Assembly: GCF_024397975.1 (NCBI RefSeq)
Contig: NZ_CP073745.1
Coordinates: 3,064,501 to 3,128,500 of the forward strand
DNA length: 64,000 nt
Source: Bacterioplanoides sp. SCSIO 12839
Lineage (GTDB): Bacteria; Pseudomonadota; Gammaproteobacteria; Pseudomonadales; Oceanobacteraceae
Reading direction: 5' to 3'
Shown: one piece after another, positions 1 to 64,000 of the stretch
Numbering within the stretch: position 1 is the first letter of the stretch
Layout of the letters: every line of letters starts with the position of its first letter
Position numbers and translations under genes: made by a program
Notes under the pieces: generated by a model
Database searches by the model: none
Told to the model about the DNA's origin: nothing
The model's input: the letters and a program-made list of their open reading frames with translations, nothing else

Positions 1-10
1 AGTTCGTTTT

Positions 11-1306
11 ATGCAACGTATCGTCATTGTTGGCGGTGGCGCAGGCGGATTGGAACTGGCAACTCAACTCGGACGGTCATTAGGCCGAACGAGCAAAGCA
101 GAGATTGAACTGATTGATGCCAATCCGACTCACTTGTGGAAGCCATTACTACATGAAGTTGCCACCGGCGCTTTAGATTCAGGAATTGATGAACTGAATT
201 ATCGTGCCCATGGTAAAAAACATGGATTTAACTTCCAGTTAGGCCGGATGTCGGGCCTTGACCGCGACAATAAGCACATCATTCTGTCCCCTATGGTGGA
301 TGATCAGGGTGATGAAGTTCTGGCTGAACGCAAAGTGAGTTATGACACCCTGGTACTGGCACTGGGCAGTGTCACCAATGATTTTGGCACCCTTGGTGCC
401 AAAGAGCATTGTGTCTTTCTGGATAGCCGCAAACAAGCGGATAAATTCCACCAGACGTTGTTGAATGAATTTCTCAGAGCTAATGCCAAAAGTGGCGACA
501 ATGATCAGATTCGCGATCTGGATATCGCGATTGTTGGCGCAGGTGCAACCGGCGTCGAATTATCCGCTGAGCTATACAACACGGCTGAAGAATTAGTCAG
601 TTATGGCTTAAAAAACCTGAAGCCACAAAACCTGAAGGTTACCCTGATCGAAGCCGGCGAACGCATTCTTCCAGCATTGCCACAACGTATTTCAGCCGCA
701 GCCACAAAAGAGCTGGAAAAGCTGGGAGTCACCGTCAGAACCAATACTCTGATTACAGCTGCAACAGCAGAAGGCTTTGAAACAAAAGACCAGGGGCCGA
801 TCAAAGCCAAGTTAAAGGTCTGGGCTGCAGGGGTGAAAGCGCCTGAGTTTATGAAAACACTGGGACTGGAAACAAACCGCGTCAATCAGATTGTTGTGAA
901 CCGACATTTGCAGACAGAGGATGACAACATTTTTGCACTGGGTGACTGTGCCAGTATGCTGCAAGAGGATGGCAAACCCGTACCACCTCGGGCGCAGGCT
1001 GCACATCAACAAGCCAGCCATCTGTTTAAAGCACTCAAAGCCCGGCATAAAAATAAGCCAATGCCTGAGTTTGTTTACAAGGACAAAGGTTCACTCGTTT
1101 CACTCAGTCGTTACAGTACCGTTGGCAGCTTGATGGGTAACCTGACTCAAGGCTCAATGATGATTGAAGGCCGACTGGCAAGACTGGTTTATGTATCGTT
1201 ATACCGATTACATCAGATTGCATTACATGGTTATTGGCACACTATACTGCTGTCACTGGTCGGCCATATCAACAAGGTCATCAGACCCAGACTGAAGCTG
1301 CATTAA
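11..1306 (+). CDS. ndh: Type II NADH dehydrogenase (NDH-2)
   Basis: Single-subunit, non-proton-pumping NADH:quinone oxidoreductase of the respiratory chain, bound to the inner face of the membrane. The 431-residue protein has the normal length. An FAD-binding Rossmann motif opens it ([10 protein letters not shown], residues 4-13). A second dinucleotide fold for NADH follows ([17 protein letters not shown], from about residue 172), and the late FAD motif FALGDCA is near residue 306. The C-terminal 80 residues are hydrophobic and basic, fitting the membrane-anchoring region of the family. The ATG at 11 is directly before the glycine motif as expected; the promoter lies outside the window. Its 3' end overlaps the convergent AraC-type gene by 54 bases. 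Confidence 0.93.
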
Positions 1307-2452
1307 CGGCTGATCATCCGCCAGGCGATAATCGCCTGGCGTCATCCCGGTCCAGCGTTTAAACGCTTTATAAAAAGCGCTGGGCTCTGTATACCCCACC
1401 ATATACGCCACTTCGTATAAAGGCAGTTCTTCGCTTTTCAATAACTCCAGCGATAACGTATGGCGAGCCTCATCCAACAAATTCTGGTAGTTAGTCCCTA
1501 AGGCTTTCAAACGTCGTTGCAAGTTACGAACACTGATTCCTAAACGCTCAGCCATGTATTCCTGAGAAACCTGACGCTCAAGTAAACACGCCTGAAGCAT
1601 GCCCTTAAGTTCACCGTAGACATCCAGATATTCTCTGAATTTATGATTGCCTTTCTCAAGATTGCGTAATTCATTGCGGTACAATTCAGGCTGCTGAAAA
1701 GGATTATTGCGTTGCCACAAAACTCTGGAAAAGCCTAACGCAAATACATCGGCTTCCATCACAGAAATATTCGCCAACGCTAAAGAGTCGGGCTGCCCCG
1801 AAGAATCTGACAGGCCAGAAAAACCAATTTTCTGGTAACAATCGGAAGGCAAATATAATGTCAGGTCATTTGAAAATTCAGTACCTTCGAGCATCGTCTG
1901 ACAAACAAAATACAATGTTGATGCGACCAGAACAGCGGCATAATTCAGCGTATTGTCTGAGGCCAAAGGCTTCAACACAATCCGTTTTTCTCCGGCATCA
2001 CTTTCTATATCAAACGCAATTCTGCCGACAACAGAATGTGAAAACCGACAGTATTGTGGCAGTACATTTTCAAAGCTATCGCCATAATGCAATAAACGAA
2101 TCAGAGATAAATCCTGAGCTGCCAGGTATTTCCCGGTAGAGACTAATAAACGATAGTCAAAACCTTGCTGCACCATATACAAATAGACGTCAGACAGGCG
2201 CGCAGCAGCCACCCAGCGTGGCAATGTCTGAGTTTGATTTAATTTAAGTAGTTGCCAAACAGGAGTAGTGTTTATGCCCCGGCTTTCCCAGAACGCCAGC
2301 AAATGCTGAATGATGGACACATCAACCTGAGCTGTTGAGTTTATATCCTTTCTCAACGTGGATTTTTGATTATTTATTATCACTTCCCGGTAAATAAGCT
2401 TATAAACATATCGCTGTAAGAATATAGATACAGAGATACAGATTTTAGGCAT
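1253..2452 (-). CDS. AraC-family transcriptional regulator
   Basis: DNA-binding regulator of the type with an N-terminal arabinose-binding-like domain (PF12625 family) and a C-terminal pair of helix-turn-helix motifs. The HTH region is clear: [20 protein letters not shown], then [20 protein letters not shown]. The open frame reaches back to 2566, but family proteins begin about 10-20 residues before the [10 protein letters not shown] block, so the upstream part is doubtful. I chose the ATG at 2452, which has GCAGG upstream; a GTG at 2383 is the main alternative and gives a length closer to the family. The ligand and targets are unknown. It converges on and overlaps the 3' end of ndh by 54 bases. 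Confidence 0.8.
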
Positions 2453-2583
2453 ATACCTGCGAGTGTGTTTTCCAGTGGGTGTTCTGTCAATAGACTGAGA
2501 CGACAGAGAAACAAATGTCAGCGTAAAATATCCAGTGACGTTACAAAGACTGGAAATATGCGACAAAAAATAAAAGTTTTTTA

Positions 2584-3087
2584 TTACTGAGTATTATTCA
2601 GCTCATCCAGTGCGTAAGTAATATAGTCCTGAGAAAAACCACGATACGCCATAAAACGATAAAGTTTCTGCTTACGATTCGGGTCATTTTCTTTCAGTGA
2701 ATGGTATTTTTTTTTCAGTGTTTGCAAGGCACTGTCATACCAATCGCCCTCAAAAGACTCAAACGTCAAAGTAATCGTCTGGGCATTAATTCCTTTTTCT
2801 TTCAGTTCCTGGCGAATGCGCAAAGGACCAAGGCCACGAGCAAAGCGTGAGTTCAGAAATGACTCCGCAAAGCGTAAATCTGATTGCCACTGACGTTGCT
2901 GAAGGTCGTCTAACAACTGCTCAAGTATTTCAATCTTTTCGCAACGAGACTTAAGTTTTCGAAATAATTCAAGGCGGGAATAATCACGCCGCGACAGCAG
3001 ATCGACCGCTGCCCGACGCAATTCATTTTCATCGAGGAAATCAGGCTTCTTCTGCTGCATCCACATCTTCGGCAGCCGATTCTTCAT
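2584..3087 (-). CDS. recX: Regulatory protein RecX
   Basis: RecX binds RecA filaments and limits RecA recombinase and co-protease activity. The protein (up to 167 residues) is small, basic and helical, with the three-helix repeats of Rec[20 protein letters not shown] near the start and [17 protein letters not shown] in the middle. The gene overlaps the end of recA. The longest frame starts at 3087; internal ATGs at 3066 and 3060 would shorten the overlap, and none has a strong ribosome-binding site, so translation is probably coupled to recA. The recA-recX arrangement and the LexA box upstream of recA imply co-induction in the SOS response. Confidence 0.92.
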
Positions 3088-4078
3088 TTGAGATATTTAG
3101 CAACTGGGCACGAATCTGAGCTTCAATTTCAGCGGCCATTTCAGGATTTTCTTCCAGGAACTTGGAAGCGTTAGCTTTACCCTGACCAATCTTATTGCCT
3201 TTGTAGCTATACCAGGCTCCAGACTTCTCAACCAGCTCACATTTCACACCCAGGTCAATAACCTCACCCATGTGGTAAATGCCCTGACCATACATAATCT
3301 GGAATTCTGCCTGGCGGAACGGTGGTGATACTTTGTTTTTCACCACTTTCACCCGGGTTTCGTTACCAACAATTTCATCACCCTGCTTCACTGAACCGGT
3401 ACGACGAATATCCAAACGAACAGATGAGTAGAATTTTAATGCATTACCACCGGTGGTGGTTTCCGGGCTACCAAACATCACACCAATTTTCATACGAATC
3501 TGGTTAATAAAGATCACCAGACAGTTCGCATTTTTAACGTTGGCGGTAATTTTACGCAGCGCCTGAGACATCAGACGAGCCTGTAAGCCAACGTGGGAAT
3601 CACCCATATCGCCTTCAATTTCAGCTTTTGGTGTTAACGCCGCAACGGAGTCCACCACAATCACATCAACCGCACCAGAACGAACCAAGCTGTCACAGAT
3701 TTCCAGTGCCTGTTCACCCGTATCCGGCTGTGATACCAGCAGGCTATCCAGATCAATACCCAGCTTCTCGGCATACAGTGGATCTAACGCGTGCTCCGCA
3801 TCAATGATGGCAACGGTTTTGCCAGCCTTTTGCGCCTGTGCCATCGCTGACAAACACATGGTGGTTTTACCTGAGCTTTCCGGGCCATAAATCTCAACAA
3901 TACGGCCCATTGGCAGACCGCCAATGCCCAAAGCAATATCAAGCCCCAGAGAACCAGTGGAAACCGCCGGAATCGCTTCACGTGGTTGTTCACCCATCTT
4001 CATGATGGCGCCTTTACCAAACTGACGTTCAATCTGGCCCAGTGCAGCATCAAGCGCTTTTTGCTTATTCGCGTCCAT
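3041..4078 (-). CDS. recA: Recombinase RecA
   Basis: ATP-dependent strand-exchange protein and SOS co-protease. At 345 residues it has normal length. The Walker A loop GPESSGKTT is at residues 65-73, and the L2/DNA-binding region [20 protein letters not shown] and the acidic C-terminus [14 protein letters not shown] are both present. AAGGA lies about 6 bases before the ATG at 4078. A LexA-type operator (4138-4153) sits 60 bases upstream. It forms a unit with recX and is divergent from mutS. Confidence 0.99.
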
Positions 4079-4137
4079 AAAGAATTCCTTTAATGTTTAA
4101 CCATTCAGACCGGCGGGTGAAACACCTGTTTCGATCA

Positions 4138-4153
4138 CTGTAAATTTAACCAG
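4138..4153. promoter_or_regulatory. LexA (SOS) box upstream of recA
   Basis: The sequence CTGTAAATTTAACCAG matches the CTG-N10-CAG consensus, with an AT-rich centre and flanking bases (ca..ta) close to the Escherichia coli form. It lies 60 bases before the recA start, where the operator is expected. The same intergenic region serves mutS on the other strand, but the box is about 170 bases from that start. Confidence 0.85.
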
Positions 4154-4320
4154 TATTTAACCATAGCTTTTTTTAGTCGCCAACCCCTTCGGAGTAAAAA
4201 ATACTGGAAAGATATACAGGAATTTTTTAACGGCTTTTTTCACCCCTCTCCCTTACAATTCCCTCTTTCATTTTTCACTCGTATTTGTATCCACTATCTA
4301 CGCGATTAAGGACACCTGTC

Positions 4321-6981
4321 ATGGCAGCTCAGCCCAGCACCAAACATACTCCAATGATGCAGCAATACCTGCGTATTAAGGCCGACTTTCCTGACACTAT
4401 TCTGTTCTATCGCATGGGCGACTTTTATGAGCTGTTTTATGACGATGCCAAAAAGGCAGCGCAACTGCTCGACATCACCTTAACGGCTCGTGGTAAAAGC
4501 GGCGATGGTCAGCCAATCCCGATGGCCGGTGTGCCATTTCATGCCGCAGAGAACTATGTTGCCAAGCTGGTCAAGCAAGGAGTATCGGTCGCCATTGCTG
4601 AACAAATCGGTGACCCGGCGACCAGCAAAGGACCGGTAGAACGCAAAGTGGTTCGGGTATTAACACCCGGCACACTAACCGATGAAGCGTTATTAGATGA
4701 ACGCAGTGACAACCTACTGGTTGCCTTGTGCTCAGATCAGCAACGCCATGGCCTGGCGGTATTGGAAATCAGCTCAGGACGGTTTTCGGTATTAGAAGTC
4801 GATGGTGAAGAAGCTTTACTGGCCGAAGTTTAGCGTCTGCGTCCGGCGGAATTATTGGCAAATGAAGAGAATGTTTATCCGGAGATGATCAGCGAGCGCA
4901 TGGGCTTTAAGCGCATGGCGCCCTGGCATTTTGAATCAGACACCGCGCTACGACTGCTAACGCAACAATTAAAAACCCGCGATTTACGGGGCTTTGGCTG
5001 TGAAGCCATGACAGTAGCCATTCGTGCCGCTGGCGCCTTGTTGCATTACGCTCAAGACACCCAACGTAACAATCTGCCACACATTCGTACACTCACCGTG
5101 GAGCAGCCAGACGATGCCATTGTGATTGACCCTGCATCGCGCCGTAATCTGGAAATCGACATCAACCAGAAAGGTGATGATCAGTACACCCTGACCTGGA
5201 TTATGGATAAAACCGCCACCGCCATGGGCAGCCGTTTGTTAAAACGCTGGCTCAACCGGCCAATTCGGGATCAGCAACAACTGCAACAACGCCAAGGCTT
5301 TATTCGCCAACTGATTGATGGCTACGCTTGGGAAGGCATCCATAAAGCGCTAAAACAGGTAGGCGATATCGAACGAATTTTATCTCGCGTGGCATTGGGT
5401 TCTGCCCGCCCTCGGGATCTGGCACGTTTGCGCGATGCGTACACCGTATTACCTGATATTCGCCAACAATTGCGTGACCTGGATACACCACTGGCAGCGG
5501 CGTTACACGATCGGGCGCAGGAATTTCCGCATTGGGTTGAGCGTTTAACCCAAGCCATTATTGAAAATCCGCCGGTGGTGATTCGTGATGGCGGAGTGAT
5601 TGCCGAAGGTTACGATGCCGAGCTGGATGAGCTGCGTGGCCTGAGTGAAAACGCCGGAGACTTTCTGGTCAAACTGGAAGAGCGGGAAAAACAGCGCACC
5701 GGCCTGAACACCTTAAAAGTCGGCTACAACCGGGTGCATGGTTACTATATTGAAATCAGCAAAGCTCAGTCGGATCAGGCGCCTACCGAGTACATCCGTC
5801 GCCAGACACTGAAAAATGCTGAACGTTTTATCACTCCCGAATTAAAAGAGTTTGAAGACAAAGCACTGAGTGCCAAAAGCCGCGCATTAAGCCGGGAAAA
5901 AATGCTGTATGAAACTCTGGTTCGCGAGTTAGGCGAAGACCTGATCAATTTGCAGGTCAGTGCAGCGGCCTTATCCGAACTCGACGTGCTCACTAACCTA
6001 GCGGAACGGGCGGAAACCTTACGCTTTGCACAACCACAACTGGTTGATGAATCGGTCTTACATATTCAGCAAGGCCGCCATCCGGTGGTGGAAAACCTGA
6101 TTACCGACCCGTTTGTCGCCAACGACACCCAGCTAGATCAGCAACAACGGATGCAGATTATTACCGGCCCCAACATGGGCGGTAAATCGACCTATATGCG
6201 TCAGGTGGCAGTAATCACCCTGCTGGCCTATGTTGGCAGCTATGTTCCGGCGGAAGCTGTCACTTTGGGGCCGATTGATCGTATCTTTACCCGCATGGGC
6301 AGCGCCGATGATGTCGCCGGTGGCCGTTCAACCTTTATGGTGGAAATGACCGAAACCGCCAACATCCTTCATAACGCCAGCGAAAATAGCCTGGTGCTGA
6401 TGGATGAGGTCGGTCGTGGCACCAGCACCTTTGATGGCTTATCTCTGGCCTGGGCCAGTGCAGCCCACCTGGCCGATTCCATTAATGCGTTTACCTTGTT
6501 CGCCACTCACTACTTTGAAATGACTGCTCTGCCCGAACAGCATGACAATGCCTGCAATGTCCATCTGAAAGCGACCGAGCACGACGATAAAATTATCTTC
6601 CTGCATTCGGTTGAACAAGGGCCAGCCAACCAGAGTTATGGTTTGCAGGTCGCACAGTTAGCCGGTGTGCCGACCAATGTCATCACTCAGGCCAAAACGC
6701 AACTACAACAACTGGAGCAGCAAGCGCCGACTCAGGTACAACCTGCGTCACAAGAACCGGCCGCTAGCGCTCAGGCCGCTGCCGAACAGCCAGCTCAGCC
6801 TCAAAACCAATCACAAACCGACATCCAACATCAACCCCAGTCCCAACATCAGCCCCAGCAAGGTGATATGTTCTCTGTGATGCCATCGGTTGTGGAAGAG
6901 AAACTCGGCACACTGGATCTGGATAATATGACGCCACGACAAGCGCTGGAGAGCTTGTATCACTTAAAAGAGTTGCTCTGA
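4321..6981 (+). pseudogene. mutS: DNA mismatch-repair protein MutS, interrupted by an in-frame TAG
   Basis: MutS recognises mismatched bases and starts repair with MutL. The reading frame starts at ATG 4321 (AAGGA about 10 bases upstream) and stays in one frame to 6981, but codon 171 (4831-4833) is TAG. On either side the protein is well conserved: the mismatch domain with [11 protein letters not shown], then after the stop RLRPAELL, the clamp domain, the Walker A loop [15 protein letters not shown] near residue 617, and FATHYFEMT. No frameshift is present. Without the stop it would have 886 residues; a Gln/Ala/Pro-rich stretch at about residues 797-849 accounts for the excess over the usual 850-860. 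The codon is one base from CAG or GAG. It is either a real nonsense mutation, expected to give a mutator phenotype unless suppressed, or a sequencing error. The segment after 4855 lacks the mismatch-binding domain. Confidence 0.93.
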
Positions 6982-7013
6982 TTCCACTCCCGTTTTAAAA
7001 ATTACTTATGAAA

Positions 7014-7038
7014 ACCACTTATATAAGGTGGTCTTTTT
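7014..7038 (+). terminator. Rho-independent terminator after mutS
   Basis: ACCACTTATATAAGGTGGT forms a hairpin followed by CTTTTT, 32 bases after the mutS stop codon. Confidence 0.7.
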
Positions 7039-7203
7039 AGAACCAGACTAATGGAAACTATAACCCATTGGTCTGGTCGGAAGCTTGCGGCCCGGGCAAG
7101 GGCTACCTAAAATTGCCGACTAATTATTAAAAATATGCTGACTCGCTCGATTTTGATTGCAGCGGCAAACCGAATTATTTGATGACAACTAGGAGATTAC
7201 CGC

Positions 7204-7533
7204 ATGGCTTTTGTGGTGACTGATAACTGTGTGAAATGTAAGTACACCGACTGTGTTGAGGTGTGCCCGGTTGATTGCTTCTACGAAGGCCCGAATTTTC
7301 TGGTAATTCACCCGGATGAATGTATTGATTGCGCGCTGTGTGAACCAGAATGTCCGGCACAGGCGATTTTCTCAGAAGATGAAGTACCGGCTGGTCAGGA
7401 ACAATACATTGAACTGAACGCGGAACTGGCGGAAGAATGGGTGGATAACAACATCACCGAACAAAAAGACCCGTTACCGGATGCTGAAGAATGGGATGGC
7501 GTACCCGACAAGCTGGAACATCTGGAACGCTAA
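7204..7533 (+). CDS. fdxA: Ferredoxin FdxA (7-iron, 3Fe-4S/4Fe-4S)
   Basis: Small cytoplasmic electron carrier with one 3Fe-4S and one 4Fe-4S cluster, of the Azotobacter ferredoxin I type. Cysteines lie at 9, 12, 17, 21, 25, 40, 43, 46 and 50, including the motifs [17 protein letters not shown] and [11 protein letters not shown]. The spacing C9-x7-C17 fits the 3Fe site, and the 109-residue length with an acidic C-terminal tail is typical. A strong AGGAG lies 9 bases before the ATG. The gene has its own terminator and follows mutS, as in Pseudomonas and relatives. The redox partner is not evident. Confidence 0.95.
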
Positions 7534-7584
7534 CCGAGCAAACTATTGTTGTAGCACGGTGTTTTAGCACCTTCTTCAAAGCAT

Positions 7585-7622
7585 AAAAAAAGCGGAAGCC
7601 TTACCAGCTTCCGCTTTTTTAT
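7585..7622. terminator. Bidirectional terminator between fdxA and rpoS
   Basis: A perfect 9-bp stem AGCGGAAGC / GCTTCCGCT with a 7-base loop is flanked by an A-run on the left and a T-run on the right, so it can end both fdxA (+) and rpoS (-). The rest of 7534-7818 holds nothing I can recognise. Confidence 0.88.
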
Positions 7623-7818
7623 TGTTATAACTTTTATCGCTATAACACCAACTCACAACATGCCGTTAAAACAAACACAATGCGGGAGTTCATTTGCCTC
7701 TCCGGCATGCTCAACCGATACCTTGTAATTCGGTTATCAAGCTATCGCCATTAGTATGTCAGCTGGTTGTTTTTTATATCTGCTGCTTAGATTTCACCAA
7801 ACTCAGATTTTGCCACTC

Positions 7819-8784
7819 TCAAATTTCACCAAAAAGGGTCATCGCGTTCAGACCTTGTTTTTCCATGATCTCGCGCAGACGCTTCAGAGCTTCAACCTGA
7901 ATCTGGCGAACACGCTCACGGGTCAGACCAATTTCACGGCCCACATCTTCCAAGGTGCTGGTTTCGTAACCGCGCAGACCGAAGCGACGGGATAATACCT
8001 CACGTTGTTTTTCTGGCAGCTCTTCAATCCACTGGCCCAGGTTGGCGTGAATGTCCTGATTCTGCAGCTCTTCACTTGGGTCAGACACACGTTCATCTGC
8101 AATGGTATCCAGTACAGACTTGTCAGAGCTTGGACCTAATGGCGTGTCTACCGAAGTAACACGCTCATTCAGCTTCAGCATGCGCTTAACGTCCGCTACC
8201 GGCTTTTCTAACAGCTCAGCAATCTCTTCTGCGGTTGGCTCATGATCCAGCTTCTGAGTCAGCTCGCGGGCAGCACGCAGGTAAACATTTAATTCTTTGA
8301 CTACATGAATCGGCAGACGGATGGTGCGGGTCTGATTCATGATGGCACGTTCGATGGTCTGGCGAATCCACCAGGTTGCGTAGGTTGAGAAACGGAAACC
8401 ACGCTCCGGATCGAACTTTTCAACGGCACGAATCAGGCCCAGGTTGCCTTCTTCGATCAGATCCAGCAGTGATAAACCACGATTCACGTAACGACGGGAG
8501 ATTTTTACCACCAGTCGCAGGTTACTTTCGATCATACGACGACGGCCCATTTCGTCACCTTTGCGAGCCAGACGTGCGTAATGCACTTCTTCTTCGGCTG
8601 ACAATAACGGTGAGAAGCCAATTTCGTTCAGATATAACTGAGTTGCGTCCAGTGCTTTATATGAGGTATCTGCGGCAAAACGTTCGTCTGATTTTGCCTC
8701 ATCGCCTGACTCTTCAACCAGAGCCAGTGCTTCTACATCTTCAAAAACGTCTTCTTCGCGTAATTCACGTTGTTGTGCTGCCAT
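7819..8784 (-). CDS. rpoS: RNA polymerase sigma factor RpoS
   Basis: Stationary-phase and general-stress sigma factor. Region 1.2-2 is very well conserved ([18 protein letters not shown]; core-binding and -10 recognition segment [18 protein letters not shown]), as are region 3 and region 4.2 ([19 protein letters not shown]). I chose the ATG at 8784, which follows AAGGCGGG and gives 321 residues; an in-frame ATG at 8814 lacks a ribosome-binding site. The N-terminal 40 residues are acidic and variable, as in other RpoS proteins. It lies downstream of nlpD in the same orientation; by analogy with enterobacteria an rpoS promoter may lie inside nlpD. Confidence 0.98.
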
Positions 8785-8893
8785 GTCGTTTCCCGCCTTG
8801 TTTAGTGTGATCATCCTGAATCTGAACCGAAACAGATTTCATACCAGAACGATTGATTACTTTTTATCCACTCAAGTCCGGGATTCGGAATCC

Positions 8894-9664
8894 TTACCTC
8901 CGTTTGGCAGGTAAGTGCTTAAGTGGATCAACCGGCTTGCCGTTTTTGCGGATCTCAAAGTGAAGTTTCACTTTGTCGGTACCAGTAGATCCTATTTCGG
9001 CAATCTTCTGGCCAGCTTTAACAACGTCTTGTTCACTGACCACAATCCGGCTGGTATGGGCGTAGGCACTGAGGTATGTCTCATTGTGTTTGACGATTAC
9101 CAGGTTGCCATAACCCCGTAGTCCACGTCCCGCGTAAACTACGGTTCCAGCCGCTGCTGCCAAAACAGATTCACCCAAAGCACCGTCGATATCAATCCCC
9201 TTATTCACCGGCTTTTTGGTCGAAAAACGGCTAATTAAACGACCGTTCACTGGCCACATCCACTTTGCATTCGAAGTGCTGGCAGCAGTAAGTGGCGCGC
9301 TATGACTGTTTTTAACTTCAGGCTGAGATTTGACGGTGTTCGGCACTGGTGGTTTTGACGGTTTTTCGACACTGCGACTGGCCTGAGTCGTCTTAGGCCT
9401 TGGTACATTACGAACGTCAATTTTTTGTCCTGGGTAGATGGTATAGGGGGCTGATATCGAGTTAGTGTTTGCTAACGTTCTAAAGTCTAGCCCGTAGCGC
9501 CAGGCAATCGAGAACAAGGTCTCACCTTTTTTCACATGATGGAATCCCGGCGTCTTTTCCTCACTACTGAACTTTCTTTCAACTGAAACAAAATCTCGAC
9601 TGGAGAGGCATCCTGTTACGAGTGTAACTAACATGACTAATATGACAGGGGAGGTAATTTTCAT
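8894..9664 (-). CDS. nlpD: Lipoprotein NlpD (LysM and degenerate M23/LytM domains)
   Basis: Outer-membrane lipoprotein that activates the cell-separation amidase AmiC. From ATG 9664 the protein has a lipoprotein signal ending in the lipobox LVTGC, a LysM peptidoglycan-binding domain (VKKGETLFSIAWRYGLDFRT), a Pro/Lys/Ser-rich linker and a C-terminal M23 fold. Catalytic residues of active M23 enzymes are missing: the HxGxD motif reads NKGIDID and the HxH motif reads KLHFEIR. This matches the non-hydrolytic activator role of the family. A GTG at 9694 would add 10 residues before the signal peptide and is less likely. It precedes rpoS, the usual arrangement. Confidence 0.95.
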   Translation of the reverse strand: MKITSPVILVMLVTLVTGCLSSRDFVSVERKFSSEEKTPGFHHVKKGETLFSIAWRYGLDFRTLANTNSISAPYTIYPGQKIDVRNVPRPKTTQASRSVEKPSKPPVPNTVKSQPEVKNSHSAPLTAASTSNAKWMWPVNGRLISRFSTKKPVNKGIDIDGALGESVLAAAAGTVVYAGRGLRGYGNLVIVKHNETYLSAYAHTSRIVVSEQDVVKAGQKIAEIGSTGTDKVKLHFEIRKNGKPVDPLKHLPAKRR

Positions 9665-9846
9665 GATTGCCCATAGATGGTTATTTTTTGACACTCAGAA
9701 ACGACAGCTTTTTGTTTTGTGACGAATTCCACGCTCTTTCTAACCATTCAAAATTAAAATTAAAATAGTTATTCCAAAAAACTCTAAAAAAAAGAATTTT
9801 TTTACTCCAAAAGATCTTTCTATACGCTAGTCATACGCTCAGATAC

Positions 9847-9875
9847 AAAAAAGCGGCAGAACTAACCTGCCGCTT
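9847..9875 (-). terminator. Terminator downstream of the DUF368 gene
   Basis: Read on the minus strand, a 9-bp stem AAGCGGCAG / CTGCCGCTT with a 7-base loop is followed by a T-run. It lies 57 bases after the DUF368 stop codon, separating that gene from nlpD-rpoS. Confidence 0.85.
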
Positions 9876-9931
9876 CATTCTTTTACTGAACACTTGTTTG
9901 CATATTTTTCAAACAGCAACTACCGCTTTCA

Positions 9932-10831
9932 TCAACGTGATTGTGCCACTTTTTCTAATATAAGCACGCATGCAGCACCAACAATCATCAAAGCAGCGGC
10001 AACAATGATGGCATCGACTGGCTGCTCAAGCGGCAAAATATTGCTCTGCAGGAAAGGAACTTCCTCTCCTTTGGAGTTGATCCGAGTACTGATCGTTTCT
10101 TTCCAGGGCCAGACTTTTGTCAGTGAGCCCAACATAAACCCGGTCAAGAGTGAGAACATGACATCTTTATAATGATGCAAGCACCAACTGAGAATACGGG
10201 AAAACACCAGCAGGCCAACCCCAGCACCACCAGCAAACAACACCATGACACCAAGATCCAGCGCTTTTAATGCACTCAGAACCGGTTCATACAGGCCCAT
10301 CAGCAGCAGAATAAAGCTGCCGGAAATCCCAGGCAGAATCATGGCACAAATAGCAATACTCCCAGCACCAAACAGAACCAACGGCGTCGGCTCAAGTGAG
10401 GACGGCGATGCCAGGCTGATGCCCGCTGCGATGATAATACCTGCAAGTAACGTCATTCCTTTACGGAGGTTCCAGCCCCGAATCTCTTTGCCGATATGCC
10501 AGCTGGAGGCAATGATCAAACCAAAGAAGAAAGACCATAATAATTCCGGCTGTGTCAGTAATAAGTAATGCAGCACTTTCGCCAAGGATAACAACGCCAG
10601 TAATACACCACTGCCTAATACCAGCAGAAAGGTACCATTAATAGCTTGCCAGGCCGCCTTTGGCCCCTGCTTAAACAAGGTTTGCAGCGCATTCAGATTA
10701 ATGCTTTTAATCGAATCCAGCAGCTCGGTATAGATGCCGGTAATAAAGGCGATTGTGCCACCAGACACACCGGGAACTACATCTGCCGCTCCCATAGCAA
10801 TGCCTTTCAGAAACAGCCATAGGTGCTTCAT
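9932..10831 (-). CDS. DUF368 family polyprenyl-phosphate transporter (PopT-like)
   Basis: Integral membrane protein of the DUF368 family, members of which recycle undecaprenyl phosphate across the cytoplasmic membrane for cell-wall synthesis. The 299-residue protein begins with the family signature GIAMGAADVVPGVSGGTIAF and repeats a similar motif at CAMILPGISGSFILLLMG, typical of the internal inverted repeat. About eight hydrophobic segments are visible. It is in the same orientation as pcm (53 bases upstream) and has its own terminator. The function is assigned from the family. Confidence 0.88.
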   Translation of the reverse strand: MKHLWLFLKGIAMGAADVVPGVSGGTIAFITGIYTELLDSIKSINLNALQTLFKQGPKAAWQAINGTFLLVLGSGVLLALLSLAKVLHYLLLTQPELLWSFFFGLIIASSWHIGKEIRGWNLRKGMTLLAGIIIAAGISLASPSSLEPTPLVLFGAGSIAICAMILPGISGSFILLLMGLYEPVLSALKALDLGVMVLFAGGAGVGLLVFSRILSWCLHHYKDVMFSLLTGFMLGSLTKVWPWKETISTRINSKGEEVPFLQSNILPLEQPVDAIIVAAALMIVGAACVLILEKVAQSR

Positions 10832-10883
10832 AAGGTTTCCTTAAAGGTAAAAGTGATAAATATGTACCGGCTAATTGAGAGCC

Positions 10884-11546
10884 TTAACGCTGAACGCCCG
10901 ACAAAAACGGTACAAAACGCGCTGGCTCCAATGTTTTCCGTGAGAAGTGATTGCCCCGACGGGTGATCAACACCAGCTTTTGCTCTTCCGTACCCACTGG
11001 CAATACCAGACGGCCACCCTCTGCCAACTGATCCAACAGAGACTGAGGGACGTCTTCCGGTGCTGCCGCAGCCAGAATACCGTCATACGGGCCATGCTCA
11101 GGCCAGCCCCAGGTACCATCCGATAATGCCAGCGTGACATTACGCATTTGTAACGCCTCCAGACGCATGGCCGCCTTTTTATGCAAAGCTTCAATGCGCT
11201 CAACACTGTATAAATGCGTCACTAACGGGCTGAGCACCGCTGTCTGGTAGCCGGAGCCAGTACCAATTTCCAAGACTTTATTCAGCGGGCCAGCCGCCAA
11301 TAGTACTTCGGTCATACGTGCAACGGTGTAGGGTTGAGAGATCGTCTGACCATTACCAATCGGCAGCGCGGTATCTTCATACGCACGATGGGCTAAAGCT
11401 TCATCAATAAAAAAGTGACGCGGCGTGGTGGCAATCACCTGTAACACGTCATCGTTTTTAATACCGGATTCCCGCAACCGATCCACCAGACGATTACGGG
11501 TACGTTGTGAGGTCATGCCAATGCCGGCGAAATATTTTTCGTTCAC
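10884..11546 (-). CDS. pcm: Protein-L-isoaspartate O-methyltransferase
   Basis: Repairs isoaspartyl residues in damaged proteins using S-adenosylmethionine. The SAM-binding motif I is [15 protein letters not shown], followed by YSVERIEAL and the substrate-binding region [15 protein letters not shown]. The 220-residue length is normal. It lies 5 bases after surE in the conserved surE-pcm order linked to stationary-phase survival, so the two are probably cotranscribed. Confidence 0.97.
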
Positions 11547-11551
11547 GACGG

Positions 11552-12322
11552 TTATCCACCCATTCCATTCTGCTGACCAATCAATGTCTGTAGCTGCTCA
11601 GCAACATCCGTTTGGGCCGTATGTAAGGTCATATCCATATGGATAATGCTGATGGAAACCTGTTGCTGCTTTATCGCATAAAAGTCGGTGCCTTCTCCTG
11701 CATCGGCGGCATCACCCGCGGCAGAGATCCAGTAACACTCCTTGCCACGCGGGTTGGTGGTTAACACCGGATTATCGGAACGCTGACGATGGCCCAGACG
11801 GGTGACAACAAATCCCTGCAATTGCTCATAGGGAAGATCCGGCACATTGATATTAATCACAGAGTTGGCAGGCAGCGCCAGTTGTTCAACATGTGGCAAC
11901 AACTCAATAATGACCCGTGCCGCCGTGACAAAATGTTGTTTACCAACCAGAGACACCGCAATTGGGGTTTTCCCCAGGAAGCGCCCTTCCATTGCGGCTG
12001 CTACCGTGCCGGAATACAGCACATCATCGCCCAAATTGGCTCCAGCGTTGATACCGGAAATCACACGCTCACATTCGCCATCAAAAAAAGCGTTCACACC
12101 CAGATGAACACAATCCGTCGGCGTACCGTTGATGCTGATAAAGCCGTTATCGAGATGAGTGGGATGTAGCGGCCGATCCAGTGTTAATGAATTGCTGGCA
12201 CCGCTGCGATCACGGTCGGGGGCAACGACATGAATCTGATGACCTTGTTGTTCCAATGTTTGCGCCAGTGTTCTCAGGCCCGGTGCATGTACACCATCAT
12301 CATTGGAAAGCATCAGTTTCAT
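11552..12322 (-). CDS. surE: 5'/3'-nucleotidase SurE
   Basis: Metal-dependent nucleoside-monophosphate phosphatase. The N-terminal metal-binding motif SNDDG is at residues 6-10, and the conserved segments [10 protein letters not shown] and INVN(V)P follow. The 256-residue length is normal. It sits between truD and pcm on the minus strand, a conserved gammaproteobacterial arrangement. Confidence 0.97.
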
Positions 12323-12361
12323 GATTATGTCTCTGTTCGTAAAAAACTATTTATCGTCGGT

Positions 12362-13480
12362 TTATGGTTTATCGTCGGTGCGTGGCTTGTTGTCAGTTTG
12401 CCAAGCGGGTGTCTTCTCTAATGGAGATAACAACTCACGAATGACAGACGTTGCATAATACCCACTTGGCAAAGAAAAGCAGAGCGTTAAATCGTCTCCA
12501 CTGGTGCCTTGCCAAGCCGGATCACCACTGGCCGCCATTTCAGAGTCTGATACCGACCATTGCCAGGTAAAGTTCTCCACCCCAGCGATCACAGCCCGAC
12601 GTTCCTGATTTAATCCACGATGTTCGAGGCCATCACAGATATCGGCATACCGCTCAGCGATTTCAGTCTCCAGTGCCAATACATCGCCTTGGGTTTGCAA
12701 TCGGCCTCGCCCCCATAACGGCGCGGTCGGAATTGCCTGACCATTAAGCTGTTGTTCGGCGGCAATATCGTCTTCAGAAACCTGAGAATAAGTTTGCTGC
12801 TGAATACGAGCAGCGACAACTTCGTTAAAAATTAAAGAGCGCGCCGCCGATAAATAAATGCTTTTTTTACTGCGGTTTTTAACGCTGGCTTCTCCCGTCA
12901 ACATCTGCCGTGCGGCTTCAATATTGCCGCCATTATGGCCGAAGCGCTGCTCGCCAAAATAATTGGGTACACCGCCTTGTTTTACGGCTTCCAGATTACG
13001 TTCCAGTGCGGCTTTATCACCACCTTCTCGATAACTGATATCACGTAAACGAATCTCGAAACGATTGCCCAGTAATTCGCCACGGCGTAATTTTTTCGAA
13101 TGACGGGTTACCTGAAGAATACGGATTTGTTCGCCATCTTCATTTTTTTCAATTGAAGAAAAATCCGGCTCACCGTTGGGCAAACGCACCAGCGGTAAAT
13201 AAATACTGAACCACTGGCGGGTAATGGCATGACGATCTTTTAAACCGGCGTAACCCACATCCATTTCTTTAACACCTACCAGCTCAGCCAATTGTTTGGC
13301 AATCCAACCGGTATTTACACCGTTTTTTTCAATTTCCAGCCAGATATGTTCGCCCTCACCACAGGGTAAGCTCAGTGGAATCTCTACCACTTTGAAGTCC
13401 TGGTTATGACATTTCAGCCAACCAGTGGCGTGGGTATCCGGATAGAGTTTGGGCCAAACGGGTAATGCAGATTCAGTCAT
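12362..13480 (-). CDS. truD: tRNA pseudouridine(13) synthase TruD
   Basis: Isomerises uridine 13 of tRNA-Glu. The catalytic aspartate is D82 in the motif GYAGLKDRHAITRQWFS, and the NYFGEQRFG motif is present. The 372-residue protein is slightly longer than usual. The last codons lie in a short tandem duplication (12-base unit ACCGACGATAAA, twice with an 18-base period) which includes the stop region, so the tail NKPRTDDKP is probably a recent, non-essential extension. It lies in the ispF-truD-surE unit. Confidence 0.97.
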   Translation of the reverse strand: MTESALPVWPKLYPDTHATGWLKCHNQDFKVVEIPLSLPCGEGEHIWLEIEKNGVNTGWIAKQLAELVGVKEMDVGYAGLKDRHAITRQWFSIYLPLVRLPNGEPDFSSIEKNEDGEQIRILQVTRHSKKLRRGELLGNRFEIRLRDISYREGGDKAALERNLEAVKQGGVPNYFGEQRFGHNGGNIEAARQMLTGEASVKNRSKKSIYLSAARSLIFNEVVAARIQQQTYSQVSEDDIAAEQQLNGQAIPTAPLWGRGRLQTQGDVLALETEIAERYADICDGLEHRGLNQERRAVIAGVENFTWQWSVSDSEMAASGDPAWQGTSGDDLTLCFSLPSGYYATSVIRELLSPLEKTPAWQTDNKPRTDDKP

Positions 13481-13492
13481 GTCATTGATTCT

Positions 13493-13969
13493 TTATTCGG
13501 CTGCCAGCAATAACGCCACAGCGTGTGTCGAGATACCTTCTTTACGGCCTTCAAAACCCAGTTTTTCAGTGGTTGTGGCTTTGACGTTCACATCGTCGAG
13601 GCGAACCTGTAAATCCGCTGCGATATGTTCGCGCATCGCCTGGATATGAGGTGCCATTTTGGGTGCCTGAGCAATGATAGTGATATCCACATTACCCACG
13701 CGGTAACCTTTATCACGAATTAAACCGACCACATGACGTAATAAAACCCGGCTGTCAGCACCGGAGTAGGCATCATCAGTATCAGGGAAATGTTTGCCAA
13801 TATCACCTAACGCTGCTGCGCCCAATAATGCATCCGCTAATGCATGCAAAGCGACGTCACCATCTGAATGTGCAATCAGACCTTTTTCATAAGGGATTTG
13901 TAGGCCACCCAGGGTAACAAACTCCCCTTCACCAAATTTATGAACATCAAAACCGTGGCCAATACGCAT
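13493..13969 (-). CDS. ispF: 2-C-methyl-D-erythritol 2,4-cyclodiphosphate synthase
   Basis: Fifth step of the non-mevalonate (MEP) isoprenoid pathway. Zinc ligands D8, H10 and H42 are seen in [12 protein letters not shown] and [15 protein letters not shown]. The 158-residue length is normal. It stands 37 bases after ispD and 12 bases before truD, probably in one operon. Confidence 0.98.
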
Positions 13970-14006
13970 AATCTGATCTCTGTTTTATTCAGTATGGTTA
14001 ATCAAT

Positions 14007-14783
14007 TTAAGACTGGTTTAAGGACTGAGCTAAAAACAGCTCAGCCAGTGCCAGATCTTCCGGACGGGTCACTTTAATATTATCGGATCGGCCTGCGACG
14101 AGTAATGGCTGCTTGTTAACCTGCTCCATCGCAGAAGCTTCGTCGGTCACTTCCAGATGATTCTGCAAACAGAATTCCAGTGCCTGTTTTAATTCAGCGT
14201 AACGAAATACCTGCGGCGTTAATGCGTGCCAGAGTTGGTCACGCTCAACCGTGTGATCAATGGTGATGGTTCCATCCGGCTGTTTAATGCCACGTTTCAT
14301 GGTATCGCGTGTCGGAGACGCTAAGATCGCGCCGCAAGCCCCGGTATTGTTGATGGCTGAATTTTCTACTGCCGAAAACAGCGCATCTAAATCTGAGTGA
14401 TGCAAACACGGGCGAGCCACATCATGCACGGCAACCCAGTCATCTTCAGCAGCCATGCCTTCCAGTGCCCGCAAGCCGTTTAAAACCGAATAACAACGCT
14501 CGCTGCCGCCCGGCGCACGAATGATGCGTGGATCATTGGCAAATGCACTGTCCGGCCAATAGGGGTCGGTTTCAGATAACACCAGCACCAGCTGCTCAAA
14601 CTTTGGATAACTCAACATCAGTCGCAAAGTATGATCCATCAGAAACTGATCATGTAACGGCAAGTATTGCTTAGGGCGATCGGCCTGCATCCGGCTGCCA
14701 ACACCGGCAGCGGGTAAAATTGGCCAGCATTTAGGTGAAGCTTTTGAGGAAGCCGAATTTAAAGAGTTGTTCGTGTTGGTCAT
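14007..14783 (-). CDS. ispD: 2-C-methyl-D-erythritol 4-phosphate cytidylyltransferase
   Basis: Transfers CMP to methylerythritol phosphate in the MEP pathway. The nucleotide-binding signature ILPAAGVGSRMQADRPKQYL, the segment VAVHDVARPCL and the C-terminal IKVTRPEDLALAE are present. At 258 residues it has about 20 extra N-terminal residues (Ser/Asn-rich) before the Rossmann-like strand; a later start is possible but no better codon is visible. Its start overlaps the ftsB stop by 4 bases, so translation is coupled. Confidence 0.97.
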   Translation of the reverse strand: MTNTNNSLNSASSKASPKCWPILPAAGVGSRMQADRPKQYLPLHDQFLMDHTLRLMLSYPKFEQLVLVLSETDPYWPDSAFANDPRIIRAPGGSERCYSVLNGLRALEGMAAEDDWVAVHDVARPCLHHSDLDALFSAVENSAINNTGACGAILASPTRDTMKRGIKQPDGTITIDHTVERDQLWHALTPQVFRYAELKQALEFCLQNHLEVTDEASAMEQVNKQPLLVAGRSDNIKVTRPEDLALAELFLAQSLNQS

Positions 14784-15067
14784 TTTTTGGCGGGATCAAC
14801 AAAGAGAATAAAGGTTTCACCTTCACGAATTAAACCCAGATCTTCGCGGGCTTTTTCTTCAAGAATTTCATTACCGGTTTTTAAATCTCTGACTTCAGCC
14901 ATTAATGCACGGTTCTGATTTTGCTGAACCTCATTATCCTGCTGTAGTTGTTCGATTTTTTGCTGCAGTTCGTTACTGGCAACCAGACCAGTATCATCAA
15001 ACCACAACCGATAGAGGAGGATCAGCAGTAATGCTGCAGGTATTAAGGTGTAAATCAGCCAGCGCAT
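14780..15067 (-). CDS. ftsB: Cell division protein FtsB
   Basis: Bitopic divisome protein that joins FtsL and FtsQ. The 95-residue protein has a short cytoplasmic start, one membrane helix at about residues 3-20 (LIYTLIPAALLLILLYRLWF), then a coiled coil rich in Gln/Leu (about 33-72) and the conserved EKAREDLGLIREGETFILF. A GGAGG lies just before the ATG. It is first in the ftsB-ispD-ispF-truD-surE-pcm unit and lies downstream of eno. Confidence 0.96.
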   Translation of the reverse strand: MRWLIYTLIPAALLLILLYRLWFDDTGLVASNELQQKIEQLQQDNEVQQNQNRALMAEVRDLKTGNEILEEKAREDLGLIREGETFILFVDPAKK

Positions 15068-15099
15068 TTTCCCTCCTTTTAAAGATTTCCTAAATAGGG

Positions 15100-15208
15100 A
15101 AAGAGGTTACTTATATATTCTTAGCCACCGGATCGGTGGGCCATCCATGGCCCTCGATCCTACCGCGACATCCTGTCGCTGTTTTAAGAATATATAAACA
15201 ACCTCTTT
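15100..15208. repeat. Composite palindromic element with internal hairpins
   Basis: Two 24-base arms (15100-15123 and 15185-15208) are inverted repeats matching at 22 of 24 positions. Between them are further self-complementary units: CCACCG-GAT-CGGTGG (15125-15139), GGCCAT-CC-ATGGCC (15139-15152) and GCGACA-TCC-TGTCGC (15165-15179). The whole would fold as a long stem capped by hairpins, in either strand. It has no coding potential and resembles non-autonomous palindromic repeats found between genes of many gammaproteobacteria. It lies in the ftsB leader, so it may affect that operon. Confidence 0.7.
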
Positions 15209-15239
15209 CTTATTTTTTGCTAACACCTCAGCTTGAATG

Positions 15240-15360
15240 TCTGAGCGTTAGCGAGGCCGTTGTCGCAAGGCAAAAAAGATCTCAAACGCGGAGCTTATTG
15301 AAATAAGTGAGCATTTTGAGATTTTTTTTAACGCCGCGACAACAACGCAGCTAGCTCAGA
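15240..15360. repeat. Second palindromic element containing the eno terminator
   Basis: Nested inverted repeats surround a terminator-like core. TCTGAGC (15240-15246) pairs with GCTCAGA (15354-15360); GTTGTCGC (15259-15266) pairs with GCGACAAC (15336-15343); the core ATCTCAAA / TTTGAGAT (15279-15286 / 15315-15322) is flanked by an A-run and a T-run and can act as a terminator on both strands. The right end touches the eno stop codon. The structure is too extended for a simple terminator and looks like a dispersed repeat that now serves as one. Confidence 0.65.
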
Positions 15361-16659
<1,299 letters not shown>

Positions 16660-16679
16660 TTAATCTCCGTAAAAAAATC

Positions 16680-18380
<1,701 letters not shown>

Positions 18381-18511
18381 TCAAAGCTTCACTCAAGATG
18401 GGAGGGCAGGATACCAGAAGAGGTATTCGGGGTAAATTTCTTTGCGTGTTTTTTCGTGTACATTTATGGCACAGCCGCGCTGCTTTCGCCCGGCTGCACC
18501 TGAGGTTTCGC

Positions 18512-19513
18512 TTACTTCCTCAAAACCACCCGATAACGTGGGCTGCCGTTTTCCAGATGCTCAATGGCTTTGTTCACATCCGCCATATCAAATACCTCCA
18601 CTTTTGGCGCGATATCATGACGCTCAGCAAAGTCCAGCATTTGCGCAATCACGGCCGGGCTGCCAACTGGCGACGAGGAAATACTGCGTTGCCCGCCCAT
18701 CAGTGCAAACACGCTCACCGCGACCGGTTCCAGTACCGCCCCCACCAGATGCAAACGGCCACGTGGCTTCAACGTGTTGATATAACCATTCCAGTCCAGA
18801 GACACATTCACGGTGGATAAAATCAGATCAAAACTACCCGCCGCTGCTTTCAGTGCTTCACTGTCACGCGAATCGAGTGTGTGATGCGCACCCAGCTCCA
18901 GAGCTTCCTGACGCTTGGCCTCCGATGAGGTAAAAGCCGTTACCTCACAACCCCAGGCATTCAGAAACTGCAATGCCAGATGGCCTAAACCACCAATGCC
19001 CACCACCCCCACACGGGCAGTTGGTTTCACATCAAACTGCACCATCGGGTTGTAAACCGTGATGCCACCACAAAACAGTGGCCCGGCTTGTTCACTATCC
19101 AGCCCTTCCGGCAATGCCACCACACTGGTGGCTTGTGCGCGAACCTTATCAGCAAAACCACCATGGCGACCAATAATGGTGCCCTGGACGGAGGAGCACA
19201 GATTATGATCACCTTCGGTACAGGTTTGGCAGTCATTGCAGTAGCCCGCATGCCAACCTAAACCAACACGATCGCCGACGTTGAACTTGCTGACGTGTTT
19301 GCCAACGGCGGAAATTTTACCCGCCACTTCATGGCCGGGAACAAACGGATATTGAGTAATACCCCATTCATTATTCAGCATGCTCAGATCACTGTGACAA
19401 ATGCCGCAATATTCAACGTCAATTTCAACATCGTGATCAGCCAATGGGCCAGGGTCGTATTCAAACGGTTTCAGCTCGCCACCGGCTTCTGTCGCTGCAT
19501 AGGCTTTAATCAT
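18512..19513 (-). CDS. Zinc-dependent NAD(P) alcohol dehydrogenase
   Basis: Medium-chain dehydrogenase/reductase of the cinnamyl-alcohol dehydrogenase/YahK/Ahr group, interconverting aldehydes and alcohols, probably NADPH-dependent. Catalytic zinc ligands are C36 (YCGICHSD), H61 (GHEVAG) and the cysteine in LFCGG; the structural zinc site is C92, C95, C98 and C106. The nucleotide motif [15 protein letters not shown] is present. The 333-residue length is normal. It is a single-gene unit with no informative neighbours, so the substrate is unknown. Confidence 0.93.
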
Positions 19514-19585
19514 GGTTATTCTCCAATTAAGAACTGCAAATCAGCTGCTATGGGAACAACAATAGAAGGGAACAAAGAAGAAGAA

Positions 19586-19664
19586 AAGCAACGCACTGTT
19601 GCTTATAAATGATAAAACTCATACTCAGGGAGTTCCGAAAACCGGAAGCCACCCGAGCATGAGT
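19586..19664 (-). terminator. Hairpins downstream of the OmpA-like gene
   Basis: Two stem-loops follow the minus-strand OmpA-like gene. The first (19617-19664) pairs ACTCATACTC with GAGCATGAGT and has an inner TTCCG/CGGAA stem; its tail on the minus strand is TTTTATC. The second (19586-19604) is AAGCAAC / GTTGCTT, followed on the minus strand by a T-rich stretch. Together they probably end transcription before the alcohol dehydrogenase gene. Confidence 0.65.
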
Positions 19665-19691
19665 ATAAAAGCACGAATAAAGTCAGCTAAA

Positions 19692-20894
19692 TTAACGCTG
19701 CTCAGCGGATACCTGAGTCGCCGATACTTTTACTTCAATACGACGGTTACGCTTAGCCGCTGCTGCCGTACCAGAGGTATCCAGTAAACGACTTTCGCCA
19801 TAGCCTTTTGCAGTCAGGCGTGATGCATCGACACCATACTGCTCAATCAACAAGGTACGGACGGCTTCGGCACGCTGCTGTGAAAGTTTCTGGTTATAAG
19901 AGGCTGCGCCGCCAGCAGAAGAATGACCTTCAACTTCTGCGTTTGCTTTACCAAAACGCTTCATAAATGCCGCAAACTCTGCAAACTGAGGGTCATTCGG
20001 GTTCGCCACTTCAACACTGTTGTTAGCGAAATTAACGTTCAGAGCAACTGATACTTCCTGTTCAGTCAGCACACTACAGCCATCAGCACCCACCTTATCA
20101 GTTGCTGGCGTGTCGGCACACTTATCCATTTCATCAGCGATGCCATCAGCATCAGAGTCGATCACTGCTGCAGCTGTAGAAGCGACCACCGCACAACCAG
20201 CAGCATCGACTGCAACACCCGCTTCGGAGCCGGCACATAAATCTTTAGCATCAACAACGCCATCACCATCGGAATCTTTTGTTAACGAATCAGCTTCCGT
20301 ACCACTGGTTGCTGCAACTGCCGCTGCGCCACCTGCCGCGACAGCAGCTGCAGCGGCATTGTTTCCTTCATCATCAGAGAAACCAAACTTATATGCGATG
20401 CCCAGCTTCAGGCCGAAGTCCAATAAGCTTTCATCGATATCCTGATAAGCGGCCACTTCGGTAATACCCTGCCAACGTTCGGACAGTTCCCAGTGTTTAC
20501 CGAAGCCCAAATCCAGCAATGTGCGCTGTCCTTCGATTTCCTGATGTTTTAAACCGGAGAAAACATACCACTGATCATCCGTCAGGAAATACAGTACATC
20601 GGCACCAACGCGGATGCCTTCATCTTCAACATCCAAACCACGGATATCACTTTTCTTGCGGCCTAAGTAGTTTTTTGCCAGTTCAGCACGCACCGCCCAG
20701 TCTTCTGATAAGTGCCAGCCCGCTTCGATACCGACACCATTACCGTCTTCCAGGTAACCCGTTGGCTCTGGTTTATTATTATCAGGATTATAATATTCGC
20801 CAAAAACACCAACCCAGCCAGCGTTGTCATTAGCCGATACTGCTGGCGCTATTAAAGAAACTGCAATTGCAGAAGAAAGGAATGTTTTTTTCAT
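19692..20894 (-). CDS. OmpA-family outer membrane protein with calcium-binding-type repeats
   Basis: Outer-membrane protein that links membrane and peptidoglycan. From the ATG at 20894 (GGAGG 5 bases upstream) there is a signal peptide (MKKTFLSSAIAVSLIAPAVSA), an N-terminal eight-strand-type barrel domain (about residues 25-185), an Ala/Gly-rich linker, two Asp-rich thrombospondin type-3-like repeats (DSDGDGVVDAKDLC and DSDADGIADEMDKC) and a C-terminal OmpA peptidoglycan-binding domain (from LNVNFANNS to YGESR). This resembles Pseudomonas OprF in layout. The frame extends upstream to 20984, but the signal peptide and ribosome-binding site fix the start here. Confidence 0.93.
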   Translation of the reverse strand: MKKTFLSSAIAVSLIAPAVSANDNAGWVGVFGEYYNPDNNKPEPTGYLEDGNGVGIEAGWHLSEDWAVRAELAKNYLGRKKSDIRGLDVEDEGIRVGADVLYFLTDDQWYVFSGLKHQEIEGQRTLLDLGFGKHWELSERWQGITEVAAYQDIDESLLDFGLKLGIAYKFGFSDDEGNNAAAAAVAAGGAAAVAATSGTEADSLTKDSDGDGVVDAKDLCAGSEAGVAVDAAGCAVVASTAAAVIDSDADGIADEMDKCADTPATDKVGADGCSVLTEQEVSVALNVNFANNSVEVANPNDPQFAEFAAFMKRFGKANAEVEGHSSAGGAASYNQKLSQQRAEAVRTLLIEQYGVDASRLTAKGYGESRLLDTSGTAAAAKRNRRIEVKVSATQVSAEQR

Positions 20895-21120
20895 CATAAC
20901 CTCCGTTGTTACTTCAGCACATTGTGCCGAAATACTGTGAATAATTTGTGGCGCTATAAAAACGCAAAACATGCGATACGCCAAATAACTACAAGGTCAT
21001 TTTTCAATTATTTACGACAAAGGGGTCATCAGAGTAAAAATTTAATATTATTTTATTATTCTGAAAAAAGAGAACTCAACCGTTTATATAATCTCAATGC
21101 AAAATCCGCAAAAACAGAGA

Positions 21121-21450
21121 TTATTTTTTCCAGGGGTTAACCGGGCTTTTTTCAGAAACAGAAGTTGAAGCAGTTTTCTTCGCAGAAAAGCCTGCCATTT
21201 TTTTTATGATGTCAGTAATTTGCTGGTTATTACTACCTTCTTTGTAAGCAATAAATACCGCTTCAACCTGTGCTCTTGCCCAAGGAGTCCGACGCAGAAA
21301 TTTCAAGCTGGACTTAACACTGGGATTCGATCGAAAACAATTAATACGAACCCAGCCTGATAACGTCTTCCAGCCATAGTGTTCGACCAACTCAGTTAAC
21401 AATTTTTCAAGCGTTATGCCGTGAAGGTGGTCTGTTTTTCCGGTTGTCAT
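21121..21450 (-). CDS. VF530 family DNA-binding protein (DUF2132)
   Basis: Small basic protein of the VF530/DUF2132 family, with a winged-helix-like fold described as DNA-binding; the cellular role is unknown. The 109-residue protein carries the family core LHGITLEKLLTELVEHYGW, INCFRSNPSVKSSLKFLRRT and PWARAQVEAVFIAYK, plus a Lys/Ser-rich tail. I chose the ATG at 21450, preceded by AAGAGA, because the longer frame (to 21492) adds residues not seen in the family. It is a single gene. Confidence 0.87.
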   Translation of the reverse strand: MTTGKTDHLHGITLEKLLTELVEHYGWKTLSGWVRINCFRSNPSVKSSLKFLRRTPWARAQVEAVFIAYKEGSNNQQITDIIKKMAGFSAKKTASTSVSEKSPVNPWKK

Positions 21451-21551
21451 ATGTATCTCTTGGGCAGTTAGAATGAAAATGGCCTCTGACATTAACGATT
21501 TTCACCGTAACATCAGAGGCCATCAAAATGTTCAACGTAATGGCAGCGCCA

Positions 21552-21956
21552 TTATTTTTTGCGAACGTACAGTACCAGGCTGTGATCCACCAAGTCGAAT
21601 CCATGCTGCTCAGCAATTTCGTGCTGCAAACGTTCGATCTGCTCATTAGAGAACTCGATAACCGTGCCATCATCAACGTTCACCATATGGTCGTGGTGTT
21701 CGCCACGCGCCAATTCAAACACAGAATGGCCACCATCAAAGTTATGACGTTCAACCAGACCAGCACTCTCGAACTGAGTCAGAACCCGGTAAACTGTTGC
21801 CAGACCCACGTCTTCCCCGGCATCAATCAGAGAACGGTACACATCTTCCGCGCTCATGTGGGCCTCTGGGTTGCTTTCCAGAATGCTCAGGATTTTTACC
21901 CGTGGCAGGGTGACCTTCAGTCCCGCTTTACGCAGCTCCACATTTTGATCGGACAT
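21552..21956 (-). CDS. fur: Ferric uptake regulator Fur
   Basis: Iron-responsive repressor. The 134-residue protein has the winged-helix DNA-binding half (LRKAGLKVTLPRVKILSIL; SAEDVYRSLIDAGEDVGLATVYRVL) and the dimerisation half with metal ligands in HHDHMVNVDDG and the C-terminal HSLVLYVRKK. The CxxC structural zinc pair of enterobacterial Fur is absent (the positions read NVDD), as in Pseudomonas Fur. It is divergent from bamE, a common arrangement. Confidence 0.97.
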   Translation of the reverse strand: MSDQNVELRKAGLKVTLPRVKILSILESNPEAHMSAEDVYRSLIDAGEDVGLATVYRVLTQFESAGLVERHNFDGGHSVFELARGEHHDHMVNVDDGTVIEFSNEQIERLQHEIAEQHGFDLVDHSLVLYVRKK

Positions 21957-22090
21957 GCTTTCCTCGAATATTTCACAGCCAGTTGTATTATCGGGTATTA
22001 TCGCTGGTATGAGTCGCCCTTCGCAACTGATAAGCGTTTGCTTGTCAGCTTACTGCGGCGACATACGATTTGCCAATAACGAGTGTATGT

Positions 22091-22495
22091 ATGAGAGCGT
22101 CAATTCTGACTGTTTTACTGGGTATTGCAACCCTTGCGGGCTGCGCGTTTCCTGGTGTTTATAAATTGAACGTCCAACAAGGCAACATTGTGACCGACGA
22201 CATGCTGGCTCAGCTGGAAACAGGCATGACTCAGCGTCAGGTAGAATATGTGATGGGAACACCGGTAGTGAAAACCCCGTATCAACAACAACGCTGGGAT
22301 TATCTCTACTCTCTGGAACAAAACGACGAAGTCACCAAGCGCTATCATATCCGTGTGTATTTTGATGAACAGGGCATTTATACACATTACGAAGGTCAGC
22401 TGCCGGTTGATCCTCTGAAAGAGAAAAAGCAACAGTTGCCAGCTGAGGAAGAACAGGAAAAACCGGTTAAAGCAGAAGGCCTGCTCGCCTCCTGA
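22091..22495 (+). CDS. bamE: Outer membrane assembly lipoprotein BamE (SmpA/OmlA)
   Basis: Lipoprotein of the BAM complex that inserts beta-barrel proteins in the outer membrane. From ATG 22091 the signal ends at lipobox LAGC (Cys at residue 18). The BamE core VYKLNVQQGNIVTDDMLAQL, GMTQRQVEYVMGTPVV and WDYLYSLE follows, then a Glu/Lys/Gln-rich tail. A TTG-started longer frame from 22070 would displace the signal peptide and is rejected. It is divergent from fur and convergent with rnfH. Confidence 0.94.
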   Translation: MRASILTVLLGIATLAGCAFPGVYKLNVQQGNIVTDDMLAQLETGMTQRQVEYVMGTPVVKTPYQQQRWDYLYSLEQNDEVTKRYHIRVYFDEQGIYTHYEGQLPVDPLKEKKQQLPAEEEQEKPVKAEGLLAS

Positions 22496-22509
22496 TTACC
22501 GTTACATTA

Positions 22510-22809
22510 TTACTTCTTTGTTTTAGCAGCCCGGTTCGCCCGGGCTTGTTTTGGATCGATTAGCAGTGGTCGATAAATTTCAATACGATCACCATCCCGT
22601 ACCGTATCCGTTTGTGGCGCACGTGACGCCTTACCAAAAATACCGAACTTGGCCTCATCGAGATTCAGCTCCGGAAACTCTTCCAGAATCGGCGATTGCT
22701 GTACCGCCTGCAAAATAGTTGAGCCCTCTTCCACCTGCACCGTCAGAATCTTCTGCTTCTCAGGTAAGGCATACGCGACTTCAACTTCAATCATGGCTAC
22801 GTCATCCAT
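22510..22809 (-). CDS. rnfH: RnfH family protein (UPF0125)
   Basis: Small beta-grasp (ubiquitin-like) protein of unknown biochemical role; the name comes from its linkage to rnf genes in some bacteria. The 99-residue protein has the family motifs VEVAYALPEKQ and IFGKASRAPQTDTVRDGDRIEIYRPL (abridged), and a basic tail. It lies 18 bases after ratA in the widely conserved ratA-rnfH pair. The start could be the ATG at 22809 or the internal ATG at 22794. Confidence 0.9.
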   Translation of the reverse strand: MDDVAMIEVEVAYALPEKQKILTVQVEEGSTILQAVQQSPILEEFPELNLDEAKFGIFGKASRAPQTDTVRDGDRIEIYRPLLIDPKQARANRAAKTKK

Positions 22810-22827
22810 TATTTTCTCCTGATGCTG

Positions 22828-23256
22828 TCAGTAAACTTGAGCTGCCCGCTTCACAAACGAATCAACCATCATATTTGCGACCTGCTTAAAGACCGCCGCC
22901 ATTGCCATTGCCTTTACCTTGTTGCCCATTTCGAACTCAAGATCGAGTGATACTTTGCTGGCTTCCTCTGACAAGGCTTCAAACGTCCACACGCCATAAA
23001 AGTGACTGAAAGGACCGTCGAGCAAACGCATTTCCATACGTGCCGGGCGCTCCAGTGTGTTATGGGTAGAGAAACTCTGATGAATACCGGCCTTAGAGAT
23101 GGTTAACTCCGCCTTGATAAAGTCATCGCCCTCATCAATCACATGTGTTTTTTCACAGCCGCTGAGGAATTCAGGATAACGACGAACGTCGTTAACCAGA
23201 TCAAACATCTGCTCAGCAGTGTGCATTACCAAAGCACTGCGGGTAATCGTGGTCAT
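22828..23256 (-). CDS. ratA: RatA-family protein (START/COQ10-like)
   Basis: Member of the polyketide-cyclase/START superfamily. In Escherichia coli RatA was reported to block 70S ribosome association, while homologues (COQ10) bind ubiquinone; which role applies here cannot be read from sequence. The 142-residue protein has the conserved start TTITRSALVMHTAEQMFDLV, YPEFLSGCEKT and a C-terminal helix MVDSFVKRAAQVY. It is paired with rnfH and lies in the region of smpB, as in many gammaproteobacteria. Confidence 0.9.
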   Translation of the reverse strand: MTTITRSALVMHTAEQMFDLVNDVRRYPEFLSGCEKTHVIDEGDDFIKAELTISKAGIHQSFSTHNTLERPARMEMRLLDGPFSHFYGVWTFEALSEEASKVSLDLEFEMGNKVKAMAMAAVFKQVANMMVDSFVKRAAQVY

Positions 23257-23294
23257 GGCACCTCACTTATTCAAACGGCATGGCAAACCGATAC

Positions 23295-23329
23295 AAAAAC
23301 GCCGGAGCGGGAGTATACCCGCTCCGGCG
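23295..23329 (-). terminator. Terminator of the sodium-dependent transporter gene
   Basis: A 12-bp perfect stem CGCCGGAGCGGG / CCCGCTCCGGCG with a 6-base loop, followed on the minus strand by TTTTT, 26 bases after the stop codon of the transporter. Confidence 0.92.
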
Positions 23330-23355
23330 TATCAGAGCATTAAGGCGTTATTTGC

Positions 23356-24717
23356 TTAGCCAAAAACACCCAAGCCGTTCAGGAAGATGATGCCCACCAG
23401 AATTGGTGACACAAAACGAACCATCACACGCCAGATGTTGTAAATAGCCGAGCGACCCTTATCCACTTCCGCAGCGGTGTGGCTTTCTTTCATAAACCAG
23501 CCAACAAAAATCGCAATCAGAATACCGCCCAGAGGCAACATGATGTTGGAAGAAACAAAGTCCAGATTATCGAAAATGGTTTTACCGAAGAATTTCACTT
23601 CAGCCCATTCATTAAATGACAACACGGTACCAATACCCAGAATCCACGCCAGGCCACAAATCACAACCGTTGCCTGTACACGGCTCAAACCACGCTCAAC
23701 CGCCCAGGCGACTGCTGGTTCGGCAATTGAAATCGCCGAACTCCAGGCCGCAATGGCAACCAGCACAAAGAACAACACACCCAGAATGTCACCACCCGGC
23801 AGACCACCCAGAGCCAGAGGGAAAGTCACAAACATCAGACCCGGGCCAGCACCTGGCTCAAGGTTGTTGGTAAATACGATAGAGAACACAATGATACCGG
23901 CAACCAGCGCCACCAGCGTATCGAGGAAACCAACGGTTAACACGGTTTTACCCAGCGACTCTTTTTCTGGCATGTACGCGCCATACGCCATGATGGCACC
24001 CATACCCAGAGACAGGGTAAAGAAGGAGTGACCCAGAGCAACCACCACGCTTTCGCCGGTTAACTTGCTGAAGTCAAAGTCGAACAGGAAATGTAATGCC
24101 TGAGTGAAACCTTCGGTTGTCATGGCATAACCCAACAACAGGATCAGCATAATAAACAGCATTGGCATCAGAACACGAATGGTGTTTTCCAACCCTTTGT
24201 TCACACCCCGTGCAATCACAAAGGCGGTCAGAACCATAAAGATGGTGTGGTAGACCGTCAGCATCACCGGGTTAGCTAACAGTTCGTTAAACACAGCACC
24301 AGCTTTATCACCATCGGCACCAGCGAAGGTACCTGCCGCCATCTCACCGATGTATTCCAGTGTCCAGCCAGCAATCACACTGTAAAAAGACAAAATAAAG
24401 AAACCAGCCAGTGCACCCATCCAACCGATAACACGGAAGAACTTAGGCGCATCGTATTCACTGGTCATCGATTGCATTGCATGAATCGGACTCAGGCGTG
24501 TCTTACGACCAATCAACACCTCTGCCAACATGACCGGGATACCCGCTGCCAGAATACACAGTAAGTACATCAGTACAAACGCACCACCACCATTTTCACC
24601 GGTGATATACGGAAACTTCCAGATATTCCCCAAGCCCACAGCAGAACCCGTCGCGGCCAGAATAAAGGTCCAGCGATTGTTCCAAATGCCGTGCATTCCC
24701 CGTTTATCGTTATTCAT
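23356..24717 (-). CDS. Sodium-dependent transporter, NSS/SNF family
   Basis: Inner-membrane sodium symporter of the neurotransmitter:sodium symporter family (LeuT-like), probably for an amino acid or related amine. The signature WNNRWTFILAATGSAVGLGNIWKFPY (abridged) covers TM1, with the unwound GSAVGLGN sodium/substrate site. About 11-12 membrane helices fill the 453 residues. I chose the ATG at 24717; the frame extends to 24750. It is a single gene with its own terminator and the substrate cannot be deduced. Confidence 0.92.
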   Translation of the reverse strand: MNNDKRGMHGIWNNRWTFILAATGSAVGLGNIWKFPYITGENGGGAFVLMYLLCILAAGIPVMLAEVLIGRKTRLSPIHAMQSMTSEYDAPKFFRVIGWMGALAGFFILSFYSVIAGWTLEYIGEMAAGTFAGADGDKAGAVFNELLANPVMLTVYHTIFMVLTAFVIARGVNKGLENTIRVLMPMLFIMLILLLGYAMTTEGFTQALHFLFDFDFSKLTGESVVVALGHSFFTLSLGMGAIMAYGAYMPEKESLGKTVLTVGFLDTLVALVAGIIVFSIVFTNNLEPGAGPGLMFVTFPLALGGLPGGDILGVLFFVLVAIAAWSSAISIAEPAVAWAVERGLSRVQATVVICGLAWILGIGTVLSFNEWAEVKFFGKTIFDNLDFVSSNIMLPLGGILIAIFVGWFMKESHTAAEVDKGRSAIYNIWRVMVRFVSPILVGIIFLNGLGVFG

Positions 24718-24971
24718 AATTTTATTATCCGTTATGCGGTTACGATTCATTCAATTCGGGGCGTATTGTTAAAGATTTGTTATGTCTGCTCAAGCACGAA
24801 TCCACGCTTTCTGATTAAAAAAAGGACAATAGTAACCTGGTAAACCAGATAGTCAGGTTTTAATTCCAAACATGCTTTCAGAGGAATGAAAAGGTCAGTC
24901 CAATCAAAGACTTATCCACAAACGCTCGCCAAGGCTTACCAGCCACAGCATCCTCCTCTATAATGGCGCCC

Positions 24972-25451
24972 ATGAGCAAAAAGAAACCAAAGCCAAGTGG
25001 CAATACCATTGCCCTGAATAAAAAAGCCCGCCACGATTATTTTATCGAAGATAAGCTCGAAGCTGGCATTGCCCTGACAGGTTGGGAAGTCAAAGCCCTG
25101 CGCCAGGGCAAAGTGCAGCTGGTCGACAGCTACATTGTTTTTCACAAAGGTGAGGCCTGGCTGACCGGCGCATTAATCACGCCGTTAAAAGAAGCATCGA
25201 CTCACGTCATCTGTGAACCCCGTCGTGAACGTAAGTTGTTGATGCACCGTAAAGAGCTGGATCGCCTGCAACAGAAAATCGCAGCTAAAGGTCATACCTG
25301 CGTGTGCACAGCACTGTACTGGAAAGGCCCGAATGTGAAAGCCGAAGTGGCACTGGCCAAAGGTAAGCAGAACCACGACAAACGTGCGGCAACCAAAGAC
25401 AAAGACTGGAACAAACAAAAAGAACGCCTGATGAAGCATTCAGTACGCTAA
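24972..25451 (+). CDS. smpB: SsrA-binding protein SmpB
   Basis: Binds tmRNA and brings it to stalled ribosomes for trans-translation. Conserved segments are [48 protein letters not shown] and the basic C-terminal tail [18 protein letters not shown] that inserts in the mRNA channel. I prefer the ATG at 24972 (MSKKK...); an in-frame ATG three codons earlier (24963) is also possible and neither has a clear ribosome-binding site. It lies 130 bases upstream of ssrA. Confidence 0.97.
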
Positions 25452-25581
25452 CGTGCTAATATCTAAGGCGTTTTTCACTACTAAGTGGATCGCGGGTTGA
25501 ATTTTTCAGTCTCGCCACCATTTAAGTAGTACGTCGTCAGGTTAGAGACTGATGACACCATGCTGGTAAGCACAAGAATTC

Positions 25582-25941
25582 GGGGATGATTAGGATTCGA
25601 CGTTGATTACAAAGCTATGGATGCATGTCGAGAGCGTACGGTGATCTCGTAAATAAACGCTGTACATTAGTTATAGTCGCAAACGACGAAAACTACGCAC
25701 TAGCGGCATAAGCCCGCTTACACCAGAACTCGGGTGGCTATAGCCGGGGGACGGTGGCATCGTCTTATAGCCTCGCCTCGCGGACTTCGCTCGTAGTCCA
25801 ACAGGTTAAAACTTAATCGAGACAGCTCTAAACACCCTGCCCCTCGGGTCGTGATGAGTTAAATGAATAGAGACGGCTAAGCATGTAGATTCTCTAGTGG
25901 AGGATTGGCGGACGGGGGTTCAAATCCCCCCATCTCCACCA
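25582..25941 (+). ncRNA. ssrA: tmRNA
   Basis: Transfer-messenger RNA for ribosome rescue. The 5' end GGGGATGATTAGGATTCGACG and the 3' end with T-arm GGTTCAAATCC and CCATCTCCACCA pair in a tRNA-like acceptor stem (one G-U pair). The tag reading frame at 25679-25711 runs GCA-AAC-GAC-GAA-AAC-TAC-GCA-CTA-GCG-GCA-TAA, encoding ANDENYALAA, a standard proteolysis tag. The CCA is encoded. It follows smpB and is followed by a terminator. Confidence 0.98.
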
Positions 25942-25948
25942 CACAAAG

Positions 25949-25980
25949 AACCCTCGACGTTAAAACGTCGGGGGTTTTTT
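25949..25980 (+). terminator. Terminator of ssrA
   Basis: AACCCTCGACG / CGTCGGGGGTT forms a stem with a 6-base loop followed by TTTT, 8 bases after the encoded CCA of tmRNA. Confidence 0.9.
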
Positions 25981-26028
25981 ATTGGCTGAAATCTGGATTA
26001 TAAAGACACATGGCAACCGAGGCCGGAC

Positions 26029-26060
26029 TGGTGGGATGGGGGGATTTGAACCCCCGTCCA
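26029..26060 (-). repeat. Inverted copy of the tmRNA 3' end
   Basis: Read on the minus strand this stretch repeats the 3' terminal part of ssrA, including the T-arm and the acceptor end with CCA. Bases 26035-26059 are an exact inverted copy of 25910-25934 (25 of 25); beyond this the copy reads ATCCCACCA where ssrA has ATCTCCACCA. No tRNA or tmRNA body precedes it, so it is a fragment. Such 3'-end copies are usually left by integrases that use ssrA as attachment site, but here it is inverted and no integrase is in the window. The remaining bases of 25981-26232 show no recognisable feature. Confidence 0.75.
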
Positions 26061-26232
26061 CAATACGGAAACCTACGATACAACCAACCTTTCATCACAC
26101 AATCATTAGAAAATCTCACCTTAAATTGAATTAATATCGTTTTTACTCATAAATAGATCCGCGTATAAATCACACTTAACAGTGCAGTTAACAACGCACC
26201 TCCAGATTTATCTTCCTACTGGATACCGGATC

Positions 26233-27237
26233 ATGAATAACGAATTCAACAGCGGCTTTACCGGCAGCAACTTTAACTACAGCATCAAAAAAATCCGCTT
26301 CAACGAAAGCTACCAACCCGCCGATGGTACCCGCATTACCACTAACTTCGCTAACCTGGCACGTGGCGACAGTCGCGAACAGAACCTGCGCAATGCACTA
26401 AGGATGGTGAATAGCCGCTTTAACGCACTGACCCCCTGGGATAACCCAAAAGGTGATCGCTATTCTGTGGAGCTGGAAATTGTTTCGGTAGATATCGATA
26501 TCGCGGGCACAGGAGAAACCTTTCCGACCATTGAGATATTAAAAACCAATATTGTTGATCACCAAACCAACAAACGTATTGAAGGCATTGTCGGGAATAA
26601 CTTCTCATCGTACGTGCGTGATTACGATTTCAGCGTGTTATTGCCAGATCACAACAAAAATCAGCCTAAGTTCACGATTCCGGATAACTTCGGTGATTTA
26701 CACGGTAAATTATTTCAAGACTTTGTGCATTCAAAAACCTACCAGCAACACTTCAGTAAACCACCGGTTATTTGTTTGAGTGTTTCCGACAATAAGGTGT
26801 ATCAGCGAACAGAAAACCAACATCCGATATTGGGTGTGGAATACCTGCCAAATGAATCGTCTCTGACCGAGCAGTATTTTAAAAAGATGGGCCTTGAGGT
26901 GCGTTACTTTATGCCACCGAACAGCGTTGCCCCACTGGCGTTTTATTTCTTTGGTGACTTGCTGACGGATTACACCAATCTGGAGCTGATCAGTACCATC
27001 AGTACCATGGAAACCTTCCAGAAAATTTATCGCCCGGAAATTTACAACGCCAACGCCGTTGCTGGAACTCGTTATCAACCGAATTTAAAACACCCGGATC
27101 ATTCACTAACTCAAATCGTGTATGACCGGGTAGAACGCAGCCAGCTGGCGATAAAACAAGGCAAGTTTGCCGAAGAAAACTTTATTAAACCGTTCCAGAT
27201 ATTACTGGATCAATGGTCTGAAAATCACGTGTTATAA
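26233..27237 (+). CDS. mesX: MesX, DUF1852 partner of methionine synthase MesD
   Basis: DUF1852 protein. The family is found next to short MetE-like proteins and is needed, together with MesD, for a folate-independent and oxygen-dependent methionine synthesis described from bacterial fitness studies; its own chemistry is unknown. The protein (335 residues from ATG 26233) is soluble without signal peptide and begins MNNEFNSGFTGSNFNYSIKK; conserved-looking blocks are RGDSREQNLRNALRMVNSRF and VSDNKVYQRTENQHPILGVE. A longer frame from 26182 is unlikely, as GGAT precedes 26233. mesD starts 15 bases after its stop. Confidence 0.85.
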   Translation: MNNEFNSGFTGSNFNYSIKKIRFNESYQPADGTRITTNFANLARGDSREQNLRNALRMVNSRFNALTPWDNPKGDRYSVELEIVSVDIDIAGTGETFPTIEILKTNIVDHQTNKRIEGIVGNNFSSYVRDYDFSVLLPDHNKNQPKFTIPDNFGDLHGKLFQDFVHSKTYQQHFSKPPVICLSVSDNKVYQRTENQHPILGVEYLPNESSLTEQYFKKMGLEVRYFMPPNSVAPLAFYFFGDLLTDYTNLELISTISTMETFQKIYRPEIYNANAVAGTRYQPNLKHPDHSLTQIVYDRVERSQLAIKQGKFAEENFIKPFQILLDQWSENHVL

Positions 27238-27252
27238 GGCCTGATAAAAAAT

Positions 27253-28293
27253 ATGAAAACGCTATTGCCCACGTCAACCGCTGGCAGCTTACCAAAACCC
27301 TCCTGGCTGGCAGAGCCGGAAACACTCTGGTCGCCCTGGAAGCTGGAAGGTGAAGAATTAATTGCTGCTAAAAAGGATGCACTTCACGTCACATTGCAGG
27401 AGCAGACGCAAACCGGAGTCGATATCATCAGTGATGGTGAACAAACCCGTCAGCATTTTGTCACCACTTTTATCGAACACCTGAGTGGTGTTGACTGGCA
27501 GAACAAAAAAACGGTTTTCATCCGCAACCGCTACGATGCAGAAGTACCAGGCATTGTAGGCCCGGTGTCACGCCAAAAACCGGTATTTGTTGCAGACGCA
27601 AAATTCTTACGTTCACAAACGAATCAGCCAATTAAATGGGCCTTACCCGGCCCAATGACCATGGTCGACACCTTGTATGATGATTATTACAAAGATCGTA
27701 AAACGCTGGCGTTTGAATTTGCCAAGGCGCTGAATCAGGAAGCAAAAGAACTGGAAGCGGCAGGTGTTAATATTATTCAGTTCGACGAGCCAGCGTTTAA
27801 CGTGTTTCTTGATGACGTCGTTGATTGGGGCATCGAAGCACTGGAAAAAGCCACCGAAGGTTTAAAGTGCGAAACCGCTGTTCATATTTGTTACGGCTAT
27901 GGCATTAAGGCCAATACCGACTGGAAAAAAACACTCGGGGATGAATGGCGTCACTACGAAAAAACCTTCCCGGCACTGCAACAATCATCCATCGATATTA
28001 TTTCACTGGAATGCCACAACGGCCGGGTACCGTTCGAAGTATTGGAACTGATTCGGGGTAAAAAAGTCATGGTAGGTGCAATCGATGTCGCCACAGATAC
28101 AATCGAAACTCCAGACGAGGTTGCCGCCACTCTGCGTGAAGCGTTGAAATACGTTAATGCGGATAAACTCTACCCTTGTACCAACTGCGGCATGGCGCCA
28201 TTAGCGCGAGATATTGCACGCGAGAAGCTGAAAGCACTGAGTGCCGGAACGGAAATTGTTCGTCAGGAATTAACATCCGCAGCTAAGATTTGA
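27253..28293 (+). CDS. mesD: Core-MetE methionine synthase MesD
   Basis: Homologue of only the C-terminal catalytic half of cobalamin-independent methionine synthase (346 residues against about 750). The zinc ligands of MetE can be placed: H211 and C213 (VHICYGYG), E253 (SLECHNGR) and C312 (CTNCGMAP); homocysteine-binding residues are suggested by STAGSLPKPSW and FDEPAFN. The folate-binding N-terminal domain is missing, so methyltetrahydrofolate is not the expected donor. Pairing with DUF1852 places it in the MesD family, in which the methyl donor is not established. Likely cotranscribed with mesX. Confidence 0.86.
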   Translation: MKTLLPTSTAGSLPKPSWLAEPETLWSPWKLEGEELIAAKKDALHVTLQEQTQTGVDIISDGEQTRQHFVTTFIEHLSGVDWQNKKTVFIRNRYDAEVPGIVGPVSRQKPVFVADAKFLRSQTNQPIKWALPGPMTMVDTLYDDYYKDRKTLAFEFAKALNQEAKELEAAGVNIIQFDEPAFNVFLDDVVDWGIEALEKATEGLKCETAVHICYGYGIKANTDWKKTLGDEWRHYEKTFPALQQSSIDIISLECHNGRVPFEVLELIRGKKVMVGAIDVATDTIETPDEVAATLREALKYVNADKLYPCTNCGMAPLARDIAREKLKALSAGTEIVRQELTSAAKI

Positions 28294-28447
28294 ACAAGCT
28301 GAGGCGAGCACTGAATGATTCAGAGGTGCCTCAGATCAAGTTCTGGTCTCCTAGTCACAAAATCCTCACTATTGGTATTACCTTTTTCAACGTTTTATTT
28401 AAAAATAACCATAAACTGATAAAGGTCACTCACACGGAGGTCAATCC

Positions 28448-29305
28448 ATGCCTACCCCTAGCAAAACGCTTTTAGCGCTATCCTGTGCCGTACTTACCAC
28501 AACTGCTTCAGCAGAATCGGCATCCGATGCCAGTGCCGCAGCTAAAAAGATGGCGGACCCAAATGCCAATATGGGCCTGATGACCTTTAACTTTGATCAT
28601 GTCAGTTACGATGGTGACCTGCCTGGCGCCAATGACCAATCGGCTCAAAAAATCAGCTTTCAACCATCCCTGCCCTACTCCCTGGGAGAAGGTACCAACC
28701 TGTTTGTACGCCCATTGATACCCTTGTTAATCGAGCAACCTGCACCCGTGATTGGTGATCAGAACCCATCGGTAGCGCCGGATAACTTCAATACCAGCGA
28801 ACTGGTACTGGGCGATATTGGTTTTGATGTGGCGATTGGCAAAACCGTGGATAAAAACGTTTTGATTGCGGGTGTGACCGGTACCTTACCGACCGCAACG
28901 GATGACGATGTGGGTTTAGATCAATGGCTGCTGGGCCCTGAATTTTATTATGGCCGCAACACCAGCTTTGGCCATATGGGCATTCTTGTGACTCACCAGT
29001 GGGACATTGCCGGTGAGGACGACTACAACACCAGCATCACGGGCGGCCAGTACTTCTTCACATATAACCTGGAAAACGCGTGGCAAATCCAGATGCAGCC
29101 AACCTACTCTTACAACCATAATGCAGAAAAAGGCCAGGAGCTGACCTTCCCACTGGCCATTGGTGTGGCTAAAACGGAAATTATCGGTGGCGCTCCCTGG
29201 AAGTTTGGCCTGCAATTATGGCACTACACCGACGCCCCCGATGCTTTTGGGCCGGAATACCAACTTCGCTTTTCAGTCACCCCGGTTGTCCCTCTGCCGT
29301 GGTAA
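28448..29305 (+). CDS. Outer membrane protein of the phenol MetA-degradation type
   Basis: Predicted outer-membrane beta-barrel protein. It begins with a signal peptide (about residues 1-22, ending TTTASA) and has alternating aromatic strands, ending in the terminal signature VVPLPW. It resembles the Phenol_MetA_deg (PF13557) group of putative porins often found beside catabolic genes; this is a family-level impression. A strong GGAGG is 8 bases before the ATG. It is the first of four co-directional genes (28448-34610) that may form a catabolic unit. Confidence 0.7.
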   Translation: MPTPSKTLLALSCAVLTTTASAESASDASAAAKKMADPNANMGLMTFNFDHVSYDGDLPGANDQSAQKISFQPSLPYSLGEGTNLFVRPLIPLLIEQPAPVIGDQNPSVAPDNFNTSELVLGDIGFDVAIGKTVDKNVLIAGVTGTLPTATDDDVGLDQWLLGPEFYYGRNTSFGHMGILVTHQWDIAGEDDYNTSITGGQYFFTYNLENAWQIQMQPTYSYNHNAEKGQELTFPLAIGVAKTEIIGGAPWKFGLQLWHYTDAPDAFGPEYQLRFSVTPVVPLPW

Positions 29306-29373
29306 TGAGCAGTACCACGAATCTCGTCATAACCTGAAATTCCACACCGATGAATACATGTATGGAGACCACA

Positions 29374-31122
29374 ATGCTGAAACATAAAGAAAGGTTCAGG
29401 AAAAACGCCAAGCTGTTATTACTGGCCGGGTTGGTATCAGCGGTAACTGCCTGCTCATCCACCCGCTCGTTATTTGATTCCGGTGATGCGGAGGAAACTC
29501 CGGTATTGGTAGTCGACGCCAATATCATCACCATGAATCCAGACCAACCACGCGCAAACGCGATGATTTTCCACCAGGGTGAAATCACGGCTGTGGGCGA
29601 TGAAGCAACGATACGCCAGCAGCTATCTGGTTTACACCGCACCTATTCATTATCTGGCCAAACGGTTGTGCCCGGTTTTATCGAGACCCATGATCACATC
29701 GTATTAGGGTCATTGTCATACGGTATTGCCAACGTTGAACCCTTTAATTATCCAACCCTGGCCAGCGCTCTGGAAGTGATCGCATCGGCCAAACCAAATG
29801 ATGATGGCTGGATTCTGGCATTTGGTGCTGACCCACAATTGTATGAAGAAAAGAAAGGGCCAACCCGTGATGTACTGGATAAGCTGCACCCTGACGTTCC
29901 GGTGTTGATTTTCCACTTGAGTGGTCACGGTGCTTTTGCCAACAGTGAAGCCTTACGCCGGGCAGGCATTGATAACAACACACCAAATCCGGATGGCGGC
30001 TATTTTGAAAAAGATGAACATGGTGAGTTAACCGGTTATCTCAGTGGCCAACCAGCCTTTTTCCAGGTGCATGGCTACCCACCAACAAACCCAGACAATT
30101 TACTCAAAGCCGCGAATGCACGAGCAAAAGAAGGGGTAACCACCGCCTCTGAAATGGGCTTTATGGATACCACCAGCCTGGAACTGGCGCGAGCAACCAC
30201 GGCCCAGCATGATTTTCCGATTCGGGTGATGGGCGCATTAACCAGTAATACCAAAAACTTTGATGAAGTCGCTGAAAATATCAAAGCGTATGAGACGGAT
30301 CGCCTCACCATTCGTTTTGGTAAAACCTGGACCGATGGCTCACCACAGGGCGGTACTGCATTTTTCAGCCATGGCTATCATGATCCGGAATTTGGCGGTG
30401 CAGAAGCACAAGGTTCACAAGAACACTTTAATGAAATCCTCAATGATTTTTACCAAAACAATTTATGGCCTGCGGTTCACGCCAATGGCGATGGTGCAAC
30501 CGATGTTGCGTTAGCCGCGATTGAATCGGCACAAGCCAGCTATAAAGAAAACGGCGGTGATGTGGCCGCAATACGTCCGCATTTAATTCATGCGCTATAT
30601 ACTCGTCCGGAACAAATTCAAAAAGCCAAAGCACTGAATACCGGCATCACCTTTTTCCCAACGCACGTTTATTATTGGGGAGATTTACATTATGAGCGCA
30701 CCGTTGGCCCAGATCGTTCAGAGCGTTTAAGTGCCATGGCCGATGCCTACAAAGCAGGCATTCAACCAACCATGCATAACGATCCGCCGGTAACCCCCGT
30801 CGATCCGATTTTTAACATGTGGATCACGGTTAACCGTACCAGCTCTTCCGGCCGAGAGATCGGCAAAGACCAGGCAATCACGGCACAACAAGCACTGGCC
30901 GCGTACACCACCAATGCGGCTTATCAGTTTGGCGTTGAAGATCAGCTCGGATCACTGGAAGTGGGCAAAAAAGCGGACTTTGTTGTATTAGATGCGGACC
31001 CCTTAAGCATTGACGCAGCAGCATTACGCGATATCGAAGTACAAGCCACCGTTGTGGATGGCCGCTTAGTGTATGCCAAACCAACTGCTTATGACCGGGT
31101 CGAGCCACCCGTCAGTGAATAA
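29374..31122 (+). CDS. Amidohydrolase family lipoprotein (amidohydrolase 3)
   Basis: Metal-dependent amidohydrolase of the YtcJ/amidohydrolase-3 family, predicted to be an exported lipoprotein. From the ATG at 29374 (GGAGA upstream) the signal ends at lipobox VTAC. Then come the composite beta-domain start LVVDANIITMNPDQPRA, the metal motif GFIETHDHI, histidines in FHLSGHGAFAN, VHANGDGATD and PHLIHALY, and the terminal ADFVVLDADPLSID typical of the superfamily. The substrate is unknown. A longer frame begins at 29350 but would put charged residues before the signal. The gene is followed by a 15-bp perfect hairpin. Confidence 0.87.
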   Translation: MLKHKERFRKNAKLLLLAGLVSAVTACSSTRSLFDSGDAEETPVLVVDANIITMNPDQPRANAMIFHQGEITAVGDEATIRQQLSGLHRTYSLSGQTVVPGFIETHDHIVLGSLSYGIANVEPFNYPTLASALEVIASAKPNDDGWILAFGADPQLYEEKKGPTRDVLDKLHPDVPVLIFHLSGHGAFANSEALRRAGIDNNTPNPDGGYFEKDEHGELTGYLSGQPAFFQVHGYPPTNPDNLLKAANARAKEGVTTASEMGFMDTTSLELARATTAQHDFPIRVMGALTSNTKNFDEVAENIKAYETDRLTIRFGKTWTDGSPQGGTAFFSHGYHDPEFGGAEAQGSQEHFNEILNDFYQNNLWPAVHANGDGATDVALAAIESAQASYKENGGDVAAIRPHLIHALYTRPEQIQKAKALNTGITFFPTHVYYWGDLHYERTVGPDRSERLSAMADAYKAGIQPTMHNDPPVTPVDPIFNMWITVNRTSSSGREIGKDQAITAQQALAAYTTNAAYQFGVEDQLGSLEVGKKADFVVLDADPLSIDAAALRDIEVQATVVDGRLVYAKPTAYDRVEPPVSE

Positions 31123-31131
31123 CACCTAAAC

Positions 31132-31166
31132 CACTTTTTGACTCTGTCCTCCAGAGTCAAAAAGTG
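31132..31166. repeat. Perfect 15-bp inverted repeat between amidohydrolase and flavin dehydrogenase genes
   Basis: CACTTTTTGACTCTG (31132-31146) is exactly complementary to CAGAGTCAAAAAGTG (31152-31166), with a 5-base loop. There is no T-tract after it, so it is not a standard terminator; it could be a processing or stability hairpin, or an operator. It lies 10 bases after the amidohydrolase stop and 79 bases before the next start. Confidence 0.6.
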
Positions 31167-31244
31167 CGTCGCACAGGGTCAAGCGACTTGTCCTTTATTG
31201 CCGTAGACTGGCTGCCATAACAATAATCAGATAAGGCAGTTGCT

Positions 31245-32876
31245 ATGGCAAAACTCATCTCATCCGATGCCTTGGTAGTCGGTGGTGGTATCGCCGGTAT
31301 TGTATCGGCCCTTGAGCTGCTTCGCGCTGGTCAGTCGGTTGCCTTGGTTGATAAAGACACACCCGAACGCCTTGGCGGGCTGGCACTGTGGGCCTTTGGC
31401 GGCATGACTTTAGTTGGCACACCGCTGCAGAAAAAGATGGGGATTGCCGATACCCCTGAACGCGCATACCGCGACTGGCTGCGTTTTGGTGAACTGAATA
31501 AAAATGACAGCCACTCGCTCGATTGGGCTAAATACTACGTTGAACATTCCCGTACTGAAGTCTACGACTGGCTGCGCAATGAAGGCATCAAATTTATGCC
31601 TGCGGTCAATTGGGTTGAACGTGGTTTATACGGTAACGGCAACAGCGTACCGCGTTACCATGTGGTGTGGGGAACCTCACGCGAATTAACCCGCACCCTG
31701 ATTACTGCCATGCATGCAGCGAATAAAAACGATCAACTGACCTTATTACACCGCTGCAGCATTGATGAACTGATTCAGGCAGGCAACTTTATGAACGGCG
31801 TTGTAAACGGTGCCATCGGCCATCATCTGGACACTGGCGAACGGATCGAATTCAAAGCCCATAACGTGGTGCTCGCCACCGGTGGTATTAACGGCAGCCA
31901 CCAGCAGGTTCGACAAAACTGGCCGGTTGAGCGCGCCATGCCAGACACCATGCTCAACGGTGCACACCCTTATGCTGATGGTGCATTACATCATGAAGTA
32001 GCTAATAAGCTGGGTGGCCATATCGTCAACGCCGGAGAAATGTGGAACTACGCCGCCGGCTTCCCACACCCTTATCCGCATTTTGACGGTCATGGGTTAT
32101 CCACCATTCCGTGTAAATCCGCCTTGTGGTTGAATCATAAAGGTGAGCGAATGGGTCCGGAACCATTGGTCACTGGCTTTGATACCCATGAATTGTGTCA
32201 GCGGGTGGCAGAGCAGGAAAAGCCCTGGACCTGGCATTTATTAAACTGGCGCATTGCCATTAAAGAATTTGCCCTTTCCGGTGCGGAACATAATCAGCGT
32301 ATTCGCGACAAACAATTTATTCGTTTTATTTATGAATTATTAATCACCGGCAACCAAAATTTAATCAAACAAATGGCAGTCGAGTGCGATGATTTTATTG
32401 TTGCGGATACATTGCAGGAGCTGGCTGAAAAAATGAATGCCCTCACCTGCTCACACGATATTGATCCAGTGCAACTGCAACAAACTGCCGACGAGTTTGA
32501 TGCCAATTTTGCTAAAGGCAGCGCACTGGAAAATGACGATCAGATTCGTCGTATTCTACATGCGCGCCAATGGGGGCCGGATAAACTGCGCACCTGCAAA
32601 CCAGCACCGCTTCAAAAGCCGGGCTCCGGGCCGTATATTGCAATTCGTATGCAATTAATTACCCGCAAAAGTCTGGGGGGGTTACGCACCGATTTACAGT
32701 GCAAAGTACTGGCAGAGAACAACCGGCCAGTGCGAGGGTTATATTGTGTGGGTGAAGCCGCTGGTTTTGGTGGCGGCGGCTCAAATGGCAAACGTTCATT
32801 AGAAGGCACTTTTTTACCCGGGTGTATTATGACCGCCCGGGCAGCGGCGAGATCTATTATCAACGAAAGTGCCTGA
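31245..32876 (+). CDS. FAD-dependent dehydrogenase (fumarate reductase/KstD-like flavoprotein)
   Basis: Flavoprotein of the succinate dehydrogenase/fumarate reductase/3-ketosteroid dehydrogenase superfamily. The FAD motif ALVVGGGIAGIVSALELLRAGQ (abridged) is at residues 9-30, followed by the LGGLALWAFGG loop; VVLATGGING and the C-terminal GLYCVGEAAGFGGGGSNGKRSLEGTFLPG complete FAD binding (given in part). No signal peptide is seen. The 543-residue length fits the group sometimes annotated as FAD-binding dehydrogenase. Substrate unknown; it lies directly before a TPP enzyme gene in the same orientation. Confidence 0.85.
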   Translation: MAKLISSDALVVGGGIAGIVSALELLRAGQSVALVDKDTPERLGGLALWAFGGMTLVGTPLQKKMGIADTPERAYRDWLRFGELNKNDSHSLDWAKYYVEHSRTEVYDWLRNEGIKFMPAVNWVERGLYGNGNSVPRYHVVWGTSRELTRTLITAMHAANKNDQLTLLHRCSIDELIQAGNFMNGVVNGAIGHHLDTGERIEFKAHNVVLATGGINGSHQQVRQNWPVERAMPDTMLNGAHPYADGALHHEVANKLGGHIVNAGEMWNYAAGFPHPYPHFDGHGLSTIPCKSALWLNHKGERMGPEPLVTGFDTHELCQRVAEQEKPWTWHLLNWRIAIKEFALSGAEHNQRIRDKQFIRFIYELLITGNQNLIKQMAVECDDFIVADTLQELAEKMNALTCSHDIDPVQLQQTADEFDANFAKGSALENDDQIRRILHARQWGPDKLRTCKPAPLQKPGSGPYIAIRMQLITRKSLGGLRTDLQCKVLAENNRPVRGLYCVGEAAGFGGGGSNGKRSLEGTFLPGCIMTARAAARSIINESA

Positions 32877-32930
32877 TCGCTTAATAGCGGCAATAATTTC
32901 AAAAATAAGAATATAAACGAGTTAACTACC

Positions 32931-34610
32931 ATGGCAAAAAAAATGAATGGCGCTCAAGCGTTAATGAAAACTCTGGTCGATTCTGGCGTTGACGTCTGTT
33001 TTACCAACCCGGGCACCAGCGAAATGCATTTTGTTGCGGCACTGGATAACGAACCCAAAATGCGCGCTGTTCTGGCACTGTTTGAAGGTGTTGCTACCGG
33101 TGCTGCCGATGGTTACGCACGTATGGCTGATAAACCAGCGGCAACCTTGTTACACCTGGGCTGCGGTCTGGGTAACGGCTTAGCCAACCTACACAATGCC
33201 CGTAAAGGCAAGGTACCGATGATTAATATCGTCGGTGATCATGCCACCTACCACGTACAGTACGACGCTCAGCTGCAATCGGATATCGAAACCGTTGCCC
33301 GTAATGTTTCACCAGAATTTGTACGCACCTCACAAACGACCGAAGCGTTATGCCAGGATGCCGCTGATGCATTAACCGCAGCGCAAACTTACCCGAATAA
33401 AATCTCAACCTTAATTCTGCCCGCCGATGTGTCCTGGGGTGAAGGGGCTACGCCTGCTGCTGTTCCGGCACTGCCTGCAGCACCTGTAGCAGAAGACGCG
33501 GTTATTGAAAAAATTGCCAAAGCGATACTCTCTACCAAAAGCGGCGGTAAAAAGACCGCCCTGTTATTAGGAGGCCGTGCGTTACGTGAGCCAAGCCTGA
33601 TGGAAGCCGCCAAAATTGCCGCCAAACACGGGGTAAAATTATTTGCCGAAACCTTCCCAACCCGTATCGAACGCGGAGCCGGATTACCACCGGTTGAGCG
33701 CATCGCCTATCTGGCCGAACTGGTGGGCGTACAGCTGGCCGATATTAAAAATCTGATTACCGTGGATGCTAAAGCACCGGTTTCTTTTTTTGCCTATCCC
33801 GGCAAAAAAAGCTACCTGGTACCGGATGGTTGTAACCTGTTTGAACTTGCAACGCCGGAACAAGACACCATCAAAAGTCTGCAAAAACTGGTAGCCGCTT
33901 TAGCAGCAAACGATACCCTGCCACAGCTTCAGCCAGCCGACCGCCCGGTTCGTCCTAAAGGCAAACTGACTGCTGAAAAAGTCTGCAAAGCCGTCGGTCA
34001 TTTCTTACCCGATAACGCCATTATTGTCGATGAATCCATCACCTCCGGGTTAATGCTGAACACCATGACCGCAGGGGCACCACGTCACGACATGCTGACC
34101 TTAACCGGTGGCGCAATCGGCCAGGGATTACCCAGCGCCGTTGGCGCTGCCGTTGCCTGCCCCGATCGGCCAGTATTGGCTCTGATTGGTGATGGCAGCT
34201 CGATGTATACCAACCAGGCGTTGTGGACCATGGCGAATGAAAACCTCAATGTCACCAGTATCATTTTTAACAATGCTTCTTATTCGGTACTGAATATTGA
34301 GTTAGAGCGCGTCGGTGCAGAATCCGTGGGAGAAAAAGCCAAATCACAACTGAATATTGGTGGTGCAGCATTAAACTTTGCCCAGCTGGCGCAGGGCATG
34401 GGCGTGCATGGCACACGCATCACAACGGCTGAAGAGCTGAACAAAGCGCTGGAATATGCGCTGGCGCATAACGGCCCGAACCTGATCGAAGTGATGATTC
34501 CGGAATCGTTAAATGGTACCAAACGCAAAGTGTTACCGTGGATCTTAAAATCGTTACCCGGCTTACCGTTGCCACTGACCCGGGCACTGAAAAAGAAACT
34601 GGCGCCGTAA
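32931..34610 (+). CDS. Thiamine-diphosphate-dependent enzyme, acetolactate synthase-like
   Basis: Member of the TPP-enzyme family with acetolactate synthase large subunit and benzoylformate decarboxylase. The activating glutamate is in ALFEGVATGAADGYAR (about residue 54), and the TPP/Mg motif is LALIGDGSSMYTNQALWTMA with the closing NN (IIFNNASYSVL). The 559 residues cover the three usual domains. There is no adjacent small subunit and the C-terminus is basic and hydrophobic (LPWILKSLPGLPLPLTRALKKKL), unlike IlvB. It is probably a lyase or decarboxylase of a catabolic route rather than branched-chain amino-acid synthesis; substrate unknown. Confidence 0.85.
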   Translation: MAKKMNGAQALMKTLVDSGVDVCFTNPGTSEMHFVAALDNEPKMRAVLALFEGVATGAADGYARMADKPAATLLHLGCGLGNGLANLHNARKGKVPMINIVGDHATYHVQYDAQLQSDIETVARNVSPEFVRTSQTTEALCQDAADALTAAQTYPNKISTLILPADVSWGEGATPAAVPALPAAPVAEDAVIEKIAKAILSTKSGGKKTALLLGGRALREPSLMEAAKIAAKHGVKLFAETFPTRIERGAGLPPVERIAYLAELVGVQLADIKNLITVDAKAPVSFFAYPGKKSYLVPDGCNLFELATPEQDTIKSLQKLVAALAANDTLPQLQPADRPVRPKGKLTAEKVCKAVGHFLPDNAIIVDESITSGLMLNTMTAGAPRHDMLTLTGGAIGQGLPSAVGAAVACPDRPVLALIGDGSSMYTNQALWTMANENLNVTSIIFNNASYSVLNIELERVGAESVGEKAKSQLNIGGAALNFAQLAQGMGVHGTRITTAEELNKALEYALAHNGPNLIEVMIPESLNGTKRKVLPWILKSLPGLPLPLTRALKKKLAP

Positions 34611-34633
34611 ACCGTGTTAACAGGCCCTGGTTG

Positions 34634-36331
34634 CTATTTTAACGTGAAGTGACGACACTGCTCAGACATCTGACGCGAGATTTCATTCAACGCTTCCGTG
34701 CTCTGAGCAATGTCTTCGGCACCACCGGAGACTGCTTTGGAGATATCCGCAATCCGTGAAATATTACCGTTCACCGTATCCGATACCGCAACCTGAGCGT
34801 CGGTTGATTGTTTAATCTGCTGGTTCGCCTGAGTAATTTCAGCCACCTGCTGACTAATGGATGACAGCGATTCTTCGGTATTCTGAATTTGAATAACCGC
34901 ATTTGTAGCTTTGTCATTGGTCAGCTCCATCGACTCAACCATCACCCCAGTTGTGCCTTTCAGGTCCGTCAGAATTTGATCAATCTTATCGGTAGAATCT
35001 TTGGTTTTACTCGCCAGAGAACGCACTTCATCGGCCACCACGGCAAAGCCACGCCCTTGCTCACCAGCTCGGGCAGCTTCAATGGCGGCGTTAAGCGCTA
35101 ACAAATTGGTTTGTTCGGCAATGGAACCAATTACCGATGACATATCGCCAATTTGTTCTACGTTTTCCTGCAGCTGATGAATAATTTGTGTCGATTGCTC
35201 CGCTTGCTCCGACATCTCCTTAATCACCACCACGGAATCATCCACCACTTGTTTTCCCTGAGCCGATACCGCTTCGGTCGCCACCGCAATATCGGTGGCA
35301 TGTGATGAACTATCAACGACCTGCTGCACAGTATCCAACATCTGAACCATCGATGTTTCGGTATCGGCAGTGAGCTGGAATTGCTGTTGGCTGCCATCAC
35401 GGGTACGCAAAGTGATGTCGTGTAAGGCGTTGGCTTTATCCTGCAACGTCAGAGATGAGGCACTGATCAGCTCTACAGTTTGATGGTATTGATGCGTTAA
35501 GCGGTTAAAGGAAGCCATAATCACCGATAATTCATCCTGTGATTTACCCTGTTTTAACTCCACACTTAAATCACCGCCAACCACGCGATCAACCGCTTTG
35601 GTTATCTGACACACCTTACTTTTAATAAAACGCGAGAAACTGAAGCTAACCACCGCAAGCACAGCCACCAGCAAAAGACACAAAATAGCAGCGATGATAC
35701 CTACCAGGTTATTGTCTTTATTATATTGTTCATCAATATTCACGGTCATTTCCAACACGCCGCGTACCTGTCCCAGTTGCCAATCACGCTTTGGGGAACC
35801 CGGATGACTGTTGTGGCACGCTACACAGGATTCAGCACTGAGATGGTCGGCCACCCCAACCCGCATAAACTGCTGCCCATCACGCTCAATCATCTCAGCG
35901 TAAGCCGCATCCGGGTTATCATTCAGATAAGCCCAGGCATTACGGCCAAACTCATCCATCTGGCGGCTACTGCGATTTGCAAATGGGTACGGACTATAAA
36001 AAGCAAACTGGGTATTCTCGTCACTCATCTCCTGACTGACATCATGCAGGAAAGTAGCCGGAACCGGGATCACCCCCTTTTGTTGTTTATGCTGAGTTGA
36101 AGCCGAAATATCGCTGTCTGAGACGACCGACTGAAGAATATTAGTGGAGTAATAGGTGCGTAACCGTTTCAGCTGTTTGGCATTATCAACAGCATCTGCC
36201 ACGACAACTTCAGCGGTGTTGGAATGCAGCACTGTTGGTAAAAAGAACATCAGCGCCGCCAATACCAGCAGAAAAAAGCCAATAATTGGCAGTACCAGCT
36301 TCCAAACAATACTTTTTGACAGAAATTCCAC
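34634..36331 (-). CDS. Methyl-accepting chemotaxis protein with a CxxCH (haem-binding type) sensor domain
   Basis: Membrane chemoreceptor. TM1 is at about residues 10-33 and TM2 at about 210-233; between them the periplasmic domain carries C169-V-A-C172-H173 within [13 protein letters not shown], the c-type haem motif of the DUF3365/Tll0287-like sensor family. A HAMP linker follows and then the methyl-accepting domain with the hairpin signature [20 protein letters not shown] and [15 protein letters not shown]. It would signal to CheA; the input is probably redox state, oxygen or a gas, by inference. The 565-residue length is normal. A single gene, convergent with the TPP-enzyme gene. Confidence 0.9.
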
Positions 36332-36448
36332 GAATCAACCCCATAACGGCTGCGGTATCACGCTGCACGATGAATAATCACGATGGAATTCAGTATAGCC
36401 AAGATCCGGAAAGTGTCTGAAAGACGTCCATGTACACCATTTTTCAAA

Positions 36449-38353
36449 TCAACGGTTGAAATCATCCTGATACGTTTTAGGTGGTGGCGTCCAGCCTCTC
36501 TCTTCATCGCTACGTGTATCTTCGCTTTCCTGCTTCATCGCGGTCAGAATCTTACTTTCTAATTGCAAGAATAAAGAGCGGTAATGGTCGCTGAAGTCAC
36601 GCGCCTCACCTTCATGAAGCCAGCTGGAAAATAACGATTCAAAGTGCTGTTTTTCCAGCTTGCTGAAGCGCTGCTTGATTTGCTCGGCACGGAACGGGTG
36701 ATACCCCAGACGCTGCAACGCTTCTCCACCCAACTGCAGAGCAGACGGATAAGTTTCACTAATCACATAATCCGCACCCGCATCTTTCAGCTCGTAATGG
36801 TGGCCACGGTCATAAGCACGGGCGAGAATACCAACGTGTGGAAATTCATGTTTCACCTGTTTAACCAGCGCTAGAGCACGATCCTTATCATCGATAGCCA
36901 CTACCAGTAATTTAGCGTCTTCTATTCCTGCCGAATGTAATAAATCTGTCCGTGTGGCATCACCATAAAAACTTTTGATATTGATAGAGCGCAGTCGGTC
37001 AACCTGGGCGGCCTGATGGTCAAGTACCACGGTCGGCACGCCATTGGCCACCAGCAACCGGTTCACGATCTGTCCAAAACGTCCGATCCCGGCAATAATC
37101 ACACTGCCCTGTTCGTCAATATCGTCCATATCGCGCTGCTGTTGTTGCTGTTCGTAACGCGGAAAGATGACTTTCTCCAATACAATAAATAACGCAGGTG
37201 TCAGAAACATCGATAACGCAACCACCAGAGATAACAGCTGAGCTAACTCGGTGGGCAACACACTATGGCTAACTGCGTAGGTCAGTAACACAAAACCAAA
37301 TTCACCCGCCTGGGCCAGGCTTAAGGTAAATAACCAGCGATCTCCGGCATGCACTTTAAATATCAGTGCGAGAACAAATAACACCGCGGCTTTTAACAAC
37401 ATTAAACCCAGCGTCAACGCAATGATGGTGGTGAAATTGTCGCCCAACACGGTGAAATTCACACCAGCGCCCACGGTAATAAAAAACAGCCCCAGCAATA
37501 AACCTTTAAACGGTTCGATATTGGCTTCTAATTCATGACGGAATTCGCTGTTGGATAACACCACACCAGCGAGGAAGGTTCCGAGTGCCGGAGATAACCC
37601 CACCAGCCCCATTAACGCGGCAATACCAATCACCAGCATTAATGCCGCCGCAATAAAAGCTTCACGCAATCCGGAATCAGCCACATAACGAAACAGTGGG
37701 CGACTTAAATAATGGCCTGCCAGCACTAAGCCAACAATGGTACCTAACACCACCAAACCCGTTGCCCACCCAGGTAAATGCGCCACTAAACTGATTTCTT
37801 CGTGATGGTCTGCCGCAGCTGAACCAACCGACTGCAGCTCAGGTAACGCCAACAGTGGCATTAATGCCAACATAGGAATGACAGCAATATCCTGGAATAA
37901 CAGCACTGAAAAAGCACTGTTACCGCCTTCGGTTTTTGTCAGGCCTTTTTCATTAAAGGTCTGCAAAACAATGGCGGTAGAAGACAAAGAAAAAATCAAA
38001 CCAATAGCCAGCGCAATGCTCCAGCTCTGTCCCAGCAACAGCGTAATGCCCGTTACCGCCAGAGTGGTTAAGCCAACCTGTAAACCACCTAAGCCTAATA
38101 ATTTGTGACGCATTTGCCATAACATTGCAGGCTGCAATTCCAGCCCCACCAGAAATAGCATCATTACCACACCAAACTCAGCGAAATGCTGAATGGTGTT
38201 CGTTTCCTGCCCCACCAGACCGGTTACCGGGCCAATAATAACGCCGGCAATTAAATAACCCAGCACCGAACCTAACCCCAGACGTTTAGCCAATGGCACC
38301 ATTACCACTGCGGCAAACAGAAAAATAAAGGCCTGAATAAAGTAACCCGTCAT
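36449..38353 (-). CDS. Potassium/proton antiporter, KefB/KefC type (CPA2)
   Basis: Cation:proton antiporter-2 family protein with a TrkA-N (RCK) regulatory domain. Residues 1 to about 385 form about 12-13 membrane helices, starting LAKRLGLGSVLGYLIAGVIIGP. The NAD-binding domain begins near residue 405 (SVIIAGIGRFGQIVNRLL), with the KefB/C-like acidic-hydrophobic helix regions after it. In the family, glutathione adducts open the system to acidify the cytoplasm against electrophiles. It overlaps the stop of the upstream flavoprotein gene by 4 bases. Length 634, slightly above the usual 600-620. KefB and KefC cannot be told apart here. Confidence 0.92.
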   Translation of the reverse strand: MTGYFIQAFIFLFAAVVMVPLAKRLGLGSVLGYLIAGVIIGPVTGLVGQETNTIQHFAEFGVVMMLFLVGLELQPAMLWQMRHKLLGLGGLQVGLTTLAVTGITLLLGQSWSIALAIGLIFSLSSTAIVLQTFNEKGLTKTEGGNSAFSVLLFQDIAVIPMLALMPLLALPELQSVGSAAADHHEEISLVAHLPGWATGLVVLGTIVGLVLAGHYLSRPLFRYVADSGLREAFIAAALMLVIGIAALMGLVGLSPALGTFLAGVVLSNSEFRHELEANIEPFKGLLLGLFFITVGAGVNFTVLGDNFTTIIALTLGLMLLKAAVLFVLALIFKVHAGDRWLFTLSLAQAGEFGFVLLTYAVSHSVLPTELAQLLSLVVALSMFLTPALFIVLEKVIFPRYEQQQQQRDMDDIDEQGSVIIAGIGRFGQIVNRLLVANGVPTVVLDHQAAQVDRLRSINIKSFYGDATRTDLLHSAGIEDAKLLVVAIDDKDRALALVKQVKHEFPHVGILARAYDRGHHYELKDAGADYVISETYPSALQLGGEALQRLGYHPFRAEQIKQRFSKLEKQHFESLFSSWLHEGEARDFSDHYRSLFLQLESKILTAMKQESEDTRSDEERGWTPPPKTYQDDFNR

Positions 38354-38955
38354 TTAGCTTCTCCGGCTTGCTGATCAAGTAACGCGATCAGGTCGTCGCA
38401 GCTCTGAGTATCTAACGCCCCTTCTTGCAACAAAGTCAGCAAGGTTTTCCAACGCTCAATATGTTGTGACATACGCCCTTCTTCCACTGCCGTTCTGGCA
38501 CCAAACAGAGCCAACGGTGGCAAATACTTCATCCCGGTTATACCCGCCATCTGTTCAATAGGACGTAATAAATCTTCGAGCGGATAATGATTATATCCCT
38601 CCATTTTGTATGCTTGTTCAGCCCCACCAGCACTGATTGCACAAATAAATTGTTTCCCCTGCAATGCTGTACCCTCATTGCCATAAGCAAAGCCATATTC
38701 CAGCACAAGATCTTGCCACTCTTTTAAAATCGAAGGAGTTGAGTACCAGTACAATGGAAACTGAAACACCACCACATCGTGCTCAAGCAAACGTTGTTGT
38801 TCACGCTCAATATCAATCTGGTAAGTTGGATATTGTTGATACAAATCGACCAAAGTGACACCCGTAATATCACGTGCAGCATCAAACATCGGCTGATTTA
38901 CTTCCGACCGGTGTTGCGACGGATGGGCATACAGCACCAATACCTTGCGGCTCAT
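38350..38955 (-). CDS. Kef-system ancillary NAD(P)H oxidoreductase (KefF/KefG-like)
   Basis: Flavodoxin-fold FMN protein of the NAD(P)H dehydrogenase (quinone) family that is needed for full activity of Kef potassium efflux systems. Features are VLVLYAHPSQHRSEVN (phosphate-binding loop), FQFPLYWYSTPSILKEWQD and the isoalloxazine-loop region ISAGGAEQAYKMEGYNHY. The 201-residue length is slightly above that of KefF and KefG. Its stop overlaps the antiporter start by 4 bases (ATGA), so the two are translated together. Confidence 0.92.
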   Translation of the reverse strand: MSRKVLVLYAHPSQHRSEVNQPMFDAARDITGVTLVDLYQQYPTYQIDIEREQQRLLEHDVVVFQFPLYWYSTPSILKEWQDLVLEYGFAYGNEGTALQGKQFICAISAGGAEQAYKMEGYNHYPLEDLLRPIEQMAGITGMKYLPPLALFGARTAVEEGRMSQHIERWKTLLTLLQEGALDTQSCDDLIALLDQQAGEAK

Positions 38956-39084
38956 AACACTTCCTCAGAGCAAAAGAAAAAAGGTTAAGGAGGGAGAAGA
39001 GACTGGAGTCTATCCGGTGTCAGTGTTCAAATCCATTTTGAACGCTTTTGGGAGTACTATCCTGATCATTACGTCAGTCAGATC

Positions 39085-39111
39085 ATTCGCAGAGGCATAA
39101 CCCCTGCGAAT
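39085..39111 (-). terminator. Hairpin downstream of the propeller-like lipoprotein gene
   Basis: ATTCGCAG / CTGCGAAT with an inner GG/CC pairing forms a stem about 30 bases after the stop codon of the lipoprotein gene. There is no T-run, so termination may be weak or Rho-assisted. Confidence 0.4.
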
Positions 39112-39141
39112 GTTTAGGCCTGTTAACAGACACAGTGCGGA

Positions 39142-40344
39142 TTATTGCTCGAACTTAGCCAGATGAATATCAATGCCATTTGGCGTGGATACCGACGTAC
39201 CCACAAACATTTGATTGCCATCAACGACCAAACTACCTGAGGTTGTGCTGCCAGAATACTGAGCTGTATTGGTGGCCACAACATCACCGCGGCTACCCAG
39301 CAGAGCACTTTTACCAGCACCAGTGATCGCAATATTACCGTTAGCCAGTCGAGCCATCGCCTGAATTGGCCCTTGAGCGTCTTCAAAACGCCAGTTCTGC
39401 GCGCCATTCACGGTCAGGCTGAGTACCGTTCTCTCACTGCTATCCGATAACGCAAACCAATATTGATTATTGCTCACCACAATCGCCGGATGACCCACGA
39501 GCTCATTCGAACCGCCAATCGAAACGGATTTACTCCAGTTCGACTCACCGAATAATGAATAGCTGCGAATATATTGTGTATTGGTATTCAGATCAGACTG
39601 TGCCAATAAAATCGCATTATTGTATTCATCCAGTTCGATGTTAACGCGATAGCTCAGGTTACTGTCGGTGGTTGGCTGAGACCATACCAGCTCGCCAGTG
39701 CTGCTGTACTGGCTGACACCGGTTCGACCAGCGACATAAATATTACCCAGGTCATCAATCTCAACATCCCAGTTTCGATCCGAGTGATCGATGCTCAACA
39801 GGACTTCACCATCCAGAGATAACTTCTGAGTTGCCAGGCCGGTAACAAATAAGGCGTTATCTTTCAGCTCGATATCAAAACTATCCTGAGCAGCACTGAT
39901 CGACTGTTGCCAAATCAGATCACCATCCTGATTGGTTTTAATAATAAAAGAAGAAAATTCCGCATCCCCGTTGACGGTTTCAATCGTCTGGCCCAGCGCA
40001 TAAATATTGCCATTATTATCAGTAACAACATCAACAACCGAGTCATCCGATTTGGACGCCTGAGGGTTGGATTTAAAATCAAAGGTGCGATCCCAGATCT
40101 TATTTCCGTTTTGATCAAATTTCGCCAATAACGAGTTCTGATTACGGTTAACTCCGGTAATGACAACACTACCCGCCAAAATCAAATCATCATTATTATC
40201 AGCAATAACGTGGTTCAACCATTCGATATTATTTTTATTATCCGAGGTCGAAAAGTACGTTTCCCATTCTGGATTAACGTCTTGCCCACAAGCGCTGATT
40301 AAAACCGGGCTTGCCAACAAGGCTAACTTCGTACGATTCGCCAT
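39142..40344 (-). CDS. Beta-propeller-like lipoprotein of unknown function
   Basis: Not recognised as a named gene. The N-terminus is a short lipoprotein signal with lipobox LISAC (Cys at residue 19). The remaining 380 residues consist of about seven to eight repeats of roughly 45 residues with the pattern D-(D/N)-x-GN-I-Y-V/A-x-G followed by a Trp-containing strand (for example DNNGNIYALGQT, DDLGNIYVAGRT, WQQSISA), which is typical of beta-propellers of the SBBP/PQQ-like kind. It is probably anchored in the outer membrane. It is divergent from yqjG with a 244-base spacer. Confidence 0.75.
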   Translation of the reverse strand: MANRTKLALLASPVLISACGQDVNPEWETYFSTSDNKNNIEWLNHVIADNNDDLILAGSVVITGVNRNQNSLLAKFDQNGNKIWDRTFDFKSNPQASKSDDSVVDVVTDNNGNIYALGQTIETVNGDAEFSSFIIKTNQDGDLIWQQSISAAQDSFDIELKDNALFVTGLATQKLSLDGEVLLSIDHSDRNWDVEIDDLGNIYVAGRTGVSQYSSTGELVWSQPTTDSNLSYRVNIELDEYNNAILLAQSDLNTNTQYIRSYSLFGESNWSKSVSIGGSNELVGHPAIVVSNNQYWFALSDSSERTVLSLTVNGAQNWRFEDAQGPIQAMARLANGNIAITGAGKSALLGSRGDVVATNTAQYSGSTTSGSLVVDGNQMFVGTSVSTPNGIDIHLAKFEQ

Positions 40345-40509
40345 TTTACACTTACTCCATGTAATGAATTAAACGCCAGGTGTCTGGCGCGGCGCATCAT
40401 ATATCAATCCAGTTAAAATCCACAGCAAAGCGAGCGACCAAAAAACCTTACAAACAAGACCCGCAATAAACATTCTATTTTTACGAATGAATCGCTCGTT
40501 TATTTGCTA

Positions 40510-40519
40510 TATTCATTCT
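40510..40519 (+). promoter_or_regulatory. TATTCATTCT motif shared with the pirin gene promoter
   Basis: The decamer TATTCATTCT occurs 69 bases before yqjG and again at 42609-42618 before the pirin gene. It may be a shared operator for the intervening LysR regulator or a shared promoter element. Confidence 0.35.
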
Positions 40520-40588
40520 AGATAACATCAGTAAACTGGTAATCAACGACGAATAACCACACTATTTATCCAGTTAGATGAGGCTCCT

Positions 40589-41590
40589 ATGGGACTGTTA
40601 GTGAATGGTCAGTGGCACGACCAATGGTACGAAACCAAAACATCCGGCGGTGCTTTTCAGCGCGAAGCAGCACAATTGCGTAACTGGGTCACCAGTAACG
40701 GCGAAGCAGGCCCAAGCGGTGAAGCCGGATTCCAGGCTGAGTCAGGGCGTTATCACCTGTATGTATCACTGGCTTGCCCCTGGGCTCATCGCACCTTAAT
40801 TTTTCGTAAATTAAAACAGCTGGAAGCGCATATCAGTGTCTCCGTTGTTGCCCCGGATATGTTGGATCAGGGCTGGAGCTTTACACAACAGGTTGACGAC
40901 CCAGCTAAGGGCAGCACAGGTGATGCGTTATTCGGCTTGGATTATATGCATCAGATTTATACCCGCCATAAATCCGATTACAGCGGGCGGGTGACTGTGC
41001 CAGTGTTATGGGATAAACAGCAGAATCGCATCGTCAGTAACGAATCATCTGAAATTATCCGTATGTTTAATTCGGCTTTTAATGACATCACCGGTGATAC
41101 CCAGGATTTTTATCCTGTCGCTTTACGCTCAAAAACCGATGAACTGAATAAATTAATTTACAACAGCATTAATAACGGTGTTTATCGTTGTGGTTTTGCT
41201 ACCACTCAAGAAGCTTACGAAAGTGCTTACCAGCAATTGTTTGCAGCGCTGGATCAGGTTGAAGACACTCTCAGCAAGCAACGCTACCTGGCCGGTAATC
41301 AGATAACCGAAGCCGACTGGCGTTTATTCACGACCTTAATCCGCTTTGATGCGGTGTATCACGGTCATTTCAAAACCAATCGTCAGCGGCTGGAGGACTA
41401 TCCGCATATTTCTAACTATGTGCGCGAACTCTATCAGTGGCCAGACGTATCAGAAACGGTGGATTTTTATCACATCAAACGCCATTACTATTTCAGCCAC
41501 ACCATGATTAATCCAACTCAGGTGATACCACTTGGCCCGGATATTAATTATTTTTCGCCTCATAATCGGGCTGAACTTTTTCCGAATTAA
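40589..41590 (+). CDS. yqjG: Glutathionyl-hydroquinone reductase (Xi-class GST)
   Basis: Reduces glutathionyl-hydroquinones to hydroquinones. The catalytic cysteine is C63 in VSLACPWAHRTLI, and the family-specific N-terminal segment GAFQREAAQLRNWV and the C-terminal PHISNYVRELYQWP are present. The 333-residue length is normal. GAGG lies 9 bases before the ATG. It is followed by a LysR gene and a pirin gene, the same set (yqjG, yhaJ, yhaK) that is clustered in Escherichia coli. Confidence 0.94.
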   Translation: MGLLVNGQWHDQWYETKTSGGAFQREAAQLRNWVTSNGEAGPSGEAGFQAESGRYHLYVSLACPWAHRTLIFRKLKQLEAHISVSVVAPDMLDQGWSFTQQVDDPAKGSTGDALFGLDYMHQIYTRHKSDYSGRVTVPVLWDKQQNRIVSNESSEIIRMFNSAFNDITGDTQDFYPVALRSKTDELNKLIYNSINNGVYRCGFATTQEAYESAYQQLFAALDQVEDTLSKQRYLAGNQITEADWRLFTTLIRFDAVYHGHFKTNRQRLEDYPHISNYVRELYQWPDVSETVDFYHIKRHYYFSHTMINPTQVIPLGPDINYFSPHNRAELFPN

Positions 41591-41607
41591 AGCAGCAGGA
41601 CACTTTG

Positions 41608-42522
41608 ATGCAGAAAACCACACTCGAACAGTGGCGCATGTTCAAAGCCGTTGTTGACGCTGGCGGCTTTAACCAGGCAGCCAGTACCGTGCATAAAAGC
41701 CAATCCAGTATTCACCATGCCGTGAGCAAACTGGAAGAATCACTGGGCGTAAAGCTGTTTGAAGTCGAGGGACGAAAAACCGTACTGACCGAAGCAGGGA
41801 AACTGCTGCTACGCCGGGGGGAATATTTACTCGACGAAGTATCACGGATTGAAGCTGTCGCAGAATCGGTCAGCTCCGGGGTGGAATCGGAATTACGCAT
41901 TGCTGTTGATGGCGCCTTTCCGCAAACCATTGTGTATCAGGCACTGGAAAAAGTGTCGTCGTTATTTCCACAAATCCGTATCGATATTATTGATACGGTA
42001 CTGTCGGGCACCAATGAACTGATTCAAAATCGTGAAGCAGATATTGGTTTATCCGGCTTCCAGATGCCATCCGGCCTTAACGAAGAAATCTGCACATTGG
42101 AATTTGTCGCCGTTGCGCATAAAGATCATCCTCTGCATCAGTTTGATCGCCCACTCAGCTACGAAGACTTAAAGTCTTATCGTCAGATTATTACCCGCGA
42201 TTCTTCTGTCGAAAAACGCGCCAGTGAGAATCAACGCACGGCTGGCTGGCAAGGCTCTGAACAACGCTGGACGGTAGGGAGTTTGCGCGCCTCATTCGAT
42301 TTAATCAGCCAGAATCTGGGCTTTGCCTGGTTGCCTTTTCCTTTGGTTAACGATGTCTTAGAACAAGGTTTGTTAAAACGTTTGCCATTAACCGAAGGGG
42401 CTTTTCGCAGTGCCAGTTTTTATCTGAATTATCAGGACAAAGATCAGGTTGGCCCGGCAGCCCGTGAATTTATTGGTGAGCTGCGGTTATTAACTCTGGA
42501 TATGCCCACGTCTGAAAACTGA
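41608..42522 (+). CDS. LysR-family regulator (YhaJ-like)
   Basis: LysR-type transcriptional regulator. The N-terminal helix-turn-helix is FKAVVDAGGFNQAASTVHKSQSSIHHAVSKLEESLG (residues about 11-46, abridged use); the rest is the periplasmic-binding-like effector domain. ATG 41608 follows GCAGGAC; an in-frame TTG one codon earlier is not needed. Placed between yqjG and a pirin gene, as YhaJ is near yqjG and yhaK in Escherichia coli, where YhaJ responds to quinones and aromatic breakdown products. The inducer here is inferred only. Confidence 0.88.
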   Translation: MQKTTLEQWRMFKAVVDAGGFNQAASTVHKSQSSIHHAVSKLEESLGVKLFEVEGRKTVLTEAGKLLLRRGEYLLDEVSRIEAVAESVSSGVESELRIAVDGAFPQTIVYQALEKVSSLFPQIRIDIIDTVLSGTNELIQNREADIGLSGFQMPSGLNEEICTLEFVAVAHKDHPLHQFDRPLSYEDLKSYRQIITRDSSVEKRASENQRTAGWQGSEQRWTVGSLRASFDLISQNLGFAWLPFPLVNDVLEQGLLKRLPLTEGAFRSASFYLNYQDKDQVGPAAREFIGELRLLTLDMPTSEN

Positions 42523-42608
42523 GGCTACTGACAACAATCGAAATTTGCGAACAAACCGCTCAATTCTTTGCAATTTTTTATCCGGGTCAGTGCCAATACT
42601 ATAAATAG

Positions 42609-42618
42609 TATTCATTCT
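42609..42618 (+). promoter_or_regulatory. TATTCATTCT motif in the pirin promoter region
   Basis: Second copy of the decamer seen upstream of yqjG, overlapping the end of a perfect palindrome AATACTATAAATAGTATT (42595-42612) and 14 bases before the pirin ATG. Confidence 0.35.
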
Positions 42619-42632
42619 GAGAGGTATTTATT

Positions 42633-43325
42633 ATGTTGTATTTTCGTCCTGGTAACGAACGTGGCCGCGCAAACTTTGGCTGGCTCGACAGTCAACACTC
42701 ATTTTCTTTTGGCCATTATTACGACCCTAAACACATGGGATTTTCCGCACTACGCGTGATCAATGATGACATCGTTTCACCAGGGGCGGGTTTTGATACC
42801 CATGGCCATCGAGATATGGAAATTATTTCGTACATACTCGAAGGAGCCATCGAACACAAAGACAGCCTGGGGCACAGCTACGTGGTACCCGCTGGCGAAG
42901 TGCAGCGCATGAGTGCGGGCACCGGCGTTACTCACTCAGAGTTTAACCACTCAAAAACGGAACGCCTGCGTTTTCTGCAGATCTGGATTCAACCCAACAA
43001 ACTCGGGATCACACCGGGTTACCAGCAACAAAAGATAGAACAACGAGGAGCACTGACGCCACTGGTAACACCCGATGGTCGTGACGGTTCATTATCCATG
43101 CAGCAGGATGCCAGCCTTTATCGCATCGCGTTAGCGGCTGGTGAATCTCTGCAATTGGATACCAGACAGCGCCCGGGTTACTTTCACCTGATTGAAGGCG
43201 AAGTAACCATTAACGACAACACACTGCGCGCTGGTAATGCCATGGGAGCCTTTAAAGAATCGCTACAACTGGATGCCAAAGAGCCTGTGGTTGCATTGTG
43301 GTTTGACTTACCCACTAATGATTAA
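42633..43325 (+). CDS. Pirin family protein (YhaK/YhhW-like)
   Basis: Bicupin metalloprotein; some family members have quercetin 2,3-dioxygenase activity, most have no known substrate. Metal ligands of the first cupin are visible as THGHRDMEIISYILEG with the later THSEFNHS. The 230-residue length is normal. GAGAGG lies upstream of ATG 42633. It belongs with the yqjG-LysR genes and is followed 44 bases later by a TSUP transporter in the same orientation. Confidence 0.92.
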   Translation: MLYFRPGNERGRANFGWLDSQHSFSFGHYYDPKHMGFSALRVINDDIVSPGAGFDTHGHRDMEIISYILEGAIEHKDSLGHSYVVPAGEVQRMSAGTGVTHSEFNHSKTERLRFLQIWIQPNKLGITPGYQQQKIEQRGALTPLVTPDGRDGSLSMQQDASLYRIALAAGESLQLDTRQRPGYFHLIEGEVTINDNTLRAGNAMGAFKESLQLDAKEPVVALWFDLPTND

Positions 43326-43369
43326 CGTATTCATTTGAACGTGTCCTTAACAGCAGGAAAACGCTAACG

Positions 43370-44101
43370 ATGTTAAGTAGCGACCCACTCTTCTGGCTCT
43401 TAGCCATTATTGGTGTCATTTTCACCGGGATTTCTAAGTCCGGCCTGGCTGGAGGAGCCGGAGTGGTTGCAGTTCCGTTATTGGCTTTAGTGATTTCCAT
43501 TCCGGAAGCAGCGGCGCTGATGTTGCCACTGTTGCTGATTATGGATGTACGCACCATCAGTTTGTATCGCCATGCCATCAAAAATTATCGTTCAATTGCC
43601 ACCATCGTCATCGCCGGATTATTGGGTGTTGTTATCGCGGGCAGTGCCATGGGGTCGCTTCCTACCGAAAGCCTGCAGCTGATTCTGGCAATCCTCTGCA
43701 TCAGCTTTGCGTTATGGGATCAGCTGGCACCGATACTTGCCAAACTGCCAGGGTCGGCCATGATCTGGGGTACATTCGCAGGCATTACCAGCACCTTATT
43801 ACATGCCGGAGGCCCGCCGATCAGTATTTATTTTCTGGCGCAAAAACTGGAGAAACAACAATGGTTGGGGCAGGCGGCTATCTTTTTCGCCATGATTAAT
43901 TTCAGCAAGTTAGTGCCTTACACCCTCAATAACAGCTGGAGCACCGAGCTGCTGCTGACCAGTATGGCCCTGATTCCTTTTGCTTTAATCGGTGTCAGCC
44001 TGGGATACCGTATTCAAAAACTGATTTCTCAGGATAATTTTATGCGGATGTGCCGGGGGATGTTGCTGATATCCGGTGTGAGTTTATTGGTGAAGTTGTA
44101 G
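43370..44101 (+). CDS. Sulfite exporter TauE/SafE (TSUP) family permease
   Basis: Inner-membrane permease of the TauE/SafE family with about 8 hydrophobic segments in 243 residues. The characteristic repeat is GISKSGLAGGAGVVAVPLLAL near the N-terminus and the matching GITSTLLHAGGPPISIYFLA in the second half. Family members move sulfite, sulfoacetate or other organic anions; the substrate here is unknown. It ends in TAG, showing that TAG is used as a normal stop codon in this genome. Probably cotranscribed with the pirin gene; convergent with a LysR gene 4 bases away. Confidence 0.9.
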   Translation: MLSSDPLFWLLAIIGVIFTGISKSGLAGGAGVVAVPLLALVISIPEAAALMLPLLLIMDVRTISLYRHAIKNYRSIATIVIAGLLGVVIAGSAMGSLPTESLQLILAILCISFALWDQLAPILAKLPGSAMIWGTFAGITSTLLHAGGPPISIYFLAQKLEKQQWLGQAAIFFAMINFSKLVPYTLNNSWSTELLLTSMALIPFALIGVSLGYRIQKLISQDNFMRMCRGMLLISGVSLLVKL

Positions 44102-44105
44102 TGGT

Positions 44106-45035
44106 TCATTCACCATTCGAGCCATCTAGATGATCGGCCAGGTAATCAATCAGTATTCTGACTCGACGAGGTAAATTCCGATTCATTGGGTAGAGCGCTG
44201 AAATCATAGTCGGCGGCGACGAATATTCCTCAAGCAAAGGTTTTAACTTTCCCTCAGCAACGTAACGGGCAAATAAAAAGTCGGGGCCAAAACCAATTCC
44301 GAGGCTATTTAACATGCTTTCGACAATGAGGTGACCATCATTGCTGATTAGATTTCCTTTTGTTTTTACGGTCAAGACTTCACCGCTGAATGAACGGAAA
44401 GGCCAGCCTTTGTTTACCTTAGAGTCACCATAAATTAAGCAATTATGATTCAGCAGATCCGCAGGCTGAGCGGGTTCACCAAAACGTTCAATATATTGTG
44501 GAGCTGCCACTACCTGAAAACGGCAATCCGCTAATCGCTTCGACATCAGGCTAGAATCTTCGAGCTGCCCAACTCGTATCGCAATATCAATACCTGACTC
44601 AACCAGGTCTTCTACACGCCCACTGGCGATGACTTCGAGTTCAATATCCGGGTAGCGCTGCTGGAATCGGATCAATATGACACCCAAGCCAGAAATAATC
44701 AGGCTTTGTGGCAAGGTCATGCGAATCTTACCCTTAGGAGAGCTATGACTATCGAGCAACTCAGCACGAGCGCTTTCTGCTTCCTGCATGATCAGTTGGC
44801 AATGATTGTAAAACTGACTGCCTTCTTCAGACAGACTGAGTTTGCGCGTTGTTCGGTATAACAAACGAGCCCCTAAGTCCTGCTCCAGCAGCGACACCTG
44901 TTTACTGACAAATGATTTTGATAAACCCAGTTTTTCTGCAGCGGCGGTAAAACTGCCCGTCTCAACCACCACAGAAAAAGTCTCCATAAGCATCAGAATA
45001 TTCAAATTAGAACCTGACAGTGAACAATTAATCAA
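44106..45035 (-). CDS. LysR-family transcriptional regulator
   Basis: LysR-type regulator with an N-terminal winged HTH (METFSVVVETGSFTAAAEKL; LSKSFVSKQVSLLEQDLG) and a C-terminal effector domain of the CrgA/DsdC-like subgroup (PQSLIISGLGVILIRFQQRYPDIELEV, abridged). Starts at 45035 or at internal ATGs a few codons later (residues 15-17). It is divergent from the cytochrome b561 and metallo-hydrolase genes, so these are its likely targets; a perfect palindrome ATAAGCTTAT (45069-45078) lies in the shared intergenic region. Confidence 0.9.
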   Translation of the reverse strand: MINCSLSGSNLNILMLMETFSVVVETGSFTAAAEKLGLSKSFVSKQVSLLEQDLGARLLYRTTRKLSLSEEGSQFYNHCQLIMQEAESARAELLDSHSSPKGKIRMTLPQSLIISGLGVILIRFQQRYPDIELEVIASGRVEDLVESGIDIAIRVGQLEDSSLMSKRLADCRFQVVAAPQYIERFGEPAQPADLLNHNCLIYGDSKVNKGWPFRSFSGEVLTVKTKGNLISNDGHLIVESMLNSLGIGFGPDFLFARYVAEGKLKPLLEEYSSPPTMISALYPMNRNLPRRVRILIDYLADHLDGSNGE

Positions 45036-45132
45036 CTCAGAGCTTATATATGACGCCTCTTAAAAACAATAAGCTTATCTAATCGGAGGGCGCCGACACT
45101 AAAACAAAGAGAGAGCACGAGGAGAGATGCCT

Positions 45133-45693
45133 ATGAACGCAGCCGCTAAAACCTACGATACAGTCGCCATCACCTTGCACTGGTTTATGGCTTTAACAGC
45201 CATCAGTTTAATCACACTGGGAAGTTATATGACGGGCCTGGATAAAACAGACCCTGCCAAGTTCCAGCTCATTGGGCTGCATAAGTCATTTGGAGTGATA
45301 TTTATGCAACTGGCCATTATCCGGGTTATCTGGAGTCGTATCAGCCGTGGTCCAGAGCTCCCAACGGTGTTAAATCGTTGGGAGAAAGGGTTATCCCAAA
45401 CAATCACCGTCACGCTCTATCTTTTAATGTTCGCCATCCCCTTAAGCGGTTACGCGATGAGCAATCTGTTTGGCCATTCAGTCAGTTTGTTTGGCGTACT
45501 ACCCTTGCCAGTGTTGTTCTCCGAAGACCCTGAACTAGGGATGCTCGCAAAACAAGCTCATATCATCTTGGTTTATTGCTTGCTGATAGCCCTTTTTGCA
45601 CATATCGCCGGCGCCCTTAAACACCGTTTTCTGGATAGTCCAGAAGCCGATGTCTTACCGCGAATGTTACCCATTATAAAGCCACGTAATTAA
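45133..45693 (+). CDS. Cytochrome b561 family protein
   Basis: Four-helix inner-membrane dihaem protein that passes electrons to or from quinone. Histidines are placed in the helices as in the family: ITLHWFMALTAI, GLHKSFGVIFMQL, and KQAHIILVYCLLIALFAHIAGALKH (abridged). The 186-residue length is normal. I chose the ATG at 45133, about 6 bases after GAGGAGAG; the ATG at 45127 is too close. It is 30 bases before a metallo-hydrolase gene, with which it is probably cotranscribed. Confidence 0.9.
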   Translation: MNAAAKTYDTVAITLHWFMALTAISLITLGSYMTGLDKTDPAKFQLIGLHKSFGVIFMQLAIIRVIWSRISRGPELPTVLNRWEKGLSQTITVTLYLLMFAIPLSGYAMSNLFGHSVSLFGVLPLPVLFSEDPELGMLAKQAHIILVYCLLIALFAHIAGALKHRFLDSPEADVLPRMLPIIKPRN

Positions 45694-45723
45694 TTTAAAT
45701 ATCTGAAGAAGGAGCAAGCAATC

Positions 45724-46647
45724 ATGAAAAGATACTTTCAACAAACCCTATTTATTATTGGATTATTGTTGAGTGTGATGGCAGTTGCGCAAACAGCCAC
45801 CTCATCTCAAACATTCGAGGCCGCAATTAATGACCCCATTGGAGGTGAGACCTGGGGGCACAGTGTTAAACCTATTGGTAATGGAATTTATGTATTCCGC
45901 TGGTGGGTGTATCGCAGCTTTTTTGTGATTACTGATGAAGGCGTTATTGCTGCCGATCCGATAAACCCCAAAGCGGCCAAGCTGATGCAGGCTGAAATCC
46001 GTAAACGCACCGATAAACCGGTAAAATATGTTGTGTATAGCCACAACCATCACGACCATATTTCAGGAGGTACCGTATACCAAGAAGAAGGAGCCACCTA
46101 TATTGGCCACAGCAATTTATTAAAAGAGTTAAAAGACCATCCCAACACGGCAATTCCAATGCCTGATATCACCTTTGATAAAAACTACACCTTAACTTTA
46201 GGAGGAAGAACACTACAATTGGAATACTTTGGCCCCAACCATGGCAACAGCCTGATTGTGATGCGCTTCCCACAAGAAAAAATCTTATTTGTTGTTGATA
46301 TCGTGACACCACGTCGGGTTGCCTTCCGTAACATGCCGGATTTCTGGCCAGATGAATGGGTACGAACCCTGAAAGAACTGGAACAACTCGATATCGATTA
46401 CGTTATTGCGGCACATGGGCCTGAAACACAACCGGCGATTGACTCGGCCTCGGTGATCACGGAACAAAGAGAATATATTGAAGATTTAATGACAGCCGTA
46501 AAAACGGCCATGGATAATGGTGTACACAGCCCGGATAAACTCCGCCAAACCATCAAACTACCTAAGTATGAGCATTGGCGCTCTTATGATAAATGGCTAC
46601 CAATGAATATTGAGCGAGTCTGGGCATATTATCATATGGGTTGGTGA
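45724..46647 (+). CDS. Periplasmic MBL-fold metallo-hydrolase
   Basis: Metallo-beta-lactamase fold protein, exported: signal peptide at about residues 1-22 (IIGLLLSVMAVAQT). The zinc motif HxHxDH is SHNHHDHISGG, with the later ligands in FGPNHGNSLIV, FVVDIV and IAAHGPETQ. The 307-residue length is typical of SoxH/quinoprotein-relay-type hydrolases. Its reaction is unknown. Pairing with cytochrome b561 suggests a link to periplasmic redox chemistry, by context only. GAAGGAG is 9 bases before the ATG. Confidence 0.88.
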   Translation: MKRYFQQTLFIIGLLLSVMAVAQTATSSQTFEAAINDPIGGETWGHSVKPIGNGIYVFRWWVYRSFFVITDEGVIAADPINPKAAKLMQAEIRKRTDKPVKYVVYSHNHHDHISGGTVYQEEGATYIGHSNLLKELKDHPNTAIPMPDITFDKNYTLTLGGRTLQLEYFGPNHGNSLIVMRFPQEKILFVVDIVTPRRVAFRNMPDFWPDEWVRTLKELEQLDIDYVIAAHGPETQPAIDSASVITEQREYIEDLMTAVKTAMDNGVHSPDKLRQTIKLPKYEHWRSYDKWLPMNIERVWAYYHMGW

Positions 46648-46674
46648 TACAATTTAAATCGTTTACTTAAAACG

Positions 46675-46701
46675 AATAATGCCCAGCAGCTGGGCATTAT
46701 T
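46675..46701. terminator. Palindrome between convergent metallo-hydrolase and LAL regulator genes
   Basis: AATAATGCCCAGC / GCTGGGCATTATT is a perfect inverted repeat with a 1-base centre, placed between the two convergent stop codons. It lacks a long T-run, but the position suits a bidirectional terminator. Confidence 0.6.
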
Positions 46702-46703
46702 CA

Positions 46704-48995
46704 CTAAACCAACCCCTGCTTATTCTGGTAAACCATGGCAATGGCCGCAGCGCGGTTTTCTACTTCTAGCTTGCGGTAGATATTTTTTAAATGCCATTTA
46801 ATCGTTGTTGCAGCAATGCCCAACCGATTTGCGATATCTTGATTACTCTGGCCATTGGTCAATGCAAACAGTACTTCTCGCTCTTTGAGAGTCAGCAATT
46901 GAAGTTTTTCACTCATACAGGGACTTTCGGTATTGTCCTGCGCAGTTAAGATATCCTGATAACGTCCAAGGTAGTGTTTATCCGGACGCAGTCGTCCCTC
47001 CTGAATCAACGACATTAATACTGGAGTAATACCAGGGACTTCATCAAATAACGTTCGATTGAACAACGACCAGCCATAAAAGATAACGGCTTCGATCAGT
47101 TTCTCTGCCGCCAACCCGGCTTCTCCTTTATGCGCATAAGCAACAATAATCTGAGCTTCGGCAACGAGTGCACGCACTTGATAGTCATGTTTCAGCAAAA
47201 TATCCCGTAAGGGTACCAGCAAGGCAATAGCCGCATCACATTGCTGATCATAAACCAGCTGCATCGCTTTAGCCTGAGACAAATAATCACGAACATCCAG
47301 CCGCATCTCATTCACTTTAACGGACTCAACACAAGCCAGGTCAAATTTTTCATGCAGATAACGCATGGACTTCTGATCATCTTTCATTACTGACTGACGC
47401 ATTCTTTCAACCACGAGTTTCCCCTGATACCTGGGGTAATGTCCTAACGATAAAAATCGCTGTAACCGGACCAGGTACTCAAAACTTTTTTCATGTTCTC
47501 CGGATAACGTCAGTAGTCGTGAGTAATAAATATAAAAGTGGACGATCACTTCTGTGGAACAAGCCTGATTAACATGAGGAATGACTTTTTCACACAACTC
47601 CCGGGCTCGCCCAATGTCATTTTTTTCATACGATAAAACGACAATTCCGGCGGCATAGTTTTGCCAGGCCGGGTCATGTGGTTCTTGTTTTTTATTATGA
47701 TAAGCCAGCTCAAGCTGTTGCGATGCCTGCAGGGTATAACCGCGATACTTATCACAGGCGATTAATAACATTTCGGTCAGACTGGTAAGATAGAATTGTT
47801 GATGCTCATTCATATAAGACAACGCATCCCGCGCTTGTCTTGCTGCCTCATCGAGGCATCCGTGATAAAAATCCTGATAGATCGATAGCAGCATGGATAA
47901 CGAATGAATGACATCATTATCAGATGTCACGACCTCTGGCACGTCCTCATGATATACCGGATCATTTTCATCGGCTGAGAACAAAGCCAGAATCCGGGTG
48001 AGCACCAGGATGGTATCATCGGTTATGAAGATGTCTTTTTGTGTTACCGAAATCTGTTCCAGTACAAAACGGGCCTGATGAAATCTCCGGGTAAAGATCA
48101 GTGCAATCACCAGTGGAATAATAATGCCATTATCATGCAGGTAGGCTTCACTATCGTCATACAAGGTATCAATCAATAACTGGAAGCAGCCGTTTCTCAG
48201 CCAATAATCACTGGCATTAACAAGCAGGCTTTTTTTTCCTGCCGGATTAAGAGGATAATATTGCAATATAAATATTCTGACCTCATCGACCCAGACAAAG
48301 GTTTCAGAGTCGGCTCCTGCCGGATATATAAAACGATATTTCTGCCATACATCAAATAAACTAACAGCTGAAATATTAAGGCGCTTCCATAATGCCGGAG
48401 TCAGCTCTTCAAACCAGGCTAATTGCGACAAAAACCGGATTTCTTCGTCAGACAACGCAAGCATGAACTCTTGCTGTAAATATTGATTGATCTGTGAATG
48501 CAGTGCGGCCTGGTGCCAGTTATTTTTTCTCATGCCATAAACCAAAGGCCAGCAACCTTCAGTATTGCTGACTAATTCGGCTTCCTGTATGAGGCGAATC
48601 TGATGACTGTTTTGCCACTGCAGCAAGGGCAAGTCGGGCATTCTTCGTGAAGCAACCCATAAATAATCAGTAGGCTTCATCGCATGAATAAGACGGCGTA
48701 GCAGCTGGCTTTCGACTGATATTTCCAGATGGTGCGTATTATCAAGAAACAGAGCCCGGGAACCAATGCCAGAGTCACTCGCCGGTTTCCACTGCTCATC
48801 AATTTTAATAATAATAGATTCAACAGTATCGCAAGCATCACACTGAATAATTGCAGTTGCCCGGGCTGATTCTAAATTCCAGTCAGCAATGGCTTTTTGT
48901 AATTCAGCGGTTTTTCCAAAGCCCGGAGCGGCAACCATCAGCGTCACTGAGGCTTTTGCACCGGCGTTATCCATCGTGGTGATTGTCTCTTTCAT
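46704..48995 (-). CDS. LuxR-family regulator of the MalT/LAL (large ATP-binding) type
   Basis: Large ATP-dependent activator. A P-loop is near the N-terminus (MVAAPGFGKTAELQKAI); the middle 550 residues are helical, fitting the TPR-like sensor region of MalT-type proteins; the C-terminal LuxR helix-turn-helix is LTLKEREVLFALTNGQSNQ followed by GIAATTIKWHLKNIYRKL. The 763-residue length is shorter than MalT (about 900). The start is uncertain: ATG 48995 touches AAGG, and GTG 49007 and an ATG at 48974 are alternatives. It is divergent from the haem oxygenase gene, its likely target, across a G-rich inverted region. Confidence 0.88.
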   Translation of the reverse strand: MKETITTMDNAGAKASVTLMVAAPGFGKTAELQKAIADWNLESARATAIIQCDACDTVESIIIKIDEQWKPASDSGIGSRALFLDNTHHLEISVESQLLRRLIHAMKPTDYLWVASRRMPDLPLLQWQNSHQIRLIQEAELVSNTEGCWPLVYGMRKNNWHQAALHSQINQYLQQEFMLALSDEEIRFLSQLAWFEELTPALWKRLNISAVSLFDVWQKYRFIYPAGADSETFVWVDEVRIFILQYYPLNPAGKKSLLVNASDYWLRNGCFQLLIDTLYDDSEAYLHDNGIIIPLVIALIFTRRFHQARFVLEQISVTQKDIFITDDTILVLTRILALFSADENDPVYHEDVPEVVTSDNDVIHSLSMLLSIYQDFYHGCLDEAARQARDALSYMNEHQQFYLTSLTEMLLIACDKYRGYTLQASQQLELAYHNKKQEPHDPAWQNYAAGIVVLSYEKNDIGRARELCEKVIPHVNQACSTEVIVHFYIYYSRLLTLSGEHEKSFEYLVRLQRFLSLGHYPRYQGKLVVERMRQSVMKDDQKSMRYLHEKFDLACVESVKVNEMRLDVRDYLSQAKAMQLVYDQQCDAAIALLVPLRDILLKHDYQVRALVAEAQIIVAYAHKGEAGLAAEKLIEAVIFYGWSLFNRTLFDEVPGITPVLMSLIQEGRLRPDKHYLGRYQDILTAQDNTESPCMSEKLQLLTLKEREVLFALTNGQSNQDIANRLGIAATTIKWHLKNIYRKLEVENRAAAIAMVYQNKQGLV

Positions 48996-49070
48996 CCTTA
49001 GCCACACTTTTTTTATTGTTTTTTAATCATGTGTTGCCATGAATTTAGCACACCCCTCCTTAAATACCGA

Positions 49071-49099
49071 TCCCCCCTCCCCCTCCCTGAGGGGGGGAG
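49071..49099. promoter_or_regulatory. G-rich inverted repeat, possible LAL-regulator operator
   Basis: In the intergenic region between the LAL regulator and the haem oxygenase, CTCCCCCTC and GAGGGGGGGAG face each other across 3 bases, with another CCCCTCC at 49053-49059. MalT binds asymmetric G-rich boxes (GGGGA-T/G-GAGG), so this could be the operator. It could also act as a hairpin in the oxygenase leader. Confidence 0.45.
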
Positions 49100-49163
49100 T
49101 AACTCATAACGCTTTCTTTTAGCCTGCTCAGCCCACTCAATAATAAAGATAAGAGGATCACGC

Positions 49164-51926
49164 ATGAGCACTTCCGTTTGGGTCACCTGGCCAACCCTAG
49201 CTAAGGCTGGCGGCAGCCTCGGGGTTGTCGCAGGCTTATTAATTCTTGCCTTTGAACGACAACAACTTCAGGACAACAATCTGATTGCAACCGAAAATCT
49301 GTCGTCACTGAACAACACCATTGTTTGTGATGAACGTAGCCTCGGAGCACGTACAGAAGACGGTACCTGTAATATTCTGGACAACCCAGCCGAAGGTTCT
49401 GTTAATCGCCGTTTTGGCCGTAACGTTGCACTGGAGGCCGCTTACGGAGAAACCGAAGCCGATACACTGCTGGAGCCGAACCCTCGCGAAGTCTCTAACG
49501 TATTAATGGCGCGCCAGGAATTTAAACCGGCCACGAGTGTTAACTTTATTGCCGCCGCCTGGATTCAGTTTATGGTGCATGACTGGGTTGATCATGGTGA
49601 TGGTGAAGACAACAACCCCATTTTAGTGACGCGTCCGGCCGACGACCCACAAGGTCCTGGAGTGATGAGTGTCAAACGTACTCTGGCCGATACAGACCGT
49701 ACCCCGGAAGAAGATGCCACACTGCCTGCGACGTATCGCAATACCAATACCCACTGGTGGGATGGCTCTCAGATTTACGGCAGTGATAAAGCGACTAATG
49801 ACAAAATCCGTTCTTTTGTAGACGGTAAATTAGCATTAGACGCTGATGGCACCTTACCCACCGAATACTGGAGTGGTGTACCCGTGACAGGGTTTAATAA
49901 AAACTGGTGGTTAGGTTTGTCGATGTTGCACCAGTTGTTTACTCTGGAACACAACGCCATTGCTGACATGCTGAAGGCCAATAACCCAGGCCGCAGTGAC
50001 CAATGGTTATACGATAAAGCACGTCTGATTAATGCTGCCCTGATGGCCAAAATTCATACCATTGAATGGACGCCAGCTATTATTGCGAACCCGGTGACAG
50101 AACGCGCGATGCGCTCAAACTGGTATGGCTTAACAGACAGCCGTGAGAGCCGCGATGAAGTACAAAAAATTCTTGATGGCCTGTCCAGTGGCCTGACCGG
50201 TTCACCGCTCCTGAAAGCCTTATTGATTAAACGTCCGGATCTGGCCGACAAGCTCGACGATCCTAACTTTATCGACTTTGCCTTAGGTGGCTTAGTTGGT
50301 ACACGTGAAGCCTATAATGCTGGTACCGATTACACACTGACCGAAGAATTTACCGCGGTATACCGCATGCATCCGCTATTGCGTGATGACGTGGAAGTGT
50401 ATGACATTGGTTCTAATGAAGTTGCTCGTCGCATCGATATGATGGATACCCGTGATGGCGAGGCCGAAGAAATTCTCGATGACGAAGGTGGTGAACGTTT
50501 GTGGTATTCCTTTGGTACCACGTACCCGGGTTCATTAACGCTGCATAATTATCCGGAATTTCTGCGCAACCTGAGCATTCCTTTTTCGGATGATATTGAT
50601 TTAGCCACCATTGATATTCTTCGCGACCGTGAGCGTGGCGTGCCTCGCTATAATGAGTTCCGCCGTCAGATTGGTTTGAATCCTATTACGAAATTTGAAG
50701 ATTTAACCAGTGATGCAGAAACCCTGTCTCAGCTGAAACGCATTTATAACAATGATATCGAGCAGATCGACGCTTTGGTTGGTCAGTTAGCCGAAACGGT
50801 TCGCCCAGAAGGCTTTGCTTTTGGTGAAACCGCGTTCCAGATTTTTATTCTTAACGCATCACGCCGCTTAATGACGGATCGTTTTTACACGTCGGATTAT
50901 CGCGCTGAAATTTACACTCAGGAAGGTATCGACTGGGTAGAAGACAACGATATGAAACATGTATTGGAACGTCATTTCCCGGAATTAAAAGTCAGCCTCA
51001 CGGGTATCGACAATGCGTTTAAGCCCTGGGGACTTAAAATTCCGGATAACTACCAGAGTATGGCAGCGTGCGACAAACAAACCTTATTGTGGCAGAACGG
51101 TGTTATTCCGAGCCAGTATGATGACGGTGAGCGCCCTGCTCTGGAACCCGTTGATATTGGTGGTCTGATCGATGCCGTATTATGGAAAAAAGTAAAACGT
51201 GATAGTGACGTTGCCCCGCTGGGTTATGAAAAACCCATCCATCCTTATGGTGCAATGGCCACCGTCGCTTTTGAAGCCAGTAACGGCCACCCTTATACCG
51301 GCATCTTTAAAGGAGCCGAATGTGGCCTGCTGCGCTTATCGGTCACCGGTGATCCGGCGGATCGTGGCTTTGCACCTGGCCTGGCGTGGAAGACCTTTAT
51401 TGACGGCAAAGAGTCACGCAATGTGTCGGCACTGTATACCCTGTCGGGCCAGGGCGATAACCATGACTTCTTCGCCAACGAACTGTCACAGTACGTCTCG
51501 GCGGAAGCCAACGACACCCTGGGCAGCACAGCCCTGTTCTCTCTCGTCAGCCGCAAGCCAACGCGCCTGATGACCGAAAACCTGGCGGCAACCCGCGCTA
51601 ACGGGGATGATGAGGGCTCGGCTAAAGCACCGACTCAGATTTATTTTGTTCCCCGCAGCGAAGTCAGCAACCGCTTCAGCAGTTCAGCGCATGATTTCCG
51701 TGATGACCTGACCACACTGACAGCCGGTACAGCGCTGTACGATGTGTATGCAACCGATAAAACCATTCGCACCAGCTGGTTCAGCTACTGGAATAAGAAG
51801 TATGCCAAGCAACGTCGTGACAGTGCCGTTAAGGTAGGCACCATTCGTCTGACCTCCGACATGACGACCTCTGCCTTTGGTGATGGCGGTGTGTTCTTTA
51901 AACACCAACGTTACGAAGACCGTTGA
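49164..51926 (+). CDS. Haem oxygenase/peroxidase of the cyclooxygenase-alpha-dioxygenase superfamily with a C-terminal extension
   Basis: Animal-type haem peroxidase superfamily (PF03098). The distal histidine is H139 in WIQFMVHDWVDHG, a motif very like that of plant fatty-acid alpha-dioxygenases. The proximal histidine is H403 in AVYRMHPLLRDD, and Y400 stands three residues before it, where cyclooxygenases and alpha-dioxygenases have their radical tyrosine. An oxygenase acting on a fatty acid is therefore more likely than a simple peroxidase. The N-terminus has one hydrophobic segment (GVVAGLLILAF), probably a membrane anchor. Residues from about 690 to 920 form an extra domain (from IHPYGAM; with GIFKGAECGLLRLS and HDFFANELSQYV) that recalls catalase-related haem domains only faintly. 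RBS AAGAGG. Flanked by a divergent LAL regulator and its own terminator. Confidence 0.85.
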   Translation: MSTSVWVTWPTLAKAGGSLGVVAGLLILAFERQQLQDNNLIATENLSSLNNTIVCDERSLGARTEDGTCNILDNPAEGSVNRRFGRNVALEAAYGETEADTLLEPNPREVSNVLMARQEFKPATSVNFIAAAWIQFMVHDWVDHGDGEDNNPILVTRPADDPQGPGVMSVKRTLADTDRTPEEDATLPATYRNTNTHWWDGSQIYGSDKATNDKIRSFVDGKLALDADGTLPTEYWSGVPVTGFNKNWWLGLSMLHQLFTLEHNAIADMLKANNPGRSDQWLYDKARLINAALMAKIHTIEWTPAIIANPVTERAMRSNWYGLTDSRESRDEVQKILDGLSSGLTGSPLLKALLIKRPDLADKLDDPNFIDFALGGLVGTREAYNAGTDYTLTEEFTAVYRMHPLLRDDVEVYDIGSNEVARRIDMMDTRDGEAEEILDDEGGERLWYSFGTTYPGSLTLHNYPEFLRNLSIPFSDDIDLATIDILRDRERGVPRYNEFRRQIGLNPITKFEDLTSDAETLSQLKRIYNNDIEQIDALVGQLAETVRPEGFAFGETAFQIFILNASRRLMTDRFYTSDYRAEIYTQEGIDWVEDNDMKHVLERHFPELKVSLTGIDNAFKPWGLKIPDNYQSMAACDKQTLLWQNGVIPSQYDDGERPALEPVDIGGLIDAVLWKKVKRDSDVAPLGYEKPIHPYGAMATVAFEASNGHPYTGIFKGAECGLLRLSVTGDPADRGFAPGLAWKTFIDGKESRNVSALYTLSGQGDNHDFFANELSQYVSAEANDTLGSTALFSLVSRKPTRLMTENLAATRANGDDEGSAKAPTQIYFVPRSEVSNRFSSSAHDFRDDLTTLTAGTALYDVYATDKTIRTSWFSYWNKKYAKQRRDSAVKVGTIRLTSDMTTSAFGDGGVFFKHQRYEDR

Positions 51927-51971
51927 TAACAACAGTAGTGTGTCGTAAGTAAGTACACACATTAAAAAACC

Positions 51972-52006
51972 AAGCCGCGTTTGCTGATGCAAACGCGGCT
52001 TTTTTA
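51972..52006 (+). terminator. Terminator of the haem oxygenase gene
   Basis: A 13-bp perfect stem AAGCCGCGTTTGC / GCAAACGCGGCTT with a TGAT loop, followed by TTTT. Confidence 0.95.
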
Positions 52007-52110
52007 TGGTCAGTATTAACCAGATAAGTAGTATGTTTTTTTATTGATAGTCATTCCAATTTCGTAGAGAATCCGACTCCGTAATCAAACCTATCAGTAA
52101 AGGGACTTAT

Positions 52111-54993
52111 ATGTATAAGATCACACTCATGCGGAGCCTGTTGGCTTTATCGATCGCATCGTTATCTGCCTGTGGTGGCGGTGGCGGTGGTGGTGGCGGT
52201 GAAACACCGTCAAACAATGCACCAAACATCACCGGTGATTCTCTGAATACCCGCGAAGACAGCACACTGAACCATACGGTAAGCGCATCGGATGCAGACG
52301 GTGATAATCTGACATTCGCGATCCAAAGCGACCCCATCCATGGTGATGTCAGTATCTCATCTCTGGGCTTACTGACTTATACACCCTCAGAGAACTACCA
52401 TGGTGATGATCAATTAACCGTATCAGTTTCGGATGGACAGCAGACGTCTTCCGCTGTTTTTTCCATTGACGTTTTATCCGTTAATGACCTGCCTGTTCTC
52501 CATGAGAACTCAGCTTCTTTAACTCTGAATGAAGATACACCAATCAGCACTAGCCTTATCGCTTCAGACGTAGAAGGTGAATCACTCAGCTACTCCCTGA
52601 TTACGCCAGCTAGTAAAGGGATATTCGACCTGAACAGCCAAGGCAATGTTACCTATACCCCCAATGAAAATGAAAATGGTAACGATACAGCCACTATTGC
52701 AATTAGCGATGGAGAGGATTTGGTACAGGCTGAGATTCTGATTACCATTAATCCGGTAAATGATGCCCCAGAGTTAGCTGATACACCATTAACAATAAAC
52801 CTGGATGAAGATACCAGCAGCACTCTTCAACTACAGGCATCCGATGCTGAAAACTCTGATTTAACATATTCAGTGGTCACTCAAACGAATAAAGGGACAA
52901 TTGATATTTCTAATTCAGGAATGATCACTTACATCCCTGACCTGAATGCAAACGGCAATGATCAGGCCTTCATTGCAGTTAGTGATGGTGATTTATCGGC
53001 CATCACTGACATACAAATTACAATTAACCCCGTAAATGACGCACCCGAATTTAATCAGTTAGTCCCTGTCACTGCTGATCTTAATACAGATATCAGTGGT
53101 TCAGTGTCAGCAACTGATGCAGATCAGGACGACCTGACTTTCAGTCTGACAGGTAGCTTGCCTTCTCAAGTAAGTTTCACTATCCAGGCTAATGGACAGT
53201 ACAGCTTTAAAAATGAATCGACTATCAAAAGTCCGATTGAGATAGAACTAGAAGTTTCCGATGGGACACTCACCAATACCGGCTCACTTTATTTTACCGC
53301 CAATACTGACCCTCTGTATTCACAACAATGGCATATGCATAACATTGCACAGACTGCTTTTTCGAACACGGGTGGCACAGCTGGCCACGATATTAATATC
53401 GGTAGCCTTCATCATGCTGGCAAAACCGCAGATATCATTAATATCGCTGTTGTAGATAGTGGACTTGAAATTGCTCACGAAGATTTGGTTAACAACGTTT
53501 TGGCAGGCCGCTCTTACGATTTTAAAAATGATGATGCTGACCCGACACCAGCGACCGTTGGTGGTGACCACGGAACTTCTGTTGCCGGGTTAATCGCTGC
53601 AGAAGGCTTCAACGGTAAAGGTGGCCGTGGTGTTGCTCCAGACGCTAATCTGATGGGTTTCAACTGGCTGGAAACACAGCAGTTTTCTCAGTGGATTGAA
53701 GCCCAGGGCGGAAGCAAAAGTAATGATGCCCATATTATTAACGAAAGTTATGGTGCAACTCCCATTGCGCCGTTGAGCTTTGAAGAGCTGGGAACACAAG
53801 CTGAAGAAGCGCACTACCAAAATACATTGAGCAATAATAACGACCGTGGTGTTTTATTTGTTAAAGCAGCAGGTAATTCATTTGGTGAGATTCAAACAGG
53901 CATCAGAGGAATTGAAGTTATTTTGACCGAATATGCCTATGATGGAAGCGGCCCTAAATTAAGTGCATCTATGGCAGGCAATGAGCCTATGTCTTCCAGT
54001 TTTTATCAAACTGTGATTTCTGCACTGAATGCCGATGCAGATAATCCATTATCGTCATATTCCTCTATTGGGTCGTCCGTGTGGGTATCCGCCCCTGGTG
54101 GTGAGTATGGACAAGATGCGCCGGCAATGATCACAACCGACCTGGAAGGTTGCGGCCGTGGTTATGCAAATGCATCACAAAGCGGCTTTAATGGTGGCAA
54201 CAGCGATAACCAAGACTGCCATTACACCTCTACATTTAACGGTACTTCATCAGCCGCTCCGGTTGCTTCAGGTGTCGCCGCGTTAGTCATGCAAGCTAAT
54301 GATCAACTCACCTGGCGTGATGTGCGCCATATCCTGGCATCAACGGCAAAGAAAATTGATGATGATTTCCAACCGATTACCGTTCAAAACGACCAGCAAA
54401 CACTAACAGTAGAACCTGGTTGGGTTAAAAATGATGCTGGCTATAACTTCCATAACTGGTATGGCTTCGGCATGGTAGACGCAGAAGCTGCAGTCCGAAT
54501 GGCTGAGCAAAGTAACTATCAGTTATTATCACCACTGCAAGAAACGGCATTTATTGCTTCTGCCGATATCAGTGAAGTCACCATTCCGGAAAATAATACT
54601 GGTGTAGAAAAAACCGTGTCAGTAACTGAGGACATCACTGTCGAATCCGTACAAATCAAAGTATCTATCGAGCACCGACGTGACAACGATATTATGATTG
54701 AAGTTGAATCGCCGTCAGGAACCAGATCTGTTGTTCAGCAGCCAAGAAGTTTGTTGATTGCAGACCGTATTGATACGACGACGGAGTTTAATAACACTGT
54801 TCTGTTATCAAACGCTTTTTATGGTGAGCCAAGTTCTGGTGATTGGAAAATTAAAGTAACTGATACCAATAGTGGTGACTTCTTCTTCTACGGTTATAAC
54901 GCGACGACCCGCCAGATAACAAGATACAGAGAAACAAACAATGTCGATGCAGGCAAGCTAACCAAAGCCGAACTAAAAATTTACGGACATTAA
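52111..54993 (+). CDS. Lipoprotein subtilisin-like (S8, kexin-type) protease with cadherin-like repeats and P domain
   Basis: Secreted serine protease. The signal ends at lipobox LSAC (C21), followed by nine glycines. About four repeats of some 90 residues follow (residues 35-400), each with EDT/S near the start, ASDxExDxLTYS and a closing PVNDAPE; these are cadherin-like/tandem-95 domains. The S8 catalytic domain has D449 (VVDSGLE), H487 (GDHGTSVAG), the oxyanion Asn in KAAGNS and S713 (GTSSAAP). The C-terminal 150 residues are a proprotein-convertase P domain (TVPENNTG-like start, SGDWKIKVTDTNSGD). No N-terminal inhibitor propeptide is seen where expected. AAAGGG precedes the ATG. The next gene, 20 bases later, is a small secreted protein. 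Confidence 0.92.
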   Translation: MYKITLMRSLLALSIASLSACGGGGGGGGGETPSNNAPNITGDSLNTREDSTLNHTVSASDADGDNLTFAIQSDPIHGDVSISSLGLLTYTPSENYHGDDQLTVSVSDGQQTSSAVFSIDVLSVNDLPVLHENSASLTLNEDTPISTSLIASDVEGESLSYSLITPASKGIFDLNSQGNVTYTPNENENGNDTATIAISDGEDLVQAEILITINPVNDAPELADTPLTINLDEDTSSTLQLQASDAENSDLTYSVVTQTNKGTIDISNSGMITYIPDLNANGNDQAFIAVSDGDLSAITDIQITINPVNDAPEFNQLVPVTADLNTDISGSVSATDADQDDLTFSLTGSLPSQVSFTIQANGQYSFKNESTIKSPIEIELEVSDGTLTNTGSLYFTANTDPLYSQQWHMHNIAQTAFSNTGGTAGHDINIGSLHHAGKTADIINIAVVDSGLEIAHEDLVNNVLAGRSYDFKNDDADPTPATVGGDHGTSVAGLIAAEGFNGKGGRGVAPDANLMGFNWLETQQFSQWIEAQGGSKSNDAHIINESYGATPIAPLSFEELGTQAEEAHYQNTLSNNNDRGVLFVKAAGNSFGEIQTGIRGIEVILTEYAYDGSGPKLSASMAGNEPMSSSFYQTVISALNADADNPLSSYSSIGSSVWVSAPGGEYGQDAPAMITTDLEGCGRGYANASQSGFNGGNSDNQDCHYTSTFNGTSSAAPVASGVAALVMQANDQLTWRDVRHILASTAKKIDDDFQPITVQNDQQTLTVEPGWVKNDAGYNFHNWYGFGMVDAEAAVRMAEQSNYQLLSPLQETAFIASADISEVTIPENNTGVEKTVSVTEDITVESVQIKVSIEHRRDNDIMIEVESPSGTRSVVQQPRSLLIADRIDTTTEFNNTVLLSNAFYGEPSSGDWKIKVTDTNSGDFFFYGYNATTRQITRYRETNNVDAGKLTKAELKIYGH

Positions 54994-55015
54994 TTTTATT
55001 AATCAGGATGTTATG

Positions 55016-55525
55016 ATGAAAAATATTACAAAATTCCTATTAGTCTCTTGCACAGCTTTCAGCTCATTAAGTTATGCTGCGCCTGCAATTTCTTTTAGCA
55101 AACCACCAAAGTCCGAGGTCGTTGAGTCCAGTTTGTCGCAGACAAGCGATCAAGCACCTTTATCGACTAATCAAAATGATCGCAGCTTATTTAACAGCAA
55201 TGGAAAGGCTTACGTAATTCCGTCACAAAAGTCTGCTCAAAATGCTGATACTGACACAGTGGTTGTTAAAAAAGGCCTGCAAGTTCAACAGCTGAATTCT
55301 AATATTGTGGGAAATGTAACCGGCTCAATCATTGTTAAAACCGATAACAATATTGACCAGATTACAGTTGGGCAAACAGAAACCATCACCATTGGCGGTG
55401 GATTTTACCTGTTGCAGTTTTCGGAAGACGTTAACTTATTGGATGCCGTAAAAACCTTAACCAACCAGTACCAAGTAGAAGCAGCTGAAATTGAGGTGAA
55501 TACTAAGCCTTATAAAGCCATGTAA
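55016..55525 (+). CDS. Small secreted protein, possible detached protease propeptide/chaperone
   Basis: No named family recognised. From ATG 55016 (AGGA 7 bases upstream; an ATG one codon earlier is also possible) there is a signal peptide ending LSYA, a low-complexity Ser/Gln/Asn-rich region (residues about 25-85) and a C-terminal part whose last 45 residues read GGGFYLLQFSEDVNLLDAVK and YQVEAAEIEVNTKPY. This resembles the pattern of subtilase propeptides (strand-helix-strand with V-E-x-A-E-x). Lying directly behind a kexin-type protease, it recalls the ORF2 chaperone of the Aeromonas serine protease. The function is inferred from context. Confidence 0.75.
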   Translation: MKNITKFLLVSCTAFSSLSYAAPAISFSKPPKSEVVESSLSQTSDQAPLSTNQNDRSLFNSNGKAYVIPSQKSAQNADTDTVVVKKGLQVQQLNSNIVGNVTGSIIVKTDNNIDQITVGQTETITIGGGFYLLQFSEDVNLLDAVKTLTNQYQVEAAEIEVNTKPYKAM

Positions 55526-55544
55526 CGCTCGGATTGTGTTATAT

Positions 55545-55574
55545 AAAAAGGCCGCTTAATGCGGCCTTTTTTTA
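55545..55574. terminator. Bidirectional terminator between the protease and guanidine operons
   Basis: AAGGCCGC / GCGGCCTT with loop TTAAT has an A-run before and a T-run after, between two convergent genes. Confidence 0.93.
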
Positions 55575-55587
55575 AACACGCTATTAG

Positions 55588-57405
55588 CTATTTACCAGCC
55601 AGATACGCCTTCCAGCCGCCCAGCTGAGTAATCTCCTCCGCACCTTCCAAGCCATAAGGCTCACAGATAAAACCACTAACCACAGAGCCATCTGCCACAC
55701 GGACTTTACCAATACCTAGCGGGGCTGGAATACCGGCAACAAAGCTACCGAACTCAGCGGTTGGCACCGACCAGATCTCGACATCAATTGCTGCGCCCTG
55801 TTCTTCATCCAGAATCAGTCCCGGGCGGAACGGTGGCCCTCCGGCCAGTGCATACATACGATACACAGGTGCGGTTTGGGTAACGGTTTTTAATACCGCA
55901 CCGCGCTCTTTTAGCTGCCAGTTAAGTGGCAAGCCATCGAGGTGGGCACCACATACCAGTACATCAATGGTGTCTGTTTTGCCGATTACCACCGCTTCTG
56001 GTGTAGAAGCTTTACTGTCACTTGCGCCCAGCGGTAAATCAAACAGTGGCTGTATGCAGCGGGCAATCGACAGCAGTGCGCGATCACTGAAGGCATGGCC
56101 AACCAGCGTGATACCAAACGGCAAACCGTGTTCAGTAATCTGAGTCGGCACCGCCACCGACGCCATATCCAGCAAGTTCATAAAGTTAGTGTAATAACCT
56201 AACTCGCTGTTGTGTTGAATCGGCTCGGCCAGCATTTCTTCAATGGTAAAACAGCGTCCGGCTGTTGGTGTTAATAAACAATCCACATCTGCCAATTGTT
56301 GGCCGCAAATTGTTTTTAATGCATTTAACCGATATTGCGCTTTGAATAAATCGGTTGCTTTATGTTCACCACCCGGTGCAATAATATCGCGCACCACTGG
56401 GAAAACAGCCTCTGGCTGTTCCGCAATGAGTGGCAGTGTGGCCAGGTAACGCTCAGACACCCAAGGGCCTTCGTATAATAACCGAGCGGCTTCATCAAAC
56501 GGAGCAAAGTCGATTTCAACCAGTTTGATATTCTGCTGTTGCAAAACCGTCAAGGTTTTTTGATAAGCATTTTGGTAATGTTCATCACCAAAAAATTTCA
56601 GTTGCGCCTCTGGAATAATACCCACCGTTAATGGCGATGTTTTATTGGATAAATCATGCTGGCCATAATGGCGCGGATTATTTAAATAGGTATTTTTCCG
56701 GCTGTAGGCATCACTGTCGTCAAAGCCTTCGGCAACAGAAAATACCGAGTTAGCGTCATCACTGTTGAGTGCAAAAATGGTCATACAATCAAGGCTGCGA
56801 CACGCTGGTAACATACCCGTAGCGGATAATAAACCCAGGGATGGTTTTAACCCCACCAGATTATTAAAACACGCCGGCACACGACCAGAACCGGCAGTAT
56901 CCGTGCCTAAGCTGAAACTGGCTAACCCTAACGCAACCGCAACCGACGAGCCGGAGCTGGAACCACCACTGATGTATTCCGGGTTAAACGAATTTTTACA
57001 GGCGCCATAGGGTGAACGAGTGCCGTTTAATCCGGTGGCAAATTGATCCAGATTGGTTTTACCCACAGGAATAGCACCAGCATCAATCAGCTGCTGTACC
57101 ACAGCTGCTGATTTTTCTGGTGTATACGCAAAGGCATCACATGCCGCTGTTGTTGGAATTCCTGCTAAATCAATATTATCTTTAATCGCAAACGGAATAC
57201 CCCATAATGGATGACTTTGTGGATCTTTATTTTTTAAACCGTCCAAATAAGGCGTTAATTCAGTCGCGGTTAATTGATGGATCCAGATATTATGATCCTG
57301 ATATTGCTTCCTCAATTCGCTTATGGCGGCGATCACCTGCTCAGGAGTTGTTTCACCAGACTGATACGCTTGCTGCAGTGCGGTAATGGTTAAAGTATGT
57401 TTCAT
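55588..57405 (-). CDS. atzF: Allophanate hydrolase
   Basis: Hydrolyses allophanate to ammonia and CO2, the last step of urea or guanidine breakdown by the carboxylase route. It is an amidase-signature enzyme: K75 (FAIKDN), the cis-serine in ISGGSSSGSSVA (about S149) and the nucleophile S173 (TDTAGSGRVPA). The C-terminal domain from about residue 470 (IDVLVCGAHLDGLPLNWQL; GGPPFRPGLILDEEQGAAI) is the second, decarboxylating domain of AtzF. At 605 residues it is full length. Only 6 bases separate it from the upstream carboxylase, so it is cotranscribed and lies under the same riboswitch. Confidence 0.96.
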   Translation of the reverse strand: MKHTLTITALQQAYQSGETTPEQVIAAISELRKQYQDHNIWIHQLTATELTPYLDGLKNKDPQSHPLWGIPFAIKDNIDLAGIPTTAACDAFAYTPEKSAAVVQQLIDAGAIPVGKTNLDQFATGLNGTRSPYGACKNSFNPEYISGGSSSGSSVAVALGLASFSLGTDTAGSGRVPACFNNLVGLKPSLGLLSATGMLPACRSLDCMTIFALNSDDANSVFSVAEGFDDSDAYSRKNTYLNNPRHYGQHDLSNKTSPLTVGIIPEAQLKFFGDEHYQNAYQKTLTVLQQQNIKLVEIDFAPFDEAARLLYEGPWVSERYLATLPLIAEQPEAVFPVVRDIIAPGGEHKATDLFKAQYRLNALKTICGQQLADVDCLLTPTAGRCFTIEEMLAEPIQHNSELGYYTNFMNLLDMASVAVPTQITEHGLPFGITLVGHAFSDRALLSIARCIQPLFDLPLGASDSKASTPEAVVIGKTDTIDVLVCGAHLDGLPLNWQLKERGAVLKTVTQTAPVYRMYALAGGPPFRPGLILDEEQGAAIDVEIWSVPTAEFGSFVAGIPAPLGIGKVRVADGSVVSGFICEPYGLEGAEEITQLGGWKAYLAGK

Positions 57406-57411
57406 CGTATT

Positions 57412-60400
57412 TTATTCCTGCTCAATGACCACTAACGCTTGCCCCGCATTGACGCGTTGCCCAGCCGTTAATAAGGTGTGTGTTACAACGCCATCACAAT
57501 GGGCGAACACCGGAATTTCCATTTTCATCGATTCCAAAATCATCAGACACTGCCCAGCCTTAACCGTATCCCCCACAGCCACTTCAGACTGCCAAACACT
57601 GCCGGATACCGGGCTATCAATCACGATAGAATCTTCCGGCCAGTCGGCTTCAGTTTGTTGAATATCGGCTTCTTCGGCTTCGTAATTAAACTGGCCTGTG
57701 GCATGCCAATTCGCCAATTCATTATCGAATGCCTGCTGGCGTGCTTGTTGAAACTGATTAATATCCTGCTGGTTATCGGCAATAAATTGTTGGTATTCCG
57801 ATAAGCTAAAGCTGCTTTCTTCGATGGTAATTGGATAGCGTCCTTGTGGAAAATTCTGGCGAATATCCAACAGTTCATCGCCCGATACCGGGTAAAAACG
57901 AATCTGATCGAAGAAACGTAACAGCCAGGGCTTGGCAAATTCGCGAGTCTGGCGATAACGGTTCCACATTTGTAATGTACGGCCGACAAACTGATAACCA
58001 CCCGGCCCTTCCATGCCATAAACACATAAATACGAGCCACCAATACCAACGGAGTTTTCAGCCGTCCAGGTGCGTGCCGGGTTATATTTTGTGGTCACTA
58101 AACGGTGACGAGGATCAACCGGCGTTGCCACCGGCGCACCAAGGTACACATCACCTAATCCCATCACTAAGTAAGACGCATCAAAGACGATTTTTTTCAC
58201 TTCATCGATGCTATCCAACCCATTAATACGACGAATAAATTCTAAATTACTCGGACACCAGGGCGCATTTGTACGCACAGATTGATCGTATTTTTCAATC
58301 GCAAGTTGGCACGCTTCGTCATCCCACGACAACGGAATATGCACAATACGCGAAGGTACCGATAATTCCTGAACCTGTGTAGCTAACTGTTGTTCGGCCT
58401 GCTGCAAATACGCTAATAATTCATCAGTGCTGATCACCTGGCTGTCGTAATGCACTTGTAACGAACGAATACCCGGCGTTAATTCTCGGAGGCCCGATTT
58501 TGGATTTTTTTGTAACCATTGCATTAATGCATGAGCACGGAAGCGTAGCGCAATATCAAGCTGTTGTTCGCCATATTCCACCAGTAAGAAGTGATCACCG
58601 GCCTGACGATACACCACTTTTTCACCCACACTGTTGGCGCTTAATTCACCCAATAACGGCGAGCGATTATCATCAGCCTGAATGGTCAGTTCAGAATCGA
58701 CTGTTAGTGTTGCTAACTGGTGGATCTGCTGAGCTTCTAACTGATTAGCAGTATCACGGCTTACCGGAACAAAACGAATTTTATCGCCCGCACGTAACTG
58801 CCCTAATTTCCATAAATCAGCGGTAATCACGGTTGCCGGGCAAACAAAACCACCCAGCGATGGGCCGTCCGGGCCGAGAATTACCGGCATATCTCCGGTA
58901 AAATCGACAGTGCCAAAAGCATAGGCATTATCGTGAATATTGGATGGATGTAATCCTGCTTCACCACCGTCGGCTCGTGCCCATTTGGGTTTAGGGCCAA
59001 TTAAACGCACGCCGGTACGGCTGGAGTTGTAATGCACTTCCCAGCTGTGTTCATAAAAAGTATTAATATCCTCATCGGTGAAGAAATCAGGCGCGCCATG
59101 TGGCCCCGGCATCACATGCAATTGCCATTCATTACTGATCGTGGGTAATAATTTTTTAAGCGCTGCTTTTTCTGATGTCGCCGGGATATCCACAGGGCTG
59201 AGTTTTAATACATCACCAACCCGTAACGCCCGACCGTTATGACCACCAAACTGACCTAAGGTAAAGGTAGAACGAGAGCCCAGATATTCCGGGCATTGAA
59301 TACCCCCTTTTACCGCTAAGTAGCTGCGCGCACCCTGTTCACTCACACGACCCAAAGCTAAAACATCACCGGCTTTAATGTTGATTGTTTGCCACAGTGA
59401 TAGCGCAATGGTTTCGCCATTTTCTGCCTGGGTCAGCTCGGCAGAAATCTCAGTACCACCCAGTGCAATCACGGTATCTGCTGAGAATTTCAGCGTTGGC
59501 CCCTGCATGGTGATTTCTAATCCGGCACAATCCTGATCATTATCCAGCAGGCAATTTAATAAACGGAATGAATAATTATCAAACGGCCCTGAAGGTGGAA
59601 CACCCACATCCCAATAACCGGAGCGCGCCGGATAATCCTGAATGGTTGTTTGTGTGCCCGCCACCAGCACATCCATACGTTGTGGATAAAAAGCAAAGTC
59701 ATTTAAATAACGGGTGGTGACTTCTCCAGCCGCTAAAACAGCATCACGGCTTAATGACCGTAAATAATCCAGATTGGTTTCACTGCCGTATAAAACCACC
59801 TCATCCAGTGTTGCTTGTAATTTATTCAGAGCCGCTTGCCGGTCATCGGCATGCACAATCACTTTGGCTAACATCGGATCAAAAAAGGGCGGTACTTCGA
59901 TACCACTTTCAACCCAGCGATCAATACGAATACCTTCACCTTGTGGGAATTGCACCTGAGATAATAATCCGGCACAAGGCTGAAAATCCCGATAAGGATC
60001 TTCGGCGTACAAACGTACCTGAATAGCATGGCAGGAAGGTGTTAGCTGCTTTCTCTGCTGATCAAGGTTTGGCGACTGACCAGCGGCTAACTGCACCATC
60101 CATTCCACCAGATCAATGCCATATACTTCTTCAGTAACACCATGCTCAACCTGTAAGCGGGTATTTACTTCTAGGAAATAAAATTCATTGCTGTCGGCAT
60201 CAAAAATAAATTCGACCGTACCGGCATTGCGGTAATTCACACTGGCTAATAAAGTCTCAGCCGTTTGATAAAGCTGCTGGCGAATATCATCGGTTAAATT
60301 GGGTGCCGGGCACTCTTCCACCACTTTCTGATTACGACGTTGGCTGGAGCAGTCACGTTCACCAATGGCTAATGCATTGCCCTGGCCATCGGCAAACACC

Positions 60401-61056
60401 TGTACTTCAATATGCCGTGCACGCTGAATAAATTTTTCTAAAAAGACACCGTCATCGACAAAGTTATTGGCACCCAGACGTTTTACGCTGTCAAACGCTC
60501 CCTGTAACTCCTCAGCACTGTGACACAATTGCATACCAATACCACCACCACCAGCGGTGCTTTTTAACATCACCGGATAACCAATCTCATCGGCTTGTTG
60601 TAACGCGTCATCCAGACTTGCTAATAAATCTGTGCCCGGTGATAACGGAACATTCGCCGCAATCGCTAATTCACGGGCTTTATGCTTCAAACCAAACGCC
60701 AGCATTTGCTCTGCGGTTGGGCCAATAAAAGCAATGCTCTGCTGTTCACAGCGTTGCACAAACTCTGGGTTTTCACTTAAAAAACCATAACCCGGATGAA
60801 TCGCTTGAGCGCCGCTTTGTTGGGCGAAATCCAGAATTTTTTCAATATCCAGATAGGTTTCTTTGGCAGTTCCGTCGCCTAAACAATAGGCTTCATCGGC
60901 ATCGCGGACATGTAAGCTATCTGCATCAGATTGGGCATAAACAGCAACAGATTGAATATTCAGCTTTTTCAGAGTGCGGATAATACGCACCGCAATGGCA
61001 CCACGATTCGCAATCAAAACTTTGCTGAACTCAGGCGAAGAAGGTATGACGGACAT
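57412..61056 (-). CDS. uca: Urea/guanidine carboxylase (biotin-dependent), probably guanidine carboxylase
   Basis: ATP- and biotin-dependent carboxylase with all domains in one chain of 1214 residues: biotin carboxylase (residues 1-450, FSKVLIANRGAIAVRIIRTL; glycine-rich loop KSTAGGGGIGMQL), carboxyltransferase halves homologous to allophanate hydrolase subunit 2/PxpC (about 465-780, GVPPSGPFDNYSFRLLN) and subunit 1/PxpB (about 825-1030), and a biotinyl domain with K1178 in ESMKMEIPV. Homologues are named urea carboxylase, but a subgroup prefers guanidine, giving carboxyguanidine. A guanidine-II riboswitch before its start and two DUF1989 genes upstream favour guanidine here. GGAAG is 6 bases before the ATG. 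Confidence 0.95.
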   Translation of the reverse strand: MSVIPSSPEFSKVLIANRGAIAVRIIRTLKKLNIQSVAVYAQSDADSLHVRDADEAYCLGDGTAKETYLDIEKILDFAQQSGAQAIHPGYGFLSENPEFVQRCEQQSIAFIGPTAEQMLAFGLKHKARELAIAANVPLSPGTDLLASLDDALQQADEIGYPVMLKSTAGGGGIGMQLCHSAEELQGAFDSVKRLGANNFVDDGVFLEKFIQRARHIEVQVFADGQGNALAIGERDCSSQRRNQKVVEECPAPNLTDDIRQQLYQTAETLLASVNYRNAGTVEFIFDADSNEFYFLEVNTRLQVEHGVTEEVYGIDLVEWMVQLAAGQSPNLDQQRKQLTPSCHAIQVRLYAEDPYRDFQPCAGLLSQVQFPQGEGIRIDRWVESGIEVPPFFDPMLAKVIVHADDRQAALNKLQATLDEVVLYGSETNLDYLRSLSRDAVLAAGEVTTRYLNDFAFYPQRMDVLVAGTQTTIQDYPARSGYWDVGVPPSGPFDNYSFRLLNCLLDNDQDCAGLEITMQGPTLKFSADTVIALGGTEISAELTQAENGETIALSLWQTINIKAGDVLALGRVSEQGARSYLAVKGGIQCPEYLGSRSTFTLGQFGGHNGRALRVGDVLKLSPVDIPATSEKAALKKLLPTISNEWQLHVMPGPHGAPDFFTDEDINTFYEHSWEVHYNSSRTGVRLIGPKPKWARADGGEAGLHPSNIHDNAYAFGTVDFTGDMPVILGPDGPSLGGFVCPATVITADLWKLGQLRAGDKIRFVPVSRDTANQLEAQQIHQLATLTVDSELTIQADDNRSPLLGELSANSVGEKVVYRQAGDHFLLVEYGEQQLDIALRFRAHALMQWLQKNPKSGLRELTPGIRSLQVHYDSQVISTDELLAYLQQAEQQLATQVQELSVPSRIVHIPLSWDDEACQLAIEKYDQSVRTNAPWCPSNLEFIRRINGLDSIDEVKKIVFDASYLVMGLGDVYLGAPVATPVDPRHRLVTTKYNPARTWTAENSVGIGGSYLCVYGMEGPGGYQFVGRTLQMWNRYRQTREFAKPWLLRFFDQIRFYPVSGDELLDIRQNFPQGRYPITIEESSFSLSEYQQFIADNQQDINQFQQARQQAFDNELANWHATGQFNYEAEEADIQQTEADWPEDSIVIDSPVSGSVWQSEVAVGDTVKAGQCLMILESMKMEIPVFAHCDGVVTHTLLTAGQRVNAGQALVVIEQE

Positions 61057-61067
61057 AAGTCTTCCAA

Positions 61068-61149
61068 ACCGGGTCGTCCCGGTGTGTTAGCCAAGATCCT
61101 GTATTTTAGGGATCACTTTCTGCTGGCTTGCGACGGTGGTCGTCCACCG
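61068..61149 (-). promoter_or_regulatory. Guanidine-II (mini-ykkC) riboswitch
   Basis: On the minus strand two stem-loops have the signature loop ACGA: CGGTGG-ACGA-CCACCG (61134-61149) and, 50 bases on, ACCGGG-ACGA-CCCGGT (61068-61083). Paired GG-ACGA-CC hairpins are the definition of the mini-ykkC motif, which binds guanidinium, each loop contributing to a kissing pair. The 50-base linker is rather long and folds itself (GCCA...TGGC with GATCC/GGATC inside). The second hairpin ends 11 bases before the carboxylase ATG and just before the GGAAG ribosome-binding site, so control of translation initiation is expected: guanidine would stabilise the hairpins and free the site. It has not been compared with a covariance model here. 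Confidence 0.88.
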
Positions 61150-61209
61150 AAGGGTTTGATCTTAATAAGGTGAATAACTTAAAAAATTATCGTTAATAAA
61201 AAATGCTTT

Positions 61210-61878
61210 TTATTCATTCCAAACCAGAACTTCAACCGGTGTTGGGTTATAACCGTTACAAGGGTTATTCAGCTGTGGGCAATTTGAGATTAAAACAATC
61301 ACGTCCATCTCCGCCTTTAACTCGACGTATTTACCCGCGCCGGAAATACCATCTTCAAAGGTTAAACCACCAGCGGCTGTTACCGGCACGTTCATAAAGA
61401 AATTAATATTGTGGCTGATGTCGCGTTTACTTAAGCCGTATTCCGGGTGTTCAGCAATGGCTAACATCCAGCTGTCACGGCAGGCGTGCATACAGCGCTT
61501 TTCCAGATCATAACGCACGGTATTACTTTCGGTGGCACAAGCACCGCCTAAGGTATCATGACGGCCACAAGTGTCGGCGACAATTTCCAGCATCACATTA
61601 TTACGATCAGAACGTAATTGTGAGCCGGTGGTTAAATACACGTTACCCTGTTCACGAATGGTATCGGTCGCGCTGTAACGTTCCTGCGGATCGTTGGCAT
61701 TATAAAATAAGGTATCGGCGGCCTGGTTACCTTCCAGATCCAGAATACGGAATGTCTGGCCGGCTTTTACCATTCCAATATAATAATCACCGGCATCAAC
61801 GGTATCGCGTTGAATGGCATTTTCCGGAATTAATTCAGAGGTGACTAGCTCGTTTTTATTCAGCGTACTGTCTAACAT
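61210..61878 (-). CDS. DUF1989 protein, urea carboxylase-associated protein 2 (carboxyguanidine deiminase subunit)
   Basis: One of two related DUF1989 proteins next to the carboxylase. In guanidine-using bacteria the pair was shown to act as a heteromeric carboxyguanidine deiminase (CgdAB), turning carboxyguanidine into allophanate and ammonia. The 222-residue protein has the family core [35 protein letters not shown], a metal/active-site cysteine region [18 protein letters not shown] and [19 protein letters not shown]. It starts 15 bases after the other DUF1989 gene and is 153 bases before the carboxylase, with the riboswitch in between. Confidence 0.9.
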
Positions 61879-61893
61879 AATAAAGCCCTTAAA

Positions 61894-62631
61894 TTAGAAG
61901 CCAGCGGCAATATGATATAAACGGTTATTATCAAAACCGCGCTGATTTTCCGGACGGAAGTTTTTGCAAAAATCATCATCCGCAATCGGCTGTGCAACAC
62001 CGAGTTCAACCTGAACCGGTAAACGTGGATATTGCTCGGCTTTATTCAATGGGTGTGGGCAGGTGTGCAACACCACCAGCGTGTCCATTTCAAAGCGCAA
62101 AGTAACCTGATTACCAGCCTGAGAATGCTCAGCAGCCAAGCTCATATTGCCTCCATCATCCACCGCCACTTTGCTGAACCAGTTGATATTGGCTGCCATA
62201 TCAGCGCTGGTTAAACCGTACTTGGCTAATTCGACTAAAAACGCATCGTTGCCATTCTGGTACCAGTCATTACGGTCGCTTTGATAATCACGCTTGCCCC
62301 ACTGCTGTTCGATATGACTGGCGTGGCTGTTACCACACACGGTTTCATGCCAGCCCAGATCATCACCAATAACCGAGGCAAAAATACGCCCCATATCGGA
62401 GTACAGGCAGTTGCCTTTAGTTAATTTAAAGGTGTGCTGACACTTTAACGAATCAGGGGCGTTATAACGCTCCAGCAGGTTCTCCGGGTTGTAGAACAAC
62501 ATGCCCATATTGGCGCTGCCTTCCATATCCGTCAGGCGTAATACCGTGCCACGACGTACCCGCAACGACCAATGGCTACCACCCGGAATAACCGTTGTAT
62601 AGTCGATGGATTTAATTAATTCAGACATAGT
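61894..62631 (-). CDS. DUF1989 protein, urea carboxylase-associated protein 1 (carboxyguanidine deiminase subunit)
   Basis: Partner of the downstream DUF1989 protein and similar in fold: VIPGGSHWSLRVRRGTVLRL, MEGSANMGMLFYNPENLLER, GWHETVCGNSHASHIEQQWG and THTCPHPLNK-like end (LHTCPHPLNKAEQYP). Predicted subunit of carboxyguanidine deiminase, between the carboxylase and allophanate hydrolase steps. The frame extends to 62655, but the internal ATG at 62631 (MSELIKS...) fits the family better. It follows the ABC ATPase gene by a few tens of bases in the same orientation. Confidence 0.9.
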   Translation of the reverse strand, partial: TMSELIKSIDYTTVIPGGSHWSLRVRRGTVLRLTDMEGSANMGMLFYNPENLLERYNAPDSLKCQHTFKLTKGNCLYSDMGRIFASVIGDDLGWHETVCGNSHASHIEQQWGKRDYQSDRNDWYQNGNDAFLVELAKYGLTSADMAANINWFSKVAVDDGGNMSLAAEHSQAGNQVTLRFEMDTLVVLHTCPHPLNKAEQYPRLPVQVELGVAQPIADDDFCKNFRPENQRGFDNNRLYHIAAGF

Positions 62632-62669
62632 TAACTCGCTACCACTTTTATTCAAAAACTGCCTTCAGG

Positions 62670-63479
62670 TTATGCATTGACAGCCAAGGCTGTTTCTTTG
62701 ACATCTTTATTAATGGCGTTAAATTCTTTTTCGGCGGTGTTACCAACCGCTAAGTCGTAAGTGACCCCAGCGCCATAACGTCCGGGAGCTTGAGGGTCTA
62801 ACCGGTGTTTATCAAATACCCACAACCGGGTTCCCAGATAAAAACCTTCACTCAGGTCATGAGTCACCATAAAAACCGTGAGCTGGTATTCTTTCCAGAG
62901 TTTAAGCACCAGTTCGTGCATATCGGCACGAATGCCCGGGTCCAGAGCACCAAAAGGTTCATCCAATAATAAGATTCTTGGTTTACCCAATAGCGCCTGA
63001 GCAATGGCTAATCGCTGTTTCATGCCACCGGATAATTCATGTGGGTACTTATTCAGTGCATGGCTTAGGCCCACTTGTTCTAAAATTTCCTCGGCGTCTT
63101 TTTTTGCCTGCTTACGTTTTTCACCCAATAACCAACCTGTGATACCGGGTTGTTTAAAACCTTTGGCCGCCATCACATTGTCGAGTACCGTCATGTGTGG
63201 AAAAACCGAATATTGTTGAAAAACGATGCCACGCTCATCGTCCGGCTCATCACTGATGGGTTTTCCATCCAATAAAATATTGCCCTGACTTGGCGTGACT
63301 GTGCCCAACAACATATTCAGAAAGGTACTTTTACCACAGCCCGAAGCACCTACTAAGGTCACAAATTCGCCTTCTTTTACTGTCAGGTTCAGGCGTTCTA
63401 ACACAACGTTATCGCCGTAGGTTTTCCAGACGTTTTGCACTTCAATCATATTGATTCCACTCTTATGGGCTTCACTCAT
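62670..63479 (-). CDS. ABC transporter ATP-binding protein (nitrate/taurine/guanidine-type)
   Basis: ATPase of a substrate-binding-protein-dependent importer of the nitrate/sulfonate/taurine family. Walker A is GASGCGKSTFLNMLLG, the ABC signature ELSGGMKQRLAIAQALLG, Walker B ILLLDEPFGALD. I chose the ATG at 63479, which overlaps the permease stop by 4 bases (ATGA), over the longer frame to 63497. It lies in the guanidine operon and probably energises guanidine (or a related cation) uptake; substrate inferred from context. Confidence 0.93.
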   Translation of the reverse strand: MSEAHKSGINMIEVQNVWKTYGDNVVLERLNLTVKEGEFVTLVGASGCGKSTFLNMLLGTVTPSQGNILLDGKPISDEPDDERGIVFQQYSVFPHMTVLDNVMAAKGFKQPGITGWLLGEKRKQAKKDAEEILEQVGLSHALNKYPHELSGGMKQRLAIAQALLGKPRILLLDEPFGALDPGIRADMHELVLKLWKEYQLTVFMVTHDLSEGFYLGTRLWVFDKHRLDPQAPGRYGAGVTYDLAVGNTAEKEFNAINKDVKETALAVNA

Positions 63480-64000
63480 GATTTTCCCTCCGCCCATGGG
63501 AATAAACGCTGATTCAGTTTTCTCAATCCGTAATCAATCACAAACGCAAGAAAAGTAATCCAGGCGACATAGGGTAAAATCACATCCATCGCCATATAAC
63601 GTCGTACCAGGAAAATGCGATAGCCCAATCCTTCAGTCGAAGCAACGGCTTCAGCGGCAATTAAAAATAACCAGCCAGCCCCCAACGACAAACGCACTGC
63701 ATCAATCAGTTTGGGCATAATTTGCGGCAAAATAACGCGCACCAAAATCTGAGAGGTGTTAGCCCCCAGTGTTTGTGCTTTCACCAACTGTTCGGTTGGA
63801 ATTTCCTGAGTTCGGCGTTGAATATCACGCGCAATAAACGGGGTAATACCAATCGCAATCAGTGCAACTTTTGATAATTCGCCAAGGCCAAAGACAATAA
63901 ATAAAATCGGTAAAATCGCTAATGGTGGTACCAGAGACACTACCGTTAATAACGGCGAAAGCCAGGAAGCAAACAAAGGCAATGCGCCGGTTACCACACC
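63476..64000 (-). CDS. ABC transporter permease (partial, 5' end outside the window)
   Basis: Inner-membrane permease partner of the ATPase gene it overlaps. The visible C-terminal 170 residues have four to five membrane segments (VVSLVPPLAILPILFIVFG; DAVRLSLGAGWLFLIAAEA; VILPYVAWITFLAFVI) and the EAA loop that docks the ATPase (EQLVKAQTLGANTSQILVRV). The reading frame is open to the edge of the window, so the start and probably a substrate-binding protein lie beyond 64000. Confidence 0.9.
   Translation of the reverse strand, partial: GVVTGALPLFASWLSPLLTVVSLVPPLAILPILFIVFGLGELSKVALIAIGITPFIARDIQRRTQEIPTEQLVKAQTLGANTSQILVRVILPQIMPKLIDAVRLSLGAGWLFLIAAEAVASTEGLGYRIFLVRRYMAMDVILPYVAWITFLAFVIDYGLRKLNQRLFPWAEGKS

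Follow-up and report, generated by a model that had tools for sequence, protein, structure and literature searches.

A probable Guanidine-II riboswitch with an unusually long linker before a predicted guanidine carboxylase gene in Bacterioplanoides sp. SCSIO 12839

In the 64,000-nucleotide stretch of the Bacterioplanoides sp. SCSIO 12839 genome analysed here (the window), two hairpins on the minus strand are assigned with high confidence to the Guanidine-II (mini-ykkC) riboswitch class. They lie between the probable carboxyguanidine deiminase genes and a gene for a predicted guanidine carboxylase, as the second switch of a cluster that carries a Guanidine-I riboswitch at its head. The element very probably represents a known class in a known setting, out of the ordinary only for its unusually long linker. 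A gene named urea carboxylase is thereby assigned to the breakdown of guanidine, and its cluster carries guanidine riboswitches of two classes.

A hairpin pair of probable Guanidine-II class

Read along the minus strand, the element consists of hairpin P1 (CGGTGG-ACGA-CCACCG, 61,134-61,149), a 50-nt linker (61,084-61,133) with a possible hairpin of its own at 61,089-61,128, hairpin P2 (ACCGGG-ACGA-CCCGGT, 61,068-61,083) and 11 nt (61,057-61,067) between the end of P2 at 61,068 and the carboxylase ATG, which starts at 61,056. These 11 nt hold a Shine-Dalgarno-like GGAAG (61,061-61,065), presumably the ribosome binding site. Each hairpin has a 6-bp stem free of mismatches and an intact ACGA loop; the sequence-only reading had described the loops, the 50-nt spacing and the distance to the ATG correctly and had given the stems as 5 bp. 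The stretch 61,050-61,160 folds at -33.9 kcal/mol (z -2.36), with 3 of 200 shuffled sequences folding equally well. The pattern GGACGRCC-N44..74-GGGACGRCCC occurs once in the genome, a single contig of 3.9 Mb, and its reversed control does not occur. The element has the pair of stem-loops that marks the class, each with an ACGR loop closed by GG/CC, and P2 sits where literature excerpts place class members, near the ribosome binding site of a gene for guanidine metabolism (PMC5486947).

Like the Rfam Guanidine-II family (RF01068), the element has two stem-loops with GGACGACC cores ahead of a start codon; unlike the family, it has a 50-nt linker with a possible hairpin, and it scores under the family cut-off. 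An Rfam scan over the whole window did not report it. With loose settings, RF01068 gave 19.5 bits at 61,069-61,110, where the linker hairpin was taken as P1, and 11 bits for P1 alone, both against a cut-off of 32. The sequence-only reading had proposed a scan with this model as its check and had counted the lack of a significant match as half of what would speak against it; with both scores below the cut-off, that half is what we found. The cut-off is not decisive here, because relatives with ordinary linkers miss it too: 9 of 16 related loci (L056-L071) pass, and 6 of the 7 misses are paired hairpins with linkers of 10-15 nt. Among 13 further loci whose carboxylase carries the same aspartate as the present enzyme (Asp-type, see below), 12 pass, the one miss being L157. 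We treat the Rfam gathering score as a search threshold rather than as a biological defining feature; since it misses this long-linker member along with several ordinary ones, counts of the Guanidine-II class may be too low. The genome has a second weak RF01068 match, of 14 bits, at G000:C1:3797103-3797156; it runs antisense to a 617-aa open reading frame that encloses it and resembles glucosamine-6-phosphate synthase, and was set aside as a chance match.

Because the Rfam score fell below the cut-off, relatives of the carboxylase were collected, giving 139 loci (our own, 120 fetched by place and 18 of 22 from genome contigs), typed at position 718 of our enzyme as aspartate (117) or asparagine (22). 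The 260 nt upstream of each were examined for two ACGR hairpins whose stems have 4 bp or more, including two or more G-C pairs. Such pairs precede 82 of the 117 Asp-type carboxylases (our own included) versus none of the 22 Asn-type ones, a contrast that is confounded, and that ancestry alone could explain on the Asn side, because all 22 Asn-type enzymes are 52-54% identical to ours and no pair was seen either at any of the 9 Asp-type loci with less than 56% identity. In control stretches of 260 nt further upstream at the same 139 loci, a pair was found in 6 of 1788. By this test 35 Asp-type loci lack a pair; for the 26 of them with more than 56% identity, the leaders were read. Eight contain two hairpins that a mismatch or the limits of the test had hidden (L034, L059, L095, L099, L119, L130, L138 and L162), one (L060) has a 172-nt linker, and others show no Guanidine-II hairpins. 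At L062, a Guanidine-II element lies further upstream (3966-4009), before a gene that by eye resembles UAAP1, with the carboxylase gene almost directly after the next gene; pattern matches in genomes G203, G096 and G050, some 1.5 kb ahead of the carboxylase gene, suggest a similar arrangement. Matches to a short-gap version of the pattern were present in 97 of 332 genomes of the order.

The stems of these leaders covary. A set of 82 distinct leaders, ours among them, was selected solely on the presence of exactly two GGACGRCC motifs close to the gene; in it, pairing at the outer positions of the stems is seen in 298 of 328 cells for P1 and 268 of 328 for P2, compared with 83 of 240 for occurrences within gene bodies. 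A diverse subset of 54 out of 79 distinct leaders was aligned, our own sequence being left out; here the stems pair in 94.6% of cells; the covariation score is 0.544 versus 0.141 in shuffles, and 132 cells are changed on both sides versus 42.7, figures that overstate the case for covariation because the leaders are related. Two of the five covariation measures beat the shuffles less clearly (pairs with two-sided change, 135/500; further pair types, 29/500).

Hairpins in operon gaps often set mRNA stability, and the pair could on that general ground be read as an mRNA processing or stability element, or else as chance palindromes, with no sensing of a ligand. We regard this as extremely improbable: across the 54-leader alignment the loops and closing pairs are invariant except for the A/G loop position and the outer pairs covary, and the low pair rate in the control stretches speaks against chance.

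A covariance model (R1) built from the 54 leaders, and hence without our own sequence, matches the element over its full length with 29.4 bits (E 3.1e-5 in 80 kb, and 7.9e-7 in 2 kb without filters). No other match in the genome was reported up to an E-value of 10 (E 0.0016 for the element; of 704 first-look candidates, 150 were scored); the E-values of such a search are rough. The training set included one long linker, the 53-nt linker of L157, so R1 penalizes the present linker less than a model trained on ordinary linkers would. An R1 match of 13.6 bits at 53,123-53,157 consists mainly of a P1-like hairpin inside a 960-aa open reading frame and was rejected as chance. The leave-one-out model, the covariation and the gene context together support the mini-ykkC identity that had been proposed from the letters of this stretch; guanidinium, as the ligand of the class, is the predicted ligand here.

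A probable guanidine cluster with two switches

The genes around the element all lie on the minus strand. Downstream are the 1214-aa carboxylase (57,412-61,056; urea carboxylase family TIGR02712, 1853.8 bits) and a 605-aa allophanate hydrolase (55,588-57,405; TIGR02713, 774.8 bits). Upstream are UAAP2 (61,210-61,878; TIGR03424, 337.3 bits) and UAAP1 (61,894-62,655; TIGR03425, 330.3 bits), which we take, partly with the help of literature excerpts, to be the probable subunits of carboxyguanidine deiminase. They are preceded by an ABC transporter ATP-binding protein (62,670-63,497; best family TIGR01184 at 188 bits, below its cut-off of 291.8) and by an ABC transporter permease that is cut by the window end (63,476-64,000). 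Beyond the window follows a probable substrate-binding protein, named from its place and a signal-peptide-like start.

According to excerpts of published work, a guanidine carboxylase needs aspartate at the positions corresponding to 1330 and 1584 of the Kluyveromyces lactis enzyme (PMC11410670). Both residues are present: D718 aligns with N1330 of K. lactis urea amidolyase (5i8i), and D969 stands opposite position 1584, as counted by hand along the alignment match line. The best family name of the protein is urea carboxylase, and the enzyme might accordingly be thought to act on urea, with the guanidine switch a relic of ancestry; given aspartate rather than asparagine at the first of these positions, the UAAP1 and UAAP2 partners and a Guanidine-I riboswitch upstream, we find this very improbable. 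The reassignment from urea to guanidine made in the sequence-only reading is right on the same grounds, the activity itself being predicted. It is not new, since such carboxylases have already been reassigned in print, as excerpts of three papers report (PMC12186494, PMC11410670, PMC12508155). What this case adds is a further representative of a known class, one whose linker is unusual.

The Guanidine-I riboswitch lies just outside the window (G000:C1:3129994-3130147, minus strand; 80 bits against a cut-off of 63), before the gene that resembles the substrate-binding protein of the transporter, and two terminator-like sites occur near it where 0.8 would be expected. Thirty-two loci, picked for high identity or membership of the same family from the 120 fetched, were scanned for both classes. 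Guanidine-I scored above its cut-off within 5.5 kb upstream at 16 of 16 loci (L056-L071) and at 13 of 13 further Asp-type loci, and the 3 Asn-type loci scanned had neither class. At five loci (L059, L061, L156, L160 and L164), Guanidine-I lies only about 1.7-1.9 kb before the carboxylase gene.

This two-switch layout is not new either, because it has already been published. Excerpts describe it in Vreelandella boliviensis, with in-line probing of both switches, as in several other bacteria (PMC12508155), and in Raoultella, Erwinia and Klebsiella (PMC12186494). In the published system of other organisms, as far as excerpts describe it, the importer and carboxyguanidine deaminase genes go with Guanidine-I and the carboxylase and allophanate hydrolase genes with Guanidine-II, as they do here. 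The V. boliviensis operon is alike in having Guanidine-I at its head and Guanidine-II between cgdB and gca, in sharing the pathway genes and in including an ABC transporter; it differs in that mgdH and mgdL separate gca from atzF, which in our cluster corresponds to a carboxylase gene directly followed by the allophanate hydrolase gene, and its Guanidine-II switch is described as not discriminating guanidine from methylguanidine (excerpts of PMC12508155).

The long linker

That the linker is longer than in most examples, as the sequence-only reading had stated, was borne out by the survey: among the 82 loci with a pair (our own included), 80 linkers measure 9-20 nt, ours 50 nt and that of L157 53 nt. 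Ours also falls outside the 7-40 nt given for Guanidine-II in excerpts of PMC7544219, a range of known examples rather than a requirement. Excerpts of another paper state that the great majority of linkers are at least 13 nt long and that a linker of 14 nt must span 49 angstrom (PMC5486947).

The further suggestion of a structural variant with its own linker hairpin holds for the length and less firmly for the hairpin, which is only weakly better than chance (z -1.84; 7 of 200 shuffles fold equally well). Since 5 nt remain on each side of it, a formed hairpin would leave an effective linker near the usual length. The other long linker of the survey belongs to a member of the same family (G033, L157), whose leader is alike in its carboxylase context, intact hairpins, foldable 53-nt linker and upstream Guanidine-I; the linker sequence differs by eye, and the hairpin it can form does not exceed chance (z -1.04; 27 of 200 shuffles fold equally well). 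That the linker hairpin is a working third element, making a three-hairpin Guanidine-II variant in which it either shortens the effective linker for P1-P2 kissing or adds a site for another regulator, is a proposal that we consider unlikely.

Other long linkers are of several kinds. In genome G121, a 172-nt Guanidine-II linker (L210 1534-1705, on G121:C31) holds a long palindrome. Searching that genome with the stretch gives 38 matches, of which 3 or more are the stretch and its own arms. P1 and P2 stay intact around it, so a dispersed repeat seems to be tolerated between them, and long linkers may arise by insertion of small palindromes there, as this repeat suggests. In our own genome, the linker matches elsewhere at just two places, both short and partial (E 0.077 and 1.74). 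Among places with longer gaps, picked from the short-gap pattern matches of the order, a Guanidine-II-like pair in G287 with a 39-nt linker (L196) has a strong linker hairpin, equalled by 1 of 200 shuffles, which preserve base composition only; at linkers of 29 nt (L197, L198, L200) and 32 nt (L201), hairpins are mostly no better than shuffles. The long-gap pattern matched in 3 of 44 genomes of the family, 5 of 390 of the order and 12 of 369 of the class, in samples that overlap and each include our own genome, and it misses other forms such as that of G121. Of the 20 loci with long gaps, both stems reach at least 5 bp only in our own (L176) and in G033 (L178). The cases of our own genome, L157, G121 and G287 indicate that long linkers with hairpins recur, rarely, with unlike sequences. 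A text search of the literature for at least two of five linker phrases together gave no match.

A linker of this length, outside both the surveyed and the published ranges, might mark a decayed or inactive Guanidine-II element, stretched by an insertion, in a cluster under the control of Guanidine-I only, and some Asp-type carboxylases do lack Guanidine-II hairpins before the gene. We judge such decay improbable, as both stems remain perfect and both loops intact, and as the family member with a 53-nt linker and G121 with 172 nt keep both hairpins as well. The rare long linkers (50, 53 and 172 nt) are naturally occurring cases on which the limits that the kissing-loop model sets to linker length could be tested.

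Predicted mode of action

By analogy with the class, as described in excerpts of PMC12186494 and PMC9094411, guanidinium would bind both ACGA loops as they kiss, and its binding would raise translation of the carboxylase, perhaps also that of the allophanate hydrolase behind it; guanidine, when present, would then be imported and degraded to ammonia. For this leader, ligand binding, loop kissing and an ON response are predictions from the class.

The class model, in the part of PMC9094411 available, places a putative anti-Shine-Dalgarno sequence in the linker. In 66 leaders, neither linkers nor flanks showed a clear excess of complementarity to the Shine-Dalgarno over controls: mean duplex energies were -4.83 kcal/mol for the first 14 nt of the linker, -4.33 for the last 14 nt and -4.30 for the P1 flank, against -4.54 and -4.30 kcal/mol in control stretches. 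The whole linker averaged -5.03 kcal/mol and is longer than the controls. The motif CTTC occurred in 7 linkers and 2 flanks versus 0 and 2 controls of these leaders, a weak hint at best. When our leader is folded up to the ATG, the Shine-Dalgarno is paired with a CUUC that lies at the 5' edge of P1, and it becomes free if P1 and P2 are enforced. If the fold extends 30 or 45 nt into the coding sequence, the Shine-Dalgarno is paired whether or not the two hairpins are enforced. The predicted accessibility therefore depends on how much coding sequence is folded. No promoter-like site and no minus-strand terminator-like site were found within 61,000-61,300, and the one plus-strand terminator-like site there coincides with the linker hairpin.

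Apart from the guanidine switches, a tmRNA was found at 25,582-25,941 on the plus strand of the window (181.7 bits, ordinary), and a TwoAYGGAY RNA at 15,084-15,223 on the minus strand, with 51.2 bits, above the Rfam cut-off. TwoAYGGAY RNA also has one match at L162 and four at L161 (4221-5253), a locus from a member of the same family as our genome, where they fall within about 1 kb directly upstream of the Guanidine-II leader.
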